Assembly: GCF_000746525.1 (NCBI RefSeq)
Contig: NZ_CP009048.1
Coordinates: 2,659,501 to 2,723,500 of the forward strand
Direction: 5' to 3'
DNA length: 64,000 nucleotides
From: Pseudomonas alkylphenolica
Lineage (GTDB): Bacteria > Pseudomonadota > Gammaproteobacteria > Pseudomonadales > Pseudomonadaceae
In this document: positions 1 to 64,000 of the stretch, piece after piece
Position numbering within the stretch: position 1 is the first letter of the stretch
How the letters are laid out: every line of letters begins with the position of its first letter
Notes under the pieces: model-generated
What the model was told of the DNA's origin: nothing
The model's input: the letters and a program-made list of their open reading frames with translations, nothing else
The model's database searches: none
Translations under genes and position numbers: made by a program

Positions 1-225
1 GAATTCCAGTTGCTCAGTGTGTTCCTGCGCAACAGTGGCCACACCTTGAGCCGCGACCAGTTGATGGACCAGATCCGCAACCGTGAATGGGTGCCCAACG
101 ACCGCTCCATCGACGTGCTGGTCGGTCGCCTGCGGCGCAAGCTACACGACGACCCGGCCGAGCCGCAGCTGATCATCACCATCCACGGCGCCGGTTACCT
201 GTTTACCGCCAGCGTGGCGGCCTGA
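1..225 (+). CDS. aruR: OmpR-family response regulator AruR, C-terminal fragment
   Basis: Only the last ~74 residues are present; the reading frame is open from base 1, so the receiver domain lies upstream of the window. What is visible is a winged-helix effector domain of the OmpR/PhoB type: SRDQLMDQ, then the recognition-helix region SIDVLVGRLRRKL, then the terminal hairpin IHGAGYLF. It should bind DNA repeats when phosphorylated. The name rests on context: in P. aeruginosa aruRS lies beside a permease gene and the aruHI cluster, which is what follows here. The stop codon is 5 bases before the next start, so the regulator, the binding protein and the kinase probably form one transcript. Confidence 0.75.
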   Translation, partial: EFQLLSVFLRNSGHTLSRDQLMDQIRNREWVPNDRSIDVLVGRLRRKLHDDPAEPQLIITIHGAGYLFTASVAA

Positions 226-230
226 TCGCC

Positions 231-1004
231 ATGGGCCGCTGGCTGGGCCTGCTGATGCTGTTGCTGGCCCCGTGGCTGCAGGCCGGCGAGCGCATCCGCT
301 ATTGCGACTATCCGGTGTACCCGCCGGTGTCCTGGAGCGACGGCAAGCAGGTGCGCGGCCTGGCGCCAACCGTGGTGCGCGAGCTGTTCGGGCGTTTGGG
401 CTACGAGGTCGAGATGGTGGTGCTGGGCAACTGGAAGCGCTGTTTGCTCGACGCCGCCGAAGGCCGGGTAGACGTGGTGCTGGCCTACAACAGTGACCAG
501 CGTGACCAGGGCATGCGTTTTTCCAGCGTGCCGGTGCTGCGCGAAGAAGTGGCGGTGTTCGTCAATCGCCAGCGGCCGGTGAAGTTCGAACGTCTGCAAG
601 ACCTGGCCGGCTATCGCGGTGGCCTGCTGTTTGGCGAAAGCTACGGCCCGGCGTTCGACCAGTTTGTTGCCAAACACCAGAACATCGAATGGGTGTCGTC
701 CAGCCAGCAGAACTTTGGCAAGCTGATTCGCGGGCGTATCGACTTCGTCATTCAGGAGCGGCGCACCGGTCAGCTGTTTGTTGAACGCCTGCCCGGTGGC
801 GAGGATATCCAGGCGTTGCCTGCGGCCCTCAGCGTGGATTACCTGCGTGTCGCCGTTTCGCGTCACTCCAGATTGAGTCAGCACATGGCACAGATCGATG
901 AACAATTACAACGCATGACCGACAGCGGTGAGATCGAGCGCTGGCTGCAGCAGAGCGAAGTGACCTACCGCGACATGATCAACCTGCCGGCAGACGCGCG
1001 ATGA
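231..1004 (+). CDS. Periplasmic solute-binding protein (SBP_bac_3 type) of the aru sensor system
   Basis: The start ATG at 231 gives a clean Sec signal peptide ([18 protein letters not shown], cleavage near residue 18); an open frame further upstream overlaps aruR and is not needed. The 257-residue protein has the family-3 binding-protein layout: an opening strand at [23 protein letters not shown], then [12 protein letters not shown] and a second-lobe LAVAVSR-like region. No transporter gene is near it. It sits between the regulator and the kinase and overlaps the kinase start by 4 bases (ATGA), so it probably presents a ligand to AruS rather than feeding an ABC importer. The ligand is inferred to be arginine or a related guanidino compound; the sequence does not prove it. 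There is no clear Shine-Dalgarno, consistent with coupling to aruR. Confidence 0.75.
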
Positions 1005-3256
1005 TCCGCCTGCATGCTGATGGCCTGCTGCGCCGCCTGTTGCTGTTCATTCTGTTGTTCAGCCTGTGCTTCACGGTGCTGGCCAGTACCGTGCAGCTGT
1101 ATTTCGAGTACCGCCGGGAAATGCGCGATATCGATGCGCGCATGGCGCTGATCCGGGTTGGTTACCTGGCCAGCCTTGAGCGCAGTCTCTGGGATCTGAA
1201 CCAGGAGCAGATCAGCGTACAGCTGCGCGGTCTGGTGGACTTTTCCGATGTCGCCCGGGTGCGTCTGAGCAGCGCCGACTTCAACCTGTTGCAAGGTGAC
1301 GCCAACCCGCCGGGGCCGCTGCGCATTGAGCGTTTCCCCCTGGATTTCCAGCCGCCGTCGGGGCCGTTGCGCCATCTCGGTGAGCTTGAGGTGAGCATCG
1401 ATCTGGGTGCGGTGCACCGACGTCTGTTCGCCACCGGGCTGACCAGCCTGTTATGGATGAGTGTGTTTCTCTGTGGCTTGGCGGTGGCCTTGTCGGGCCT
1501 GTTCTATCGCCTGGTGACCCGTCATTTGCAGGTCATGGCCGAATTCGCCCGGCGCATTGGCGCCGGCGACTGGCAGGAGCCGCTGCGCCTGCATAAGCGC
1601 CGCTCAGCCCGTCTGGATGAGATCGACACCGTGGCCCATGCCCTGGACGACATGCGCCGGGCGATTCTTAGTGATATCGAGCGGCGCGAAGTGGACCGCC
1701 TGGCCTTGCAGGACAAACGCGACGAGCTGCAAAAGATGGTCGAACGGCGTACCGCCAGCCTGATGCGTGCCAAGGATGAGGCCGAAGCGGCGAACCTGGC
1801 CAAGTCGCGCTTCCTGGCGACCATGAGCCATGAACTGCGCACACCGCTCAACGGCATTCTTGGCATGGCCGAACTGTTGCGTGGCGCAGGGCTGCAGGCG
1901 CAGGACGGCAAGCGTCTGGATGCCTTGTACAAGGCCGGTGAAGGGCTGCTGACCATCCTCAACGAAGTGCTGTATTTCGCCCGTCTGGAAGAAGGCGAAA
2001 CCCATCCCGAAGCCGTGGATTTCTCCCTGCGCCAGTTGTGCGACGAAGTCATCACCCTGCTCGAACCCAAGGCGACGGCCAATGGCAGTACGCTGACGTG
2101 CCATATCGATCCGCAGTTGGCCGAGCGTCAGCAGGGCGCCGAGCAGTTTCTGCGTCAGGTGCTGAGCAACTTGCTGGCCAACGCGATCAAGTTCACCGAA
2201 GGCGGACAGGTCAGTGTCGAGGTTAAGGTGCTGGGCGAGCAGGACGGCCAGCAGCAGGTGCGGGTGAGCGTCACCGACAACGGCATCGGCATCGCCGAGG
2301 CGGTGCAGGCGAAAATCTTCGACCGCTTCACCCAGGCCAGCGAAGCCGTGGCGCGGCGCTATGGCGGTACCGGTCTGGGGTTGGCGATCAGTAAGCATTT
2401 GGTCGAGAAACTGGGCGGGCGGATTGGCCTGCAAAGTACCGAGGGGCAGGGCAGTTGCTTCTGGTTCGAGCTGAGCCTCGCAACCGGGCAGCAGCAACCG
2501 CTGACGCCGGCACCCACAGCGGTGGTCGCGGCCCTGGACATCCTCGTGGTCGAGGATGTGGCGTTGAACCGTGAAGTGGTGCAAGGCCTGCTCAAGCGCG
2601 ATGGTCACCGGATCTGGTTGGCCGAAGAAGCCGGGCAGGGCATGGCGCTGTGCAGTGAACGGCGTTTCGACCTGATCCTGCTCGATGTGCATTTACCGGG
2701 CATCAGCGGCGTTGAGCTGTGCCGGCAGATTCGAAACAGCCCCGGGCTTAACCAACACACGCGGATTCTGGCGTTGACCGCGAGTGTCCAGCCGGCACTG
2801 GTGCAGAGTTTTCTTGAAGCGGGCATGCACGGGGTGCTGGCCAAGCCCTTGAAACTGGAAAGCCTGCGTCAGGCCTTGGCCGCCGAGCGCGCGCTACCGG
2901 AGGACTCAGCAGATGACTCGGACCTGGACCACGCACTGCTGAACACCCATCGCCAGTTGCTGGGCGAACAGAAAGTGCAAGGGTTGCTGGAGGTCTTGCA
3001 GACGCTGATTGCCCAGCACCGTAGCGCCTTGGCCGAGGCCATCGCGGCGCATGACTGCACTGAGATAGTCCACCTGGCCCATCGTTTGGCCGGTAGCAGC
3101 GACTCCCTTGGCTTCTGTGGTCTGGCCCGAGTACTGCGGGCGCTGGAGGAGGCGGCGATGACGCGCGACCTGACCGCCATCGACGGCTTGCGGGAGGCTT
3201 TACAGGTGCAGATGCTACGGGCGCAGCAAACGCTGGAACGCTTGATTCTGCATTGA
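1001..3256 (+). CDS. aruS: Hybrid sensor histidine kinase AruS (HisKA-HATPase-REC-HPt)
   Basis: A 751-residue inner-membrane phosphorelay kinase. Visible in order: a membrane segment at about residues 10-31, a periplasmic domain of ~115 residues, a second membrane segment at about 146-168, a HAMP-like linker, HisKA with [11 protein letters not shown] (phospho-His277), an ATPase domain with the N-box [15 protein letters not shown] and GGTGLGLAI, a receiver with [10 protein letters not shown] (phospho-Asp562), and an HPt domain with [12 protein letters not shown] (His694). All phosphotransfer residues are intact, so the predicted path is H277-D562-H694-AruR. The start overlaps the stop of the binding-protein gene (ATGA). 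AruRS is known in P. aeruginosa to switch on the arginine transaminase pathway when the main succinyltransferase route is blocked; the same role is inferred here from neighbours. Confidence 0.85.
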
Positions 3257-3267
3257 TGTACAAAAAT

Positions 3268-3316
3268 CTTACGACTTTTTACATCTTCGATCTTTACGTA
3301 CAACGGCACCTTACAT
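3268..3316 (+). promoter_or_regulatory. Cluster of CTTAC/TTTAC direct half-sites upstream of the permease
   Basis: The AT-rich stretch after aruS carries four similar hexamers on one strand: CTTACG (3267), TTTACA (3278), TTTACG (3293) and CTTACA (3310). Direct repeats of this kind are how OmpR-family regulators bind, so this is a candidate AruR operator for the permease transcript. The spacings (about 10, 15 and 17 bases) are irregular and I cannot test binding, so this is only a suggestion. Confidence 0.25.
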
Positions 3317-3382
3317 TGCTTTCCAATAATCGACGTTAACCGCACTGCACGCGGTCTTCGAAGCTTATTGGAGATAATAATA

Positions 3383-3451
3383 ATGAACTGCCGTAAAGCT
3401 GATCCGTCCCCGCGCTATCGCCTGTCCCTTTCGCCCCTGCGCCACTGTTGA
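3383..3451 (+). CDS. Candidate leader peptide (22 aa) upstream of the amino-acid permease
   Basis: ATG at 3383 is preceded by TTGGAG (3368-3373) with 9 bases of spacing, a good ribosome-binding site. The 22-codon frame has four Arg, four Pro, four Ser, three Leu and two Cys codons and ends in TGA at 3449-3451. Its stop codon sits inside the GAGG ribosome-binding site (3450-3453) of the permease, whose start is 9 bases later, so termination and permease initiation are physically linked. An inverted repeat ACCGC/GCGGT (3339-3355) lies just upstream. With an arginine catabolic regulator on one side and its permease on the other, an arginine-responsive translational leader is a reasonable hypothesis. 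The peptide resembles nothing I recognise. Confidence 0.5.
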   Translation: MNCRKADPSPRYRLSLSPLRHC

Positions 3452-3460
3452 GGTGCCGAC

Positions 3461-4864
3461 ATGAGCGAATCTACCGAACGTAAAGGCATTCACCTCACTC
3501 GCGCCCTGAAGAGCCGGCATATTTTCATGCTGTCGCTGGGCGGCGTGATCGGCACCGGCTTGTTCATGGGCTCGGGGGTGACCATCAACCAGGGCGGGCC
3601 GGTGGGGGCGATTCTGGCCTACCTGGTGGCCGGTTTCCTGATGTACCTGGTGATGGTCTGCCTGGGCGAGCTGTCGGTGCAGATGCCTGTGTCTGGCTCG
3701 TTCCAGGCCCATGCCACCAAGTACATCGGTCCGGCTACCGGCTTCATGATCGGCTGGGTGTACTGGATGAGCTGGGCCACCACCGTCGGCCTGGAGTTCA
3801 CCGCGGCGGGCATGCTGATGGTGCGCTGGTTCCCCGAAGTGCCGATCTGGTACTGGTCGGCGCTGTTCGTGGTGGTGCTGTTCGGCCTCAACGCCCTGGC
3901 CACCCGTGCCTTTGGCGAGGCCGAGTACTGGTTCTCGGGGATCAAGGTGGCGGCGATCCTCGGTTTCATCATTGTTGGCGTGCTGGTGATCTTCGGTGCC
4001 ATCCCGCTGAGCAGCGGCGAACCGGCGCCGATGATGAGCAACCTGATTGGCGACTCGCTGTTCCCCAACGGCTTGTCGGCGGTGTTCGCGGTGATGATGA
4101 CCGTGGTCTATGCCTTCCAGGGCTGCGAGATCATGGGCGTGGCGGCGGGTGAAACCGACCAGCCGGAAAAGAGCATCCCGCGTGCGGTGCGCAACGTGGT
4201 GTTCCGCGTGCTGATCTTCTATGTGCTGGCGATCGTGGTGCTCTCGGCCATCGTTCCGTGGCAGCAGGCCGGCTTGATGGAAAGCCCGTTTGTGCAGGTG
4301 TTCGACATGGTCGGCATTCCCTATGCGGCGGACCTGATGAACTTCGTCATCCTCACGGCGATTCTGTCGGTGGGCAACTCCGGGCTGTATGCCTCGACGC
4401 GGATTCTCTGGGCGATGTCCAAGACCGGCATGGCGCCCAAGAGCCTGTCGCCGCTGAGCAAGCGTGGCGTGCCACTGCGGGCGCTGAGCATTACCCTGTG
4501 CTTTGCCCTGGTTTCGTTGATGACCAGCTTCGTTGCTGCCGACACGCTGTTCATGGTGTTGATGGCGGTGAGCGGGATGTCCGGGACGGTGACCTGGATC
4601 GTGATTGCCCTGGCGCAGTACCGGTTCCGTAAGGCGTTCTTGCGTGAGGGCGGCAAGCTGACCGACCTCAAGTACCGCGCACCGTTGTATCCGCTGGTGC
4701 CGCTGCTGTGCATCACCCTGTGCAGTTCGCTGTTTGTGTTCCTGGCGCTGGATGAGACGCAGCGGCCTTCGTTGTACTGGGGGTTTGGTTTTATTGCAGT
4801 GTGTTATGCGGCTTACTTCATCATCAATCGCAAGCGGCAGGTGGTGTTGGCGCCGTCGGTTTAA
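3461..4864 (+). CDS. Amino-acid permease, AAT/APC family (aru-linked, likely arginine)
   Basis: 467 residues with about 12 hydrophobic segments and the amino-acid permease signature near the start (LSLGGVIGTGLFMGSG). Other family marks are LGELSVQMPVSGSF, AAGETDQPEKSIPRA and the loop ending YRAPLYPLVPLL. Similarity by eye is greatest to the S-methylmethionine/basic amino-acid permeases of the AAT family, which are proton symporters in the inner membrane. Position between aruS and the catabolic operon suggests arginine or another guanidino amino acid as substrate; this is inference. GAGG at 3450-3453 decides the start. The gene is likely controlled through the upstream leader ORF. A REP palindrome follows 5 bases after the stop. 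Confidence 0.85.
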   Translation: MSESTERKGIHLTRALKSRHIFMLSLGGVIGTGLFMGSGVTINQGGPVGAILAYLVAGFLMYLVMVCLGELSVQMPVSGSFQAHATKYIGPATGFMIGWVYWMSWATTVGLEFTAAGMLMVRWFPEVPIWYWSALFVVVLFGLNALATRAFGEAEYWFSGIKVAAILGFIIVGVLVIFGAIPLSSGEPAPMMSNLIGDSLFPNGLSAVFAVMMTVVYAFQGCEIMGVAAGETDQPEKSIPRAVRNVVFRVLIFYVLAIVVLSAIVPWQQAGLMESPFVQVFDMVGIPYAADLMNFVILTAILSVGNSGLYASTRILWAMSKTGMAPKSLSPLSKRGVPLRALSITLCFALVSLMTSFVAADTLFMVLMAVSGMSGTVTWIVIALAQYRFRKAFLREGGKLTDLKYRAPLYPLVPLLCITLCSSLFVFLALDETQRPSLYWGFGFIAVCYAAYFIINRKRQVVLAPSV

Positions 4865-4869
4865 CGCAT

Positions 4870-4907
4870 CCCGCTCCCACCCGGTGGGAGCGGGCTTGCC
4901 CCGCGAT
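4870..4907. repeat. REP palindrome, family A
   Basis: An inverted repeat CCGCTCCCACC/GGTGGGAGCGG followed by GCTTGCCCCGCGAT, the Pseudomonas REP core seen at seven other places here. It lies directly after the permease stop codon and may act as a transcript 3' stabiliser or terminator. Confidence 0.85.
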
Positions 4908-4944
4908 GAGGCCCTCGGGTTTGAGTACATATCCATTGGCGGAG

Positions 4945-5008
4945 GTGGCGCTGAGTCACCTTTCCGCCCTTACGGCGGCTTACTTTTTCAGTCGAAAAAA
5001 AGTAAGCA
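4945..5008. repeat. Left part of an interrupted Pseudomonas intergenic repeat (two hairpins)
   Basis: Contains CCGCC/GGCGG around CTTAC (4964-4978) and an 11-bp stem GCTTACTTTTT (4978-4988) with AAAAAGTAAGC (4997-5007). I recognise this as the start of a repeat common between Pseudomonas genes. It is cut at 5008 by the insertion sequence and resumes at 6264 with GCAAAATTCTCGCCCC. Confidence 0.55.
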
Positions 5009-5072
5009 TGGAACTGTCCCATGACAACGGACGCCAAGAAGCGATACTTACATCGCTAACTTGGAGGTTCCC

Positions 5073-5366
5073 ATGTACCCACCAAATCGCCGTAGCTACA
5101 CCGACGAATTCAAGGCCCAAGCTGTTGCACTGGCTGAAACGGTCGGCAGAACCGAAGCCGCTCGTCAGCTAGAGATGTCTGTTAAGACGCTGGATAACTG
5201 GGTCGATGCGTCACGCAAAGGTCTTCCGTTGAGTTCACCGGAGCGTCAACCTGTTACCAAGGAGAGCAGCGAGCTGGCGCGATTACGGGCCGAGAATGCT
5301 GAACTCAAAATGGAGCGTGAAATCCTAAAAAAGGCGGCGGTATTCTTTGCCAAAGAGTCCAGGTGA
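5073..5366 (+). CDS. IS3-family transposase OrfA (HTH protein)
   Basis: 97 residues with a helix-turn-helix of the HTH_Tnp_1 type (YTDEFKAQAVALAE, then RTEAARQLEMSVKTLDNWV) followed by a leucine-zipper-like coiled coil (ELARLRAENAELKMEREILKK). It binds the terminal repeats. GGAGG at 5063-5067 lies 5 bases before the ATG at 5073 and so decides the start over a TTG at 5061. The end overlaps OrfB by 4 bases (GTGA). No obvious slippery A6G-type shift site is seen before the overlap apart from the CCTAAAAAAGG tract at 5326-5336, which could also support a -1 frameshift fusion. Confidence 0.9.
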   Translation: MYPPNRRSYTDEFKAQAVALAETVGRTEAARQLEMSVKTLDNWVDASRKGLPLSSPERQPVTKESSELARLRAENAELKMEREILKKAAVFFAKESR

Positions 5367-6223
5367 GATACGCCTTCGTCGCTAAAGAGCGGGCTCAGTT
5401 CCCGGTGCGTTTGTTGTGCCGGGTGTTGGGCGTGTCAGCTTCAGGATTTTACGATTACCTAAACCGCCCGGTTCGCCCAGATCCAGACAAACAGATTCGA
5501 ATTGATCTGCGCAGGATCCATGCCGCCAGTCGAAGCACCTATGGGCGGCCACGGTTGGTCGAGGCATTGCGTCAGATACCTCATCGAGTCGGCCACAAAC
5601 GGGTTACGCGGCTGATGCACGAGGAAGGTATCCATGGCAAACCCAAGGCTCGCTTCCGGCCCCAGACCACGGACAGTCGCCACTTCCAGCCTGTCGCACG
5701 CAATGTGCTTGACCGTCAGTTTTCGGTACAGAGCGCCAATCCAGCCTGGGTGAGCGACATCACCTACATTTCAACCCGAGAAGGCTGGCTGTACCTGGCG
5801 GTGGTCTTAAGCATCCAGACCCGCCAGGTGCTGGGCTACAGCTTGGCGGACAGGATGCCGGATGATTTGGTTGAGCGCGCATTTATCAACGCTTGGAACG
5901 CCAGTTTGGGGCCTTCTGGGGTTGTGTTCCATTCCGACCAGGGACGCCAATATACGAGCAGCAAATTTCGCCAAGCATTGGCCGAAAAAGGCTTTACGCA
6001 GAGCATGAGCCGCAAAGGAAACTGCTGGGACAATGCCGTCGCTGAAAGCTTTTTCGCTACGCTTAAGAAGGAAGAAGCAAGCGGGGTCTATCAGAGCAAG
6101 AGGCTAGCTTATGGGGCAATCGCGAGCTACATCCATGGTTTCTACAACAGCAGTCGGCTGCATTCGGCGTTGGGTTATCGTTCACCGAACGCTTATGCAA
6201 AGGGCTTGAGGCGGAATCCTTAA
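5363..6223 (+). CDS. IS3-family transposase OrfB (DDE integrase core)
   Basis: 286 residues, GTG start overlapping the OrfA stop (GTGA). It has the HTH_21 region (RRIHAASRSTYGRPRL) and a retroviral-type integrase core with all catalytic acids: Asp132 in WVSDITYIS, Asp192 in FHSDQGRQYTS and Glu228 in NAVAESFFATLKKE. The Asp-Glu gap of 35 residues is the DD(35)E spacing of IS3 elements. The C-terminal SALGYRSPNAY motif is also typical. The gene is uninterrupted, so the enzyme should be functional if OrfAB is made. Confidence 0.93.
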   Translation: MRYAFVAKERAQFPVRLLCRVLGVSASGFYDYLNRPVRPDPDKQIRIDLRRIHAASRSTYGRPRLVEALRQIPHRVGHKRVTRLMHEEGIHGKPKARFRPQTTDSRHFQPVARNVLDRQFSVQSANPAWVSDITYISTREGWLYLAVVLSIQTRQVLGYSLADRMPDDLVERAFINAWNASLGPSGVVFHSDQGRQYTSSKFRQALAEKGFTQSMSRKGNCWDNAVAESFFATLKKEEASGVYQSKRLAYGAIASYIHGFYNSSRLHSALGYRSPNAYAKGLRRNP

Positions 6224-6263
6224 CACCCAGCTTCTTGGCGTCCGTTGCCAAGGGACAGTTCCA

Positions 6264-6560
6264 GCAAAATTCTCGCCCCACCAGGGGCCCTACGCTGCGC
6301 TTCGGGTTCCTTCGCTCCGGTGTCGTTACGGGGCATTGCGAGCTACGAGTTGCAAGCAACTCTACGCTTCGCAACTTCGGCTACGCCGAAGGCGCTGCGC
6401 GCTAGCCCCTCCACGACACCTCCACTCAGCCCTACTGGTTAACGGGGCCGGTGGATCAAGATCAAAAGCAGATCAAGATCAAAAGCAGATCAAGATCAAA
6501 AGCACAATTCGCTTCGCTCTTGCTTTCGGCGGCTGGGCTGGCAGTTGTGCGAAGTTGTAA
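6264..6560. repeat. Right part of the interrupted Pseudomonas intergenic repeat
   Basis: Resumes the repeat broken by the insertion sequence. It has many short G+C-rich complementary arms (for example CTTCGGCTACGCCGAAG at 6377-6393) and ends near GTGCGAAG. Open frames on both strands exist but have no ribosome-binding sites or family signatures, so I read it as non-coding. Confidence 0.5.
6454..6504. repeat. Three perfect tandem copies of a 17-bp unit
   Basis: The unit GATCAAGATCAAAAGCA occurs three times without change (6454-6470, 6471-6487, 6488-6504). It is inside the intergenic repeat. The copy number may vary between strains. Confidence 0.95.
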
Positions 6561-6736
6561 CAGCGATCGGATCGCCTCGTTTTACTCAAAGCATTTATTC
6601 AATAAATACAGTTTATTAGGTGTGTAACTTCATCTGTTACATCACTTTTTCTCCCGATTGTCTCCTTGTTGAACACTCGTTTAGTATGGCCTCAAGTCTT
6701 ACCCCTCACGCCAACCACAATAATTCGAGGCCTCCT
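6561..6736 (+). promoter_or_regulatory. AT-rich promoter region of the arginine/acyl-CoA operon with a TetR-like half-site pair
   Basis: Between the repeat and the first operon gene, base composition drops sharply. A palindrome TTTATT-C-AATAAA lies near 6594-6606. TGAAC-ACTC-GTTTA (6670-6683) is a near-palindrome similar in shape to sites bound by TetR-type acyl-CoA regulators such as PsrA. The operon's first ribosome-binding site is GAGG at 6727-6730. Promoter boxes cannot be fixed by eye. Confidence 0.35.
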
Positions 6737-7528
6737 ATGACTACCTCCCCGTCAGTGCTGAGCAAAGTCGAAGCCGGCGTTGCCTGGATCACTCTCAACC
6801 GTCCCGAGCAGCGCAACGCGCTGGACATCCCCAGCCTGAAGCAGCTCCATGCCTTGCTCGATGACTGTAACGCCGAACCCACCGTGCGCGTGGTGGTGCT
6901 GACCGGTAGCGGGCGCAGTTTCTGTGCCGGGGCGGATCTGGCCGAATGGGCTGAAGCCGAGGCCCGTGGCGCGCTGGAAAGCTATGGCTGGACCGAGACC
7001 GCCCACGCTCTGATGCAACGCCTGCACAGCCTCGACAAACCGACCATCGCCGCCATCAACGGCACCGCCGTCGGCGCCGGGATGGACCTGACGCTGTGCT
7101 GTGACCTGCGTGTGGCCGCCGCCTCGGCGCGTTTCAAGGCGGGCTACACCAGCATGGCCTACAGCCCCGACGCCGGTGCCAGCTGGCATCTGCCACGACT
7201 GATCGGCAGCGAACAGGCCAAGCGCCTGCTGTTCCTCGATGAACTCTGGGGCGCCGAGCGGGCGCTGGCTGCCGGGCTGGTGGGTGAGGTGTGCGCCGAT
7301 GACCAGTTGCTGGCAGTCACCGCAGAACTGGCCGGACGCCTGGCCAACGGCCCGACCTTCGCCTTCGCCCAGACCAAAACCCTGATCCGTGACGGCGCCC
7401 AGCGCACCCTCGGCGAGCAGTTGCAGGCCGAGCTTGCCGCCGGGTTGCTGTGCGGGCGCAGCGAGGACGGCGCCGAAGCCTTGCGTGCAGCGGTTGAGAA
7501 GCGTGCAGCAAAATTCGTTGGCAAATAA
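6737..7528 (+). CDS. Crotonase-superfamily enoyl-CoA hydratase/isomerase
   Basis: 263 residues with the crotonase fold: VAWITLNRPEQRNAL, oxyanion region SFCAGADLAEW, and INGTAVGAGMDLTLCCDLRVA. Two positions differ from true hydratases: the usual first catalytic Glu after GxGx is Asp (GAGMDL), and the second Glu (FGxPE) is replaced (FKAGYTSMAYSPDAG). SPDAGASWHLPRLIG is closer to isomerases of the PaaG type. So it probably isomerises or processes an unusual CoA ester rather than simply hydrating enoyl-CoA. GAGG 7 bases upstream decides the ATG at 6737; an upstream frame extension lacks support. First gene of a tight six-gene operon. Confidence 0.8.
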   Translation: MTTSPSVLSKVEAGVAWITLNRPEQRNALDIPSLKQLHALLDDCNAEPTVRVVVLTGSGRSFCAGADLAEWAEAEARGALESYGWTETAHALMQRLHSLDKPTIAAINGTAVGAGMDLTLCCDLRVAAASARFKAGYTSMAYSPDAGASWHLPRLIGSEQAKRLLFLDELWGAERALAAGLVGEVCADDQLLAVTAELAGRLANGPTFAFAQTKTLIRDGAQRTLGEQLQAELAAGLLCGRSEDGAEALRAAVEKRAAKFVGK

Positions 7529-7559
7529 ATACTTACACGACCTTCTTCAGGAACATTCC

Positions 7560-8720
7560 ATGAATTTCCAACTGACCCAAGAACAAGAAATGTTGGTGGA
7601 AGCGGTACGCAGTTTCGTCGCCAAAGAGTTGCTGCCCCATGAGGAGGCCGTGGACCGCGCCGACGAAGTGTCGCCGGAACTGGCTGCACAGATTCGTGGC
7701 AAGGCCATCGCTGCAGGTTTTTACGCGTTCAACATGCCCGAGGAAGTCGGCGGTGGCGGTCTCGATTATCTGTCCCAGGCGCTGATCGAGCGTGAGCTGT
7801 CCAAGGTGTCGTGGGCGGTGCATGTGTTTGTCGCGCGTCCGTCGAAGATTCTCATGGCCTGCAAGGATGAGCAGATCAACGATTACCTGCTGCCGTGCAT
7901 CCAGGGCGAGAAGGTCGACTGCTTCGCCTTGACCGAGCCGGGTGCAGGCTCCGACGCCAATGCGATCAAGACCCGCGCGGTGCGCGAAGGCGACGACTTC
8001 GTCCTCAATGGCAGCAAGCATTTCATCAGTCACGCCGGGCACGCCGATTTCGCCATTGTCTTCGCCGTGACCGACACCTATGAGCACAACGGCCGCAAGC
8101 GCAACGCGGTCACTGCGTTCCTGGTTGACCGTGGTACCCCCGGCATGACTATCCGCCGTGGCCCTAAATGCGTGAGCAACCGCGGTTATCACACCTACGA
8201 GATGTTCTTCGACGATTGCCGGGTGCCGGCCAGCAAAGTGCTGGGCGAAGTCGGAAAAGGCTGGGAAGTGGCCAACGCCTGGCTGACTGCCGGGCGGGTG
8301 ATGGTCGCCGCCAACTGCGTCGGCCAGGCCCAGCGCGCGCTGGACGTTTCGCTGCAATGGGCCGCCGACCGCAAGCAGTTCGGCCAGCCGATCGGTACCT
8401 ATCAGGGTGTGTCGTTCAAACTTGCCGACATGGCCACGCAGATCCGCGCCGCTGAGCTTTTGACCCTGCACACCGCCTGGAAGATGGACCAGGGCAGCAT
8501 GACCGATGGCGAGGCCGGCATGGCCAAGCTGTTTGCCAGTGAAGTGCTGGGCAAGGTCGCCGACGAAGCCGTGCAGATTTTCGGCGGTATGGGCCTGATG
8601 GATGAAGGCCCGGTCGAGCGGATCTGGCGCAATGCGCGGATCGAGCGGATCTGGGAGGGCACCTCGGAGATCCAGCGACACATTATTTCCCGCGAACTGT
8701 TGCGCCCTCTGTTGCGTTGA
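7560..8720 (+). CDS. Acyl-CoA dehydrogenase
   Basis: 386 residues, the usual length for a short/medium-chain FAD-dependent acyl-CoA dehydrogenase. Visible marks: CFALTEPGAGSDANAI (substrate/FAD loop), GSKHFISHAGHAD, RKQFGQPIGTYQ, VQIFGGMGLMDE and the catalytic-base motif IWEGTSEIQRH with Glu366. It passes electrons to ETF in the cytoplasm. The start at 7560 is preceded by AGGA (7549-7552). It lies 31 bases after the crotonase gene and 18 before the acyl-CoA synthetase, so these three probably act on one acyl-CoA. The substrate is unknown; given aruHI downstream, a guanidino- or amino-butyryl-CoA can be proposed. Confidence 0.88.
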   Translation: MNFQLTQEQEMLVEAVRSFVAKELLPHEEAVDRADEVSPELAAQIRGKAIAAGFYAFNMPEEVGGGGLDYLSQALIERELSKVSWAVHVFVARPSKILMACKDEQINDYLLPCIQGEKVDCFALTEPGAGSDANAIKTRAVREGDDFVLNGSKHFISHAGHADFAIVFAVTDTYEHNGRKRNAVTAFLVDRGTPGMTIRRGPKCVSNRGYHTYEMFFDDCRVPASKVLGEVGKGWEVANAWLTAGRVMVAANCVGQAQRALDVSLQWAADRKQFGQPIGTYQGVSFKLADMATQIRAAELLTLHTAWKMDQGSMTDGEAGMAKLFASEVLGKVADEAVQIFGGMGLMDEGPVERIWRNARIERIWEGTSEIQRHIISRELLRPLLR

Positions 8721-8738
8721 TCGGGTTGGAGAACGCTT

Positions 8739-10838
8739 ATGTCGCAGTCGATTCGTGACAACCTCAAACGCCTGCTGGCGCCGCGTCACCTGGCCTTTGT
8801 CGGTGGACGCAGCATGGCGCGCGCGTTCAAACGCTGTGCCGAAGGCGGTTATCAAGGCCAGATGTGGCTGGTTAACCCGCAGCACGACAGCATCGATGGC
8901 ATTCCCTGTGTGCGCAGTGTTGCCGAGCTGCCCTGCGGCCCGGACGCGGTGTTCATCGCCACTAACCGTGAGCTGACGCTGACGTGTGTCGCCGAGCTGG
9001 CCGCTATCGATGCCGGCGGGGCGATCTGCTATGCCTCGGGCTTTGCCGAAGCCGGCGCCGAAGGCCTGGCGTTGCAACAGCAACTGCTCAAGGCCGCCGG
9101 CAACATGGCCTTGCTCGGCCCCAACTGCTACGGCCTGCTCGACTACTTGCACAACAGCGCCCTGTGGCCGGTCGCGCACGGCGGCAAGGCGGTAGAGAAG
9201 GGCGTGGCGATCCTGACCCAGAGCGGCAACTTCGCCTACAACCTTTCCATGAGCGACCGCTCCTTGCCGGTGGCCTACATGGCCTCGGTCGGTAACCAGG
9301 CGCAGCTGGGCATTGCCGAGTTGATGGATGTGCTGCTCGATGAACCGCGGGTGACCGCCATCGGCCTGCACCTGGAGGGGTTGAAGAACGTTCCGGGCTT
9401 TGCCCGCGCCGCACACAAAGCGCTGGAAAAGGGCATTCCTATCATTGCCCTGAAAACCGGGGTGTCGCAGATCGGTGCCGAGCTGGCACTGAGTCATACC
9501 AGCTCGCTGTCCGGTTCCGATGCACTCTACGACAGCCTGTTCCAGCGCCTGGGGGTGATCCGCGTCAGCGGCCCGGTGAGTTTTGCCGAAACCCTCAAGG
9601 CTGCCGCCTGCGGCAACCTGCCCAAAGGCCGCAGCCTGATTGCCCTGGCCTGTTCCGGGGGCGACGCCGGGCTGATCGCCGACTACGCCGAACGCAACGA
9701 ACTGAGCCTGCCGAAACTCGATGCCGGTCAGGTCGACGAATTGGCCCAGGTGCTGCCCGCGTATGCCAACCTGGTCAACCCGCTGGACTTCACCACGGCC
9801 ATCTGGGGTGACGGCGCGGCCCTTGAACGCATGCTCGACAGCGCCCTGCGCAGCGAGGCCGATGCGGCCATGCTGGTGCTCGACTATCCGGCCGAGTTTA
9901 CCGGCGAGCGCAAGGAGTGCGACCTGCTGCTGGAACTCTACAGCGCCGCGCTCAAGCGTCACGGCAAGATCGGTTTTGTCACCTCGGCGTTCCCCGAGTT
10001 GCTCCCGGCCAGCGCCCGCGAGCGTCTGCATGGCCATGGCATCGCGGCGCTGCAGGGGGTTGAGGACGGGCTGGCGGCCTGGGGGCGGATCGCTGCCTAT
10101 CAGAGCAACCGTCAAGCCTTGCTGGATCTTGGCGAGTCGGCGCTGGTGCCGCTGTGCCCGCAAGCGCTTGGAGGCGACAGCGAACTGCTCAACGAATGGG
10201 ACTCCAAGCAGGCCTTGAAGACCTTCGGCTTGCCGGTTCCCGCTGGCGTACTGAGTACAGCCGATCAGGCGGTCAACGCTGCGCAAACCGTGGGTTTTCC
10301 ATTGGTGCTCAAGGCCGTCAGCGCGCAATTGCCGCACAAGACCGAAGCCGGAGCGGTGGCGCTCAACCTGCGTGACGCGCAAGCGCTGGACAGCGCCGTG
10401 CAAAAGATGCGCGCACGGATTGGTGCCTATGCGCCGCATGTACCGTTTGACCAGGTGCTGCTCGAACCCATGGCCAGCGCGCCGCTTGCCGAGCTGATTG
10501 TCGGCATCAAGCGTGAAAACGACTTCGGCCTGGCCCTGGTGATCGGTGCGGGCGGCATCCTCGTCGAGCTGCTCAAGGACAGCAAGACCTTGCTGTTGCC
10601 GACCACCGACGGCGCCATTCGCGCGGCCGTGCTCGGCTTGCGCAGCGCCAGTCTGCTGCAGGGCTTCCGTGGCCGCGAGCACGCCGACCTCGATGCCCTG
10701 GTCGCGGCAATCCGCGCCGTGGCCGACTACGCCTGCGAAAACGCCGGGCAACTGCTGGAACTGGATGTGAACCCATTAATGGTCGGTGCCCAGGGCACCA
10801 CCGCGGTCGATGCGTTGATTCGCCTCGGCCAGGCGTAA
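8739..10838 (+). CDS. NDP-forming acyl-CoA synthetase (CoA-binding/ligase/ATP-grasp fusion)
   Basis: 699 residues. The N-terminal part is a CoA-binding Rossmann domain (about 10-140), then a succinyl-CoA-ligase-like domain with the phospho-histidine motif ALSHTSSLSGSDALY (His253), and from ~480 an ATP-grasp domain (FPLVLKAVSAQLPHKTEAGAV, AELIVGIKRENDFG, LELDVNPLMV). Enzymes of this ACD/Pat-like class form an acyl-CoA from acid, CoA and ATP, releasing ADP and phosphate. It would activate the acid used by the dehydrogenase and crotonase-like partners. GGAG at 8728-8731 precedes the ATG. The gene is 10 bases from aruI. Substrate unknown from sequence. Confidence 0.85.
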   Translation: MSQSIRDNLKRLLAPRHLAFVGGRSMARAFKRCAEGGYQGQMWLVNPQHDSIDGIPCVRSVAELPCGPDAVFIATNRELTLTCVAELAAIDAGGAICYASGFAEAGAEGLALQQQLLKAAGNMALLGPNCYGLLDYLHNSALWPVAHGGKAVEKGVAILTQSGNFAYNLSMSDRSLPVAYMASVGNQAQLGIAELMDVLLDEPRVTAIGLHLEGLKNVPGFARAAHKALEKGIPIIALKTGVSQIGAELALSHTSSLSGSDALYDSLFQRLGVIRVSGPVSFAETLKAAACGNLPKGRSLIALACSGGDAGLIADYAERNELSLPKLDAGQVDELAQVLPAYANLVNPLDFTTAIWGDGAALERMLDSALRSEADAAMLVLDYPAEFTGERKECDLLLELYSAALKRHGKIGFVTSAFPELLPASARERLHGHGIAALQGVEDGLAAWGRIAAYQSNRQALLDLGESALVPLCPQALGGDSELLNEWDSKQALKTFGLPVPAGVLSTADQAVNAAQTVGFPLVLKAVSAQLPHKTEAGAVALNLRDAQALDSAVQKMRARIGAYAPHVPFDQVLLEPMASAPLAELIVGIKRENDFGLALVIGAGGILVELLKDSKTLLLPTTDGAIRAAVLGLRSASLLQGFRGREHADLDALVAAIRAVADYACENAGQLLELDVNPLMVGAQGTTAVDALIRLGQA

Positions 10839-10848
10839 GGAGCACAAC

Positions 10849-12456
10849 ATGCACAACACTCCCTTGACCGGCGGCCAGGCCCTGGTCCGCCTGTTGGCCA
10901 ACTACGGCGTCGACACGGTGTTCGGTATTCCCGGGGTGCATACCCTGGAGCTGTACCGCGGCTTGCCCGGCAGCGGCATCCGTCACGTCCTCACCCGCCA
11001 TGAGCAGGGCGCAGGCTTTATGGCCGACGGCTATGCCCGGGTCAGCGGCAAACCTGGTGTGTGCTTTGTCATCACCGGTCCAGGTGTCACCAACGCCGCC
11101 ACCGCCATTGGCCAGGCCTATGCCGACTCGATCCCGATGCTGGTGATTTCCAGCGTCAACCACACGGCCAGCCTGGGCAAGGGCTGGGGCTGCCTGCACG
11201 AGACCCAGGACCAGCGCGCCATGACCGCGCCGATCACAGCGTTTTCCGCCGTGGCCTTGAGCGCTGAGGACTTGCCCGAGCTGATTGCCCGCGCCTATGC
11301 GGTGTTCGACAGTGAGCGGCCACGTCCGGTGCACATTTCCGTGCCACTGGATGTGCTGTCGGCGCCGGTCAAGCGTGACTGGAGCAATGAGGTAGTCCGC
11401 CGTCCAAGCCGTGGCCTGCCGGCCAGCAGTGTGCTGGAGCAGGCAGCAGCTAAATTGGCAGCGGCGAAACGGCCGATGATCATCGCCGGTGGCGGCGCGT
11501 TGCAGGCTGCCGATGCGCTGCAGCAACTGAGTACCCGCTTGGCGGCGCCGCTGTTTACCAGCGTTGCCGGTAAAGGCCTGCTAGCCCCGGCAGCACCGCT
11601 CAATGCCGGAGCAAGCCTGTGCGTCGAGCCGGGCTGGAAACTGATCGCCGAAGCCGATGTGGTCCTGGCCGTGGGCACCGAGATGGCCGACACCGACTTC
11701 TGGCGTGAACGCCTGGAACTCAATGGCGAGCTGCTGCGGGTGGATATCGACCCCCGCAAGTTCAACGATTTCTATCCCTGTGCGCTGGCCTTGCAGGGTG
11801 ATGCACGGCTAACCGTAGGCGCCTTGCTGGAACACCTGCCAGACATCAAGCGCGACCCCGAGGCGGCCATCGCTTCGGTCGCTGCCTTGCGTCAGGCGCT
11901 CAAGGCCGGGCATGGCCCGCTGCAGACGATCCATCAGGCGATTCTCGACCGGATTGCGGCCGAGCTGCCGGACAACGCCTTTATCAGCACCGATATGACC
12001 CAACTGGCCTACACCGGCAACTACGCCTTCGCCAGCCGGGCGCCGCGCAGCTGGTTGCATCCTACCGGCTACGGCACCCTGGGCTACGGCTTGCCAGCGG
12101 GTATCGGTGGCATGTTCGCCACCGAAGACCGTCCGGGCCTGGTGCTGGTCGGTGACGGCGGCTTCCTTTACACCGCCCAGGAACTGGCCACCGCCGTCGA
12201 AGAGCTGGACCGTCCGCTGGTCGTGCTGTTGTGGAACAACGACGCGCTGGGGCAGATCCGCGACGACATGCTCAACCTGGATATCGAGCCCATCGGCGTG
12301 CTGCCGCGCAATCCGGATTTTGCCGGGTTGGGCAGGGCGTTTGGCTGCACCGTGGCCCAGCCAGGCAGCCTTGATGAACTGCAACAGGAACTGCGTGCCG
12401 GCTTTGCCCGCAACAGCGTGACCCTGATCGAGCTCAAGCACGCCTGCGCTCGCTGA
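10849..12456 (+). CDS. aruI: 2-ketoarginine (5-guanidino-2-oxopentanoate) decarboxylase AruI
   Basis: 535-residue ThDP-dependent enzyme. The N-terminal pyrimidine-binding domain carries Glu52 in TRHEQGAGFMADGYAR, the middle domain starts near MIIAGGGALQ, and the C-terminal domain has the ThDP/Mg motif VGDGGF (Asp436) ending in LLWNND (Asn463-464). It decarboxylates 2-ketoarginine to 4-guanidinobutyraldehyde and CO2, the second step of the arginine transaminase pathway. Assignment as AruI rather than acetolactate synthase rests on the adjacent aruH and on the conserved gene order. AGGAG at 10838-10842 marks the start. Co-transcribed with its neighbours by spacing. Confidence 0.88.
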   Translation: MHNTPLTGGQALVRLLANYGVDTVFGIPGVHTLELYRGLPGSGIRHVLTRHEQGAGFMADGYARVSGKPGVCFVITGPGVTNAATAIGQAYADSIPMLVISSVNHTASLGKGWGCLHETQDQRAMTAPITAFSAVALSAEDLPELIARAYAVFDSERPRPVHISVPLDVLSAPVKRDWSNEVVRRPSRGLPASSVLEQAAAKLAAAKRPMIIAGGGALQAADALQQLSTRLAAPLFTSVAGKGLLAPAAPLNAGASLCVEPGWKLIAEADVVLAVGTEMADTDFWRERLELNGELLRVDIDPRKFNDFYPCALALQGDARLTVGALLEHLPDIKRDPEAAIASVAALRQALKAGHGPLQTIHQAILDRIAAELPDNAFISTDMTQLAYTGNYAFASRAPRSWLHPTGYGTLGYGLPAGIGGMFATEDRPGLVLVGDGGFLYTAQELATAVEELDRPLVVLLWNNDALGQIRDDMLNLDIEPIGVLPRNPDFAGLGRAFGCTVAQPGSLDELQQELRAGFARNSVTLIELKHACAR

Positions 12457-12483
12457 AGTCCAACCCTATTCAGGAAGATTGCC

Positions 12484-13674
12484 ATGCGCTTTTCCGATCT
12501 GACCCAACGCATTGCCGGTGACGGCGCTGCCGCCTGGGATATTCACTACCGTGCCCTCGAACTGCAGGCGCAAGGCCAGGACATCCTTCTGCTATCGGTC
12601 GGCGACCCGGATTTCGACACCCCGGCGCCCATCGTCCAGGCCGCTATCGACAGCCTGCAGAACGGCCACACCCACTATTCGGACGTACGCGGCAAACTGG
12701 CCCTGCGTCAGGCCATCGCCCGCCGTCACCAGCAGCGCAGCGGCCAGGCGGTCAGCGCCGATCAGGTGACGGTGCTGGCGGGTGCCCAGTGCGCGCTGTT
12801 CTGTGTCGCCCAGTGCGTGCTCAACCCCGGTGATGAGGTGATTGTCGCCGAGCCGATGTATGTCACCTACGAAGCCGTGTTCGGCGCTTGTGGCGCGACC
12901 GTGGTACCGGTGCCGGTGCGTTCCGAGAACGGCTTTCGCGTGTGCCCCGAAGAGGTTGCCGCGCGCATCACCCCGCGCACCCGTGCCCTGGCCCTGAACA
13001 GCCCGCACAACCCCTCGGGCGCAAGCCTGCCGCGTTCGACCTGGGAGGCGCTGGCCGAACTGTGCATCGGCCATGACTTGTGGCTGATTTCCGATGAGGT
13101 CTACAGCGAGCTGTTGTACGAAGGCGAGCACATCAGCCCCGGCAGCCTGCCGGGCATGGCCGAGCGCACGGCGACCTTGAACAGCCTGTCCAAGTCCCAT
13201 GCCATGACTGGCTGGCGCGTGGGCTGGGTGGTGGGCTCGACAGCCCTGGCCACGCATCTGGAGAATCTGGCGCTGTGCATGCTCTACGGCTCGCCGGACT
13301 TCATTCAGGACGCTGCTGTGGTAGCGCTGGAGCAACAGCTGCCAGAACTGGTGGCGATGCGCGACGCCTACCGCCAGCGCCGCGACCTGGTCTGCCAGTG
13401 CCTGGCCGATAGCCCGGGACTGAAGGCGCTCAAGCCGGATGGCGGCATGTTCGTGATGGTCGATATCCGCGAAACCGGCCTCAGCGCTCAGGACTTCTCA
13501 AACCGTTTGCTGGACCGCCATGGCGTGTCGGTGCTGGCCGGTGAAGCCTTCGGCCCGAGTGCGGCGGGGCATATCCGCCTGGGCCTGGTGCTGGGTGATG
13601 AGCCGCTGCGCGATGCCTGCCAGCGCATTGCCCGCTGTGCGGCAGAGCTGATGGAGGCCAAGGCCCATGCGTGA
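12484..13674 (+). CDS. aruH: Arginine:pyruvate transaminase AruH
   Basis: 396-residue fold-type I aminotransferase (class I/II). Marks: LLSVGDPDFDTP at the start, NSPHNPSGASLP, WLISDEVYSELLY, and the PLP lysine in NSLSKSHAMTGWRVGW (Lys237). The N-terminus RFSDLTQRIAGDGAAAWDIHYRA is what I recall for P. aeruginosa AruH. It transfers the alpha-amino group of arginine to pyruvate, giving 2-ketoarginine and alanine. AGGAAG at 12471-12476 precedes the ATG. The last 8 bases overlap the aldehyde dehydrogenase gene, so the two products are likely made together. Confidence 0.92.
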   Translation: MRFSDLTQRIAGDGAAAWDIHYRALELQAQGQDILLLSVGDPDFDTPAPIVQAAIDSLQNGHTHYSDVRGKLALRQAIARRHQQRSGQAVSADQVTVLAGAQCALFCVAQCVLNPGDEVIVAEPMYVTYEAVFGACGATVVPVPVRSENGFRVCPEEVAARITPRTRALALNSPHNPSGASLPRSTWEALAELCIGHDLWLISDEVYSELLYEGEHISPGSLPGMAERTATLNSLSKSHAMTGWRVGWVVGSTALATHLENLALCMLYGSPDFIQDAAVVALEQQLPELVAMRDAYRQRRDLVCQCLADSPGLKALKPDGGMFVMVDIRETGLSAQDFSNRLLDRHGVSVLAGEAFGPSAAGHIRLGLVLGDEPLRDACQRIARCAAELMEAKAHA

Positions 13675-15082
13675 ATACTCCCGGCTGTTTATCGACGGCA
13701 CCTGGCAGGTGCCGTCCGGGCAGGGCATGGCCGAGGTGATCGACCCGGCCAGCGAGACGGTTGCCGGTCGCGTGCCACTGGGTAACGAAGAGGATGTCAA
13801 CCGCGCCGTAGCGGCAGCGCGCCGGGCATTTGCCGACTGGTCGCGCACGCCATCGAGCGTACGCGCAGGTTACATCCGAGCCTTGGTCGAGCAACTGACG
13901 GCACGTGCCGAGGAAATGGCCAGTGTCATCACCGCCGAGCTGGGCATGCCGGTGCAGTGGTGTCGTAGCGTTCAGGTGGACGGGCCGATCGCCGGGCTTG
14001 AGCAGTACGTTGAACTGGCCGGCCTGATGGATGAAGTGCGTGAGGTAGGTAATTCCCTGGTGTACCGCGAAGCCGTTGGTGTCTGCGCGTTCATCAACCC
14101 GTGGAATTACCCGCTGCACCAGTTGATCGGCAAACTCGCCCCGGCATTGGCAGCAGGCTGCACCGTGGTGGTCAAGCCAAGCCAGGAAACCCCGTTGCAT
14201 GCTTTCTTGCTGGCCGAGATGATCGAAGCCATCGGCTTGCCGGCCGGGGTTTTCAACCTGGTCAGCGGGCCCGGCTCGAAAGTTGGTGAGGCGCTGGCCC
14301 GGCATCCGCAGGTCGACATGGTGTCGTTCACCGGTTCCACTGGCGCCGGTGTGCGTGTCGCGCAAGCCGCCGCGCCGACGGTGAAACGCGTGTGTCTGGA
14401 GCTGGGCGGCAAGTCGCCGTTGCTGATTACCGCCGACGCCGACCTTGACGCCGCCGTGCGCTATGGCGTGCAGGACGTAATGATCAACTCCGGGCAAACC
14501 TGCACGGCCTTGACCCGCATGCTGCTGCCTGCCGGCCGCTATGCCGAGGCGCTGGAGATCGCCCTGGATGAAACCCGCAAACTGGTCATGGGTGATCCGC
14601 AAGATCCGCAGAGCTTCCTCGGACCGATGTGTTCGGCGGCGCAGCGGCGCACGGTGCAGGATTACATCCGCATCGGCCAGGAGGAGGGTGCGCGTCTGCT
14701 TTGTGGCGGTGACAGTGCAGCGGGCCTCGAACGGGGTTTCTATGTGCAGCCAACCCTGTTCGCCGACGTCGATAACCGCATGCGTATTGCCCAGGAGGAA
14801 ATCTTCGGCCCGGTGCTGTGCCTGATTCCTTATGCCGATGAGGCACAGGCGATTGCCCTTGCCAACGATTCACCCTTTGGCTTGTCCAGCGCTGTCTGGG
14901 CCGCTGACCGAGAGCGCGCCTTGCAACTGGGCCGGCAACTGCGTGCCGGACAGTGCTTTATCAATGGCGCAGCTTTCAACTACCAGGCGCCGTTTGGCGG
15001 CTACAAACAGTCGGGCAACGGCCGGGAGTGGGGTGAGGAGGGGTTGGCGGAGTTCGTTGAGATCAAGGCCGTTCAGATCTAG
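13667..15082 (+). CDS. NAD(P)-dependent aldehyde dehydrogenase of the aru operon
   Basis: 471 residues with the complete aldehyde dehydrogenase core: FINPWNYPLHQLIGKL, FTGSTGAG, CLELGGKSP (Glu245), NSGQTCTALTR (nucleophile Cys279) and EEIFGPVL. The start overlaps aruH by 8 bases, tying it to the arginine pathway. The expected substrate is therefore 4-guanidinobutyraldehyde, the AruI product, giving 4-guanidinobutyrate. In P. aeruginosa that step is done by a dehydrogenase encoded elsewhere (kauB), so an in-operon copy would be a local difference. It could instead serve gamma-aminobutyraldehyde or another aldehyde. Confidence 0.88.
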   Translation: MREYSRLFIDGTWQVPSGQGMAEVIDPASETVAGRVPLGNEEDVNRAVAAARRAFADWSRTPSSVRAGYIRALVEQLTARAEEMASVITAELGMPVQWCRSVQVDGPIAGLEQYVELAGLMDEVREVGNSLVYREAVGVCAFINPWNYPLHQLIGKLAPALAAGCTVVVKPSQETPLHAFLLAEMIEAIGLPAGVFNLVSGPGSKVGEALARHPQVDMVSFTGSTGAGVRVAQAAAPTVKRVCLELGGKSPLLITADADLDAAVRYGVQDVMINSGQTCTALTRMLLPAGRYAEALEIALDETRKLVMGDPQDPQSFLGPMCSAAQRRTVQDYIRIGQEEGARLLCGGDSAAGLERGFYVQPTLFADVDNRMRIAQEEIFGPVLCLIPYADEAQAIALANDSPFGLSSAVWAADRERALQLGRQLRAGQCFINGAAFNYQAPFGGYKQSGNGREWGEEGLAEFVEIKAVQI

Positions 15083-15090
15083 CGACATAG

Positions 15091-15130
15091 CACCGCTTGC
15101 GCGGCGCATCGCGGATGAATCCGCTCCTAC
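15091..15130. repeat. REP palindrome, family B (copy 1)
   Basis: Has GCGCGGCGCATCGCGGATGAATCC followed by GCTCCTAC in two parts; distinct from family A (core ATCGCGGAT-N-AATCCGCTCCTAC). It pairs in inverted orientation with the copy at 15221-15262. A run of nine G residues follows at 15136-15144. Confidence 0.8.
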
Positions 15131-15220
15131 GTTCTGGGGGGGGGCGCCCACCCGTATTCATCGCCGGGCACCAAAGGCGAACAACCATGGCCTGACAGAT
15201 CGTGGCACGTTGCAACAAAT

Positions 15221-15262
15221 GTAGGAGCGGATTTATCCGCGATGCGCCGCGCGGGCGGCGCT
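15221..15262. repeat. REP palindrome, family B (copy 2, inverted)
   Basis: GTAGGAGCGGATTTATCCGC followed by GATGCGCCGCGC, the reverse complement of copy 1. The two copies ~90 bases apart form a REPIN-like inverted pair at the 3' side of the RAYT gene. Confidence 0.8.
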
Positions 15263-15306
15263 CGATTTGACCGGCGCCCTCATTTTCCGTCGGCCACCAG
15301 GGGCCA

Positions 15307-15771
15307 TCACACCCAAACCGCATCCCAATGCGGATAATCACCCACCTTGTCCACTAACCCCGCTCTCAGGGGATTAGCAATGATGTACCTGGCGACCCTC
15401 ACCACATCTTCTTCCCGTCGCAAGGCACGGTCATGATAACCCGCTTGCCAAACGGGAGCTGATACGCCCCCAGCCTTGCGCAACACATGGCTGGATCGAG
15501 CCTTGAAGCGGCGCATCAACGTACTCAGCGTTACATCCTTCAACTCGATCAGCCAATGAACATGGTCAGGCATGACCACCCAGGCCAGTGACTGGCAGCT
15601 GTTTTCTTGCTCAGCCAGACGCAGGTGTCTGATCGCCGTTCGTGCATGCTGGAAATCGAGGAACAGGGGCCGGCGTTGTTGAGTGGCGGTAGTCAGCAGG
15701 TAGAGCCTGCCTGATTCTGAATACCTACCGCGACGGAGCAGGCAACCTTTTGGGCTGGGCATGTGAGGCAT
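15307..15771 (-). CDS. REP-associated tyrosine transposase (RAYT, Y1/HUH nuclease)
   Basis: 154 residues from the ATG at 15771, a usual RAYT length; a longer open frame upstream runs through REP sequence and is rejected. The N-terminus LRRGRYSESGRLYLLTTAT, the HUH pair in VVMPDHVHWL (His70, His72) and the catalytic Tyr129 in ARYIIANPLRAGLV are all intact. RAYTs cut and rejoin single-stranded REP hairpins and are single-copy, vertically kept relatives of IS200/IS605 transposases. Family B REPs lie on both sides (15091-15262 and 15861-15881), so these are its likely cognate repeats, not the commoner family A. Confidence 0.9.
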   Translation of the reverse strand: MPHMPSPKGCLLRRGRYSESGRLYLLTTATQQRRPLFLDFQHARTAIRHLRLAEQENSCQSLAWVVMPDHVHWLIELKDVTLSTLMRRFKARSSHVLRKAGGVSAPVWQAGYHDRALRREEDVVRVARYIIANPLRAGLVDKVGDYPHWDAVWV

Positions 15772-15860
15772 CCAGGAAGGGGCATGTTCTGGATAGCCTA
15801 GCGTTGACGGGTTGTTGGCGGGGTGGAGTACTTTTTCAGGATGTGAGGGTATCGACCTTT

Positions 15861-15881
15861 CGCGGATAAATCCGCTCCTAC
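15861..15881. repeat. REP palindrome, family B (copy 3), at the end of the Rrf2 gene
   Basis: CGCGGATAAATCCGCTCCTAC. It lies on the 5' side of the RAYT gene and overlaps the stop codon of the Rrf2-type gene. Confidence 0.75.
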
Positions 15882-16315
15882 ACGTTCGCGTATTCCTTCG
15901 GCGTATCGAAGGCCACGAACAACTGGTCAGCGGTAATCGCACCAAGGTCCAGACGCATGTTGGCCTCAAGCATGGCGAACAGCCGGGTGAACACCTCGAA
16001 CACCTTGCAGTGGTCTTCCAGACCGGAGAAGGGGTTGTCGATCTTCTCGGCGATCAACGAGCTTTCCTGCACCGCGTCATACACCTCGCGCAAGGTGATT
16101 TCGCTGGCCGGGCGGGCCAGGGTCAAGCCGCCGTGGGCGCCGCGCCAGGACTTGAGGATGTTGGCCTTGACCATCAGCGAGACCAGGCTGCGCACGCGCG
16201 TAGGGTGGGTCTTGACCCATTTGGCGATGGTCTCGGTGCGCAGCTTCTGCGGGGCGTTGGCGGCCACGAACGACAATATGTACGAGGCGGTGATCAGGCG
16301 GGTGGACTGGCTCAT
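15878..16315 (-). CDS. Rrf2-family transcriptional regulator
   Basis: 145 residues from the ATG at 16315 (MSQSTRLITASYILSFV); an upstream frame extension lacks a better site. The winged helix is visible: LRTETIAKWVKTHPTRVRSLVSLMVKANIL, then SWRGAHGGLTLARPASEITLREVYDAV. Only one cysteine is present (EDHCKV), so the three-Cys iron-sulfur site of IscR/NsrR is missing and sensing must be different (YwnA-like members are similar). It is divergent from the ABC transporter genes, with a perfect palindrome between, so it probably controls them and itself. The stop codon TAG is part of a family B REP, so the original C-terminus may have been replaced. Confidence 0.85.
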   Translation of the reverse strand: MSQSTRLITASYILSFVAANAPQKLRTETIAKWVKTHPTRVRSLVSLMVKANILKSWRGAHGGLTLARPASEITLREVYDAVQESSLIAEKIDNPFSGLEDHCKVFEVFTRLFAMLEANMRLDLGAITADQLFVAFDTPKEYANV

Positions 16316-16361
16316 GGTCTGTAGAATCCTTTGAAAATTTCCTTGTAGGGGCAACTAACCG

Positions 16362-16450
16362 GTGGGAGCGGGCTTGCCCCGCGATAGCGATCTTCCTGTC
16401 AGATTGCATCGCGGGGCAAGCCCGCTCCCACAGCAAGCCCGCTCCCACAG
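16362..16450. repeat. REP cluster, family A (inverted pair plus a partial third copy)
   Basis: GGTGGGAGCGGGCTTGCCCC at 16362 onward, an inverted copy at about 16408-16433, and a third partial arm GCAAGCCCGCTCCCACAG to 16450. It fills much of the space between the divergent Rrf2 and transporter genes. Confidence 0.85.
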
Positions 16451-16510
16451 GCTATCGCAAAAAGCACCCCGGAGGGGCTTGGCAGCGGTGTGTGATTGAG
16501 TCTAATGTAA

Positions 16511-16525
16511 TTGTCACGATGACAA
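16511..16525. promoter_or_regulatory. Perfect 15-bp palindrome TTGTCA-CGA-TGACAA (operator candidate)
   Basis: Lies 76 bases before the transporter binding-protein start, in the divergent space beside the Rrf2 gene. A second perfect palindrome CAAATATTTG follows at 16529-16538. The same 15-mer occurs, reverse-complemented, at 49486-49500. The regulator is unknown; the Rrf2 product or a GntR-type protein are candidates. Confidence 0.5.
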
Positions 16526-16600
16526 ATACAAATATTTGCAGCATCGATGCGTGCGAAGTCGGCTGAATCCTTTTCTCTGCACTTCAACAGGGGCAATGCC

Positions 16601-18202
16601 ATGAGCGATAACAACAACAAAATTACTCAAGCGATGCACGACGGCGGCTTGCCGCGTCGCGATTTTCTCAAGTACAGCGCCACTGCAGCCGCGGTGGCTG
16701 GCGCCTTCAGCCTTGGCTTGCCGATGCGCGGCTGGGCCGAGGAGGCCACGCCCAAAGCTGGTGGCGTGCTGCGCATGGGCCTGGCCGGTGGCAGCACCAC
16801 CGACTCGCGCGATCCGGGCACCTGGGCCGATACCTTCACCTTTGTCGGCTTCTCGGCGGTGTACAACACCCTCAGCGAAATCGCCGTGGATGGCAGCGCC
16901 ATTCCGGAGCTGGCCGAGCGCTGGGAACTGAGCCCCGATGCACGGATCTGGACCTTCACCCTGCGCAAGGGCGTGACCTTCCACAACGGCAAGACCCTGG
17001 ATGCCAACGATGTCGTCGCTTCGATCCAGCATCACCTCGGCGACAAGTCCACCTCGGCAGCCAAGACCGTGCTCGGTGACGTCGCCCAGGTTCGCGCCGA
17101 GGGCAACGATACCGTGGTTTTCGAGCTGCATTCGGGCAACGTCGACTTCGCCTATGTGGTCGCCGACTATCATCTGGCAATCATGCCGGCCAAGGACGGT
17201 GTCGCCGACTGGCAGTCTGGCGTGGGCACCGGCGGCTACCGCCTCAAGGGCTTCGAGCCCGGCGTGCGCATGGACCTGGAGCGCAGCCCGGATTACTGGA
17301 AAGCGGGCAGGGCGCATTTCGCCAGTGCCGAGCTGCTGGCCATCGCCGATGGCGCCGCGCGGGTCAATGCCCTGGTCACCGGTCAGGTCGATGTGATCAA
17401 CAAGGTCGACCTGAAAACCGTGGCCTTGCTCAAGCGCAACCCGAACCTGGCCATCGAAGAAACCAAAGGCGCCCAGCACTACACCTTCCCGATGCTGACC
17501 GACAGCACGCAGTTCCAGGACAACAACATCCGCCTGGCCCTCAAGCACGCGATCAACCGCGAAACCTTGCTCGCCTCGGTGCTCTACGGCTACGGCCAGA
17601 TCGGCAACGATCACCCGATCCAGCCCGGCAGCCGCTTTATAAACAGCGCGCTGGAGCAGCGCGCGTATGACCCGGACAAGGCGCGCTTCTACCTGCGTCA
17701 GGCCGGGGTCGATTCGCTCAAGGTGCGTCTGCAAGCCTCCGATGCCGCGTACACCGGCGCGGTGGATGCTTCGGTGTTGTTCAAGGAGCAGGCGCGCCAA
17801 GCCGGTATCGACATCGATGTGGTGCGCGAGCCGGCCGACGGCTTCTTCAGCAACGTGTGGATGAAGCAACCTTTCACCACCTCGTTCTTCTACAGCAGCC
17901 TGACCGCCGACCGCATGTTCAGCATCGGTTACGCCAAAGGCGCGGCGTGGAACGAAACGCACTGGGACAACCCGCGCTTCAACCAGCTGCTCAATGCCGC
18001 CCGTGGCGAGATGAACGCGCCGCTGCGCCAGGAGATGTACAACGAAATGCAGGCCCTGTGCCGCGACGAAGGCGGGGCGATCGTGCCGCTGTTTGCCAGC
18101 TCCGTGGCTGCCCGCTCCAAGCGCGTCACCCATGGCGGGGTGACTGCGCCGTACGGTGAGCTGGACGGTCTGCGCCTGATCGAGCGCTGGTGGCAGGCCT
18201 GA
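16601..18202 (+). CDS. ABC transporter substrate-binding protein, peptide/nickel type (SBP_bac_5), Tat-exported
   Basis: 533 residues. The N-terminus has a twin-arginine signal, LPRRDFLKYSATAAAVAGAFS, so the protein is likely exported folded. Family marks: AGGVLRMGL, ELAERWELSPDARIWTFTLRKGVTFHNGKTLDANDVVASI and GTGGYRLKGFEPG. Members bind peptides, opines, nickel or sulfur compounds. It is the first gene of a five-gene run with two permeases, a double ATPase and a quinone reductase. AGGGG at 16589-16593 decides the ATG at 16601 over earlier in-frame codons. The true ligand cannot be told from sequence. Confidence 0.87.
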   Translation: MSDNNNKITQAMHDGGLPRRDFLKYSATAAAVAGAFSLGLPMRGWAEEATPKAGGVLRMGLAGGSTTDSRDPGTWADTFTFVGFSAVYNTLSEIAVDGSAIPELAERWELSPDARIWTFTLRKGVTFHNGKTLDANDVVASIQHHLGDKSTSAAKTVLGDVAQVRAEGNDTVVFELHSGNVDFAYVVADYHLAIMPAKDGVADWQSGVGTGGYRLKGFEPGVRMDLERSPDYWKAGRAHFASAELLAIADGAARVNALVTGQVDVINKVDLKTVALLKRNPNLAIEETKGAQHYTFPMLTDSTQFQDNNIRLALKHAINRETLLASVLYGYGQIGNDHPIQPGSRFINSALEQRAYDPDKARFYLRQAGVDSLKVRLQASDAAYTGAVDASVLFKEQARQAGIDIDVVREPADGFFSNVWMKQPFTTSFFYSSLTADRMFSIGYAKGAAWNETHWDNPRFNQLLNAARGEMNAPLRQEMYNEMQALCRDEGGAIVPLFASSVAARSKRVTHGGVTAPYGELDGLRLIERWWQA

Positions 18203-18254
18203 GGGCTGAACCCGCAGTGCCACCTTTCGTTGTGTCTGTTCGAGGAACTGTCCG

Positions 18255-19214
18255 GTGAATAGTCTTTACAAACTGCTTGTGCAGCGCCTGGCCCTGGGCC
18301 TGTTGTCGCTGTTTGCGGTGGCGGTGATCATCTTTCTGGCCGTGGGCATGCTGCCGGGCGACGTTGCCGAGGCCATGCTCGGCCAGGCCGCCACCCCCGA
18401 AACCGTCGCGGCGCTGCGGGCCCAGTTGGGCCTGGATGTACCGGCACTGACCCGCTTCGGCCAGTGGGCCTGGCAACTGCTGCACGGTGATCTCGGCCTG
18501 TCGCTGGCCAACCAGCGGCCGATTGCCGAACTGATCGGCAGCCGTCTGGCCAACACCTTCAGCCTTGCCGCGCTGGCGGCGCTGGTTTCGGTACCGGTGG
18601 CGCTGCTGCTGGGTATGCTCGCGGCGCTGTACCGCAACAGCTGGTTCGACCGCCTGCTCAATACCAGTGCCTTGAGTGCGGTGTCGTTCCCCGAGTTCTT
18701 CGTCGCCTACATCCTGATCCTGGTGTTCGCGGTGAAGCTCAACTGGTTGCCGAGCATCTCCAACCTGGCCCCGGGAGCGAGTTTCACCGAAGTGCTGGAG
18801 CGTTCGCTGTTGCCAGTGCTGACTCTGAGCCTGGTGGTGATCGCGCAGATGATGCGCATGACCCGCGCGGCGCTGATCAACCTGCTGGCCAGCCCCTATA
18901 TCGAAATGGCCCGGCTCAAGGGCATCAGCCCGGCACGGATTATCTTTCGCCACGCTTTGCCCAACGCTCTGGCGCCGATCATCAACGTCGTGGCGCTGAA
19001 CCTGGCCTACCTGGTGGTGGGCGTGGTGGTGGTCGAGGTGGTGTTCGTGTATCCCGGCCTCGGCCAGCTGCTGGTCGATTCGGTGGCCAAGCGTGACATC
19101 CCGGTGGTGCAGGCCTGCAGCCTGATCTTCGCCGCGACCTACATCCTGCTCAATACCACGGCCGATGTGCTGTCGATTGCCAGCAATCCACGCCTGATGC
19201 ATCCGAAGGGGTAA
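18255..19214 (+). CDS. ABC transporter permease, DppB/OppB type
   Basis: 319 residues, GTG start at 18255 with GAGG at 18242-18245 upstream. Six hydrophobic segments; the first, at residues ~9-30, precedes a periplasmic domain typical of DppB proteins. The ATPase-contact loop is EMARLKGISPARIIFRHALPNALAPI. It forms the channel with the next gene product. The GTG start may hold its level below the binding protein. Close spacing to both neighbours implies one operon. Confidence 0.88.
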   Translation: MNSLYKLLVQRLALGLLSLFAVAVIIFLAVGMLPGDVAEAMLGQAATPETVAALRAQLGLDVPALTRFGQWAWQLLHGDLGLSLANQRPIAELIGSRLANTFSLAALAALVSVPVALLLGMLAALYRNSWFDRLLNTSALSAVSFPEFFVAYILILVFAVKLNWLPSISNLAPGASFTEVLERSLLPVLTLSLVVIAQMMRMTRAALINLLASPYIEMARLKGISPARIIFRHALPNALAPIINVVALNLAYLVVGVVVVEVVFVYPGLGQLLVDSVAKRDIPVVQACSLIFAATYILLNTTADVLSIASNPRLMHPKG

Positions 19215-19217
19215 GCC

Positions 19218-20045
19218 ATGAGCCTGATCAAACAACTGCTGCGCGCGCCGTTGAGCGCCAAGTTCGGCCTGCTGGTGATTGCCCTGTATGTGCTGGTGGC
19301 GCTGTTCGCCCCGGTATTGGCGCCCTATGGCGAGACCCAGGTGGTTGGCGAGGGTTTCGCGCCGTGGGGCGGCGAGTTCCTGCTGGGCACCGATAACCTC
19401 GGGCGCGACATGTTCAGCCGCCTGGTCTACGGCGCTCGCAACACCCTGGGCATTGCTTTTCTGACTACCGTCCTGGCCTTTGCTCTGGGCGGCTTTTGCG
19501 GGCTGGTGGCGGCGATCAAGGGCGGCTGGATCGATCAGGGCCTGTCGCGGGTGGTGGACATTCTCATGGCCATCCCACAGCTGATCTTTGCCTTGCTGAT
19601 CCTCAGCGTGGTTGGCACCACGGCCACTTCGCTAGTGCTGGTGATTGCGCTGCTCGATGCCACGCGGGTGTTTCGCCTGTCACGGGCGGTGGCCATGACC
19701 GTGGTGGTCCAGGACTTTGTCGAAGCGGCGCGGTTGCGCGGGGAAGGGCTGTGGTGGCTGGTCAGCCGCGAAGTGCTGCCCAACGCCGCAGCGCCCTTGA
19801 TCGCCGAGTTTGGCTTGCGCTTCTGCTTTGTCTTCTTGTTCATCAGCGCGCTGTCGTTCCTCGGCCTGGGTATCCAGCCGCCAACCGCCGATTGGGGCAG
19901 CATGGTGCGCGACAACGCGGTACTGATCACCTTCGGTGATATCAGCCCGCTGTTGCCGGCGCTGGCAGTGGCGTTGATCACGGTCAGCGTCAATTTCGTC
20001 GTGGATTGGGTGCTGCATGCATCCAGTGGCCTCAAGGAGTGCTGA
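19218..20045 (+). CDS. ABC transporter permease, DppC/OppC type
   Basis: 275 residues, starting 4 bases after the first permease. N-terminal helix LLVIALYVLVALFAPVLAP, then the conserved LLGTDNLGRDMFSRLVYGAR motif, and the coupling loop FVEAARLRGEGLWWLVSREVLPNA. Ends with LSFLGLGIQPPTADWGSMV, a standard DppC C-terminal motif. It pairs with the DppB-type partner in the inner membrane. Confidence 0.88.
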   Translation: MSLIKQLLRAPLSAKFGLLVIALYVLVALFAPVLAPYGETQVVGEGFAPWGGEFLLGTDNLGRDMFSRLVYGARNTLGIAFLTTVLAFALGGFCGLVAAIKGGWIDQGLSRVVDILMAIPQLIFALLILSVVGTTATSLVLVIALLDATRVFRLSRAVAMTVVVQDFVEAARLRGEGLWWLVSREVLPNAAAPLIAEFGLRFCFVFLFISALSFLGLGIQPPTADWGSMVRDNAVLITFGDISPLLPALAVALITVSVNFVVDWVLHASSGLKEC

Positions 20046-20047
20046 GC

Positions 20048-21694
20048 ATGACCCAAGTGAATAATCAGAAGCCGCTGCTGGAAATCCGCGATCTGCGTAT
20101 CGAAGGGCACTATGAAGACGCCTGGCATCCGTTGATCAAAGGCATCGACCTTACCCTGCAACGCGGTGAGGTGCTGGGGTTGATCGGCGAGTCGGGGGCC
20201 GGCAAGTCGACGCTGGGCCTGGCGTCGATGGGCTATGTGCGCGATGGCTGCCGGATCACCGGCGGTTCGGTGCGGTTCGACGGCATGGAGCTGGTCGGCG
20301 CCCGCGCCGAAATCTTGCGCAAGCTGCGCGGCCTGCGTATTGCCTATGTAGCACAAAGTGCTGCGGCGTCGTTCAACCCGGCCCACCGGCTGATCGACCA
20401 GCATGTTGAAACCGCAGTGAAGAACGGCGGCATCGACCGCGCCCAGGCCGAGGCCGAAGCGGTGGAACTGTACCGCGTGCTGCGCCTGCCCAATCCCGAG
20501 CAGATCGGCCAGCGTTATCCGCACCAGGTCTCCGGCGGCCAGCTGCAACGGGTGATGACCGCCATGGCCATGGCGTGTCATCCGGACCTGATCATCTTCG
20601 ACGAACCGACCACCGCACTGGACGTAACCACCCAGATCGAAGTGCTGGCGGCGATTCGCGATGCGGTAAAAACCTACGGCAGCGCCGCGCTGTACATCAG
20701 CCACGACCTGGCGGTGGTGGCGCAGATGGCCGATCGCATCATGGTCCTGCGCCACGGCAAGCTGGTGGAGGAGGCCGACACCCGCAGCATGCTCGACGCG
20801 CCGCAGCAGGATTACACCAAGTCGCTGTGGGCGGTGCGCAGCTTTCGCACCGAGCCCAAGCCTTGCCCGGTGCAGCAACGGCCATTGCTCGAAGTGCGCC
20901 AGGCCTGCGCCAGTTACGGCCAGCAGCCGGTGCTGCATGATGTCTCGCTCAAGCTCCACCGGGGTCAGACCCTGGCGGTGATCGGTGAGTCCGGCAGCGG
21001 CAAGAGCTCCACGGCGCGCTTGATTACCGGCCTGCTGCCACCGACGGCGGGGCAGGTGCTGTATGACGGTGAAGCCTTGCCGGCCGATTTCCGCCAGCGC
21101 CGCAAGGAGCAACTGCGACGGATCCAGATGATCTACCAGATCCCCGACACCGCGCTGAACCCACGCCAGCGTATCGTCGACATCATCGGCCGGCCGCTGA
21201 CCTTCTACCTCGGGCTCAAGGGCCAGGCCATGCGTAAACGGGTGGCCGAACTGCTGGAGATGATCGAGCTGGACCCTGCGCTGTACATGGAACGCCAGCC
21301 GCGCGAGCTGTCCGGCGGGCAGAAGCAACGCATCTGCATTGCCCGGGCGCTGGCCGCCGAGCCGCAGTTGATCATCTGCGACGAGGTGACCTCGGCACTG
21401 GACCAGCTGGTGGCCGAAGGCGTGCTCAAGCTGCTCAACCGCATCCAGCAGCAGTTGGGTGTGGCCTACCTGTTCATTACCCACGACGTGGCCACGGTGC
21501 GCGCCATCGCCGACGAAGTGCTGGTGATGCAACGCGGGCGCGTGGTGGATCACGGCAGCCGCGATGCCATCTTCAGCCCGCCGTATCGCGACTACACCGG
21601 ACTGTTGTTCTCCTCCGAGCCGGAAATGGACCCTGACTGGCTCAATCGCCTGCTGGCCAGCCGCGCCGCTCCTTCTACGCTGCAATCTGTTTAA
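20048..21694 (+). CDS. ABC transporter ATP-binding protein with two fused nucleotide-binding domains
   Basis: 548 residues containing two complete ATPase domains, the fused form of DppD and DppF. Domain 1: Walker A GESGAGKST, signature VSGGQLQRV, Walker B LIIFDEPTTALD. Domain 2 (from ~residue 280): Walker A GESGSGKSS, signature LSGGQKQRI, Walker B LIICDEVTSALD. Both sites look competent. The C-terminal extension lacks a clear four-Cys cluster. Start at 20048 is 3 bases after the permease stop; an in-frame codon at 20006 inside the permease is rejected. Energises the transporter encoded just upstream. Confidence 0.9.
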   Translation: MTQVNNQKPLLEIRDLRIEGHYEDAWHPLIKGIDLTLQRGEVLGLIGESGAGKSTLGLASMGYVRDGCRITGGSVRFDGMELVGARAEILRKLRGLRIAYVAQSAAASFNPAHRLIDQHVETAVKNGGIDRAQAEAEAVELYRVLRLPNPEQIGQRYPHQVSGGQLQRVMTAMAMACHPDLIIFDEPTTALDVTTQIEVLAAIRDAVKTYGSAALYISHDLAVVAQMADRIMVLRHGKLVEEADTRSMLDAPQQDYTKSLWAVRSFRTEPKPCPVQQRPLLEVRQACASYGQQPVLHDVSLKLHRGQTLAVIGESGSGKSSTARLITGLLPPTAGQVLYDGEALPADFRQRRKEQLRRIQMIYQIPDTALNPRQRIVDIIGRPLTFYLGLKGQAMRKRVAELLEMIELDPALYMERQPRELSGGQKQRICIARALAAEPQLIICDEVTSALDQLVAEGVLKLLNRIQQQLGVAYLFITHDVATVRAIADEVLVMQRGRVVDHGSRDAIFSPPYRDYTGLLFSSEPEMDPDWLNRLLASRAAPSTLQSV

Positions 21695-21705
21695 GGAAAA
21701 CCCTG

Positions 21706-22407
21706 ATGAATGTATTGATCGTTCACGCTCATCCCGAGCCGCAATCCTTCACCGCTGCCCTGCGTGACACAGCTGTGGAAACCTTCCAGGCCCAGGGCCA
21801 TCAGGTGCAGGTCAGCGACCTGTATGCGATGAACTGGAACCCGGTGGCCAGTGCCGATGACTTTGCCACGCGGGAGAATCCCGATTATCTGGTCTATGCC
21901 CTGGAGCAGCGCCTGGGGGTCAAGAGTGGCTCGATTGCCGCGGATATCCAGGGCGAGTTGGACAAGCTGTTGTGGGCAGATCTGCTGGTGCTGAACTTCC
22001 CGATCTTCTGGTTCTCGGCCCCGGCCATCCTCAAAGGCTGGATCGACCGGGTGCTGGTGTCCGGTGTCTGCTATGGCGGTAAGCGCTTCTACGACCAGGG
22101 CGGCCTGGCCGGCAAAAAAGCCCTGGTGACCGTGACCCTCGGCGGGCGCGAGCACATGTTCGGCGAAGGGGCGATCCACGGGCCGCTGGAGGATATGCTG
22201 CGACCGATCTTGCGTGGCACTCTGGCGTATGTCGGCTTTGACGTGCTGGAGCCGTTTGTGGCCTGGCATGTGCCGTATATCAGCGAGGAGGCGCGCAAAG
22301 ACTTCCTGCACAGTTACCAGCAGCGTCTGCAGCACTTGTCGGATGACCAGCCGCTGGCGTTTCCGCGCTTGTCGCAGTTTGATGAGGCGCTGTATCCGTT
22401 GGCTTGA
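21706..22407 (+). CDS. NAD(P)H quinone oxidoreductase, flavodoxin-2 fold
   Basis: 233 residues. MNVLIVHAHPEPQSFTAAL is the flavin-phosphate site and LNFPIFWFSAPAILKGWIDRVL the second family motif, placing it with NQO1/MdaB-type FAD quinone reductases that make two-electron reductions. AAGGAAAA 12-5 bases upstream gives the ribosome-binding site. It lies 11 bases after the ATPase gene, so it is part of the transporter operon. In P. aeruginosa I recall a gene of this family next to aruH, so the transporter block may be an insertion between them. A REP element follows the stop. Confidence 0.85.
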   Translation: MNVLIVHAHPEPQSFTAALRDTAVETFQAQGHQVQVSDLYAMNWNPVASADDFATRENPDYLVYALEQRLGVKSGSIAADIQGELDKLLWADLLVLNFPIFWFSAPAILKGWIDRVLVSGVCYGGKRFYDQGGLAGKKALVTVTLGGREHMFGEGAIHGPLEDMLRPILRGTLAYVGFDVLEPFVAWHVPYISEEARKDFLHSYQQRLQHLSDDQPLAFPRLSQFDEALYPLA

Positions 22408-22409
22408 TT

Positions 22410-22452
22410 ATCGCGGGGCAAGCCCGCTCCCACAGAGGGCTTGCCCCGCGTC
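22410..22452. repeat. REP palindrome, family A
   Basis: ATCGCGGGGCAAGCCCGCTC with CCAC, then a short half-copy GGGCTTGCCCCGCG. It separates the convergent quinone reductase and alpha-oxoamine synthase genes. Confidence 0.8.
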
Positions 22453-22468
22453 GCACTGCTCGATCCGC

Positions 22469-23863
22469 TTATCCGCTCTGCCCCAGGAGAACAGAACGAC
22501 AAACATTAACCAGCGCCTTACCACACGCGTGCATCTTGGCTTGCGAGATCGAGGGCATGACGGTTATTCGGAACTGATCACAACCTTTTGGCACAGCCGG
22601 ATAAACGACGCCAAGCACATAAACACCTTGAAGATAAAGACGCTTCTGTATCTCGAATAGCGCCTGCTCATCACCGACCACCACCCGGCGTATTGCGGCT
22701 GGTGCATCATCCGGCTCGGTTTCTATGCCATCGAGTTTCAGTTTACGTAAGTAGCCACTCAAGATATCCAGATTGCGCCGCTGCCTTTGGTACATTTTCC
22801 TAAAAGTATTTGTAGTCGCCCGGTCCGACTGCAGTGTTTCGTCCGTAGCATTGATCTGTCGAAGCACCTCAGCGGCGGCGGCGGTAATAGATGCCGGTAC
22901 ACCGGACGAAAATACTCGATTGGTGGTGTATTCATAGCTGGCGCTCTCGGCCAACGATGTATTGCACACGATGTAACCACCTTGGGCACCGACAGACTTT
23001 GCGAGCGTACCCGTCACAATATCAATACAGCCGGGATCCATCTCCCAGTAGTCCGCAGTTCCGCGACCTTGTGGCCCCAGTGCGCCAAGTGCATGGGCCT
23101 CATCGACAAGCAACAGACACTTGAAACGCTGCGCAAGCGCCACTAAACCCGGCAAGTTGCACACATGACCACTCATACTGAAGACGCCATCGGTCATGAT
23201 CAGGCGCCGGTGCTGGCATTTTGGATCAAGATCATTGGCAGTGATCAACTTTCGCTCGAGGTCGTCCATGTCATTGTGGCGAAAACGCACCAGTTCGGCC
23301 TCGGACATTGCCGCTCCCTGCAACAGTGTCATGTGACTTTCCGAGTCTGAAAAGATCGTGTCGCCACGGCCCACAAGCATCGGAACTGCCGTCATGTTGG
23401 CCATGCTTGCGCTTATCGTCAGGAAAGCCGCCCCTTCACCGGCGGGGCGATACAACTTCAACAGCTCATCCTTGACCTGCTCGTGATGCTCGCTCTCGCC
23501 GGAAAGTGGCGCAGAGTCATACGAACCGACGCCATGGGTATCAAGGGCTTTACGTGCCGCTTTGATCGTTTCCGGCCAGAATGACGCACTCAGATAGGCA
23601 CAACCGCATAACACAAACACGTTATCCGGTTTCGGTATAGCACCTGTTCCCTCGGAACATGTTGTACCAGTAAGAGAAAAACGGTGTGATGGCAGATGTC
23701 GGATCCAGGCACCCTTTGGGCCAATCGTAGCGACCCGTAGTTGCGACAAATCTGCCCCCGCGTCTGCTGCTCTCTGAGTGCTGTCTGCCATCCAGCGCGC
23801 ACTACGAGCAAAAAAATTATTTGCTGTCCGCGAGCCAGCACGCTTTTCAGGTCCTTGTTTCAT
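22469..23863 (-). CDS. Orphan alpha-oxoamine synthase-family PLP enzyme
   Basis: 464 residues; GGAGG seven bases before the ATG at 23863 fixes the start. The core matches the family of 8-amino-7-oxononanoate, 5-aminolevulinate and serine palmitoyl transferases: GVGSYDSAPLSGESEHHEQVKDEL in the substrate region, SESHMTLLQGA (His177 stacking on PLP), MTDGVFSMSG, LLVDEAHALGALGPQGRG (Asp254, His257) and the PLP lysine in GTLAKSVGAQGGY (Lys289). About 85 extra N-terminal residues, rich in Arg and Ser, precede the core. No biotin, haem or sphingolipid genes are near and no acyl carrier protein, so it is not BioF. Base composition is lower in G+C than neighbours. It should join an amino acid to an acyl thioester to give an alpha-aminoketone; CqsA-type signal synthases share this chemistry. 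Confidence 0.75.
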   Translation of the reverse strand: MKQGPEKRAGSRTANNFFARSARWMADSTQRAADAGADLSQLRVATIGPKGAWIRHLPSHRFSLTGTTCSEGTGAIPKPDNVFVLCGCAYLSASFWPETIKAARKALDTHGVGSYDSAPLSGESEHHEQVKDELLKLYRPAGEGAAFLTISASMANMTAVPMLVGRGDTIFSDSESHMTLLQGAAMSEAELVRFRHNDMDDLERKLITANDLDPKCQHRRLIMTDGVFSMSGHVCNLPGLVALAQRFKCLLLVDEAHALGALGPQGRGTADYWEMDPGCIDIVTGTLAKSVGAQGGYIVCNTSLAESASYEYTTNRVFSSGVPASITAAAAEVLRQINATDETLQSDRATTNTFRKMYQRQRRNLDILSGYLRKLKLDGIETEPDDAPAAIRRVVVGDEQALFEIQKRLYLQGVYVLGVVYPAVPKGCDQFRITVMPSISQAKMHACGKALVNVCRSVLLGQSG

Positions 23864-24121
23864 CGAAACCTCCGTCTTAAGCGTCTACTAACTCGCTTTT
23901 GTTTATCTGCTAGCACCTTGGTTCGAGATGTTTAGTCTGTCGTCCGGACAGCCTTCAAAGTGTATTTAGTGCTTCATCAAAGAGATCTGCAACTGGCAGA
24001 AATATCAGGTTTGATCGCGATGTTTTTAGCCACCCACCCATTCGGGTTATGGTCGCCACCCGCGAATCACCTGATAGTAAGTCCATCGGCTCACCCTGAG
24101 CAGTCACACGACGGAGTTGCT
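23864..24121. promoter_or_regulatory. Divergent intergenic region between the oxoamine synthase and the PotF-like gene
   Basis: 258 bases, AT-rich toward the synthase. It holds an inverted repeat CTGTC-GTCCG-GACAG (23937-23951) that could be an operator. GGAG at 24111-24114 serves the PotF-like gene. No gene or RNA is evident. Confidence 0.35.
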
Positions 24122-25225
24122 ATGCGCAAGGCACTGAAGGTGATGTGCAGTCTGTTGCTGGCGTCCACTGCCACGGCCACCCTGGCCGCTGAAGTGGACA
24201 CCGGCAACACACTCAGGTTGTACAACTGGACGGACTACATCGGCGAAACCACCCTGGCCGATTTCGAAAAAGCCACGGGGATCAAGGTGATCTACGACAC
24301 CTTCGATGGCTACGAAACCGTACAGACCAAACTGCTCACTGGCCGCTCCGGCTACGACCTGGTCATGCTCAACGCCTCCCTGGTGCCGCCACTGATCAAA
24401 GCTGGGGTGTTCCAGCCGCTGGACAAGCAACAGTTGCCGAGCTGGCACAACCTCGACGCCCAGGTGGTTCAGGCGCTGCAAGGCTATGACCCCGGCCTGA
24501 AATACTCGGCGCCCTATACCTGGGGCAGTAACGGCGTGACCTACAACGTCGAAAAGATCAAAGCGCGCATGCCCGATGCGCCGATCGGTTCGCTGGCCAT
24601 GCTGTTCGACCCGAAGATCGTCTCGCGCTTTGCCGACTGCGGCGTGACCCTGATGGACGCACCCACCGAGGTGAACCCGCTGGCGCTCAAGTACCTGGGC
24701 AAAGACCCACGCAGCGCGGCGCCGGCTGACCTCAAGGCGGTCGAAAAGCTGCTGCTGGATATCCGCCCCTATATCAAGAAATTCGACTCGGTGAACTACC
24801 TCACCAGCCTGCCCAACGGCGATGTGTGCATGGCCTTGACCTGGTCGGGTGACTACGCCATTGCCCAGGCCCGCGCCGAGGAAGCGAAAAAAGACATCAA
24901 ATTGTCGTTCTTCATCCCCAAGGAAGGCTCGCTGATCTGGTTCGACAACCTTTACCTGCCCAAGGATGCCCCGCACAGCGCCAACGCCCATCGTTTCGTC
25001 GAGTTTCTGTTGCAGCCGCAGACCATGGCCGAGGTGACCAACTACATCCGCTACGCCAACAGCAACGCAGCGGCCACGACCTTGGTGCAGACGGACATCC
25101 GCAATGATCCGGCGATCTACCCCGATGACGCTACCCGCGAACGCCTGTTTGCCCAGAAAACCCAGGACGCCCGCGATATGCGCGCGATCACCCGGGTCTG
25201 GAGCACGGTCAAGACCGGTTTCTGA
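24122..25225 (+). CDS. PotF/SpuD-type polyamine-binding periplasmic protein
   Basis: 367 residues with a Sec signal peptide (MRKALKVMCSLLLASTATATLAA). The mature start NTLRLYNWTDYIGETTLADFEKATGIKV is the standard PotF/SpuD/SpuE opening, and the ligand-cage aromatic and acidic residues in LYNWTDYI, YDLVMLNASL and LTWSGDYAIAQAR are in the expected places. No polyamine ABC permease or ATPase genes follow; instead an aminotransferase gene is 33 bases downstream. So the protein may serve a transporter encoded elsewhere or a sensor. GGAG decides the ATG at 24122; the frame is open to 23960 but without a site. Confidence 0.85.
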   Translation: MRKALKVMCSLLLASTATATLAAEVDTGNTLRLYNWTDYIGETTLADFEKATGIKVIYDTFDGYETVQTKLLTGRSGYDLVMLNASLVPPLIKAGVFQPLDKQQLPSWHNLDAQVVQALQGYDPGLKYSAPYTWGSNGVTYNVEKIKARMPDAPIGSLAMLFDPKIVSRFADCGVTLMDAPTEVNPLALKYLGKDPRSAAPADLKAVEKLLLDIRPYIKKFDSVNYLTSLPNGDVCMALTWSGDYAIAQARAEEAKKDIKLSFFIPKEGSLIWFDNLYLPKDAPHSANAHRFVEFLLQPQTMAEVTNYIRYANSNAAATTLVQTDIRNDPAIYPDDATRERLFAQKTQDARDMRAITRVWSTVKTGF

Positions 25226-25258
25226 CTAACCTCAATTCCCATTGCCAAGGAACAGACC

Positions 25259-26677
25259 ATGGCTACGTCCAACAACGCTGTCGCAACTGCATTTGCCCAT
25301 GATCCGCTGGTGGAGGCCGACAAGGCTCACTACATGCACGGCTATCACATGTTCGACGAGCATCGCGAGCAGGGTGCGCTGAACATTGTTGCCGGGGAGG
25401 GCGCCTATATCCGTGACACCGAGGGCAACCGCTTCCTCGATGCGGTAGGCGGCATGTGGTGCACCAACATTGGACTGGGCCGCGAGGAAATGGCCCTGGC
25501 CATCGCCGACCAGGTGCGCAAGCTGGCTTATTCCAACCCGTTTTCCGACATGGCCAACAGCGTTGCCATCGAGCTGTGCGAAAAGCTCGCCCAACTGGCA
25601 CCGGGTGATCTTGACCATGTGTTTCTCACCACCGGTGGCTCGACCGCAGTCGACACCGCCTACCGCCTGATCCAGTACTACCAGAACTGCCGCGGCAAGC
25701 CGCACAAGAAACACATCATTGCGCGCTACAACGCCTATCACGGCTCGACCACCCTGACCATGTCGATCGGCAACAAGGCGGCCGACCGTGTACCGGAGTT
25801 CGATTACGCCCATGATCTGATCCACCACGTTTCCAACCCCAACCCGTACCGGGCGCCGGATGACATGGACGAGGCCGAGTTCCTCGACTTCCTGGTGGCC
25901 GAGTTCGAAGACAAGATCCTCTCGCTGGGCGCCGACAATGTCGCGGCGTTCTTTGCCGAGCCGATCATGGGGTCGGGCGGGGTGATCATCCCGCCCAAGG
26001 ATTACTTCCTGCGCATGTGGCAGGTCTGCCAGACCTACGACATCCTCTTTGTCGCCGACGAGGTGGTGACGTCCTTCGGCCGCCTCGGCACCTTCTTCGC
26101 CAGCGAAGAACTGTTCGGGGTGCAGCCGGATATCATCACCACCGCCAAAGGCCTGACCTCGGCCTACCTGCCGCTGGGCGCGTGCATCTTCTCCGATCGC
26201 ATCTGGAAGGTGATTGCCGAGCCGGGCAAGGGCCGTTGCTTCACCCACGGCTTTACTTACAGTGGCCACCCGGTGTGCTGCACGGCGGCGCTGAAGAATA
26301 TCGAGATCATCGAGCGGGAAAACCTGCTGGCCCACGTCAATGATGTCGGCGGCTACCTGGAGCAGCGCCTGCAAAGCCTGCGTGAGCTGCCGCTGGTGGG
26401 CGACGTGCGTTGCATGAAGCTGATGGCCTGCGTCGAGTTCGTCGCCGACAAGCGCAGCAAGGCGTTGTTCGCCGATGAGGTGAACATCGGCGAGCGCATC
26501 CACCGGCGCGCCCAGGACAAAGGTTTGCTGGTGCGGCCGATCATGCACCTGAACGTGATGTCACCGCCGTTGATCATCACCCATGCGCAGGTGGACGAGA
26601 TTGTCGAGGTGCTGCGTCAGTGCATTGTCGAGACCGCCACCGAGTTGCGCCGCGAAGGGCTGTACAGCGGTACATGA
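25259..26677 (+). CDS. Class III omega-aminotransferase (polyamine or omega-amino acid:pyruvate)
   Basis: 472 residues, PLP fold type I class III. Marks: GEGAYIRDTEGNRFLDAVGGMWC, TTGGSTAVDTAYRLIQYY, YHGSTTLTMSIGN, ILFVADEVVTSFGRLGTFFA, and the PLP lysine in TTAKGLTSAYLPLGA (Lys297). Such enzymes move the terminal amino group of putrescine, spermidine, beta-alanine or taurine to pyruvate. Pairing with a PotF-like gene makes a polyamine the best guess. AAGGA at 25245-25249 fits the start. Probably co-transcribed with the binding protein. Confidence 0.87.
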   Translation: MATSNNAVATAFAHDPLVEADKAHYMHGYHMFDEHREQGALNIVAGEGAYIRDTEGNRFLDAVGGMWCTNIGLGREEMALAIADQVRKLAYSNPFSDMANSVAIELCEKLAQLAPGDLDHVFLTTGGSTAVDTAYRLIQYYQNCRGKPHKKHIIARYNAYHGSTTLTMSIGNKAADRVPEFDYAHDLIHHVSNPNPYRAPDDMDEAEFLDFLVAEFEDKILSLGADNVAAFFAEPIMGSGGVIIPPKDYFLRMWQVCQTYDILFVADEVVTSFGRLGTFFASEELFGVQPDIITTAKGLTSAYLPLGACIFSDRIWKVIAEPGKGRCFTHGFTYSGHPVCCTAALKNIEIIERENLLAHVNDVGGYLEQRLQSLRELPLVGDVRCMKLMACVEFVADKRSKALFADEVNIGERIHRRAQDKGLLVRPIMHLNVMSPPLIITHAQVDEIVEVLRQCIVETATELRREGLYSGT

Positions 26678-26705
26678 GGCGTGGTGCCTTGAAAGCAGCC
26701 TCTGC

Positions 26706-26778
26706 GGTGGGAGCGGGCTTGCCCCGCGATTGCGGTTTGTCAGTCACACTGCATCGCGGGGCAAGCCCGCTCCCACCC
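26706..26778. repeat. REP inverted pair (REPIN), family A
   Basis: GGTGGGAGCGGGCTTGCCCC with GCGAT, then an inverted copy ending GCCCGCTCCCACC at 26778. Between the aminotransferase and LuxR genes. Confidence 0.88.
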
Positions 26779-26829
26779 ACCAGAACCCCACAGGTGCAGG
26801 CTCGTGCTCCAGCCGTTAGACTGCGGAGC

Positions 26830-27651
26830 ATGAGCCACGCATCCCCTGAAACCCCGATCTGTCTGTCTTTTGGCGCCCTGCAGCAATGGCATGCAGCGCT
26901 GCAGAACGCTTTTGCCCATAGCGAAGCGCCGGATGCCCTTGGGCATCTGGCCGCGGCCATCAGCCAGCTGGTGGCGGTCGAGTCGATGATGATCAGCCTC
27001 GAGTGCCAGGGCCAGGCGCCGCAGTTGCTGTACCAGCAGGGCATTCCCGAGCAGCATCGCGACGCCATCCTCAATCGCTACTTCGCCGCAGGCTACCTGC
27101 TCGATCCTTTTTGTCTGGCGGTGGAGAGCGGTCTGGCGCAAGGTTTCTACCATCTTGAAGACATCGCCCCGGACCACTTCTTCGACAGTGACTATTACAA
27201 AACCTATTACCTGGGCACCGGCTGCAGTGAAGACAGCTATTTCATTGCCGATATCGGTGATGCGCGGAAGATTTCCCTGAGCCTGTTCCAGGGCTGCAGC
27301 GGTTCGCGCCTGAGCGGCGAGCAAGTCCATCTGTTGCGCGCCGTCGAGCCGATGGTCCGCGAGCTGCTGGCGCGCTTTGCCCGTCATGGCCTGGCGCAAA
27401 CCGGCAATACCGGCGGGCACAACAGTCTCCAGGCAGCGTTCGACAGTTTTGGCTGCCAGGTGCTCACCGATCGCGAGCGCGAAGTGGCGCACATGATCTT
27501 GCGCGGTCACTCGGCCAAGTCCACGGCCAGCGAGCTGGGGATCTCCCCGGAAACCGTGCGCATGCACCGCAAGAATCTCTACCAGAAGCTGCAGATCAAC
27601 TCGCAATCGGAGCTTTTTGCGCGTTTTATCGACTGGTTGCGCGAGGGCTGA
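26830..27651 (+). CDS. LuxR-family transcriptional regulator
   Basis: 273 residues. The C-terminal HTH is plain: LTDREREVAHMILRGHSAKSTASELGISPETVRMHRKNLYQKL (residues ~215-257 in parts). The N-terminal ~200 residues show no receiver Asp motif and no clear acyl-homoserine-lactone pocket signature, so the input is unknown. Start ATG at 26830 has GGAG at 26825-26828 nearly touching, which is a weak site; an in-frame start further upstream would read through the REP pair and is rejected. It may control the neighbouring aminotransferase and PotF-like genes. Confidence 0.82.
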   Translation: MSHASPETPICLSFGALQQWHAALQNAFAHSEAPDALGHLAAAISQLVAVESMMISLECQGQAPQLLYQQGIPEQHRDAILNRYFAAGYLLDPFCLAVESGLAQGFYHLEDIAPDHFFDSDYYKTYYLGTGCSEDSYFIADIGDARKISLSLFQGCSGSRLSGEQVHLLRAVEPMVRELLARFARHGLAQTGNTGGHNSLQAAFDSFGCQVLTDREREVAHMILRGHSAKSTASELGISPETVRMHRKNLYQKLQINSQSELFARFIDWLREG

Positions 27652-27723
27652 GCCGCAATCAGGCCTGGCCCTCTTTGGGGGACGCGCAGGATAATAGAGG
27701 CGCCAATCAAGCGGAGTGCGGGC

Positions 27724-28482
27724 ATGAACGAAGGCTCATTGCTAGGCCTGGGCTTGAGCGCCTTGCAGCGTGACGGCTACCTGTTGCTGCCCGGCGCGCT
27801 TGAACCGCGACAGATCGTGCAGTTGCAAGCCGCGATCAGTAGCCTTGTGCCCCAGCACTGGGACTACAACGGCCTGCTGGAACACTACAAATGCGTGTTC
27901 AACCGCGACCCGTTGTGGCTGGCCTATCTCGACCTGCCAGGGGTCATCGAGCTGGCCGAAGCGGCGCTGGGCGAGGATTGCCACATCATCGGCCAGACCG
28001 CCTGGCGCAGCCATCCCGGCTATCAGGGCATGCCGTTGCACCTGGATTATCTGGTGATGGAGTTGCCGCCAGCCCTGTTGGCCGACCCCGCTTTCGAGCT
28101 GCCCATGCAGATCTGTACCGTGCAGTTTTACCTGGACGACATCGACGCCGAGCTCTGCCCGACCCAAGTGTTGCCGGGTAGCCACAGGGCAGGGCGCAAG
28201 CCTGCGCCGGGTGAGCAGCAGTGGCAGGGACAGTCAGCGCAGAGCATTCTCTGCCGCGCGGGCGATGCACTGATGTTTCGCAGCGAACTCTGGCACGGTG
28301 GCAGCGACAACCGCAGCGCCGATCGCACGCGCTCGATGCTGCAGGTGCACTATGGCCGGCGCATGGTTGCGCAGAAGTTCTCGCCGTACCTGCACTGGCA
28401 ATTCAACCCCGAAGTGCTCGCCGCTGCGACGCCACGTCAGCGCCGCCTGCTCGGCGAGCATGCCGAAGCCGAATACGACTGA
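27724..28482 (+). CDS. Phytanoyl-CoA dioxygenase-family (PhyH) Fe(II)/2-oxoglutarate oxygenase
   Basis: 252 residues. The iron triad can be seen: His106 and Asp108 in LHLDYLVM and His191 in SELWHGGSDNRS; the 2-oxoglutarate arginine is likely in DRTRSMLQVHYG. N-terminal LQRDGYLLLPGALEPRQI is the usual PhyH opening. Members hydroxylate lipids, amino acids or natural products in the cytoplasm. Spacing of 72 bases after the LuxR gene allows co-transcription. The substrate is unknown. Confidence 0.83.
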   Translation: MNEGSLLGLGLSALQRDGYLLLPGALEPRQIVQLQAAISSLVPQHWDYNGLLEHYKCVFNRDPLWLAYLDLPGVIELAEAALGEDCHIIGQTAWRSHPGYQGMPLHLDYLVMELPPALLADPAFELPMQICTVQFYLDDIDAELCPTQVLPGSHRAGRKPAPGEQQWQGQSAQSILCRAGDALMFRSELWHGGSDNRSADRTRSMLQVHYGRRMVAQKFSPYLHWQFNPEVLAAATPRQRRLLGEHAEAEYD

Positions 28483-28485
28483 CAC

Positions 28486-29382
28486 TCAGGCCACGGCCTT
28501 GACCGCCAGGACATTGCACAGGTTGTGATCGATGACATGCTCGGTGGTGCTGCCGGTCAGGCGCTCCAGCAGTTTGCGAGGATGATTGCCCATCACCAGC
28601 ACGTCGGTACGGTTGTGCGCGACGAAGTCGGCGATGCTGCGGGTAATCGGTGCCGACAGGAAGTGCAGACGTTCCTCTGGTACGTTGTGAAGTTTGGCCA
28701 GGTGTTCGAAGGCTTTGTGGATCGACTTGCGCACATCACTGCCGAAACCGGGCATGGTAATCGTGCCAGCACCGAAGTCGGCCATATGGGTATGGGCGCT
28801 GTCGCATACATGCAGTAAGTGCAGTTCGGCGTTGCACTGGCGTGCCAGATCGCTGGCGGCTTGAATCACTGTTTCATTGAGGTCGTTATGGGGGTGTTCA
28901 GGGTGGGTCGGGTCGACGGCAGCCACCACCACGCGCGGCAGCGGGCAGTGCACTGCCGAGACGAGGTGCACCGGGCACGGGCATTCGCGCAGCAGTTGCC
29001 AGTCCAGCGGGGTGAACAGCAGGCGCTTGTAGGCGGGTTCGTGCAGCACATCCTTGATTAGCAGGTCCGGCTCGATCTCCGCTACCTGGTCCAGGGTCGC
29101 GCCCAGCAGATCACGGGTCAGGACCACCTCGGTGCTGACCCGGATACCGTTTTCATGCAGCAACGTGGCTTCATCGGCGAGCCACTGGCGGCTGTCTTCT
29201 ACGCGGGTCTGGTTGCGGTGTTCATCGCCGCTGAGCAGGCCGAGGGTGTCGAGCTCCTCGACAATCGCGCAGATATGCAGGGTGGCCCCGGTGGCGTGGG
29301 CCAGGGCGGCGGCACGCTCCAGCGCCGGGGTGTGGCGCATGTCGTCGCCGACCATCAAAAACAGGCGTTGGTACTGGCTCAT
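28486..29382 (-). CDS. Universal stress protein with two UspA domains
   Basis: 298 residues; GGAGGTG 7 bases before ATG 29382 decides the start. Two tandem UspA domains: the first starts QRLFLMVGDDMRHTPALERA, the second CPLPRVVVAAVDPTHPEHPHND and ends with the ATP-loop-like VLVMGNHPRKLLERLTGSTTEHVI. This is the long UspE-like arrangement. Function in stress survival is a family inference. Convergent with the PhyH gene, only 3 bases apart. Confidence 0.88.
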   Translation of the reverse strand: MSQYQRLFLMVGDDMRHTPALERAAALAHATGATLHICAIVEELDTLGLLSGDEHRNQTRVEDSRQWLADEATLLHENGIRVSTEVVLTRDLLGATLDQVAEIEPDLLIKDVLHEPAYKRLLFTPLDWQLLRECPCPVHLVSAVHCPLPRVVVAAVDPTHPEHPHNDLNETVIQAASDLARQCNAELHLLHVCDSAHTHMADFGAGTITMPGFGSDVRKSIHKAFEHLAKLHNVPEERLHFLSAPITRSIADFVAHNRTDVLVMGNHPRKLLERLTGSTTEHVIDHNLCNVLAVKAVA

Positions 29383-29487
29383 GGTGCACCTCCGGTCGCG
29401 TTGCATTGCCAGCCCCCGAGCTAGAGTTTAGCCCATTGCCTGCAACGCTCCCGGAGCCAGTACCGATGCGAGCCGACCGCTGGTCAT

Positions 29488-30882
29488 TCAGCCGCGGCGG
29501 TCCAGCCAGACAGTCTGGGCGTTGCAGAACTCACGCACGCCGAAGTGCGAGAGTTCGCGGCCGAAACCACTCTTCTTGACCCCACCGAAGGTGACGCGCG
29601 GGTCGCTGGCGCAGTAGCCGTTGATGAACACGCCGCCGGTGTCCAGCTCCTCGGTGAGCTGGGCGGCCAGTTCCAGGTTCTGGGTGTAGATCGTCGAGGC
29701 CAGGCCGAACTCGCTGTCGTTGGCCAGTTCCAGGGCGTGGCGGGCGTCGCGGGCGGTGATGATCGAGGCCACCGGGCCGAACAGCTCCTGGCGGAACGAG
29801 GTCATCTGGTCGGTGACATCGGCCAGTACGGTCGGCGCGTAGTAATTGCCCGCGCCTTCGGCCTTGTGCCCGCCCAGCAGCAGGGTCGCGCCTTCAGCCA
29901 GGGTGGCCTGGACCTGTTCATCGAGCTCGTCGCGCAGGTCGAAACGCGCCATCGGGCCCAGATAGGTCTGCTCCGACAGCGGATCGCCCATGACCAGCTG
30001 ACGGGTGGCTTCGACGAACTTCTCGGTAAAGGCGTCGACCACGCCTTGCTCGACGATCAGACGCTTGGCCGCAGCGCAGACCTGGCCGGTGTTGGCGTAG
30101 CGGCCGATTACCGCGGCCTTGACCGCTTCATCGAGGTTGGCGTCGTTAAGCACGATAAACGGATCGGAACCGCCCAGCTCCAGCACGCATTTTTTCAGCG
30201 CGGCGCCGGCCTGGGCACCGATGGCCATACCGGCGCGCACGCTGCCGGTCAGGGTCACGGCGGCGATGCGCGGGTCCTTGATGGCCTGGGACACACCGTC
30301 CGGGGTGACGTTGATGACTTCGAACACGCCCTCAGGCAGACCGGCCTGCTTGATCACGTCGAGCAGCAGGTAGGCGCTGCCCATCACGTTCGGCGCGTGC
30401 TTGAGGACATAGGTGTTGCCGGCGATCAGCGCCGGGACAGCACCGCGCAGTACCTGCCAGACCGGGAAGTTCCACGGCATTACCGCCAGGATCGGGCCCA
30501 GTGGCCGGTATTCGATGCGCGCCTTGCCGTTTTCCACCAGGGTCGATTCGGCGCTGAGCATGCCCGGGCCCTGGGCGGCGTACCACTCGCACAGTTGCGC
30601 GCATTTCTCCACTTCGCCACGGGCCTGGGCCAGCGGCTTGCCCATTTCCAGGGTGATCATCCGCGCCATGGCCGCTGCGTTGTCACGGATGGCGCTGGCC
30701 AGGGCAAGGATCAGCCCGGCGCGCTCGGACACGGGGGTACGCCGCCAGTGCGCGAAACCGCCTGCAGCCCGCGTCAGCGCTGCATCGAGGTCAGCCTCGG
30801 ACTGGTAAGGGTAGTGACCAATGGCTTCGCCGTTGGCGGGGTTGATCGACACGGCATGGGTATGGCTGGAGAACGCGGTCAT
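29488..30882 (-). CDS. sad: Succinate-semialdehyde dehydrogenase, Sad (YneI) type
   Basis: 464 residues from ATG 30882 (AGGA 7 bases upstream); a start 15 bases earlier is possible but lacks a site. Marks: MPWNFPVWQVLRGAVPALIAGN, TGSVRAG, CVLELGGSDPFIV, NTGQVCAAAKR (nucleophile Cys269) and RQELFGPVAS. Length and motifs match E. coli Sad (462 aa) rather than GabD. It converts succinate semialdehyde to succinate in GABA/putrescine breakdown. Divergent LysR-type gene next door is the same partner arrangement as yneI-yneJ in E. coli. Confidence 0.85.
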   Translation of the reverse strand: MTAFSSHTHAVSINPANGEAIGHYPYQSEADLDAALTRAAGGFAHWRRTPVSERAGLILALASAIRDNAAAMARMITLEMGKPLAQARGEVEKCAQLCEWYAAQGPGMLSAESTLVENGKARIEYRPLGPILAVMPWNFPVWQVLRGAVPALIAGNTYVLKHAPNVMGSAYLLLDVIKQAGLPEGVFEVINVTPDGVSQAIKDPRIAAVTLTGSVRAGMAIGAQAGAALKKCVLELGGSDPFIVLNDANLDEAVKAAVIGRYANTGQVCAAAKRLIVEQGVVDAFTEKFVEATRQLVMGDPLSEQTYLGPMARFDLRDELDEQVQATLAEGATLLLGGHKAEGAGNYYAPTVLADVTDQMTSFRQELFGPVASIITARDARHALELANDSEFGLASTIYTQNLELAAQLTEELDTGGVFINGYCASDPRVTFGGVKKSGFGRELSHFGVREFCNAQTVWLDRRG

Positions 30883-30928
30883 GGCACTGTCCTGCAAAAA
30901 TTAGGGAACGACGCCAGCGTAGAGGGCT

Positions 30929-30950
30929 ATTCATGTTTTGAAAACTGAAT
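30929..30950. promoter_or_regulatory. Palindrome in the sad/LysR divergent promoter
   Basis: A 22-bp imperfect palindrome with outer arms ATTCA/TGAAT and perfect centre GTTTT-G-AAAAC (30935-30945). Its place between the two start codons and its symmetry suit a LysR-type operator. Confidence 0.45.
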
Positions 30951-30985
30951 AATAATGAGTCTTTCGTTCATGATTGGAGAATGAT

Positions 30986-31870
30986 GTGGACCTGGTTCAG
31001 CTGGAAATATTCAGGGCGGTGGCTGAGCACGGCAGTATCAGCGTTGCCGCTCAGCATATGCACCGCGTGCCTTCGAACCTGACGACGCGGATCAAGCAAC
31101 TGGAAGCCGATCTTGGGGTCGAGTTGTTCATCCGCGAGAAGAGCCGCCTGCGCCTGTCACCGGCAGGCTGGACCTTCCTCGATTACACCTGGCGCATCCT
31201 TGGCCTGGTCGAAGAAGCACGCTTGACCGTGGCCGGTGAAGAGCCGCGCGGGCCGTTTTCCCTGGGGTCGCTGGAGAGCACTGCGGCCGTGCGTATTCCG
31301 GCCTTGCTCGCTGCCTACAACCAGCAATACAGCAAGGTCGAACTGGACCTTTCCACCGGACCGTCCGGGGCAATGATCGATGGCGTGCTGTCCGGGCGGC
31401 TGGTGGCGGCGTTTGTCGACGGCCCGGTGCTGCATCCGGCGCTGGACGGGGTGCCGGTGTTCGAGGAAGAGATGGTGCTGATTGCGCCACTGAACCATGG
31501 ACCGATCAATCGTGCCCAGGATGTCAACGGCGAGAACATTTACGCCTTCAGGTCGAACTGCTCGTACCGTCATCACTTCGAACGTTGGTTCAACACCGAT
31601 GGCGCGGTGCCGGGGAAGATCTTCGAGATCGAGTCCTATCACGGCATGCTCGCCTGCGTCAGTGCCGGCGCAGGCCTGGCGTTGATGCCACGCAGCATGC
31701 TGCAGAGCATGCCAGGTTGCGCCACGGTGAGTGTCTGGCCGTTGTCCGAAGACTTCCGTTACCTCAACACCTGGCTGGTCTGGCGGCGCGGCACCGTGTC
31801 CCAGAGCCTGTCGAGTTTCGTCACGCTGCTTGAGTCCCGGCGCAGTATCCCGAGTGCTGATAGCGATTAA
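30986..31870 (+). CDS. LysR-family regulator, PtrR (YneJ)-like
   Basis: 294 residues with GTG at 30986; GGAG at 30975-30978 gives 7 bases of spacing and the usual LysR opening [26 protein letters not shown] at 30974 overlaps the ribosome-binding site and is rejected. [35 protein letters not shown] in parts. The effector domain starts near residue 90. Divergent from sad; PtrR in E. coli controls sad for putrescine use, and the same is inferred here. Confidence 0.85.
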
Positions 31871-31943
31871 ATTCGCAGTGAAACAGCAATGTTTGATTAG
31901 ACTTCAACAACCACATCTCGCAATTTCGCTTATTGGAGCAGCC

Positions 31944-32306
31944 ATGCTTGATTACTTTGCACTAGGGGTGTTGATCTTTGCCGGGCTGGTGCTGTTCTAC
32001 GGCATCATCGTCCTTCATGACATTCCCTATGAAATCGCGGTTCATCGCAATCACCCGCATCAGGATGCGATCCATGCCACCGGTTGGGTCAGCCTGTTCA
32101 CCCTGCACGCGCTGTGGCCGTTCCTGTGGATCTGGGCAATGCTCTATCGCGAGGATCGCGGTTGGGGGATTGGCGGATTGGGCGACAAGAGCGCGATAGG
32201 CGATCTCGAGCGCCAGGTGTTCGAGTTGCAGCAACGGGTGGCTCATCTGGAGGAAGACCGGGCCAAGGCGGGTGCTGCGCGACCTGATTCCGGCGGGGGA
32301 GTGTAA
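31944..32306 (+). CDS. DUF3302 (YiaW-like) inner-membrane protein
   Basis: 120 residues: a first membrane segment (FALGVLIFAGLVLFYGIIVL), the conserved HDIPYEIAVHRNHPHQDAIHATGWVSLFTLHALWPFLWIW in two parts covering the second segment, then a cytoplasmic coiled coil (IGDLERQVFELQQRVAHLEED). TTGGAG 7 bases upstream marks the ATG. It ends 3 bases before the HlyD-type gene; the same two-gene set exists in E. coli as yiaW-yiaV. Confidence 0.82.
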   Translation: MLDYFALGVLIFAGLVLFYGIIVLHDIPYEIAVHRNHPHQDAIHATGWVSLFTLHALWPFLWIWAMLYREDRGWGIGGLGDKSAIGDLERQVFELQQRVAHLEEDRAKAGAARPDSGGGV

Positions 32307-32309
32307 GCC

Positions 32310-33269
32310 ATGGACTTGTTACTGATCCTGACCTACGCCGCCATCTGTATTGCCATTTTCAAGATTTTTCGCATTCCGCTGAACAAGTGGACTGTGCCTA
32401 CTGCTGTACTGGGTGGGGTGGTTTTGATTGGTGCGCTGATCTTCACCATGAACTACAACCATCCTTATTCAGAGGTGGCGCGTACCTATTTCGTCTCGGT
32501 GCCGGTGATTCCGGTGGTCACCGGAAAGGTGATCGACGTGCCGGTGAAAGGCAACGAATCGTTGAAGGCGGGCGATGTCCTGTTCCGCCTCGACCCGGCA
32601 CCCTTTGAGTACAAGCTCAAATCACTCCAGGCCCAGCATCTGGCGGCAAAGGGTGATCTGTACCGGATCAATGAGCTGATCAAACGCAACTTCGGCACCC
32701 GTCGTGAGCTTGAAACAGCGATCGCCCGCGTCGACGACCTGCAGGCGCAGATCGACAACGCCCAGTTCGAGCTGGACAACACCGTAGTGCGTGCCCCCAG
32801 CAATGGCTTCGTCACCCATGTGTCGTTGCGCGCAGGCATGATGGCGAGCAAGCTGCCGCTACGGCCGTCGATGGTGTTCATTCCTGAAGAAGGTCACTAC
32901 TTTGCCGCCTGGATGCGCCAGAACAGTTTGCTGCGGCTGGTGGCAGGTGATGAGGCCGAGGTCGCCTTTGACGGTATTCCCGGCAAGGTATTCAAGGGCC
33001 AGGTGAAGAACGTGATTACGGTGATTGCCGAAGGTCAGGTACAGCCTTCCGGCACCTTGATCGGCTACACCGGCTCACCGCCGGCCGGACGGGTGCCGGT
33101 GATCATCGAAATCACTGACCCTGAGTACGCCCAGTACAGTGCGCAGGTGCCGGGCGGGGCCTACGGGCAGGCGGCCATCTATAGCAAGCACTTCGAGCAT
33201 ATCGGCATGATGCGCAAGATCCTCCTGCGCATGGCAGCCTGGATGAACTACATCTTCCCGTTCCATTGA
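32310..33269 (+). CDS. HlyD-family membrane fusion protein (YiaV/EmrA-like)
   Basis: 319 residues. Two N-terminal membrane segments (about 3-20 and 30-50), then a lipoyl half (VIPVVTGKVIDVPVKGNESLKAGDVLFRLD), a short coiled coil (residues ~105-150) and the second lipoyl half (VVRAPSNGFVTHVSLRAG). It would span the periplasm as an adaptor for an efflux pump, but no pump gene is adjacent; the DUF3302 partner may take that role. A REP pair follows. Confidence 0.85.
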   Translation: MDLLLILTYAAICIAIFKIFRIPLNKWTVPTAVLGGVVLIGALIFTMNYNHPYSEVARTYFVSVPVIPVVTGKVIDVPVKGNESLKAGDVLFRLDPAPFEYKLKSLQAQHLAAKGDLYRINELIKRNFGTRRELETAIARVDDLQAQIDNAQFELDNTVVRAPSNGFVTHVSLRAGMMASKLPLRPSMVFIPEEGHYFAAWMRQNSLLRLVAGDEAEVAFDGIPGKVFKGQVKNVITVIAEGQVQPSGTLIGYTGSPPAGRVPVIIEITDPEYAQYSAQVPGGAYGQAAIYSKHFEHIGMMRKILLRMAAWMNYIFPFH

Positions 33270-33284
33270 TGTAGGCAGAGATCA

Positions 33285-33349
33285 ATCGCGGGGCAAGCCC
33301 GCTCCCACAGAGGATGATGTTCAGTGGGAGCGGGCTTGCCCCGCGATGC
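33285..33349. repeat. REP inverted pair (REPIN), family A
   Basis: ATCGCGGGGCAAGCCCGCTC with CCACAG, then GTGGGAGCGGGCTTGCCCCG with CGATG. Located between convergent genes. Confidence 0.88.
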
Positions 33350-33351
33350 AT

Positions 33352-34461
33352 TCAACGATCGTCCCCTGGAAGCGGCTGAGCATTATCCTCAACCAATGGC
33401 TGCGCCACCCAGGACATGAACAGCTCATATCCCACCGCCAGCAACACCGGTCCGATGAACAGGCCGATGATGCCGTTGGTGAGCATCCCGCCCAACGCAC
33501 CGATCAACACCACCGGCATCGGTACGGCCACGCCACGCCCCAGCAACAGGGGTTTGAGAACGTTGTCGGAGAGGCCGGCAAGGACGGTCCAGATCGCAAA
33601 GATGATGGTGCTGACACCGACGCCGTCGTGGGCAAACACGTAGATGACCACGGGCAGGGTGATCAGCAGGGTCGGTAACTGGGTGATCCCCAGCAGCAGT
33701 ACCAGCAAGGCCAGGACCCCGGCAGCGGGTACGCCCATCACCACCAGGCCGATGCCCACCAGCAGCATCTGGATGAAGGCGATGCCGACCACGCCTTGCG
33801 CCACCGCGCGGATGGTTGCCGTGCACAGCGCCGCCAGTTGCGGGCCACGTTGCGGGCCGGAGATGCGGGTAGCGATGGCAACGCCGGTGCGGTGGCCGGT
33901 TTCACCTTTGGCCATGATCACGCCGCCGACGATCAGTGCCAGAACAAACACCAGGATGCCCGAACCAATGCCGGCCAGTTGGGTCAGCAAGGTCTTGCTC
34001 ACGCCTTTGAGGTGTGGAGCTACTTGTGACAGTGCCCAGCTCAGGTCGCCGCTGGCATGCGCCCAGATCTTGTAAAGCGCAGCGCCGATAATCGGCCAGT
34101 CGCTGACACTCAACGGCGGCGCGGGGATTTCGATGACTTGATCCTCGAAGCCCTGGATCCCCAACCGGACCGAGTCGGCCACTGAGGTGCCGAGCAGGCT
34201 CAAAGGGCCGATCAGACAGGCCAGGCCGACAATCACCAACAGCACCGCTGAGCAGCCGGGGCGGTTGCCGAGCCAGCCGGCCAGGCGCTGGTTCAAGGGG
34301 TAGAGGGTGATTGCCAGGATCACCGCCCACAACATCAGGCTCAGAAAGGGTTTGAAAATCTCGAAGCAGAACATCACCAGCACGGCGATCAATCCCGCGC
34401 GAATCAGCACATCCAGCAGTTCTCTGCCGTTTCCAAACTGTATTGGTCGAGGGTCGGCCAT
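33352..34461 (-). CDS. AI-2E/PerM-family membrane transporter
   Basis: 369 residues from ATG 34461 (MADPRPIQFGNGRELLDVL). About eight hydrophobic segments and the family motif near the end (VLKPLLLGRGVAVPMPVVLIGALGG in two parts, then GIIGLFIGPVLLAVGYELF). Members move AI-2, ions or small metabolites; the name AI-2E does not prove an autoinducer role. It is 25 bases after pqiC on the same strand, so it is probably the last gene of the pqi operon. The stop is next to a REP pair. Confidence 0.85.
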   Translation of the reverse strand: MADPRPIQFGNGRELLDVLIRAGLIAVLVMFCFEIFKPFLSLMLWAVILAITLYPLNQRLAGWLGNRPGCSAVLLVIVGLACLIGPLSLLGTSVADSVRLGIQGFEDQVIEIPAPPLSVSDWPIIGAALYKIWAHASGDLSWALSQVAPHLKGVSKTLLTQLAGIGSGILVFVLALIVGGVIMAKGETGHRTGVAIATRISGPQRGPQLAALCTATIRAVAQGVVGIAFIQMLLVGIGLVVMGVPAAGVLALLVLLLGITQLPTLLITLPVVIYVFAHDGVGVSTIIFAIWTVLAGLSDNVLKPLLLGRGVAVPMPVVLIGALGGMLTNGIIGLFIGPVLLAVGYELFMSWVAQPLVEDNAQPLPGDDR

Positions 34462-34486
34462 GACAGATTCCTTGTACGTGGATGAG

Positions 34487-35050
34487 CTAGCGCACTGATG
34501 GACAACGCGTGGCACCGCTGCTGGCCGTTCGGCTGACCAGCTCGGTGAAGCGCTTGAGGTTCTGCTGATGGGCCAGCACCAGATCATCGATGCTCGGCCC
34601 GGCCGGGGTCTGGATCACGCTGCGGCAGTTGAGTGCCGCGCCGTTTTTGCCATTGCCGTTGCCATTGACCGCACGCAGGCGCCAGCTGGCATCGAACAAG
34701 GCGTACTGCCCGGGCACCGAGTCAAAGCGTTGCACGTCAACCCGCAAGCTCAGGTGCGACTGGGTGCTGCCGGTGGCGAACTGATTGATCAGGGCATTGT
34801 GCAACTCGTCCGCCAGGCTTGCGCCCCACCATTCGGTTTCAAGGATCGCCAGGCCGCTATTGCCCTCGCGGATCACTACCTGCGGGCGGTCGACCTGCGG
34901 CGGTACGCTGACCCGCTCCAGCTCCAAATCAACCGTGCTGGCAGGTGTGGGTTGTTGCGGCGTCAGGGTGTGGTAGTGGATCGGATCGCTGCGACAAGCT
35001 GTCAGCAGCAAGGCCAGGCCCAGCAGTGCGAATTTTGCGGCGTGCGCCAT
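34487..35050 (-). CDS. pqiC: PqiC outer-membrane lipoprotein
   Basis: 187 residues. Lipoprotein signal LLGLALLLTACRSDP with the lipid-bearing Cys at about residue 19, then the PqiC/YmbA-type domain (PIHYHTLTP, PQVVIREG, YWGxxLADEL-like WWGASLADELHNALINQF). It anchors the PqiB needle at the outer membrane. AGGAG 9 bases upstream sets ATG 35050, which rejects a TTG at 35071. The end of pqiB (35068) is 18 bases away. Confidence 0.83.
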   Translation of the reverse strand: MAHAAKFALLGLALLLTACRSDPIHYHTLTPQQPTPASTVDLELERVSVPPQVDRPQVVIREGNSGLAILETEWWGASLADELHNALINQFATGSTQSHLSLRVDVQRFDSVPGQYALFDASWRLRAVNGNGNGKNGAALNCRSVIQTPAGPSIDDLVLAHQQNLKRFTELVSRTASSGATRCPSVR

Positions 35051-35067
35051 AGTCGATGCTCCTGCGG

Positions 35068-36723
35068 TCAATTGCGCGACGAGGGTTTGAGGTTGTCCGC
35101 TGGTGCATCCTTGGGCCTGCCACGCAGCAACGATTCGGGGTTGCGGCCCAGGTAGTCGGCCAACTCACGCAACGAGCGCGACATACGCCCCAGCTCGTCC
35201 AGGGTCTGGGTCAGCTGTTCACGCTGCGGCGAGTCGTCGGCCAGGGTCGAGTTGGCCGATTGCAGGGTCTTGCTGACCTCCTGCAAGGTGCCCTGGACAC
35301 CCGGCAAGGTGCGGCTGTTGAACTGCGCCAGGCCTTTGCGCATTTCCACCAGGTTGGCATCGAGGTTGTTGGCGATGCGCTCGATCGGCAGGCGGTTGAT
35401 GCGCTCGACCATGGCCTGGAACTGTTCCTGCAACTGTTCCAGGCTGCCCGGGACAGTAGGGATGGTGATAGGCCGTGCGTTCGGGTCGAAGACCACCTTT
35501 GGTGCTTTCGGGTCGAAATCCAGCGCGATGTACAGCTGCCCGGTCAGCAGGTTGCCGCTGCGGGCCTGGGCGCGCAGGCCATTGTCGATAAAGGTCCCCA
35601 GCACCTGGGCTGCGGCGTTTTCATCGTCGGGGTTGTGCCTGAGTGCCTTGAGCAGTTTGGTGTGCGCCCGGCCCAGGCGCTGCGGATAGATGACGATACC
35701 GACGTTGACCGGGAACGAGCGCTGCTCGACATCGAAGTCCAGGTTGACCGAGACCACCCGGCCGATTTCCACCCCGAGAAACTCCACCGGTGCGCCGACT
35801 CTCAGGCCGCGCAGGGCCTGGTCGAAGCGCAAAGCCAGGTACTGGGGTTTGCCGCTGGGCGGGGCGAGGGCGGTCTTCTCATCTTCGAACAGCTCGAACA
35901 CCTTGTTTTCGCTAGCCACCTGATCATCGGGGTTGAATTGCGGGGCACGGAAGGCGATGCCGCCCACCAGCAGGGACGACAGCGACTCGGTACGTACCGC
36001 AAAGCCATTGGCGCCGACTTCGACGTCGATGCCGCTGGCATTCCAGAAACGGGTGTTGTCGGTGACAAATTCGTCGTTGGGCGAGTGCACGAAGACTTCG
36101 ATGTCCACGCCCTTGCCGTCCTTGGACAGCTCGTAAGCCACCACCTGGCCCACTGGAATCTTGCGGTAATACACCGGTGAGCCGACGCCCAGCGAGCCAA
36201 GATCATCGGTGTGCAGAGTAAAACGCTTGCCGGGTTCGCCGTAAGTAATGGGTGGCGGCATCTCCAGCCCTTTGAAAACTTTGGCGCGGCTATTCGATTG
36301 TCCGGCATCGGCGCCGATGAAATCGCCGGAAAGCAGGGTGTCGATGCCGGATATACCGCCGGCGCCAATGCGCGGGCGCACCACCCAGAAGGTCGAGTCT
36401 TCGCGGGTGAAGTTATCGGCCTGTTTGACCAGGTTCACCGTGGCCGTCACGCTTTTCTGGTCATGGCTCAATTCCACCGTCGTCACGTGGCCGATCACCA
36501 CGTTGCGGTACTTGACCTCGGTTTTATTGGCGGTCAGGCCTTCGCCGGTCTTGAAGGTGATCTGGATGGTCGGCCCCTGCTGCAACCAGTTGTGCACCAC
36601 CAGTGAAATGCCCACCAGCACGGCGACAATCGGCACGATCCACACCAGCGAGACGTTGAATCGTCGGGTCTTGACCGTCGACGGGCCTGGTACTGGCGGC
36701 TCTTCAGTGGCTGCTGACTTCAT
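35068..36723 (-). CDS. pqiB: PqiB, three-MCE-domain periplasm-spanning protein
   Basis: 551 residues: one membrane helix (about 24-44, VSLVWIVPIVAVLVGISLVV), then three MCE domains with starts near GPTIQITFKTGEGL, FTLHTDDLGSLGVGSPVYYR and YLALRFDQALRGLRVGAPVEF, and a long C-terminal helix-rich tail (from ~430) that forms the needle. E. coli PqiB (546 aa) is near identical in size. It forms a hexameric lipid-transfer tube with PqiA in the inner membrane and PqiC outside. It overlaps pqiA-2 by 20 bases. Confidence 0.92.
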   Translation of the reverse strand: MKSAATEEPPVPGPSTVKTRRFNVSLVWIVPIVAVLVGISLVVHNWLQQGPTIQITFKTGEGLTANKTEVKYRNVVIGHVTTVELSHDQKSVTATVNLVKQADNFTREDSTFWVVRPRIGAGGISGIDTLLSGDFIGADAGQSNSRAKVFKGLEMPPPITYGEPGKRFTLHTDDLGSLGVGSPVYYRKIPVGQVVAYELSKDGKGVDIEVFVHSPNDEFVTDNTRFWNASGIDVEVGANGFAVRTESLSSLLVGGIAFRAPQFNPDDQVASENKVFELFEDEKTALAPPSGKPQYLALRFDQALRGLRVGAPVEFLGVEIGRVVSVNLDFDVEQRSFPVNVGIVIYPQRLGRAHTKLLKALRHNPDDENAAAQVLGTFIDNGLRAQARSGNLLTGQLYIALDFDPKAPKVVFDPNARPITIPTVPGSLEQLQEQFQAMVERINRLPIERIANNLDANLVEMRKGLAQFNSRTLPGVQGTLQEVSKTLQSANSTLADDSPQREQLTQTLDELGRMSRSLRELADYLGRNPESLLRGRPKDAPADNLKPSSRN

Positions 36724-37348
36724 CCGTGCACTCCTCGGGTTGACGGCTTTCCCAGATCATCCGGGGGTCGAAACTCATGGCGGCGAGCATGGTGAACACC
36801 ACCACCAGGCCGAAAAACAGGATGCCCGGGCGCGGTTCGATATCACCCAGGGCCTGGAACTTGACCAGGGCTGCGACCAAGGCCACGACGATCACATCGA
36901 GCATCGACCAGTAGCCGATCAACTCGACGAAGCGATAGAGCTTGGAGCGCTCTTTCTGCGCCCAGTTGCTGCCGCGCTGCACGGTAACCAGCAGCAGGCC
37001 AAGGGCGACGAATTTGGTCGCAGGCACGGCGATACTGGCGATAAAGATGATCAGGGCGATGTCCCAGGCACCGTGCGACCAGAATTCGATCACCCCGCTC
37101 ATGATCGTGCTGTCGTCGCCACTGCCGAGCATTTTCGTGTTCATCACCGGCAGCAGGTTGGCGGGCACATAGAACACCAGCGAGGCGATCAGGTAAGCCC
37201 AGGTGCGGGTCAAAGAATCGGGTTTGCGCGCATGCAGCGGGGCGCCGCAGCGGTCGCAGTGGTGTACCGCCACACGGGCATCGCAGGCTTTGCCGCAAGC
37301 ATGGCACAGCACCAGATTGAGTTCCGAGGCCAATGGCGGGCGGTTCAT
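36704..37348 (-). CDS. pqiA: PqiA-like protein, C-terminal half as a separate gene
   Basis: 214 residues from ATG 37348, which overlaps the previous stop (ATGA). It starts with a zinc ribbon (LCHACGKAC then HHCDRCGAPL), followed by four membrane segments (SLTRTWAYLIASLVFYVPANLLPVMNT first). In E. coli, PqiA is one protein with two such halves; here each half is its own gene. Inner-membrane partner of PqiB. Confidence 0.85.
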   Translation of the reverse strand: MNRPPLASELNLVLCHACGKACDARVAVHHCDRCGAPLHARKPDSLTRTWAYLIASLVFYVPANLLPVMNTKMLGSGDDSTIMSGVIEFWSHGAWDIALIIFIASIAVPATKFVALGLLLVTVQRGSNWAQKERSKLYRFVELIGYWSMLDVIVVALVAALVKFQALGDIEPRPGILFFGLVVVFTMLAAMSFDPRMIWESRQPEECTDEVSSH

Positions 37349-37944
37349 GGCAGGGCATCCCATAGCTCGCGGATATCACGGCCGGCGATGCGGATCATCA
37401 ACAGGCTCAGCACCGCCAGGGCCACCAGGCCGATACCGGGCAGCACATCGAGCAGGCCGGCCAGTTTGAATACCGCGACCATCGCACCGAGCAGGCAGAC
37501 TTCGAGCATGCTCCAGGGGCGCAAGGTTTCCAGCCAGCGCATGCACAGGCTGAAGGCCGGCGAACGCTGGCCGGCCAGGGCAAAGCCCAGCACCCAGATC
37601 AGCAACAGCAGCTGGAACATCGGGGCGATGATCATCGAGATTGCCGCCACCAGGGCGATGAAGGTAATCGGCCCGTTGGCCAGGGCGCGTACCGAGTCCC
37701 AGAGCGTGGCGCTGTTGGAAAAGCCCTGCAGGCTGATACTCATCACCGGGTAGAAATTGGCCAGCAGCCACAGCACCCCGGCAGTGATGCTCAAGGCCAG
37801 GCGATGTTGCAGGGTAAGACCGTTGTAACGTTGCAGCACGGCGCCGCAGCGCAGGCACAAGGCCTTCTGGTGTTTGCCGAGGGAGACCTTGTGGTACACG
37901 CAGTCGCAATGTTCGCAAATGATCAGCTGATCGGTATCCAGCAT
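37345..37944 (-). CDS. pqiA: PqiA-like protein, N-terminal half as a separate gene
   Basis: 199 residues: zinc ribbon (LIICEHCDCVY then LCLRCGAVLQR) and four membrane segments (LSITAGVLWLLANFYPVMSISL first). The NFYPVM and ANLLPVM motifs in the two halves are the family repeat. First gene of the five-gene pqi operon; the upstream region to 38127 contains an inverted repeat facing the next gene. Confidence 0.85.
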   Translation of the reverse strand: MLDTDQLIICEHCDCVYHKVSLGKHQKALCLRCGAVLQRYNGLTLQHRLALSITAGVLWLLANFYPVMSISLQGFSNSATLWDSVRALANGPITFIALVAAISMIIAPMFQLLLLIWVLGFALAGQRSPAFSLCMRWLETLRPWSMLEVCLLGAMVAVFKLAGLLDVLPGIGLVALAVLSLLMIRIAGRDIRELWDALP

Positions 37945-38082
37945 GGGGCGCGCTCAGGCTGCGGGCGGTGACTAGGTCAATATAGTCGGCGTGTGAAGAT
38001 GTTCGCGGATTTTTCGGTAATCCAAGGTCTGGTGATGCACATCGGCTATACCTAACTGGCTCGACACACCCGTATGGAGTGC

Positions 38083-38104
38083 GCGGAGTACAAATGTACT
38101 CCGC
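38083..38104. promoter_or_regulatory. Inverted repeat GCGGAGTAC-AAAT-GTACTCCGC
   Basis: Perfect 9-bp arms with a 4-base spacer, ending 23 bases before the aldo/keto reductase start. Could be an operator in the divergent pqi/reductase promoter or a 5' hairpin of the reductase mRNA. Confidence 0.5.
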
Positions 38105-38127
38105 TGCAATATTACAGGAGCGCAGCT

Positions 38128-39045
38128 ATGCTCATCCGCCGTGACTTGCTTAAGGCCAGTGCCACACTTGCCGCCGGGCTGGGTTGCCTGAGCGTGGCGG
38201 GCCGCGGGTTTGCCCAGAGCGGCGCGATGCTGACACGCACGATTGCGTCCAGCGGCGAAGCGCTGGCGGTGATTGGGGCGGGAACCTCAGGCAGTTTCGA
38301 GACCGGTGTCGATTCGCCGCAATTGCAGCAGTTGAGGCAGGTGCTCAAGGTGTTCTTCGCCGGCGGCGGACAAGTCATCGACACCTCGCCCAATTACGGC
38401 GGTGCCGACGCCGTGCTGGGCCAGTTGCTGGAGGAGGGTGGTTGGCGCGGCAAAACCTTCCTGGCTACCAAGATCGCCGCTGACAGCCGCGCTGCCGCCG
38501 AGGCGCAATGGGCCGGAACGCTGCGCAGCCTGCGCACCGACAAGGTTGATCTGCTGCAGGTCCACAACCTGCGCGACTGGCAGCGCCAGTTACCCTATGC
38601 CCGCGAGCTCAAGGCTCAGGGTCTGACCCGTTATGTCGGTGTCACCCACTATGTAGACAGTGGCCTGGACGAACTTGAACGCATCTTGCGCCAGGAACAA
38701 CTGGACTTCATCCAGATCCATTACTCGGTCAATTCGCCCGCAGCGGCGCGCACAGTCTTGCCGTTGGCCCAGAACAAGGGCGTGGCGGTGTTGATCAACC
38801 GTGCCTTCGATGATGGCCGGCTGTTTGCCAGGGTCAAAGACCAGGCGTTGCCCGCTTGGGCAGCAGAGATGGGCATCGGCAGTTGGGCACAACTGTTCCT
38901 CAAGTTCGCCATCAGCCATCCGGCGGTGACCACAGTGATCCCGGCCACCAGCCGCCCGGAGCGGCAGCTCGACCAGCTCAAGGCGGGTAGCGGCCCCTTG
39001 CTCAGCGACGCCCAGCGCAAGCAACTGATCGAGCAGTTCGCCTGA
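38128..39045 (+). CDS. Aldo/keto reductase with a twin-arginine signal
   Basis: 305 residues; AGGAG at 38116-38120 decides ATG 38128. The N-terminus IRRDLLKASATLAAGLG is a Tat-type signal, so the protein is probably periplasmic. The AKR catalytic tetrad is complete: Asp and Tyr in VIDTSPNYG, Lys in LATKIA, His in LLQVHNL. C-terminal PATSRPERQLDQLKA contributes the cofactor phosphate site. A NADPH enzyme exported by Tat would have to carry its cofactor out or use another donor. It ends 6 bases before the next gene. Confidence 0.82.
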   Translation: MLIRRDLLKASATLAAGLGCLSVAGRGFAQSGAMLTRTIASSGEALAVIGAGTSGSFETGVDSPQLQQLRQVLKVFFAGGGQVIDTSPNYGGADAVLGQLLEEGGWRGKTFLATKIAADSRAAAEAQWAGTLRSLRTDKVDLLQVHNLRDWQRQLPYARELKAQGLTRYVGVTHYVDSGLDELERILRQEQLDFIQIHYSVNSPAAARTVLPLAQNKGVAVLINRAFDDGRLFARVKDQALPAWAAEMGIGSWAQLFLKFAISHPAVTTVIPATSRPERQLDQLKAGSGPLLSDAQRKQLIEQFA

Positions 39046-39051
39046 ACGTCC

Positions 39052-40335
39052 ATGGACACTCCCGGTACACGCCTGTTCAATGTCCGCGAAGGTGAAACAC
39101 CGATCGTCGTGGCGGGGCTGGCATTGTTCTTCCTGCTGTTTACCGGCTACTTCATGCTGCGCCCGGTGCGCGAGACCATGGGTGTGGCGGGCGGTGTCGA
39201 GAATCTGCAGTGGTTGTTTACCGGCACCTTTGTGCTGACGCTGATCGCTTTGCCGTTGTTTGGCTGGTTGGCGTCGAAGGTGCAGCGTCGACGTATCCTG
39301 CCCTGGACCTATGGTTTTCTGGCCAGCAACCTGCTGGTGTTTGCGGTGCTGTTTGCGCTGCAGCCAGACAACCTGTGGAGTGCGCGGGCGTTCTACATCT
39401 GGTTGTCGATGTTCAATCTGTTGAGCATTTCCCTGGCCTGGAGCGTGCTGGCGGATCTGTTTTCCAGCGAGCAGGCCAAGCGCCTGTTCGGGTTGTTGGC
39501 GAGTGGCGCTAGCCTGGGCGGCTTGCTCGGGCCTGTGTTGGGCGCTTTGCTGGTCGGGGTGATTGGCCATGCCGGGCTGGTGCTGCTGGCCACGGCCTTC
39601 CTGTTGGGCAGCGTGGTTGCCGTTGCGTTTGTGCAGCGTTTCCGGGATCGCCATCCGCTGCCGGCAGACACCGAACTGCCACGCTCGCGGCCGCTGGGTG
39701 GCAATCCTTTCGCGGGGGCCAGTGAGGTGTTTCGCTCGCCCTATCTGCTGGCGATTGCGGTGTTTGTGGTGCTGTTGGCCAGTGTCAGTACGTTCCTGTA
39801 TTTCGAGCAGGCGCGGTTGGTGGCGGAGCATTTCAGCAGCCGTACCGAGCAGACTCAGGTGTTCGGGTTGATCGACACGGTGGTGCAGTTTTTGTCGATC
39901 CTGACTCAGGTGTTCATCACTGGGCATCTGGCTCGCAAGCTGGGTGTCGGTGTATTGCTGGTAGCGGTGCCGTTGGTGATGGTGGTCGGTTTTGTCTGGC
40001 TGGTGATGGCGCCGGTGTTTGCGGTGTTTGCGGTGGTGATGGTGGTGCGTAGGGTCGGGGAGTATGCGCTGGTGCGGCCGGGGCGGGAGATGCTCTATAC
40101 CGTGGTGGTGCCGGAGCATAAGTACAAGGCGAAGAATTTTACCGATACGGTGGTGTATCGCGGTGGGGATGCGCTCAGTGGCTGGGTCAAGCGCGGGCTG
40201 GATCTGTTAGGGGATCATCCGGGGCTGGCGATGGTGATCGGGGCGGGGATTGCGTTGGTCTGGGCCTTGACGGGGCTGTGGTTGGGGCGGGAGCAACGGA
40301 GGCGGGAGGGTGGGAGCGGGCTTGCCCCGCGATGA
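39052..40335 (+). CDS. MFS-like/nucleotide-exchanger-like membrane carrier
   Basis: 427 residues with about 12 hydrophobic segments. Start region EGETPIVVAGLALFFLLFTGYFMLRPVRET resembles the ATP:ADP (NTT/Tlc) branch of MFS-related carriers that is widespread as unassigned permeases in bacteria. A charged loop QRRRIL follows the second segment. The last codons read through a REP: the C-terminal GGSGLAPR is encoded by the family A core and the stop TGA lies in it. Start is 7 bases after the reductase stop, so the two are co-transcribed. Substrate unknown. Confidence 0.78.
   Translation: MDTPGTRLFNVREGETPIVVAGLALFFLLFTGYFMLRPVRETMGVAGGVENLQWLFTGTFVLTLIALPLFGWLASKVQRRRILPWTYGFLASNLLVFAVLFALQPDNLWSARAFYIWLSMFNLLSISLAWSVLADLFSSEQAKRLFGLLASGASLGGLLGPVLGALLVGVIGHAGLVLLATAFLLGSVVAVAFVQRFRDRHPLPADTELPRSRPLGGNPFAGASEVFRSPYLLAIAVFVVLLASVSTFLYFEQARLVAEHFSSRTEQTQVFGLIDTVVQFLSILTQVFITGHLARKLGVGVLLVAVPLVMVVGFVWLVMAPVFAVFAVVMVVRRVGEYALVRPGREMLYTVVVPEHKYKAKNFTDTVVYRGGDALSGWVKRGLDLLGDHPGLAMVIGAGIALVWALTGLWLGREQRRREGGSGLAPR
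40310..40334. repeat. REP palindrome, family A, inside the carrier gene's 3' end
   Basis: GGTGGGAGCGGGCTTGCCCC followed by GCGAT. It supplies the final eight residues and the stop codon of the upstream gene. Confidence 0.85.
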
Positions 40336-40399
40336 GGCCTTTGATTGCGCCACCGCCGCCAATGGATAAGCTCACAAACCGCAAAGCCCCCCAAAAAAC

Positions 40400-41293
40400 C
40401 TACAACGGCACCGCATACAACTTGAACAACCGCCTGGCCCCCTCACTCGCCCCACCAAGATAAACCCCATAAGCCTGCTCAATCTCCCCAGACCGATACA
40501 TCCCGCTGATCACCGAATCCACCAGCAAGCGAAAATCCTCATCCCCCCGGGGTAGCACCATCGACACTGGCGCATACTCATAAATCCGTTCGACCAGCAT
40601 CAACGCCCCCGCTTCAGCATGCCGCGCCAACAGATTCTTCAACAGCATGCGTTCAGAAAAGAACGCATCCGCCTGCCCGTGGACAACCGCCGCGAACCCC
40701 GCATCATTGTTCTCAACCGCCACCACCGTCGCGATCACCCCAAGCATCTGTAGTTGCCGCCGAACCCACTGCTCAGTCACCCCACCGGCGACCACCGCAA
40801 AGGTCTGGTTGGCCAGCCCACGATTGACCGTCGCCCGCCAGGTCGGGCCGCTATGCGCCTGCTTGCCGTTGAGCACATTGAGCAAAGCCCCCGGAGCGTC
40901 CCTGCGTACCACCGCCGTCACCCCGGCGGTATACACCGGCACGGAAAAACTCACCTGCTTGCGCCGTGCCAGACTGGCAACCGTAGGCGTGCAGAGCAGG
41001 TTTACCCGCCCTGAACTGACCGCCGCAATCTCATCAGCCAGCGCCACCGGCTGAAACCGCACCTGCAGGTCGGGCAACGCCAAATCCGTTTTCACCTGGT
41101 CAGCAACCTTGCGGCACAGGTCGATGGCGTAGCCGCTGGCCTGGTCGCCGTCCTGCACGCTGAAGGGCGCAAAATCCGGCAGGTAACCGAGGGTCAAGGT
41201 ATTGCTGGCCCGCACTTGCTCCAGCGTTGTGGCCTGAGCGAGGGCGGGAAGCAGGATGAGCAGGCTGGCAACTCGCCGCAGGCTAGCCTTCAT
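40400..41293 (-). CDS. Family-3 amino-acid-binding periplasmic protein
   Basis: 297 residues from ATG 41293 with a Sec signal (MKASLRRVASLLILLPALAQA). Binding-protein marks: LTLGYLPDFAPFSVQDGDQASGYAIDLCRKVAD in parts, VNLLCTPTVASLARRKQVSFSVPVYTAG, and the second lobe from QTFAVVAGG. It overlaps the PotE-type antiporter gene by 11 bases and no ABC genes are near. It may bind the antiporter's substrate or be an isolated sensor. Confidence 0.82.
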   Translation of the reverse strand: MKASLRRVASLLILLPALAQATTLEQVRASNTLTLGYLPDFAPFSVQDGDQASGYAIDLCRKVADQVKTDLALPDLQVRFQPVALADEIAAVSSGRVNLLCTPTVASLARRKQVSFSVPVYTAGVTAVVRRDAPGALLNVLNGKQAHSGPTWRATVNRGLANQTFAVVAGGVTEQWVRRQLQMLGVIATVVAVENNDAGFAAVVHGQADAFFSERMLLKNLLARHAEAGALMLVERIYEYAPVSMVLPRGDEDFRLLVDSVISGMYRSGEIEQAYGVYLGGASEGARRLFKLYAVPL

Positions 41294-42626
41294 AGCCAGC
41301 CCCCCGTTCACTCCTGGCCTGTTCGATGATGAAACGCTTGGCCAGGAAACCATAGAGCAGATAACCGAAAGCCAGCACCAGCGCGCCACCGAGTACTGCC
41401 TCCATGCCGCATGCATACAAGGCATACAGCGAGTAACCCACCGCCACCAGCAGCACCAGGGTATTGCGGCTGTACACCGCCGGGCCGACCCTGGCCTTGT
41501 GCATGATCGCCAGCAGCCCGGTCAGGGCCGTCACGTAGGGGATCAGGTTGGTCACCGCAGCCAGGCTCACCAGCTTGCTGAACTGGGCACTGGCATTGGG
41601 CGAGATGGTCGACAGCGCCATCGCCGTTTGCAGCACACCGCAAACCAGCATGCCGAGAATCGGCGCGTTCAGCGCACTGACTTTGGAAAACAGTTGCGGG
41701 AACAGGCCTTGGTCGGCAGTCATTTTCGCCGTTTGCGCCAGGGTGAATTGCCAACCCAAGAGCGAGCCGACACACGCCATCACCGCCAGCACCATGATGA
41801 TCGTGCCGATCAGCGGGTTGAACATCTTCGCATAGACCAAAGCGAACGGCGCCGAGGCATTGGCCAGCTCCAGGTTGGGCACGATGCCCTGGATCACGGT
41901 GGTCGACAGCACATAGACCACTGCCGCGCCGAGGGTGCCGAACAGGCAGGCAAGGGGCACGTTGCGCTTGGGGTTTTCCACTGCGTCGAAGGCCTGTGCC
42001 GCCGATTCCATGCCCAGAAAGGCCCAGAGGGTCAGGGGAATGGTCTTGCCGATGGCTTCCCCGATAGGCAGCCCGTTCGGATTCCACGCCTGGGAGAACA
42101 CCTCAGGATCAAACCAGAACCAGCCGATCACGCTTAATCCGGCTACCGGGATGATCACCCCCCAGACCGTGATCGCACCGATCCTGCCGGTAATCGCCGG
42201 CCCGCCGAAGTTGGCCACGATGGTCAACCAGATCAGCCCGATGGTACCGACGCACAGCGCCATCGCGCTGCTGCCCAGCCAGGGCATGAAGGCGGTCATG
42301 TAGCCCACGGCAGAAATGGCCACGGCCACATTGGCGATCGCCAGCGAGAGAAAATACAGATAGGAGCAGAGAAAGAACCCCGATTTGGCATGAGCCTCCT
42401 CGGTATAGGCCGATAGGCCCCCGGAGCGCGAACAATACACCCCGCACTGGGTGAAGCTGTAAGCGATTGCCATCGAGCCGATGGCGGTTACCACCCAGGA
42501 CAGCAACGATACCGCCCCCAGTTGCGCCATGCTGGTCGGCAACATGATGATGCCGGACCCCATCATGTTGACCGTCACCAGGGTGGTCAGCCCGATGAGC
42601 GTCATTTTCTTGCCTGAGCCCGCCAT
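41283..42626 (-). CDS. potE: PotE-type putrescine/ornithine or amino-acid antiporter (APC family)
   Basis: 447 residues, 12 membrane segments. It follows E. coli PotE closely by eye: VNMMGSGIIMLPTSMAQLG, SWVVTAIGSMAIAYSF, ITVWGVIIPVAGLSVIGWFWF, LWAFLGMESAAQAFDAVENPKRNVP and CVGSLLGWQFTLAQ. PotE exchanges putrescine for ornithine in the inner membrane. There is no ornithine decarboxylase gene (speF) next to it, so arginine/ornithine or other exchange is also possible. The next gene starts before this one ends. Confidence 0.82.
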   Translation of the reverse strand: MAGSGKKMTLIGLTTLVTVNMMGSGIIMLPTSMAQLGAVSLLSWVVTAIGSMAIAYSFTQCGVYCSRSGGLSAYTEEAHAKSGFFLCSYLYFLSLAIANVAVAISAVGYMTAFMPWLGSSAMALCVGTIGLIWLTIVANFGGPAITGRIGAITVWGVIIPVAGLSVIGWFWFDPEVFSQAWNPNGLPIGEAIGKTIPLTLWAFLGMESAAQAFDAVENPKRNVPLACLFGTLGAAVVYVLSTTVIQGIVPNLELANASAPFALVYAKMFNPLIGTIIMVLAVMACVGSLLGWQFTLAQTAKMTADQGLFPQLFSKVSALNAPILGMLVCGVLQTAMALSTISPNASAQFSKLVSLAAVTNLIPYVTALTGLLAIMHKARVGPAVYSRNTLVLLVAVGYSLYALYACGMEAVLGGALVLAFGYLLYGFLAKRFIIEQARSERGAGYEG

Positions 42627-42827
42627 ATCCGCCCCCGATGTTGTGATCCATGGCTTATTGGGTATAGGTCATTTGTGCGCCGACCGGAGGGCTGGCAGGG
42701 CCGTGCAATGGCTTTTTTGCGTTTCACCGGGATGGCACGACCATTGCGCGGTTGCAGTTGCCGGGAACTTGGGCGTTGCTGCGAGCATCCTAGTTCACGT
42801 AGGTACTCGATTTCCGGAGGCACTACC

Positions 42828-43145
42828 ATGCGTCGTTTACTGATCGCTTCTTCGCTTGTTCTCTGTTTGCCCATGGGCGCTGCACTGGCTGATGTGGACG
42901 CCAGTGATGTGGCCACTTCGGCGGGGGTTTCCGCTTCGTTGTACTCCACCTTCAAGGACGACAAACGCATCATCCCGGCCCGCGACGATGCCTCCTCGTT
43001 CATTGCCAGTGGCGGCGCTATTCGTGGTGTTTACCTGGAGTCGATGATGCGGCGTATTCGCCAGGACAACCCCGACTTGCAGGCCAGCGACGAAGACATC
43101 GCCCGGGCGATCCTGATTGAGGATGACCCCGGCAGTGCACGCTGA
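42828..43145 (+). CDS. DUF2388 small secreted protein
   Basis: 105 residues with a Sec signal (MRRLLIASSLVLCLPMGAALA) and the DUF2388 motif ASLYSTFKDDKRIIPARDDASSFIAS, then GAIRGVYLESMMRRIR. This family is largely limited to Pseudomonas; function unknown. CGGAGG at 42815-42820 fits ATG 42828. The stop is 89 bases before the next gene. Confidence 0.85.
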   Translation: MRRLLIASSLVLCLPMGAALADVDASDVATSAGVSASLYSTFKDDKRIIPARDDASSFIASGGAIRGVYLESMMRRIRQDNPDLQASDEDIARAILIEDDPGSAR

Positions 43146-43234
43146 TCCTGATCAGGGACAAGGCCAGCTCCCGGGATGTAAACTGAAATCGTCTGCTTCA
43201 TCCCCAGAGGCAGGTTCAGGTTGCGGAGTTCATC

Positions 43235-43684
43235 ATGTGCAGATTTTCGCCACTCGGCCTTTGCCTGGCCGTGTCATTGCTCAGCGTGCCGGCACTGGCC
43301 GAAACCGTGGTACCGCTCAAGGGCCAAAGCTCGCAGCAGGTCCAGCTGGATATCAACGACTGTCACAATGTCGCCAATAGCGCTTCGACCGCGCCGCCTG
43401 TAACGGGTGGCCGGGTCAGAGGCGCGGCGGTCGGCGCCGCGGCCGGTGCGGTAGGGGCCCAGGTGCGTGGTAATCAACACGACGAAGTCTATGACCGTGT
43501 CGACGACGATGTGAAGCAGGAGTATCGGCAGAATCGCGCCAAGGAAACTGCGGCCGCCGGTGCCGTGGTCGGTGGTTCGCGTCAGCGCCAGGAGCGGCGC
43601 GAGCAGCGCCGGACCAGTGAGTCGACCAATGCCTCGGCTTACACCAGTTGCTTGCAAGGCAGGGGCTATCAGGTTTCGCCCTGA
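43235..43684 (+). CDS. Glycine-zipper (YMGG-like) secreted protein
   Basis: 149 residues. Signal peptide ends near PALAE; a glycine zipper follows (GGRVRGAAVGAAAGAVGAQV), then a charged, Arg/Gln-rich tail (GGSRQRQERREQRRTSE) and a final CLQGRGYQVSP motif typical of these proteins. Two Cys (DCHN and SCLQG) could form a disulfide. Probably membrane- or cell-wall-associated; role unknown. GGAG at 43224-43227. Confidence 0.75.
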   Translation: MCRFSPLGLCLAVSLLSVPALAETVVPLKGQSSQQVQLDINDCHNVANSASTAPPVTGGRVRGAAVGAAAGAVGAQVRGNQHDEVYDRVDDDVKQEYRQNRAKETAAAGAVVGGSRQRQERREQRRTSESTNASAYTSCLQGRGYQVSP

Positions 43685-43702
43685 AAGCACAGCTTATTCC
43701 CC

Positions 43703-43783
43703 CGGTGGGAGCGGGCTTGCCCCGCGATACGATGTGACTGACAGATCGCAATCGCGGGGCAAGCCCGCTCCCACCGGGGGGGG
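43703..43783. repeat. REP inverted pair (REPIN), family A
   Basis: GGTGGGAGCGGGCTTGCCCC with GCGAT and an inverted copy ending GCCCGCTCCCACC, followed by eight G. It separates the convergent glycine-zipper and napC genes. Confidence 0.88.
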
Positions 43784-43785
43784 CG

Positions 43786-44382
43786 CTACCAGCCCTTCAC
43801 ACCATGCATATCCGGCAACCTGTGAGCGATGCCTTTGTGACAGTCGATACAGGTAGCCTCGCCTTTGGCCAGCGAGGTGGAGTGCATGGCCACAGCGCGC
43901 TTGCTCTGGCGGGTGAAGTCCATGAACTCGAAGTTGTGACAGTTTCGGCATTCGCGTGAATCGTTGGCCTTGAGCCTGGCCCATTCATGCTCGGCCAGCT
44001 CCCGGCGCAGGGCGACGAACTTGTCGCGGGTGTCGATGGTGCCGAAGATCTTGCCCCAGACCTCTTTGGAGGCCTGCATCTTGCGCGCGATCTTGTGCGT
44101 CCATTCGTGCGGCACGTGACAATCCGGGCAACTGGCACGCACGCCGGAGCGGTTGGTGTAGTGGATGGTTTCCTTGAGCTCGATGAAGACGTTGTCGCGC
44201 ATTTCATGGCACGACACGCAGAACTTCTCGGTATTGGTCATTTCCAGCGCGGTGTTGAAGCCGCCCCAGAAAATGATCCCGGCAATAAAGCCGCCAAGGG
44301 TCAAAAAGCCCAGGCTGAAATACACGCTCGGCCGACAGAGGATGCCCCAGTACTCCTTAAGCAGGGCGAACAGTGCTTTCAT
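43786..44382 (-). CDS. napC: NapC, tetrahaem quinol dehydrogenase
   Basis: 198 residues, one N-terminal membrane anchor ([22 protein letters not shown]) and four haem sites: CVSCH (55-59), CPDCH, CRNCH and CIDCH. Takes electrons from quinol and passes them to NapB. Length is as in other NapC proteins. Last gene of the operon, 10 bases after napB. Confidence 0.95.
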
Positions 44383-44391
44383 GGCGCCTCC

Positions 44392-44877
44392 TCAAGGTTT
44401 CTTCGCGGCGTTGGCGTCGTCTTGCAGGATTTTGTCGATGGTTTCGAAGCTGTTGCCCACCAGCGGCTGCACCTCTTTCTGCGGCACATGGCACTGGTTG
44501 CAGAAGTAGCGGCGCGGCGATACCGCCGCCAGGGCCTGGCCGTCGCGGTCCATGTAATGGGTGATGCTGATCATCGTCGCCTGGCTGCGGGCGCTGTTGG
44601 CACGGCTGTGGCACGACAGGCACTTGTTGCCGTTCTTGTCGATCTGATAGCCGCGAATGCTGTGGGGAATGGTCGGCGGCTGGTCAGGGTAGTTGCGCTC
44701 GCGCTTGAGGTCCTTGTTTTCATCGTTGGCAATCGGTGGCGCCGGCATGCTTTGGGTCAGGGTACCGCCGGGTCGGCGACCGTCCGGGCCGGGGGCATCG
44801 AGCGGATAGTCGATTTCGGCAGCGATCACCACGCCAATCGCAGCGAGCAGGCACAACGGCAGGATTCGAAAGGTCAT
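44392..44877 (-). CDS. napB: NapB, dihaem cytochrome subunit
   Basis: 161 residues from ATG 44877 with a Sec signal (TFRILPLCLLAAIGVVIAA). Two haem sites, CLSCH (86-90) and CNQCH (126-130), and the distal-ligand histidines in IPHSI and ISITHYMD. Periplasmic electron donor to NapA. The start overlaps nothing; the napA stop is at 44889, 11 bases upstream. Confidence 0.95.
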   Translation of the reverse strand: MTFRILPLCLLAAIGVVIAAEIDYPLDAPGPDGRRPGGTLTQSMPAPPIANDENKDLKRERNYPDQPPTIPHSIRGYQIDKNGNKCLSCHSRANSARSQATMISITHYMDRDGQALAAVSPRRYFCNQCHVPQKEVQPLVGNSFETIDKILQDDANAAKKP

Positions 44878-44888
44878 GACGGTGCTCC

Positions 44889-47393
44889 TCAGGCGACGCT
44901 GATCAACTCGATGCGTATGGCGCATTTTTTGTAGTCGGTCTGCTTGGAGATCGGGTCGGTGGCATCGAGCGTGACCTTGTTGATCAGCTTGTTGGCATCG
45001 AAAAACGGCACGAACACCAGGCCTTGCGGCGGCTTGTTGCGCCCGCGGGTTTCGATGCGCGCGCGGATTTCGCCACGCCGGCTGATCAGTTTCACTTCGC
45101 TGCCGCGCCGCGCATTCAGGGCTTTGGCGTCGTCGGGGTGCATGTAGACCAAGGCATCGGGTACCGCTTTGTACAGCTCTTCGACCCGCTGGGTCATGCT
45201 CCCGGTGTGCCAGTGCTCAAGCACCCGGCCGGTGCTCAGCCAGAACGGGTAGTCGGCATCCGGGGCTTCGGCCGGCGGCTCATAGGGCAGGGCAAAGATG
45301 ATCGCTTTCTTGTCCGGGTAGCCATAGAACTGCACACCACTGCCGGCCTCGACGTACGGGTCAGTGCCCTCGCGATAACGCCAGCGAGTCTCCTTGCCGT
45401 CGACCACTGGCCAGCGCAGTCCGCGCTCACTGTGGTAGCGATCAAACGGGGCGAGGTCGTGGCCGTGACCACGGCCGAACTGGGCGTACTCTTCGAACAG
45501 GCCTTTTTGCAGGTAGAAGCCAAACGCCTTGGCCTCATCGTTCTTGTACCCGGCTTCCAGTTGCTCGACCGGAAACTGGTCGACCTGACCGTTCTTGAAC
45601 AGTACCTCGAACAAGGTTTTGCCCTTGTATTCAGGCGCCTTGGCCAACAGCTCTGCAGGCCAGGTTTCATCGGTGGTGAAACGTTTGGAAAACTCCACCA
45701 GTTGCCACAAGTCCGACTTGGCATCACCGGGCGCCGTGACCAACTGATGCCAGAACTGGGTACGACGCTCGGCGTTGCCAAAGGCGCCTTCCTTTTCCAC
45801 CCACATCGCGCTGGGCAGGATCAGGTCGGCGGCCTGAGCCGAGACGGTGGGGTAGACATCCGAGACGATCACGAAGTTCTCGGGTTTGCGCCAGCCGGGC
45901 AGCACCTCCTGCATGATGTTGGGCCCGGCATGCATGTTGTTGCTGGCCTGGGTCCAGTACACGTTGAGTACGCCATCCTTGAGCATGCGGCTTTGTTGAA
46001 CGGCATGAAAACCGACCTTCTCCTCGATGGTCCCGGCCGGCAGCTTCCAGATTTTTTCCGCAGTGGCACGGTGCTTGGGGTTGGTCACCACCAGGTCGGC
46101 GGGCAAGCGGTGCGAGAAGGTCCCGACTTCACGGGCGGTGCCGCAGGCGGAAGGCTGGCCGGTGAGGGAGAAGGGGCTGTTGCCCGGTTCGCTGATCTTG
46201 CCGGTAAGCAGGTGAATGTTGTAGATCAGGTTGTTGGCCCAGACGCCACGGGTATGTTGGTTGAAACCCATGGTCCAGAACGACACGACCTTGCGTTTGG
46301 GGTCGGCATAAAGCTCGGCCAGGGCCTTGAGGCGTTCCGCTGGCACGCCCGATTCCTTGGCGGTGCGCTCCAGGGTATAGGGGCGGACGAAGGCGGCGAA
46401 CTGTTCGAAGTTGATGTCGCTCCAGGTGTTGGCCTTGTCGGCATTCTTGGCCTGGGTCTCCAGCGGATTGTCCGGGCGCAGGCCGTAGCCGATGTCGTCG
46501 GCGCCCTGGGCGAAGCGGGTGTGCTTGCTGATGAAGTCCTTGTTGACCGCACCGCTTTCAATGATGTGATTGGCGATGTAGTTGAGGATCAACAGATCGG
46601 TCTGTGGCTTGAACACCATGGGGATGTCGGCCAGTTCGAAGCTGCGGTGCTCGAAGGTAGACAGCACCGCGACCTTGACCTGCGGCTGGCTCAGGCGCCG
46701 GTCGGTGACCCGGCTCCAGAGAATCGGGTGCATCTCGGCCATGTTCGAGCCCCAGAGCACGAAGGCATCGGTGGCCTCGATATCGTCGTAGCAGCCCATC
46801 GGCTCATCCATGCCGAAGGTGCGCATGAAGCCCATCACCGCCGAGGCCATGCAATGGCGGGCATTCGGGTCGATGTTGTTGCTGCGAAAGCCGGCCTTCA
46901 TCAGTTTGTTGGCGGCGTAACCTTCCCACACCGTCCATTGCCCTGAGCCAAACATGCCGACCGAGCCTGGACCTTTGTTCTTCAAGGCTTCCTTGAACTT
47001 CGCTTCCATGATGTCGAAGGCTTTCTCCCAGCTGACCGGCTGGAACTCGCCCTGCTTGTCGTACTGGCCGTTCTTCATGCGCAGCAGTGGCTGGGTCAGG
47101 CGGTCGTTGCCATACATGATCTTCGACAGGAAGTAGCCCTTGACGCAGTTCAAGCCGCGATTGACCTCGGCCTTGACGTCGCCATGGGTGGCTACCACGC
47201 GGTTATCGCGGGTGGCGACCATCACACTGCAACCGGTGCCGCAGAAGCGGCAGGGTGCCTTGTTCCAGTCCAGGGTGACCATGTCCGCTTCGGTAATCAG
47301 GTTACTGGCGGTGGTATAGATCGGCAGGCCGGCCGCTGCCGCAGCAATGGCGGCGGCCTGGGCTTTGGCGAATTCACGGCGGGTCATGCTCAT
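44889..47393 (-). CDS. napA: NapA, periplasmic nitrate reductase catalytic subunit
   Basis: 834 residues, full length. Tat signal [13 protein letters not shown]; 4Fe-4S cysteines 48, 51, 55 and 83 (CRFCGTGC then LNC); molybdenum ligand Cys181 in [13 protein letters not shown]. Binds bis-MGD and reduces nitrate to nitrite in the periplasm. The start ATGA overlaps the napD stop. All key residues are present. Confidence 0.97.
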
Positions 47394-47650
47394 TCGATCT
47401 CTCCTGCTGGGTCGAGGAGTTCGTGATAGATCAACGCCGCATTGAGTACGCCCGGCAAATTGTTGATCTGGTCGATGCGCTGCAAAATCTGGTTTTCATC
47501 TACCGCCTCAAGCACCACCACTAACTTTCCGGCGCTACTTTCCTGGTGTAATTCCAGGCCGTCGAGCAGGCTCAAGTTGGCTTTGACTGCATCAAACAGT
47601 TCCGGGCGGGCAAGTACTACAAGGCTGGCAATATGTCGGGCTTCGTCCAT
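47390..47650 (-). CDS. napD: NapD, NapA-signal chaperone
   Basis: 86 residues of NapD type ([34 protein letters not shown]). Binds the NapA Tat signal in the cytoplasm until cofactor insertion. Overlaps napA by 4 bases and starts 33 bases after napE. Confidence 0.93.
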
Positions 47651-47683
47651 GCAGTGGCTCCACTAGATAGCGTTGGCGGTCTA

Positions 47684-47851
47684 TCAGTTGGGCGGCCCGG
47701 GCGGGCCGTAGAGCATTTGTAAAAACCAGATGATGAAGCCGTAGCCACCGACGATCGCCACCGATAGCAGGGGGAACAGGCAGGCGACAAGGAAGATGAA
47801 CAGCAGGGCTTCCTTGCGCCGTACAGGTTTTTGTTCTTCAGCCGATGGCAT
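47684..47851 (-). CDS. napE: NapE, small membrane protein
   Basis: 55 residues, short enough to be missed by length filters. MPSAEEQKPVRRKEALLFIF begins with a polar, charged head and is followed by one membrane helix (VACLFPLLSVAIVGGYGFIIWFL in parts) and the tail YGPPGPPN. GGAG lies 6-9 bases before ATG 47851. First gene of napEDABC. NapE function is not settled. Confidence 0.9.
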   Translation of the reverse strand: MPSAEEQKPVRRKEALLFIFLVACLFPLLSVAIVGGYGFIIWFLQMLYGPPGPPN

Positions 47852-48030
47852 TGGATGCTCTCCAAGCAGACTTGGGTTGAGCGTAGATCACCGCGGTGAA
47901 GTGGCTAAATCATTGCAGCTGAATTAGACCGGCGGCATTACTGTTGCAGGCCAAGGGTTTCGACAGTTTGGCGAACGCCCCAGTAATGCTATTAAGAATA
48001 ATTATTGTTTATTGGCTGGCCCGCACAGCA

Positions 48031-49221
48031 TTACTTCAGACAGGTCTTCAGGAATTGTTCTCGGTCTTGATGCATCTGCAAGTGGGTTTTTCCTGCGGCA
48101 TACTCCAGACCGGCAAGGCCCATTTTCAGCGCAAGTTCCGGATGCCGCGCCGCATGAAGAATAGCCTCTGCCAGACTGGATGGATTCCCCGTTTCGAAGA
48201 TAAGCGCGGTGTCCTTGTCGGTAATATCCAGGATGCCGTAAGTGTCTGAGGCGATGACCGGGGTGCCCTGGCTGAACGCGTCGAAAATGATCCTCGGTTG
48301 TTCCTGCTTTAGCGTGGGAACCAGCACCCAGTCGTGGTGTGAAACGACCTTGAAGAATTCTTCTCCGTAATTGACGTTGTCTTGATACTTCACGGTGACG
48401 CCGCCATGGGGCTCCCTTGCAAAGTGCCGGCAGTTTTCTTCCAGATCGCCCGAACCCATGATGGTGATGTTTATATTCACGTCGTGGGATTTCAATTGCT
48501 CGATGGCGGCGAGCACAACAAGCACGCCTTTGTCGGCGACGAGGCGGGAGGGGAAGAGTATGTTCAGTTTGCCATCGGCTTTGTCATTGAATCTGCGCGT
48601 GACCGCTTCCGGATTTGTAAAATTGCTTTTATCCACCCAGGTTGCAGGGTTGATAAGTGTCCGGCGTTTCTCGTTGCCGAGAAAATAATCCCGGTAAAAT
48701 GATTGGGTGAATATTCTCGAATTTGCCGCCCTCAAACAACATCTCAACAGGGTTTTGTGAGCGTAATGTTCAATTGTTTTTCGAGGGGTTTTAGCCTCGC
48801 CCTGACCCAGCATCCAGAACGACGACTCGATGACGATAATCCATTGAAAGGGCATGAACGGCTTGAGCAGTAACAAATAAAACGACAAGGGGAACGCCCA
48901 GCCGGCACCATCGGAGTGAACGATTTTTGCTTGCTTGCAGGCCTTGATGACAGTGACAAAGTTTGGCAGGAAATTCTTGAGTACCGATAGAATGCCACGG
49001 TCATTCTTCAGCTCGAAAAGCCACTTTATATCCAGATCGCTAATGTCTTGCAGACCCTCCAGGCTTCTGCTTTTGACAACCGGGCAGCAGATGCCGAAGC
49101 TTTGTATGTAGTTCAAGTGCAGTTTCAGGTCTTTAGCCCACAAAGGGTCGGTAAATATTCTTCCTTGGCTGTCTTTCTTTATCACTATCCTGGTGAACAG
49201 GATGTAGGGCTTTTTGATCAT
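48031..49221 (-). CDS. Family-4-type glycosyltransferase
   Basis: 396 residues from ATG 49221. C-terminal GT-B half: ILFPSRLVADKGVLVVLAAIE, INITIMGSGDLEENC, and EQPRIIFDAFSQGTPVIASD; the second acid of the family EX7E motif is Asp here instead of Glu. The N-terminal half (residues 1-190) is less conserved. G+C is clearly lower than around it, and no other polysaccharide genes are next to it, which suggests acquisition. Its start overlaps the stop of a short lipoprotein-like frame (ATGA). Acceptor sugar unknown. Confidence 0.82.
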   Translation of the reverse strand: MIKKPYILFTRIVIKKDSQGRIFTDPLWAKDLKLHLNYIQSFGICCPVVKSRSLEGLQDISDLDIKWLFELKNDRGILSVLKNFLPNFVTVIKACKQAKIVHSDGAGWAFPLSFYLLLLKPFMPFQWIIVIESSFWMLGQGEAKTPRKTIEHYAHKTLLRCCLRAANSRIFTQSFYRDYFLGNEKRRTLINPATWVDKSNFTNPEAVTRRFNDKADGKLNILFPSRLVADKGVLVVLAAIEQLKSHDVNINITIMGSGDLEENCRHFAREPHGGVTVKYQDNVNYGEEFFKVVSHHDWVLVPTLKQEQPRIIFDAFSQGTPVIASDTYGILDITDKDTALIFETGNPSSLAEAILHAARHPELALKMGLAGLEYAAGKTHLQMHQDREQFLKTCLK

Positions 49222-49379
49222 ATTCCCCTCACATGGAGCTGCTGACTGCTGCAAGTGATCTTCCCTACGGTATCAACCACTTCATGTGATGAACAGGCTG
49301 TCAACGAGGACAGCAAAGATGCCATAAACACTGATTTACCTGAGTTTCGCGTTGACGAGCCAATCGTTTGTTTACCCAT
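49218..49379 (-). CDS. Candidate mini-lipoprotein coupled to the glycosyltransferase
   Basis: 53 residues from ATG 49379: a basic start (MGKQTIGSSTRNSGK), a hydrophobic stretch and a lipobox-like SLTAC, leaving a ~25-residue mature part with a second Cys. Its stop overlaps the glycosyltransferase start (TGA/ATG). The ribosome-binding site is weak (CAGG). It may be a true small lipoprotein, a leader, or the remnant of a longer gene. Confidence 0.4.
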   Translation of the reverse strand: MGKQTIGSSTRNSGKSVFMASLLSSLTACSSHEVVDTVGKITCSSQQLHVRGI

Positions 49380-49485
49380 AAACCTGAAAGCCTGCGCCAC
49401 CTGTTTGGCCAAATGTGTTCATCCCGACAGTGGGCGCAGGGAACGCAGTCCAGTGTCGTGTGCGGGCCAGCACAATGATGTCCAA

Positions 49486-49500
49486 TTGTCATCGTGACAA
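49486..49500. promoter_or_regulatory. Perfect 15-bp palindrome TTGTCA-TCG-TGACAA (second copy)
   Basis: Reverse complement of the site at 16511-16525. It is followed at once by AAAGGA (49504-49509) and an ATG at 49515, so it looks like an operator next to a start site, but the frame there ends after 32 codons in REP sequence. Confidence 0.5.
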
Positions 49501-49514
49501 ACGAAAGGATAGCC

Positions 49515-49613
49515 ATGCCCTACAAAATCGGGAGGGGTCGTCAGCTTTTTTTTAAACGGTACTGCCAGGCTCCCGGTGGGAGCGAGGCTTGCCCCGCGAT
49601 GCGATATATCTGA
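49515..49613 (+). CDS. Very short ORF (32 aa) after the second palindrome; remnant or leader
   Basis: ATG 49515 has AAAGGA 6 bases upstream. The frame runs MPYKIGRGRQLFFKRYCQ, then enters the REP (GGSEACPAMRYI) and stops. A run of eight T lies at 49546-49553. It may be what is left of a deleted gene, the REP having replaced the rest. I do not claim a product. Confidence 0.25.
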   Translation: MPYKIGRGRQLFFKRYCQAPGGSEACPAMRYI

Positions 49614-49652
49614 CAGTTCGCAATCGCGGGGCAAGCCCGCTCCCACCGGGAG
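49572..49652. repeat. REP inverted pair (REPIN), family A
   Basis: CCCGGTGGGAGCGAGGCTTG with CCCCGCGAT and an inverted copy ending GCCCGCTCCCACCGGGAG. One core base differs (GAGGC). It lies 10 bases after the autotransporter stop. Confidence 0.88.
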
Positions 49653-49661
49653 CCTGTGAGG

Positions 49662-52600
49662 CTAGAACTTGACCTTGATCCCGATCATCCCTTCGTAGCC
49701 GTGGCTATCGTTATCCAGCCCTTTTTCGTAGCCGGCAGAGACGTGGATCGTAGTCTTCTCGCTGGCTTGGTAGTCCACACCAAGGTTTACCTCAGTCCAA
49801 GTGCCGCCCAGATCAGTAGTGAAGGGGACAAAGCCGTCATGGGACGAGAACTCGGTTTTCGGTGAGCTTTTGAACTCGTGCCAGATGCTTGGGCGTACCC
49901 AGATGTTGGTGCGGTGCAGTTTGCCTTTGTCGTCCTCACGGAACATGTCTTTGTCGATGCGTACCCCCAGACGGCCTGTCAGCGAATCGACGTCTTCGAA
50001 GCGCACCTCGGAGGCGGCGTCGTGGCTGTCATTGATCTTGATCTTGCTGACAATCACCTGGGCTTGCGGCTCGATCTTCAGCGATTCGTCCTTGTTCAGT
50101 TTGAACGGATAACCGGCTTCCAGCGACGCGGTGATGCCTTTGCCCTTGGTTTTGAAGCGCGGCAGGTCTTGCGGGTTGGCCTGGATATCGAAGTGATTGA
50201 ATTGCAGCACACCGTCCAGGTACCAACCTGCCGGGCCAAAGTGCGTCCAGTAGCCACCCAGGCCAACGGCGCGGACCTTGGCATCGCCAGCGGCACTGCC
50301 ATCGGTGTGGTCGATGTCACCGGCGATCTTGCCGGCGGACAGCGAGATCCCGGCCTGATCGGTACTGCCATCGGTGTCTTCACCGTGGTACAGGTCGATA
50401 CCGACCTGGAACGCTTGCTGGCTGTAGTCATAACGGCTGCCGTTGTTCAGGTCCTGGTCGCCCTGGCCATAGATCAGGCGGCCCCAGCCCAGCGATGGGC
50501 CATAGTCGCTTTGCGCCTCGGCCGGGAGCGGCTCGACCGAATTACGTACTTCTTCGCCCATGCGTTCGTGCAGGGTGTCGACCAGCATGCGGCTGTAGCG
50601 CAGGGTCATGCCGGGGATGGCGCTGTACAGCGAGGTTTCCGGGCGGTAGTTGGGCACCTGAGGTGAAGGTTGAGTCGGATTGACGACGGGCTTCGGTGCT
50701 GGATCGACGGGGGCAGGGTCAACAGGAGTCGGGTCAACCGGGGTAGGATCAACGGGAGTCGGGTCAACCGGGGTAGGGTCAACAGGTGTCGGATCGACCG
50801 GAGTGGCATCCTTGGTCGAACGCAGGTACCAGGCCTGGGCATTGCTGTCGTCCAGACTGGCGCGGTGCAGGGTGTACTCGTACGGGCCAGCCTTGACCCG
50901 GCTGAGCAGTCTGAACGCTTGCTCCTGGGTGGTGCCACCGTTGATCGCATCGACGACCTGGATACCGTTGCCTTGAGTCAACGCGCCGGGGCCTCCGGCG
51001 TTTTTGATCTGCAGGTTGCTGCTGCCGCTTGCCTGGCCGCCATCGATGACCAGTTTGTCGGAGGGCGATTGATCGTCATACAGGTAGGTATTGAGGGCGA
51101 TGGTGCCGTTGTTGCCCTGGTATTGATTGGCCGTGAGGGTCTTGTAGCTGCCGCCGGAGGGGGCGCTGAAGTCGATCAGGCTGTTGTCGTTGCTCAGGCT
51201 GCTGAGGTTGGAGTTGCCGGTGAGTTTCCACAGGCTGGTGTCACTCATGCTCAGGTTCGAGGTGCTGCCCGATGCGGTGGTGGCGGTACCATTGACCTGG
51301 GAGCTTGCCAGGTTGATGGTGGCCAGGCCCGCCTGGTTTGCATTGGCATCGACGTGCAGCCATTGGCCGCTGCCGCCTGCGATCACGTCCTCGAAGTTGA
51401 TGTCACCGATGCCGTACACGGCGACGGTCGCGCCGTTCTGGTTATGCAGCACTGTGCTGCTCAGGTCGGCCTGGCTTACGCCAGTACTGCTGCCTTGCAG
51501 GTACAGGGCTGCAGCATTGCTGCCAGCGGCGCTTACCGTCGACTGCTCGGCGCTGAGCTGGCCGCCGTCCTTGACCAGCATGCCATGGGCGTCGGCGCCC
51601 TGGGTGATGACGCTGGCCTGTTTGAGGATTGCCGAGCTCGGGGCACTGTTGACCAGTACGCCATGGGCGCCGACGCCGCTGGTGCTGGCAACGCTGTTGT
51701 CGGCTTGTAACTGGCCGCCGCGTTCAGCCTGCAAGGCAGCCGAGTTGTCGCCGTGGGTGCGGATGCTGGAGTCCTTGAGCTCCAGGGTGGCGCTCAGGCC
51801 GTCCTTGAAGTTGCGGCTCACCCGGGCACCACTGGCATTGGCACCGAGAGTTTCGATCGTCACGCTGTTGGCTTCAAGCGAGACGTTGCCGGGTTTTGGG
51901 CCGCCGATGCCGGCGTACAGGCCAATCGAACGATCGCCTTCAGTCTTCACCGAAACGCCGTTGAGTTGCATGCTGCCACCGTCATCCACGGCGGCGCCGT
52001 AGGCCTGCTGGCCTTTGGTCAGAAGATGGGTGCCGTTGGCGATCAGCAGGGCGCCTTCATTGCGCGAGGCCAGGGCATGCGGGAAGGTCAGGTTGGACTG
52101 CACGGGAGAGCCGTCGCCGGAGGTGGTCACGGTGCCACCATTGAGGATCACGGTGGCGTTCTGGTTGGCGACCACGCCCATGGCATTGTCGTTGCCGGAG
52201 GTATAGACGTTGACGTTGTCGGCGGTGATCGTTGCGTTCCCGGCACTGATCCCGGTCGAGTAGTTGCCTTCGGTGCTGACACTGCCGTTGCTGATCTTGA
52301 TGTCTGCACCAGCGCCTGCGCTGATGCCATAACTGGTTTTCTGCGAGGTGCGGACCTGGCTGTCACTGAGCACCAGGGTCGAGCCTGCGCCGTCTACCAG
52401 CACGCCAGGCGACCAAGGGCCGATGGCGTTGATAGCGTCGACGGCAATCTTGCTTTGACTCACCTGAGCCTGAGCGCCGCCGGTGATGTTCAGGCCGATC
52501 GAGCGGGCGCCGAGTACCGAGATATCGCTGTCGGACACCACGGCCGTGCTGCCAGCGCCTTCGACTGACACGCCGTGGCCATAGGTGCCCTGGGCTGCCA

Positions 52601-53744
52601 GGACGCTATTGTCGATTACCAGGCTGCCGCCGGCCATGGCCCTGGCGGCTGCGCTAGGGTTGGTGACAACGCCGCCGCCAGTGACGCTGACGTGGCTGTC
52701 CTTGAGCGAGATGCTGCTGGCTTCGGCGCGCGCACCGCCCATGTAGCCACCGCTGGCGTTCACCTCCAGGCCGCTGCCGGTGATCTTCGAGCCACCCAGG
52801 GCATGTAGCACGGCGGTGGTCGAGGTGCTGCCCGCGGCGCTGGTGGAGTTGAAGGTACTGTCGCTCAGAATGATTTCGCTACCACCCTCGGCACGCGCAC
52901 CGCTGGAAGCCGCGCCACTGGTGTTGACGGTGATGTCATTGGCGCTGATCTGGCTGCCAGCTTCGGCTTTCAGACCATGGCTGATGTTGGTGCCGCTACC
53001 TGCGCCGCTGGTGGTGACCGTGGTGCCTTTGCTCAGCGCGATGCTTGCGCCGTCCTTGGCCAGCACGCCTACCGAGCCTTTGGCCAGGGTGCTGATGGCG
53101 CCACCGCTGAAGTCGATGGCACTGCCAGTGCCGCTGGCCAGCAGGGCGACGTTGTTGCTGCCAGTGGCGCTACCCATGCTGACCTGGCTGTTGGCGAGGC
53201 TGATCACACCGCCGTTTTGCGCGGTGACACCGGTCATGTTGCTGGCGGTGAAGGGCACCCCCAGGGCGGTCTGCGGGAGCATCTCGATACGTACACCGCT
53301 GCCGCTGATCTTGCCACCGGCTTCAGCCAGCAGGCCTTTCTGGCCATTGGCGGTAGCACCGGTCACGGCACCGTTGACGACACTGCCTTGCTCGAAGCTG
53401 ATCTGCACGCCAGCAGCGGCTTTCACCCCGATCGCATTGGCCGCCTTCAGTATGACGCTGGAGCTGTCCGCAACACCGCTGCTGATACCGATGCCATTGG
53501 CCACGGTGACGGTGATAGGTGCAGGCACACCGAGTAAGCCCATCAGGGCAACGCGGCCGATGCTCAGGCCGGCGTTCGATGGTTGTGGTTCTTCGCGAAG
53601 TTCGGTCGCTATCACCGCGTCTTCTGCTTGCGCATCCTCGATGGGCAGGTAGCACAGACTGCCGAGGATCAGGCTGATGGCCAGGGCCAGACGGTTGTGT
53701 GCCAGGTGGTCCAGAGGCAGTGCACTTTCGCTGATGTGTTTCAT
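49662..53744 (-). CDS. Type V secretion autotransporter adhesin (pertactin-like passenger, beta-barrel)
   Basis: 1360 residues from ATG 53744; GGAGG 5-9 bases upstream rejects an earlier in-frame codon at 53756. Signal peptide to about residue 40 (ending DAQA). The passenger (about 45-970) is built of short beta-helix repeats rich in Gly, Ala, Ser, Thr and Asn with recurring GA-S-STAVLSDS-type turns and few Cys. A proline-rich linker of VDPT units (about 978-1018) precedes the translocator barrel (about 1060-1360), which begins TSLYSAIPGMTLRYSRMLVD and ends with aromatic IKVKF. It is exported by Sec and BAM and shown on the cell surface, probably as an adhesin or biofilm factor. Divergent from an odd LuxR-type regulator. 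Confidence 0.92.
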   Translation of the reverse strand: MKHISESALPLDHLAHNRLALAISLILGSLCYLPIEDAQAEDAVIATELREEPQPSNAGLSIGRVALMGLLGVPAPITVTVANGIGISSGVADSSSVILKAANAIGVKAAAGVQISFEQGSVVNGAVTGATANGQKGLLAEAGGKISGSGVRIEMLPQTALGVPFTASNMTGVTAQNGGVISLANSQVSMGSATGSNNVALLASGTGSAIDFSGGAISTLAKGSVGVLAKDGASIALSKGTTVTTSGAGSGTNISHGLKAEAGSQISANDITVNTSGAASSGARAEGGSEIILSDSTFNSTSAAGSTSTTAVLHALGGSKITGSGLEVNASGGYMGGARAEASSISLKDSHVSVTGGGVVTNPSAAARAMAGGSLVIDNSVLAAQGTYGHGVSVEGAGSTAVVSDSDISVLGARSIGLNITGGAQAQVSQSKIAVDAINAIGPWSPGVLVDGAGSTLVLSDSQVRTSQKTSYGISAGAGADIKISNGSVSTEGNYSTGISAGNATITADNVNVYTSGNDNAMGVVANQNATVILNGGTVTTSGDGSPVQSNLTFPHALASRNEGALLIANGTHLLTKGQQAYGAAVDDGGSMQLNGVSVKTEGDRSIGLYAGIGGPKPGNVSLEANSVTIETLGANASGARVSRNFKDGLSATLELKDSSIRTHGDNSAALQAERGGQLQADNSVASTSGVGAHGVLVNSAPSSAILKQASVITQGADAHGMLVKDGGQLSAEQSTVSAAGSNAAALYLQGSSTGVSQADLSSTVLHNQNGATVAVYGIGDINFEDVIAGGSGQWLHVDANANQAGLATINLASSQVNGTATTASGSTSNLSMSDTSLWKLTGNSNLSSLSNDNSLIDFSAPSGGSYKTLTANQYQGNNGTIALNTYLYDDQSPSDKLVIDGGQASGSSNLQIKNAGGPGALTQGNGIQVVDAINGGTTQEQAFRLLSRVKAGPYEYTLHRASLDDSNAQAWYLRSTKDATPVDPTPVDPTPVDPTPVDPTPVDPTPVDPAPVDPAPKPVVNPTQPSPQVPNYRPETSLYSAIPGMTLRYSRMLVDTLHERMGEEVRNSVEPLPAEAQSDYGPSLGWGRLIYGQGDQDLNNGSRYDYSQQAFQVGIDLYHGEDTDGSTDQAGISLSAGKIAGDIDHTDGSAAGDAKVRAVGLGGYWTHFGPAGWYLDGVLQFNHFDIQANPQDLPRFKTKGKGITASLEAGYPFKLNKDESLKIEPQAQVIVSKIKINDSHDAASEVRFEDVDSLTGRLGVRIDKDMFREDDKGKLHRTNIWVRPSIWHEFKSSPKTEFSSHDGFVPFTTDLGGTWTEVNLGVDYQASEKTTIHVSAGYEKGLDNDSHGYEGMIGIKVKF
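50690..50812. repeat. 12-bp imperfect tandem repeats coding VDPT units in the autotransporter
   Basis: About ten 12-bp units on the minus strand coding (P)VDPT/A. Repeats of this kind change length by slippage and act as a stalk between passenger and barrel. Confidence 0.85.
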
Positions 53745-53895
53745 GGCAACCTCCAAAAATGTATGGAGGAAGTTTCTGCCTAGGCAGCTATTTACTCTGT
53801 AGGAGTGGCCTTAGCCGTTTGTAGGAACTTCACTGAAGGCCACGCTGGTCTAGGCTTGTTGATCAGGCCGGCGTTGGCCTGCAAGGAGGCGCCCA
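53745..53895. promoter_or_regulatory. Divergent promoter region, autotransporter/fused regulator
   Basis: 151 bases. AT-rich only near the autotransporter (about 53752-53805). Contains ribosome-binding sites GGAGG (for the autotransporter, minus strand) and AGGAGG at 53884-53889 (for the regulator). GTAGGAGTGGCC and GTAGGAACTT at 53801 and 53821 are direct repeats starting 20 bases apart. Confidence 0.4.
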
Positions 53896-55578
53896 ATGAG
53901 TCGGGTAATGATCGTCGAGCCACTACCGTTGTTGCGTCTGGCCATCGGCCAGGTGCTGCAACGCCTGGGGCATCAACTGGTAGCCGAAGCCGATAACGGC
54001 CAGGATGCGCTGCTGCACGCGCGTACTGATGCCCCGCAGCTAATCGTGCTTGAACTGGCGATCAGCGGCCTCGGCGGTCTCGATCTGATCCGCCGCCTGA
54101 AGCTGCGCGACCCGGCGTTGCAGCTGTTGGTGTACACCGGGCAGAGCAGCAGTCATTTCGCCCGGCTGTGTGTGCAGGCCGGGGCGGACGGGTTTGTCAG
54201 CAAACACGATGAGCCGCTCGAGCTGGAACGGGCATTGAGCGCCGTGGTGCACGGGCGCCGCTATTTCCCTCGGGATGCGCTGAATACACCAGCCCCGGTG
54301 GGTGGCAAAGAGCTGGACACGTTATCGGCGCGAGAACTGACGGTGCTGGAGCTGATCAGCGAAGGGCGCTCTAATCAGGCCATCGCCGAGCAGCTGTCGA
54401 TCAGTTACAAGACGGTCAGCACCTACAAAACCCGACTGCAGGAAAAGCTCCAGGTCGATTCGCGCCTGGCGTTGGCGACCATCGCGCAACGCAATGGCAT
54501 TGGCCAGTCGGGCGTGATGACGCCGGTCGAACCTGAGCTGCAAGCTGAAATGCTGCATGAGCCGGCGCAACAAACACTGTTGCGGGCCATGCTGGACGCC
54601 TCGCCCAATCCGATGTTCGTGCGTGACCGGGAGGGTCACTTGTTGATGTGCAATCAGCCCTTTCTGGCGCAGCACCATACTTCCCGGGAGCGGGTGCTGG
54701 GTGGGCGTCTGACGGACGCCTTCTGGTTCACGCCCGAGCAGGGCCGTACCCACCAGGCGCGGTATGAAGCGTTCATCGAAAAAGGTGAACCGTTCAGTTC
54801 GCAGAGAACCTTCGAGTTCCTTGGCGAGCCGCATTTTCTGCAGTACTGGGCCGAACCCTGGCGTGATGCCAGTGGCAACGTTGTAGGCATGGTGGGCAGC
54901 TTTGAAGACCTGACGGACCGGCAGATCCTCCTGGGTCAATTACGCGATGCCCACGAACAAGCCCGGGCCAGGTACCGGGAAGTCACCGGTTTTGCCCGGG
55001 TGGTCCATGAGGATCTGAACGAACCGCTGCAGCGCCTGCAATCCGGTCTTGGCAGCGCGCAATTGGCGCTTTCCGGCCAGGTCGCCTTGCAGCGTTTGAG
55101 CCTGCGTCTGCAACAACTGGAGCAGTTGGTCACTCTGGATCAGTTGCGCCCACCGCTGGTGCCGGTCCAGCTGGACATCGTTCAGTGGGTGGAAGCGCGA
55201 CTTGCGGCTTTCAACGCGCAGCTGCCTGCCGGTGGGACAATCTCGACGCTGGCCCTGGAAGGGGTGACGACCAGGCAGTTGTGGATCGATGGCGAGCGTC
55301 TTGGCACGTTGCTCGACAGCCTGATCCGCCACCTGAGCGAGGAGGCCATGCAAACACCCCTGCGCATCAGCCTGACCACGCGGATGCAGATCACTGGTGT
55401 GGTCACCCTGAACCTCGCAGTGACGCTCTGCCAACCCCTGGCCCACCGTCAAGGCATTGCTTTGCAACTGTGCCGAAACCTTACCCAGTCGATGGACGGC
55501 AGCTTTCGCGACGTCCACGAGAACGGCGAAACGGCGTTTCTGATCGAACTTGAATGCCCCGCAGCACTGCCAGCCTGA
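53896..55578 (+). CDS. Fused regulator: degenerate receiver-LuxR HTH-PAS-degenerate histidine kinase
   Basis: 560 residues. Residues 3-115 have a receiver fold (MIVEPLPLLRLAIGQVLQ, LIVLELAISGLGG, YTGQ, GFVSK) but the phosphoacceptor Asp is Glu53 and the acidic pair DD is EP; Thr81 and Lys103 remain. Residues ~143-200 are a LuxR/NarL HTH (LSARELTVLELISEG, AIAEQLSISYKTVSTYKTRL). Residues ~228-345 are a PAS domain (LDASPNPMFVRDREGHLLMCN). A HisKA-like helix follows with His371 in VVHEDLNEPLQ, then an ATPase-like region (~470-555) lacking clear N, G1 and G2 motifs. This order, regulator first and kinase last, is reversed from usual hybrids. It is divergent from the autotransporter and may control it. 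AGGAGG 6 bases before ATG fixes the start. Confidence 0.8.
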   Translation: MSRVMIVEPLPLLRLAIGQVLQRLGHQLVAEADNGQDALLHARTDAPQLIVLELAISGLGGLDLIRRLKLRDPALQLLVYTGQSSSHFARLCVQAGADGFVSKHDEPLELERALSAVVHGRRYFPRDALNTPAPVGGKELDTLSARELTVLELISEGRSNQAIAEQLSISYKTVSTYKTRLQEKLQVDSRLALATIAQRNGIGQSGVMTPVEPELQAEMLHEPAQQTLLRAMLDASPNPMFVRDREGHLLMCNQPFLAQHHTSRERVLGGRLTDAFWFTPEQGRTHQARYEAFIEKGEPFSSQRTFEFLGEPHFLQYWAEPWRDASGNVVGMVGSFEDLTDRQILLGQLRDAHEQARARYREVTGFARVVHEDLNEPLQRLQSGLGSAQLALSGQVALQRLSLRLQQLEQLVTLDQLRPPLVPVQLDIVQWVEARLAAFNAQLPAGGTISTLALEGVTTRQLWIDGERLGTLLDSLIRHLSEEAMQTPLRISLTTRMQITGVVTLNLAVTLCQPLAHRQGIALQLCRNLTQSMDGSFRDVHENGETAFLIELECPAALPA

Positions 55579-55588
55579 GTGCTGCGGG
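55558..55588 (+). terminator. Hairpin spanning the regulator's stop codon
   Basis: Perfect 11-bp stem CCCGCAGCACT/AGTGCTGCGGG with a 9-base loop; the TGA (55576-55578) joins loop and stem. A T-run (TTGTTTTTTT) follows only ~30 bases later, so it may be a stabiliser or a weak terminator. Confidence 0.5.
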
Positions 55589-55738
55589 CAGTTCCTTCAG
55601 AAAGAAATTAACCTGGTTGTTTTTTTATCACTGTAGGGATGAGCTGAAAGAGCCGTCCTACAGCGGTTTGCCGAACAACAGGTACAAGCGCAGAACCACG
55701 ACTACCCTGACTGAGGGATTCAGGCAGGAGCAAGGGAC

Positions 55739-57364
55739 ATGGGGAAATGGGTAAAGCGCTATTTATGTGTATTGTTCCTGCTATGGACGGTTGTTCACTA
55801 CCCCGTCAATGCCGCGCAGGATACTGCCGAGAACCTGGCACCACCGGCTGAGCTGAAAGTTGCCAACCGCAGCATTATTACCTTTCACGCGAGCCTGCTC
55901 GGAGAAGCACCTGCGGCGCGGGCACAGCGTGCACAGGCAGTGATCAACGAAATGCTCAACGGCACCGAAGACCCTGTCGTGCGCCTCGATACCATTCAGG
56001 ACAGCTACCTGGTGCTGTTGGGGGAACGCCGTGCGTTCATCGTCACGCCCAAGGATACCGACCCTGAAACATCGGTTGCCGACGCCGCCGCACAAGCCGC
56101 GCAACGCCTGAAAAAAGTGGTGGAGGAGTCGCAACAGGCCCGCAGCGTACGCTTTCTGTTGACCGCCGGGGGCATGAGTGCGGTGGCAACCTTGCTGTTC
56201 ATTGGTCTGTCGCGTCTTGCCGGCTTCGTTCATCGCAAACTGCTCTCACAGTTACCCAAACGCATACGCCGTCATCACGATGTGCTCAAAGTGGGGGAAA
56301 CCCCGCTACTGGATACCAGCAACCTGTTTCCGCTGATCAGGCGCCTGCTGGCATTGGTGTACTGGACCGTGGTGCTGCTGCTCACCTACGAGTGGCTGAC
56401 CTTTGTTTTGCAGCGCTTTCCTTACACCCGACCCTGGGGTGAAAGCCTTGATCATTACTTGCTGAACCTGCTCCGGTACGTGCTTGACGCCATCGTCAGC
56501 GCGATTCCGGGGCTGGTCATCGCCCTGATGATCTTTTTTATCGCGCGCGGGATCAGCGCCTTCAGCAAGCGGGTGCTGGAACGACTGTCCCGGCCCGGGA
56601 CCATCACCTGGCTCAACCATGAAACCTTGCAGCCGACTACGCGCTTGACGTCGCTGGCCATCTGGCTGTTTGCCCTGGCGATGGCCTATCCCTATCTACC
56701 GGGCGCAGGCACCGATGCATTCAAGGGTTTGTCGGTGCTGGTCGGCCTGATGATTTCCCTTGGCGCCTCCAGTGTGGTCGGGCAGGCGGCAGCAGGATTG
56801 ATCCTGACCTACACCCGCACCTTGCGTCCCGGCGAGTTTGTACGCATTGGCGAGCATGAAGGCACGGTGACCGAGCTTGGGATGTTTACCACCAGTATTC
56901 GTACCGGCCTGGGCGAGGTCCTGACCATACCCAATTCGATGATCACCGGGGCGGTGACCAAGAACTACTCGCGGGTGGTGCAAGGCGCCGGGTATGTGGT
57001 CGATACCGTTGTCACCATCGGCTACGACACGCCCTGGCGCCAGGTTGAAGCCATGTTGCTGGAAGCTGCGCAGCGTACTTCCGGGATTTTGCAGACGCCC
57101 AGTCCTCAAGTGTTCCAGACGGCGTTGTCGGACTTCTATCCGGAGTATCGCCTGGTCGCCCAGGCAGTGCCCAGCGAACCTCGGCCACGGGCAGAGCTGT
57201 TGAGCATGCTGCACGCCAATATTCAGGACGTATTCAATGAATACGGGGTGCAGATCATGTCGCCACACTATCTGGGGGATCCGCAGGACGAGAAGCGTGT
57301 GCCCAGGGAGCGTTGGTTCACGGCACCGGCGCAGCAGCCCGGTGAGAAGGGAGAAGGGCGATGA
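55739..57364 (+). CDS. MscS-family mechanosensitive channel
   Basis: 541 residues: a Sec signal (to about NAA at residue 25), a periplasmic domain, then at least four membrane segments. The MscS pore helix is visible as FKGLSVLVGLMISLGASSVVGQAAAGLI, followed by the beta domain (LRPGEFVRIGEHEGTVTELGMFTTSIRT) and IPNSMITGAVTKNYS. It opens under membrane tension to release solutes. Start at 55739 has AGGA-type sites (GCAGGAGC, 55724-55731). Convergent with the next gene across a strong hairpin. Confidence 0.88.
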   Translation: MGKWVKRYLCVLFLLWTVVHYPVNAAQDTAENLAPPAELKVANRSIITFHASLLGEAPAARAQRAQAVINEMLNGTEDPVVRLDTIQDSYLVLLGERRAFIVTPKDTDPETSVADAAAQAAQRLKKVVEESQQARSVRFLLTAGGMSAVATLLFIGLSRLAGFVHRKLLSQLPKRIRRHHDVLKVGETPLLDTSNLFPLIRRLLALVYWTVVLLLTYEWLTFVLQRFPYTRPWGESLDHYLLNLLRYVLDAIVSAIPGLVIALMIFFIARGISAFSKRVLERLSRPGTITWLNHETLQPTTRLTSLAIWLFALAMAYPYLPGAGTDAFKGLSVLVGLMISLGASSVVGQAAAGLILTYTRTLRPGEFVRIGEHEGTVTELGMFTTSIRTGLGEVLTIPNSMITGAVTKNYSRVVQGAGYVVDTVVTIGYDTPWRQVEAMLLEAAQRTSGILQTPSPQVFQTALSDFYPEYRLVAQAVPSEPRPRAELLSMLHANIQDVFNEYGVQIMSPHYLGDPQDEKRVPRERWFTAPAQQPGEKGEGR

Positions 57365-57390
57365 TGGTTTAGAGGTTGATGAGCATAGGG

Positions 57391-57447
57391 CCTGCCCCAC
57401 GCTGGCATCAGGCGAGATGGGGGCGCCTGATGCCAGCGCAGGGCAGG
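57391..57447. terminator. Bidirectional terminator-like hairpin
   Basis: Perfect 15-bp stem CGCTGGCATCAGGCG (57400-57414)/CGCCTGATGCCAGCG (57424-57438) with a 9-base loop, extended outward by CCTGCCC/GGGCAGG. It lies between convergent genes and probably ends both transcripts; no T-run is next to it. Confidence 0.75.
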
Positions 57448-57453
57448 GTTCAA

Positions 57454-57762
57454 CTACGCGATGACATCGAAGCGCATGTGCTCACCGAGGCCACACACCA
57501 TCAAGCTGGCATGCAGTTTCAGATCGTCACGCTTGCGGCTTTGCTTGAGCAGGTCCTGAATAACCTTCTTCACTTCTTTTTCGGCCTGTTTGCGTTTCTC
57601 GCTGATCAAACCTTGAAGTTGAAGCTGGCCAGTCAGGGTTGTTTCGATATTACTGACCGTTTCCCAGTCTTGATGATCGCGCATCTTTACACGCGCAGTG
57701 GTTGAACTGCCATCGTTGGTTTCGGGAATGGAGTAGGTCAGTTGAAAGTCATGATTGGACAT
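57454..57762 (-). CDS. Hypothetical protein, 102 aa
   Basis: MSNHDFQLTYSIPETNDGSS start with AGGA 9 bases upstream (minus strand). Soluble, no signal; a likely amphipathic helix with many Lys/Glu (LISEKRKQAEKEVKKVIQDL). Ends HMRFDVIA. I do not recognise the family. The ribosome-binding site, codon use and the terminator hairpin after the stop support a real gene. Confidence 0.65.
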   Translation of the reverse strand: MSNHDFQLTYSIPETNDGSSTTARVKMRDHQDWETVSNIETTLTGQLQLQGLISEKRKQAEKEVKKVIQDLLKQSRKRDDLKLHASLMVCGLGEHMRFDVIA

Positions 57763-58144
57763 GGCACGAGGTCCTTGTGGCGTATGAGTTTGACGCCAGC
57801 TGCGATAGCCGGCGCGTCCTCAGGCGTTACACATCCTTGTTGACGCACTGATAACTTATGTTTGAGATTCAAAGTTCAATGTAAGAATGTTCTTACAGTT
57901 CTCCAGACTCTCGTAACTATCGAGATGTATATCTTCCGAAAGTTATTGCTGAACATAACTTATTGAACTTTTCTCGTCCACTCGCACGCGGTGCCTCGCC
58001 GTCAATCAGCTGCTGTTTTTGGAATAAATCCTAGGCCTTTTTGGAATTTCGCTCGGCTGCTGGCGCAAAGATGCACTAGCCTAAAGCCCGCAGACGCTAA
58101 AGCGCCCGGCACAGGGCGAGATCGAATCGACCGTGGAGCAGTGA
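57763..58144. other. Long AT-rich intergenic region before the octahaem cytochrome gene
   Basis: 382 bases without a credible ORF. The middle (57845-57970) is AT-rich with short dyads (for example GTAAGAATGTTCTTAC at 57881-57896, a perfect 8-bp inverted pair) and should hold the promoters of both divergent genes. Direct repeats TTTTTGGAAT at 58016 and 58038 are listed separately. Confidence 0.5.
58016..58047 (+). promoter_or_regulatory. Direct repeat TTTTTGGAAT, 22-bp period, upstream of the octahaem gene
   Basis: Two exact copies at 58016-58025 and 58038-58047, two helical turns apart, 97 bases before the start codon. This phasing suits an activator binding one face of the DNA. Confidence 0.4.
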
Positions 58145-60481
58145 ATGGGGCACGACAAGGCTAGGGACAGTTGGCTGTCCGGATTTCGGCACGGATTGCG
58201 TTCAGGTGTGATGCTGATGGTGTTGTCGGCGCTGGTCCCGGCCTGGGCCAACCCGACGTCTGCTGGATCGCCCGCACAGGCCGGTTCGGCCCAAGGTTAT
58301 GTTGCCACTGCCACCTGCCTTGGCTGTCACGCCGAGCAAGCCAAACAGTGGCAAGACTCCGACCATGGCTGGGCCATGCGCGACGCTACGGCCGCCAACG
58401 TACTGGGCAACTTCAAGAACGCGCAGTTCGATGAGGCCGGGGTCAACGCCAGGTTCTTTTCCAAGGGCAAGCGCTTTTACGTCAACACCGAGGGCGAGGA
58501 GGGCAAGCCTGCGGATTTCGAAATCCTCTATACCTTCGGGCACTACCCGCTGCAGCAGTACCTGGTGGCTTTGCCCCGTGGCCGGCTGCAGGCGTTGACC
58601 ATTGCCTGGGACAGTCGCAGCAAGGAAGAGGGCGGGCAACGCTGGTTCTCGCTGTACCCCGGCCAGCGCTTTGCCCCCAACGATCCCTTGCACTGGACCG
58701 GCCGTTACCAGAACTGGAATGGCATGTGCGCCGACTGCCATTCGACGCGGCTGATGAAAAACTACAACGACCGCGAAGACAGCTTTGCCAGTACCTGGCA
58801 GGAAAAGAATGTCGGTTGCCAAAGCTGCCATGGGCCTGGTCAGGCGCATGTCGATTGGGCAAAAACGGCAAAGCCCGCTGAAAAGACCTATTCCTCAGCA
58901 ACCGAAACAGGGCTGGCGGTGGATTACAAAGCACTCGGTAGCCAGGGGCTGGTCGAGCAATGTGCTTTTTGCCACAGCCGTCGACAAACCCTTGGCGTCG
59001 GCCAGATGCCCGGGCATCCACAACTGGACCAGAGCCTGCCGGCGACCTTGCGCAGGGATCTCTACCACGCCGATGGCCAGATTGATGGCGAAGTCTACGA
59101 ATATGGCTCGTTTACCCAGAGCAAGATGTATGCAGCGGGGGTAGGCTGCACCGATTGCCATAACCCGCACACCAGCAAAGTGAAGGTCGAAGGCAATGGC
59201 CTCTGCCTGCAGTGCCACAATAGCCAGGCGCCGGTCGCCCGTTTTCCCAGCCTGCAGGCCAAGGACTACGACAGCGAGGCGCACCATCACCACCCGGCAG
59301 GCACGCCCGGCGCCCAGTGCGTCAATTGCCACATGCCGACGAAAACCTACATGGTGGTCGATCCCCGGCGTGACCACAGCCTGCGTATCCCGCGGCCGGA
59401 CCTGGCGAGCAAGGATGGCAGCCCGGACGCCTGTACGGCCTGCCATCAGCAGCAAACGCCGCAATGGGCGGCCAAGGCCATCGAAGGCTGGTACGGGCAG
59501 CCGCAGCGTCCGCCGCACTATGGCGAGAACTTCCACGCAGTGCGCAGCGGCGAGGGGATCGCCTTCAGCGAACTCAACGCGGTATTGGCCGACAAAGGCA
59601 AACCGGCGATTGTCCGGGCTTCGGCCGCTGAGCAGATGGCCGATCTCGGTGCCCGCTCGGTCATCAGCCTGGGCTGGGCGCTGCAGGACAGCAGTGCGCT
59701 GGTGCGTGCCTATGCCGTTTCAGGCTTTGCCAGCGTTCCCCCGGCGCAACGCCTGCAGCCGTTGTTGCCGCTACTCAAGGACCCGACCCTGGCGGTGCGC
59801 GATGAAGCTGTCAGGGCGTTGGCCGATGTACCGGCAGAGCAATTGCCTGCCGAGTCGCGCGAGTCGTTCAAGACCCTGCTGGCTGACTACGAGCAACGCT
59901 TGCGCGGCAACGCCGACCTGCCCGGTGGCCGCCTCAATCTGGCCGTGCTGTTGAGCCGCCAGGGGCGCGATGCCGAAGCGATGGACGAGTATCGCCAGGC
60001 CTTGAAACTGGACCCGTATTTCGTTCCCGCCCGGGTCAACCTGGTAACCCTGCTCAGCGCCTCGCAGCAGCTGAATCAAGCAGAACAGGTTCTGCGCGAA
60101 GGACTCGCGCTGGAGAAAATGCCGACGGCTGACCATGGCAACCTGGCGTACATGCTCGCCTTGCTGCTGGTCGAGCAGGGCAAGGCCGAGCAAGCGCTGG
60201 AGTGGATGCAAACCGCGGCCGTGGCGTTGCCGGACAACACCCGGATTCGCTACAACCAGGGCTTGCTGCTGTCGCGCCTGAACCGTCGCGATGACGCCAT
60301 CAATGCACTGCGCAGTGGTCTTGAGCAGTCACCGAACGATCCAGACCTGCTGTATTCGCTGATCTATCTGCATGCCCTGGCGGGTGAGCGCAGTGAGGCT
60401 TTCGAGTATGTGCAGCGCATGCGCAAGGTCGCCCCCGATGATCCACGTTTGCAGGGGATCGAGCCTTACTGGCAGCAGTGA
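58145..60481 (+). CDS. Periplasmic octahaem cytochrome c with HEAT-like and TPR repeats
   Basis: 778 residues with GGAG 6 bases before ATG 58145. Signal peptide to about residue 36 (ALVPAWA). Eight CXXCH sites in order: CLGCH (58-62), CADCH, CQSCH, CAFCH, CTDCH, CLQCH, CVNCH, CTACH, all before ~residue 440. The first part resembles the cytochrome c554 family. A HEAT-like region (~480-580, SVISLGWALQDSSALVRAYAV) and TPRs (~595-770, LNLAVLLSRQGRDAEAMDEYRQALKLDP) follow. Redox role unknown; the TPRs suggest a partner protein. No maturation or nitrite genes are adjacent. Confidence 0.85.
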   Translation: MGHDKARDSWLSGFRHGLRSGVMLMVLSALVPAWANPTSAGSPAQAGSAQGYVATATCLGCHAEQAKQWQDSDHGWAMRDATAANVLGNFKNAQFDEAGVNARFFSKGKRFYVNTEGEEGKPADFEILYTFGHYPLQQYLVALPRGRLQALTIAWDSRSKEEGGQRWFSLYPGQRFAPNDPLHWTGRYQNWNGMCADCHSTRLMKNYNDREDSFASTWQEKNVGCQSCHGPGQAHVDWAKTAKPAEKTYSSATETGLAVDYKALGSQGLVEQCAFCHSRRQTLGVGQMPGHPQLDQSLPATLRRDLYHADGQIDGEVYEYGSFTQSKMYAAGVGCTDCHNPHTSKVKVEGNGLCLQCHNSQAPVARFPSLQAKDYDSEAHHHHPAGTPGAQCVNCHMPTKTYMVVDPRRDHSLRIPRPDLASKDGSPDACTACHQQQTPQWAAKAIEGWYGQPQRPPHYGENFHAVRSGEGIAFSELNAVLADKGKPAIVRASAAEQMADLGARSVISLGWALQDSSALVRAYAVSGFASVPPAQRLQPLLPLLKDPTLAVRDEAVRALADVPAEQLPAESRESFKTLLADYEQRLRGNADLPGGRLNLAVLLSRQGRDAEAMDEYRQALKLDPYFVPARVNLVTLLSASQQLNQAEQVLREGLALEKMPTADHGNLAYMLALLLVEQGKAEQALEWMQTAAVALPDNTRIRYNQGLLLSRLNRRDDAINALRSGLEQSPNDPDLLYSLIYLHALAGERSEAFEYVQRMRKVAPDDPRLQGIEPYWQQ

Positions 60482-60490
60482 TCGAGCATA

Positions 60491-60520
60491 GGCCCCAGCT
60501 GTGCTGATGCGCATGGGGCC
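60491..60520. terminator. Possible terminator between convergent genes
   Basis: GGCCCCA/TGGGGCC arms (7 bp, perfect) around 16 bases, followed by GGTTTGATC. Weak. Confidence 0.35.
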
Positions 60521-60541
60521 GGTTTGATCAGGTCAGCACCT

Positions 60542-61843
60542 TCAAAACCGCCACACCGCACCACCGCCAATCACGTGCAAGGCCATATTTTCGTAAGTGC
60601 CCGACACCGTCGTGCCTGAGCGCGCCTTGCTCTGCTCTTCATCCAGATCACCGACCCAGATCAGCGTATAGGCCAGGTGCAGGTCGAGCCCTTCGTCGAC
60701 CTGGTAGTTCACCCCGGTAGCGAAGCGCCAGGTGTCGCCGGCCGGGTTGTCCACGGTACGATCGCGGTCGTCGACCATGGAGCTGTCAAAACCCACACCC
60801 ATGCTCCAGCGTACTTTGGGCGACGCCTGGTATTGTGCGCCCAGTGACGCATGCCAGGTGTCCTTGTACTTGCGGTCGGCAGTGATGCTGGTGCCGGCGT
60901 TATCGGTGTCGACCTCCACACCGATCTCGCCGAACTCGCTCCATTGTTGCCAGCCGAGGCTGGTGAGCAGCTTCCATTGTGCGTCCAGGTCATAAGAGGC
61001 ACTGGCCAGCACCGTCTGCGGCACTTGCATGTCAAGCTTCAGGTCATCGATGTTCAAGCGGTTCAACGCCACGTTGAGCAACGGATTGCTGACATCATCG
61101 ATGCGCAGCCGGTCCTTGAAGTGCAGGTCGATCTTGCTGGTGTAGGCAAGGCCGAGCATGACCTTGGGATTGAGCCGGTAAAGCACGCCGACGTTGACCC
61201 CGGTGCCGACATCGGTGTCCTTGTATTCCAGCTGGCCGTCAGGCCTGTCTGCCAGCCCCAGCAAGTTGTTGTTGATTGCAGCTTCGGTGCGGTAATAGGC
61301 GTACATCAACCGTGGGCCGATGCCCACTGACAGGTCATCGGTCAACTTGTAGGCATAGGTCGGCTGCAGGGATACGCCGATAATCGCGGCTTCCTGGGTG
61401 AAGTAGCGGCCGGCCCAGTCATCGTCATAGTCCAGGGCCAGCCCGAAGTTGCCATACATGCCAAAGCCGATACTCGAACGCTCATCCAACTGGTGGCTGA
61501 TGAAGAAACTGGTGCCGGGCAGATACTCCAGCGCGTTGCCACCTTCGTTGCCGTCGAACTGGTTGCCGCTATCGCGTGAAAAACGGATATGGCCGAGCAT
61601 CAACAGGCCGTTTGCATTGACTTGAGTGCCCGGCAGCTGAGTCAGTCCCGCCGGGTTGTTCATCATCACGCTGGGGTCGGTGGCCAGCACTGCCGCACCG
61701 GCGTTAGCCAGACCGGAGCCTTCCTGGCCTGCTTCATACATGGTGATGCCACCGGCCCAGCTCGTTCCGTGTACAAGCCACAGTGCCGAACACAGGGTGG
61801 AAATCTTGAGAGCACGCAGTCGCTGGCTGGCTGTAATGGTCAT
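60542..61843 (-). CDS. FadL/OmpP1/TodX-family outer-membrane transporter
   Basis: 433 residues from ATG 61843 with a signal peptide ending SWA. The mature N-terminus GGITMYEAGQEGSGLANAGAAVLATDPSVMMNNPAGLTQLPG in parts is the hatch domain, with the NPA motif of the family. Ends with aromatic AVWRF. These porins take in long-chain fatty acids or aromatic hydrocarbons. Start is supported by position and signal peptide more than by a ribosome-binding site (AAGAG). An upstream in-frame extension is rejected. Confidence 0.87.
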   Translation of the reverse strand: MTITASQRLRALKISTLCSALWLVHGTSWAGGITMYEAGQEGSGLANAGAAVLATDPSVMMNNPAGLTQLPGTQVNANGLLMLGHIRFSRDSGNQFDGNEGGNALEYLPGTSFFISHQLDERSSIGFGMYGNFGLALDYDDDWAGRYFTQEAAIIGVSLQPTYAYKLTDDLSVGIGPRLMYAYYRTEAAINNNLLGLADRPDGQLEYKDTDVGTGVNVGVLYRLNPKVMLGLAYTSKIDLHFKDRLRIDDVSNPLLNVALNRLNIDDLKLDMQVPQTVLASASYDLDAQWKLLTSLGWQQWSEFGEIGVEVDTDNAGTSITADRKYKDTWHASLGAQYQASPKVRWSMGVGFDSSMVDDRDRTVDNPAGDTWRFATGVNYQVDEGLDLHLAYTLIWVGDLDEEQSKARSGTTVSGTYENMALHVIGGGAVWRF

Positions 61844-61993
61844 GGCAGACTCTTTATGGTCAGTGAACGCCTGAAGTGTTGACGTAATCCAGCCTAGCCG
61901 CTCAGCCATTGCCAGCAACGTTGGCCGGTCGCTGGCGCGTGCATCACGCACTGCTAGGATCTACCCATACCGGCCAGATCAGGGAACGACACA

Positions 61994-62968
<975 letters not shown>

Positions 62969-62972
62969 TCTC

Positions 62973-63917
62973 ATGCCTGACTTGCAGCCGGATGGCTTCG
63001 TCTATGCCTCGCTCAGCCAGCTGATGGCACTGGAGCATCGCGTCCGCGGCCTGAGCTTTCTTGCTCGCCAGCCGTTGTCGAGCATTCTTTCCGGCAATCA
63101 TGCTTCACGCCTGCGGGGCCGTGGCTTGAGCTTCGATGAATTGCGCCGCTACATTCCCGGTGACGATCTGCGTCACCTCGACTGGCGCGCCTTGCTGCGC
63201 TACGGCAAGCCCTTTGTGCGCACCTTCACCGAAGAGCGTGACCGGCCAACCCTGATTCTGGTCGATCAGCGCATGAGCATGTTCTTCGGTTCACAACGCA
63301 GTTTCAAATCGGTCGTCGCCGCTGAACTGGCAGCCCTGTCGGCGTGGATAGCCTTTCATGCCGGTGACCGCGTCGGTGGCCTGGTGTTTGACGACCAAGG
63401 AATACAGCACATTCGCCCGCTACGCAGCCGGGCACGGGTTGAAGCACTGTGCGCCGCGGTGATACGCAGCAATCATCAGCTGTCGGCCACCGGGCCCGAT
63501 AGCGAGAGCGAGCACCAGCTCGATACCGTGCTGCGCAGCTGCATTGCGACGGCAGGTCACGACAGCCTGGTGTGCATCATCAGCGACTTCTCCGGGGTTT
63601 CGGCGCAGACCCTGCAACTGCTGCGGCAACTCAGTGCCCACAACGATGTGATTGCCATGCAGGTGTACGACCCGCTCGCCCTGGAACTCCCGCAGCAGGG
63701 GCGCTTGACCGTGACCCAGGGTCAATTGCAGGTGGAGCTGGAAGTCGGTCAGCGCCAGGTCAACCGGCCATTGGCGGCGTTTCTTTCCGGGCGCCTGCAG
63801 GATGTCGCCCAGATGCTGCACCGCAGCCAGGTGCCGGTGCTGATGCTCAGCACCGGCGAAGATCCGCTGCTGCAAGTGCGTCGTGAGCTGGGGCGCCTGA
63901 CGGACAGGGCACGATGA
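62973..63917 (+). CDS. DUF58 protein (MoxR-associated, vWA-like)
   Basis: 314 residues; ATG 62973 is 4 bases after the MoxR stop. Marks: RLRGRGLSFDELRRYIPGDDLRHLDWRALLRYGKPFVRTF in parts is the DUF58 signature; ILVDQRMSMFFGSQRSFKSVVA has a MIDAS-like DxRxSM. Likely works with MoxR in the cytoplasm. An open frame from 62715 overlapping MoxR is rejected. No membrane helices. Confidence 0.9.
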   Translation: MPDLQPDGFVYASLSQLMALEHRVRGLSFLARQPLSSILSGNHASRLRGRGLSFDELRRYIPGDDLRHLDWRALLRYGKPFVRTFTEERDRPTLILVDQRMSMFFGSQRSFKSVVAAELAALSAWIAFHAGDRVGGLVFDDQGIQHIRPLRSRARVEALCAAVIRSNHQLSATGPDSESEHQLDTVLRSCIATAGHDSLVCIISDFSGVSAQTLQLLRQLSAHNDVIAMQVYDPLALELPQQGRLTVTQGQLQVELEVGQRQVNRPLAAFLSGRLQDVAQMLHRSQVPVLMLSTGEDPLLQVRRELGRLTDRAR

Positions 63918-64000
63918 GCAGGCCATCGCCACCGTCCATCGACCAGCTCCAGGAGCTGCCGTTGCCGACACCTGCATTCAGCTATTTGCCGCAGACCTGG
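63914..64000 (+). CDS. DUF4381-type protein, N-terminal fragment (cut by the window end)
   Basis: Starts with ATGA overlap to the DUF58 gene. The 29 visible residues (PSIDQLQELPLPTPAFSYLP) match the opening of DUF4381 proteins, where this short loop precedes a membrane helix. Position after MoxR-DUF58 is the usual one. Confidence 0.7.
   Translation, partial: MSRPSPPSIDQLQELPLPTPAFSYLPQTW

Follow-up and report, generated by a model that had tools for sequence, protein, structure and literature searches.

A regulator whose receiver has lost the phosphorylatable aspartate raises two questions: how it is switched, and which genes it switches. Such a protein is encoded in a 64,000-nucleotide stretch of the genome of Pseudomonas alkylphenolica, a soil-type Pseudomonas (the whole analysed stretch is referred to below as the window). 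Its gene and that of an autotransporter are divergently oriented, with 151 bp from ATG to ATG (Table 1); in this respect the ORF coordinates agreed with the initial annotation of the locus.

Table 1. Features of the regulator-autotransporter locus, in window coordinates
Feature	Position	Strand	Basis or remark
Classical (type Va) autotransporter gene	49662..53744	-	1360 aa from ATG; likely adhesin
Autotransporter linker repeats	50701-50804		
Shared intergenic region	53745..53895	.	151 bp, between regulator and autotransporter
CTGCCTAGGCAG, perfect 12-bp palindrome	53776..53787	.	invariant in 6 distinct orthologous loci
Putative operator: pair of TGTAGGA half-sites, 22 bp apart	53798..53826	+	conserved in orthologous loci
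GTCTAGGCTTG element, possible regulator -10 region	53848..53858	+	conserved-locus comparison
One-chain regulator gene	53896..55578	+	560-aa ORF, stop-free, REC-LuxR HTH-PAS-pseudokinase tail; Pfam; same-architecture relatives
Pseudo-receiver, residues 4-113	53905..54234	+	Pfam Response_reg, 63.2 bits
Glu53 codon, phospho-Asp position	54052..54054	+	residue table
LuxR/GerE HTH, residues 141-197, intact, EvgA-like	54316..54486	+	Pfam GerE, 67.4 bits; PDB EvgA alignment
PAS domain, residues 228-343	54577..54924	+	Pfam PAS_4 (233-343), 46.0 bits; PDB match BvgS PAS
Pseudokinase tail, residues 346-560	54931..55575	+	hhalign to BvgS-like kinases
Glu372 codon, phospho-acceptor His column	55009..55011	+	profile alignment

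The autotransporter (1364 aa in its longest frame, which starts with the TTG at 53756) has the layout of a classical type Va protein: a signal peptide (recognised by eye), a passenger, a PVDPT-type linker, the autochaperone domain AC_1 and a beta-barrel with C-terminal Phe. Pfam scores for AC_1 (138.9 bits) and the Autotransporter beta-domain (150.6 bits) were both over the cut-off. The protein is likely to be an adhesin, judging by its resemblance to MisL/Ag43-type models, both of which scored far below their cut-offs.

The N-terminal part of the regulator, a receiver followed by a LuxR-type HTH, places it in the BvgA/EvgA-type (NarL/FixJ) subfamily. EvgA was the top PDB match (residues 4-203, E 1.7e-29), and the NCBIfam EvgA model gave 124 bits, which is under its cut-off of 251. 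The intact HTH and the PAS domain that had been noticed from the sequence were both recovered by Pfam, and the residue table confirmed the change of the phospho-Asp to Glu53, so that the protein, with a recognisable REC domain, is a pseudo-receiver regulator. The acidic pair has also been replaced (E8/P9), and T81 and K103 are retained. Because of Glu53 and Pro9, the window protein lacks both an intact phosphorylation site and an intact metal-binding pair, and its activity is probably free of phosphorylation. Glutamate is reported to be the commonest substitute in Asp-less receivers and to mimic phosphate in some of them, not in others (PMC4395418, PMC12632262); according to the former source, the second acidic residue is often lost as well. 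The proposed always-on mimicry by Glu53 is therefore only a possibility.

The C-terminal half points to a different relative. The only PDB sequence match of its PAS domain at E ≤ 0.01 was the PAS of BvgS (6zj8; E 4.6e-15), and Pfam found PAS in all nine fusion proteins scanned. In the regulator, neither HisKA nor HATPase_c was matched by Pfam even at E ≤ 1; profile comparison with hhalign revealed homology of the tail to BvgS-like kinases over both of these domains (206 columns, probability 95%, E 3.8e-8). The kinase-like end described in the initial annotation is thus real, but the details given for it are not. His371, named there as the kinase residue, lies one residue off the H-box: in H371-E372-D373 the phospho-His column pairs with E372, and several close relatives have L, Y or S at position 371. 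The idea of an intact kinase phosphorylated at His371 was therefore rejected. The ATP motifs, called weak, are absent: H479 occupies the N-box Asn column, the alignment has gaps where the G1 box and ATP lid would be, and only G2 is partly kept. By this alignment the tail is a HisKA-HATPase relic devoid of the phospho-His, the N-box Asn and the G1/ATP lid, which, together with Glu53, upholds the suggested double degeneracy and the lack of a self-contained phosphorelay. The tail is not decaying, since purifying selection acts on it (omega 0.17–0.23, five ortholog pairs) as well as on the PAS domain (omega 0.08–0.16, ortholog pairs). A decaying pseudogene was rejected, given the low dN/dS and the absence of stops in six orthologous copies, including that of the window.

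Comparison with non-fused proteins suggested where the two halves came from. The nearest receiver-HTH proteins are EvgA/BvgA-like regulators, and 11 of 21 are followed by a gene for a kinase of approximately 1200 aa. Three of three partner kinases scanned have the BvgS architecture (two SBP_bac_3 domains, PAS, HisKA, HATPase, REC, Hpt), and SHEIRTP and the N-box were present in 7/7. The PAS-kinase parts of 32 fusions formed one clade (support 99); its sister group (support 87) was made up of BvgS-like kinases, among them the partners of seven stand-alone regulators. On the receiver-HTH side, support for a fused clade was negligible (2), and the stand-alone group received 97. Judging from these trees and profiles, the halves descend from a BvgA/EvgA-like regulator and a BvgS-like kinase, and collapse of a bvgA-bvgS-like operon appears to be the route to one chain. 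This ancestry explains the regulator-first order, which had been read as a sign of mechanism: the same gene order occurs in bvgA-bvgS-like operons, of which the regulator looks like a fused descendant, and it is not in itself evidence of a new mechanism.

Fusions of the REC-LuxR-PAS-kinase-like type were detected in 35 of 398 Pseudomonadaceae genomes, representing three of 19 genera; a fourth genus yielded a stand-alone match only. Regulators at least 75% identical to that of the window were present in 3/249 genomes of the genus, its own included. Since five candidates were scored in each of the 249 genus genomes and three in each of the 398 family genomes, the counts are too low for multi-copy genomes. 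More than 100 proteins share the architecture, mostly with Glu, which is well beyond chance; some relatives come from single-contig genomes, and an assembly error was rejected. Presence across the class was also rejected, as none of 368 other genomes (at least one belonging to the same family as the window) gave a match at E ≤ 1e-95 with three candidates scored per genome. The same applies to a mobile plasmid family: of the six plasmid records with a match at E ≤ 1e-30, not one covered more than 80% of the query. No description of the fused family was seen in searches of the open-access PMC literature, as judged by titles or the start of abstracts.

In the residue table (124 rows after fragments P0017, P0030 and P0041 were dropped, with 36 database rows, some of them near-copies of loci), the phospho-Asp column contained Glu in 91 rows and Asp in 32. 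The phospho-His was present in eight rows and the N-box, called by text pattern, in 38, and the two never occurred together (0/124). Restricting the count to the loci plus the window (88 rows) gave 56 E, 31 D and one other residue, five His, 36 N-box and again no row with both. T/S81 and K103 were retained in 127 of 127 rows.

Is the neighbouring adhesin a coincidence? Of 87 fusions, 57 have a type V adhesin gene (autotransporter, YadA-like or TpsA) no more than 2.5 kb away, in contrast to 0/21 stand-alone sister regulators; five further stand-alone regulators, outside these controls, sit in fusion-YadA loci. Many of the loci are related, so these counts are not independent. The 87 omit the window, the duplicate records L054 (=L031) and L087 (=L032), and three missed or border-cut fusions, of which L145 and G306:C2:65899, not L089, adjoin a TpsA gene. 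Detection was partly circular for close relatives, because the adhesin HMMs were built from 13 adhesins and three TpsB proteins of the same loci; Pfam confirmed the adhesin type in 12 of the 57. The linked adhesins are of three types, in three orientations, and the neighbour class (with none counted as a class) changed at least 15 times on the tree. Adhesin linkage is not universal in the family: 30 of the 87 lack a type V gene within 2.5 kb, including 18 that represent one purine-permease locus (recognised by recurring ORFs, with Pfam run on one member, L092) and three that adjoin other surface proteins. The search for the same pair in other genomes, proposed at the outset, found it intact in six distinct orthologous loci, window included; among those whose surroundings were compared, the outer neighbours partly differ. 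Members of the family, which usually adjoin genes for sticky surface proteins, probably turn them on.

The shared intergenic region contains a candidate operator. The TGTAGGA pair was kept in the six orthologous loci (the second copy being CGTAGGA in one), and a search of the 5.76-Mb genome for the pair at exactly this spacing gave two occurrences, against no control matches. The CTAG of GTCTAGGCTTG starts 30 bp past the start of the second half-site. Across the family, the TGTAGGA/TCCTACA 7-mer was found 5' of 22/25 divergent autotransporters and 0/34 other adhesins, co-directional and convergent adhesins being without the TGTAGGA operator, and a CTAG/CTATGC-type element lies 30–47 bp downstream of TGTAGGA in 22 of 28 cases, versus 7.6% of shuffles. 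TGTAGGA also occurs within 400 bp upstream of 17 of 20 stand-alone sisters parsed, and the operator was kept at three MFS-transporter loci lacking an autotransporter. Since these and the adhesin-less sisters carry it, the operator could serve autoregulation alone. The best site of the window has four mismatches out of 14 to the TGTAGGA palindrome; upstream regions within three mismatches belong to 17 regulators, 15 of them from one 16-row clade. Genome-wide calls from TGTAGGA-N4-TCCTACA are unreliable, as 19 sites with up to two mismatches were found versus 14 for the reversed pattern, and no adhesin genes were seen near motif sites in seven stretches checked by eye. A sigma-70 consensus scan of positions 49200-55900 revealed no promoter-like site. 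The sequence TGTAGGAG is part of Pseudomonas REP elements, which, like the mismatches of the best site, counts against the operator.

We consider it reasonably likely that the regulator works without phosphate, under the control of its PAS domain, to activate both its own gene and the adjoining adhesin gene. This reading draws on what was computed, namely the ancestry of the two halves, the lost residues, selection on the tail, the adhesin linkage and the conserved sites; operon collapse as the route, the dimer state, the PAS as switch, the direction of regulation and the signal are what we infer. A bvgA-bvgS-like operon would have been condensed into a single soluble protein, with loss of the periplasmic sensor, the membrane segment, the second receiver and Hpt. 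The fused chain would then have dropped phosphate chemistry, through loss of the phospho-His, of the nucleotide pocket (in the clade of the window) and of the phospho-Asp in favour of Glu. Glu53, together with T81 and K103, may keep the receiver in or near an active, dimer-competent state, and the tail may provide a scaffold for dimerisation and allostery. Whether the paired HTHs bind DNA would depend on the PAS domain, which is related to the redox/quinone-linked PAS domains of BvgS and EvgS. Binding to the TGTAGGA half-sites would activate both promoters, much as BvgA does at the divergent bvgAS-fhaB region. The adhesin linkage and the conserved half-sites also favour the earlier suggestion that the autotransporter is a likely target. 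The observation in the initial annotation is thus confirmed, and its interpretation partly supported.

A constitutive activator, with Glu53 locking the receiver on, no switch in the PAS and tail, and control through protein amount, would suit the phosphate mimicry of which Glu is capable as the commonest replacement, the invariant T/S81 and K103 and the sites in the regulator's own promoter, which suggest autoregulation; however, the persisting purifying selection on the PAS and tail, and the presence of PAS in every fusion scanned, make it unlikely. It is quite unlikely that the protein represses the autotransporter until relieved by a PAS signal. Binding within so short a shared gap could block both promoters, but a site 30–47 bp upstream of the CTAG element seems more activator-like, and in the nearest characterised system BvgA is described as activating fhaB (PMC2225982).

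Slightly more improbable is a regulator that mainly controls itself or distant genes, its adhesin neighbour having been retained accidentally or through joint transfer in an insertion module. The half-sites preceding adhesin-less sisters, the 30 fusions without a type V gene (three beside other surface proteins) and the patchy occurrence of the window pair would fit; against this, fusions are repeatedly linked to adhesins of three unrelated classes, with many changes of neighbour, the sisters show no such linkage, and the pair stays intact where its surroundings partly differ. Cross-talk, with phosphorylation of the receiver by a kinase encoded elsewhere, or action of such a kinase via heterodimers with a BvgA-like regulator, is very improbable. 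Asp is retained in about a quarter of the rows (32/124), in three listed loci the fusion is immediately preceded by a BvgA/BvgS-like pair, and a BvgA-like regulator encoded in the genome of the window has a similar site, with no kinase seen next to it; yet the phosphorylation site and metal-binding pair of the window protein are not intact, and none of the three neighbouring genes scanned in the window encodes a kinase.

The activator reading gives the locus a clear counterpart in Bordetella, where bvgAS and fhaB are described as divergently transcribed (PMC7253368) and the BvgA sites as repeated heptanucleotides, a trait shared with the half-sites of the window (PMC2225982). The ancestry of both halves and the divergent orientation of the regulator and type V adhesin genes are further likenesses. 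Unlike BvgAS, a phosphorelay with a separate sensor, periplasmic VFT domains, REC and Hpt, the regulator is one soluble chain of 560 aa (REC-HTH-PAS-tail only) with Glu for Asp, no phospho-His and no nucleotide pocket; unlike FhaB, a TpsA protein, its adhesin is a classical autotransporter.

EvgAS of E. coli is a working phosphorelay in two proteins, unlike the single chain of the window, although EvgA is the best PDB match and PAS precedes the kinase in both. The EvgS PAS has been proposed as a redox/ubiquinone-linked switch in a system that induces acid resistance (PMC8174306). Replacement of the phospho-Asp is shared with pseudo-receivers such as ChxR, RitR and AmiR, from which the window protein differs in that its likely controlling domains, PAS and pseudokinase tail, reside in the same chain and have a traceable ancestry. 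How pseudo-receivers are switched on and off was described as a mystery in a perspective from 2025 (PMC12632262); in this family the domains in control belong to the same chain, and a gene that can serve as reporter is often next door.

For the Pseudomonadaceae as a whole we put forward, more tentatively and at slightly less than even chances, a one-chain class built once from a BvgA/BvgS-type phosphorelay, which would have abandoned phosphate signalling for PAS-to-HTH allostery via a pseudokinase scaffold, with mostly one local adhesin each and type Va/Vb/Vc partners swapped many times. The family forms a natural series, with Asp or Glu receivers and tails with or without an N-box, in which His and N-box are never seen together. 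It predicts a regulator for many uncharacterised type V adhesins in Pseudomonas, and suggests a path from phosphorelay to one-component regulator. PAS-transmitters without a periplasmic domain are also known from the VFT-less BvgS1 of B. petrii (PMC2572626) and from Rahnella, but unlike the window protein these are still separate from the regulator. On Rahnella plasmid NZ_CP089920.1 a split in-frame form is visible: an EvgA-like regulator is followed by two stops and then, in the same frame, by a hydrophobic segment (recognised by eye) and PAS-HisKA-HATPase-REC-Hpt. In contrast to the window protein, this kinase has SHEIRTP and an intact-looking core, and the split pair adjoins a fimbrial operon.

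The regulator and autotransporter genes of the window (see table) are divergent and share a gap of 151 bp, as the initial annotation had stated; in Bordetella, part of PMC7253368 likewise describes bvgAS and fhaB as divergent. This arrangement is real and well conserved, and its interest is greater in the family of relatives with the same one-chain architecture (fusions) than in the single locus. Judged by sequence, it is a variant of the BvgA/BvgS kind. Pfam matched the receiver, GerE HTH and PAS domains of the regulator, and the AC_1 region and β-barrel of the autotransporter (one of four autotransporter barrels in this genome), but gave no match for regulator residues 346–560 (the tail). 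Glu53, E8/P9, T81 and K103 were read directly from the receiver, which fits the sequence definition of a pseudo-receiver.

Coordinates of the features discussed
Feature	Position	Strand	Basis or remark
Family-4 glycosyltransferase gene	48031-49254	-	Pfam Glycos_transf_1
Autotransporter gene, 1360 aa counted from ATG	49662-53744	-	ORF reading
Degenerate 15-bp tandem repeat encoding a PVDPT-type linker ahead of the autotransporter barrel	50701-50804		Copy number may vary between strains
Regulator gene	53896-55578	+	ORF reading
Perfect 18-bp palindrome TGTAAGAATGTTCTTACA	57880-57897		Precedes the gene at 58145
BvgA-like regulator encoded in the window's genome (L053)	G000:C1:1265642-1266289

A histidine is present at position 371, but its proposed role as the kinase residue was not borne out: the H-box His column falls on residue 372, a Glu, both in phmmer using a relative with a recognisable kinase and in an hhalign comparison of the tail profile with 15 of 20 fetched kinase stretches (probability 95%, E 3.8e-8 over 206 columns). 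In the latter, H479 pairs with the N-box Asn, and G1 and the ATP lid are alignment gaps. Among 124 family rows, position 53 was Glu in 91, Asp in 32 and another residue in one; His occupied the phospho-His column in eight and the N-box was present in 38, never together. With database rows left out, the remaining 88 gave Glu 56, Asp 31, other 1, His 5, N-box 36 and both 0. T/S81 and K103 were retained in all 127 rows, and the Asp/Glu state changed at least eight times on a 115-row tree. In five orthologue pairs, some with high dS, dN/dS was 0.07–0.13 for the receiver, 0.03–0.09 for the HTH, 0.08–0.16 for PAS, 0.17–0.23 for the tail and 0.42–3.06 for an 18-codon linker. The tail values, together with the lost catalytic residues, thus argue that the tail is maintained for some role other than catalysis.

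The protein search, which scored the 8000 candidates with most shared words, returned 59 matches, of which P0001–P0042 share the fusion architecture (three are fragments); P0038 is, by its record name, from a Rhodocyclaceae MAG. At least 75 fusions were found in 35 genomes of three genera among 398 family genomes (three candidates scored per genome), with a clean gap between the bit scores of fusions (≥424) and stand-alone regulators (≤316); the tally at E≤1e-60 (198 genomes and 4 genera) takes in the latter. A class-wide search of 369 genomes at E≤1e-95 matched only the window's own genome.

The closest non-fused receivers belong to EvgA/BvgA-like regulators with Asp intact. At 11 of 21 control loci of these stand-alone sisters, the next gene encodes a kinase of about 1200 aa, and the three partners scanned all have the BvgS make-up (SBP_bac_3 x2-PAS-HisKA-HATPase-REC-Hpt). 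The initial annotation had read the regulator-first order, with the double degeneracy, as pointing to PAS input to the HTH without phosphorelay; since the regulator gene precedes the kinase gene in all 11 sister pairs, this order is ancestral and implies no new logic. In the PAS-kinase tree, which took in 32 of 124 fusion rows, these fusions form one clade (support 99), sister (87) to a clade with seven kinase partners, all of which have SHEIRTP and the N-box. The receiver-HTH tree groups the stand-alone proteins (97) with the fusions on the other side; with a support of only 2 there, it is compatible with a single origin and no proof of it. At five loci (L097, L119, L122, L126, L133) a fusion has a BvgA-like gene nearby; the gene order, read out for the last three, is BvgA-like gene, kinase gene, fusion, YadA-like gene. 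On Rahnella plasmid NZ_CP089920.1, two stops come after an EvgA-like regulator gene, and the same frame then continues with a hydrophobic segment and PAS-HisKA-HATPase-REC-Hpt. This kinase, annotated to start downstream of that segment, has no periplasmic domains, and fimbrial genes adjoin it.

Type V adhesin genes (found by HMMs; Pfam agreed in 12 of 12 scanned) lie within 2.5 kb of 57 of 87 fusions: (i) autotransporters, 24 divergent, four convergent and two co-directional, (ii) 18 YadA-like and (iii) nine TpsA. None was found within about 9 kb either side of the 21 control regulators (two loci were shortened by contig ends); the five BvgA-like genes near fusions lie outside these controls, in fusion-YadA loci. 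The other 30 fusions comprise 18 at one and the same purine-permease locus and two that form a related tandem (L094); three lie by an MFS gene and one by an SbcC-like gene, another is on a contig of 4.6 kb, three adjoin other surface proteins (an usher and fimbrial protein at L103, a giant cadherin/Ig protein at L139, a VWA/Ig protein at L134), and there are two more (L047, L128). With 'none' counted as a state and only rows with a locus included, the tree requires a minimum of 15 changes in neighbour class.

In the 151-bp gap, CTGCCTAGGCAG is invariant in seven aligned intergenic sequences (six distinct strains, the window included), which carry two TGTAGGA copies 22 bp apart, the second being CGTAGGA in one strain. 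TGTAGGA-N15-TGTAGGA occurs twice genome-wide, with no control matches. The 7-mer was present upstream of 22/25 divergent autotransporters and in 0/34 other adhesin upstreams; it lies within 300 bp of 28/89 regulators (the 89 include two duplicate records) versus 52/842 other genes. Of 20 stand-alone sisters parsed, 17 have it in the 400 bp before the gene, and two of these also show the 22-bp repeat. A CTAG/CTATGC-type element follows the site by 30–47 bp in 22/28 cases (7.6% in shuffles). One large clade has an 18-bp inverted repeat, TGTAGGA-N4-TCCTACA, found with up to three mismatches in 17/88 regulator upstreams (15 from this clade) versus 0.4 in shuffles and 21/842 other genes; the window's sites have no good second arm. 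BvgA sites of Bordetella, as described in part of PMC2225982, are also heptanucleotide repeats, inverted or direct.

Given the observed loss of catalytic residues, ancestry, adhesin linkage and site conservation, the regulator is best read as a phosphate-independent activator; its activity state, PAS control and activation of the autotransporter are inferred. Glu53 would be a built-in phosphate mimic, although Glu mimics phosphate in some cases only; the tail would act as a dimer scaffold, PAS as the input domain, and the TGTAGGA sites would serve both promoters. These sites may instead serve autoregulation alone, because loci without adhesins retain them; co-directional and convergent adhesins, moreover, have none. 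A natural presence/absence comparison is provided by very close regulators with or without a divergent autotransporter (L113, L116 and L127 versus L118, L124, L125 and L130); all seven retain a half-site.

One orthologous group of fusions (L092, L098, L100 and similar; mostly with Glu and N-box and lacking phospho-His) adjoins a xanthine/uracil-type permease (Pfam on L092) and, by eye, purine-breakdown-like genes instead of an adhesin, and possibly has a second role in purine use; tandem fusion pairs occur at two purine-permease loci (L115, L121). The glycosyltransferase gene directly downstream of the autotransporter has a low third-position GC (0.62), and its product possibly acts on the adhesin or surface. 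A 90% identical copy adjoins the corresponding pair of P. putida 31303 (L031), with none called at L032, L033 and L048. Each arm of the palindrome in the table differs from the operator motif by one change, and the gene at 58145 appears by eye to encode a multihaem cytochrome/TPR protein. No kinase gene was seen beside the L053 regulator, 137 bp upstream of whose ATG sits TGTAGGACCAATCCTCTA.
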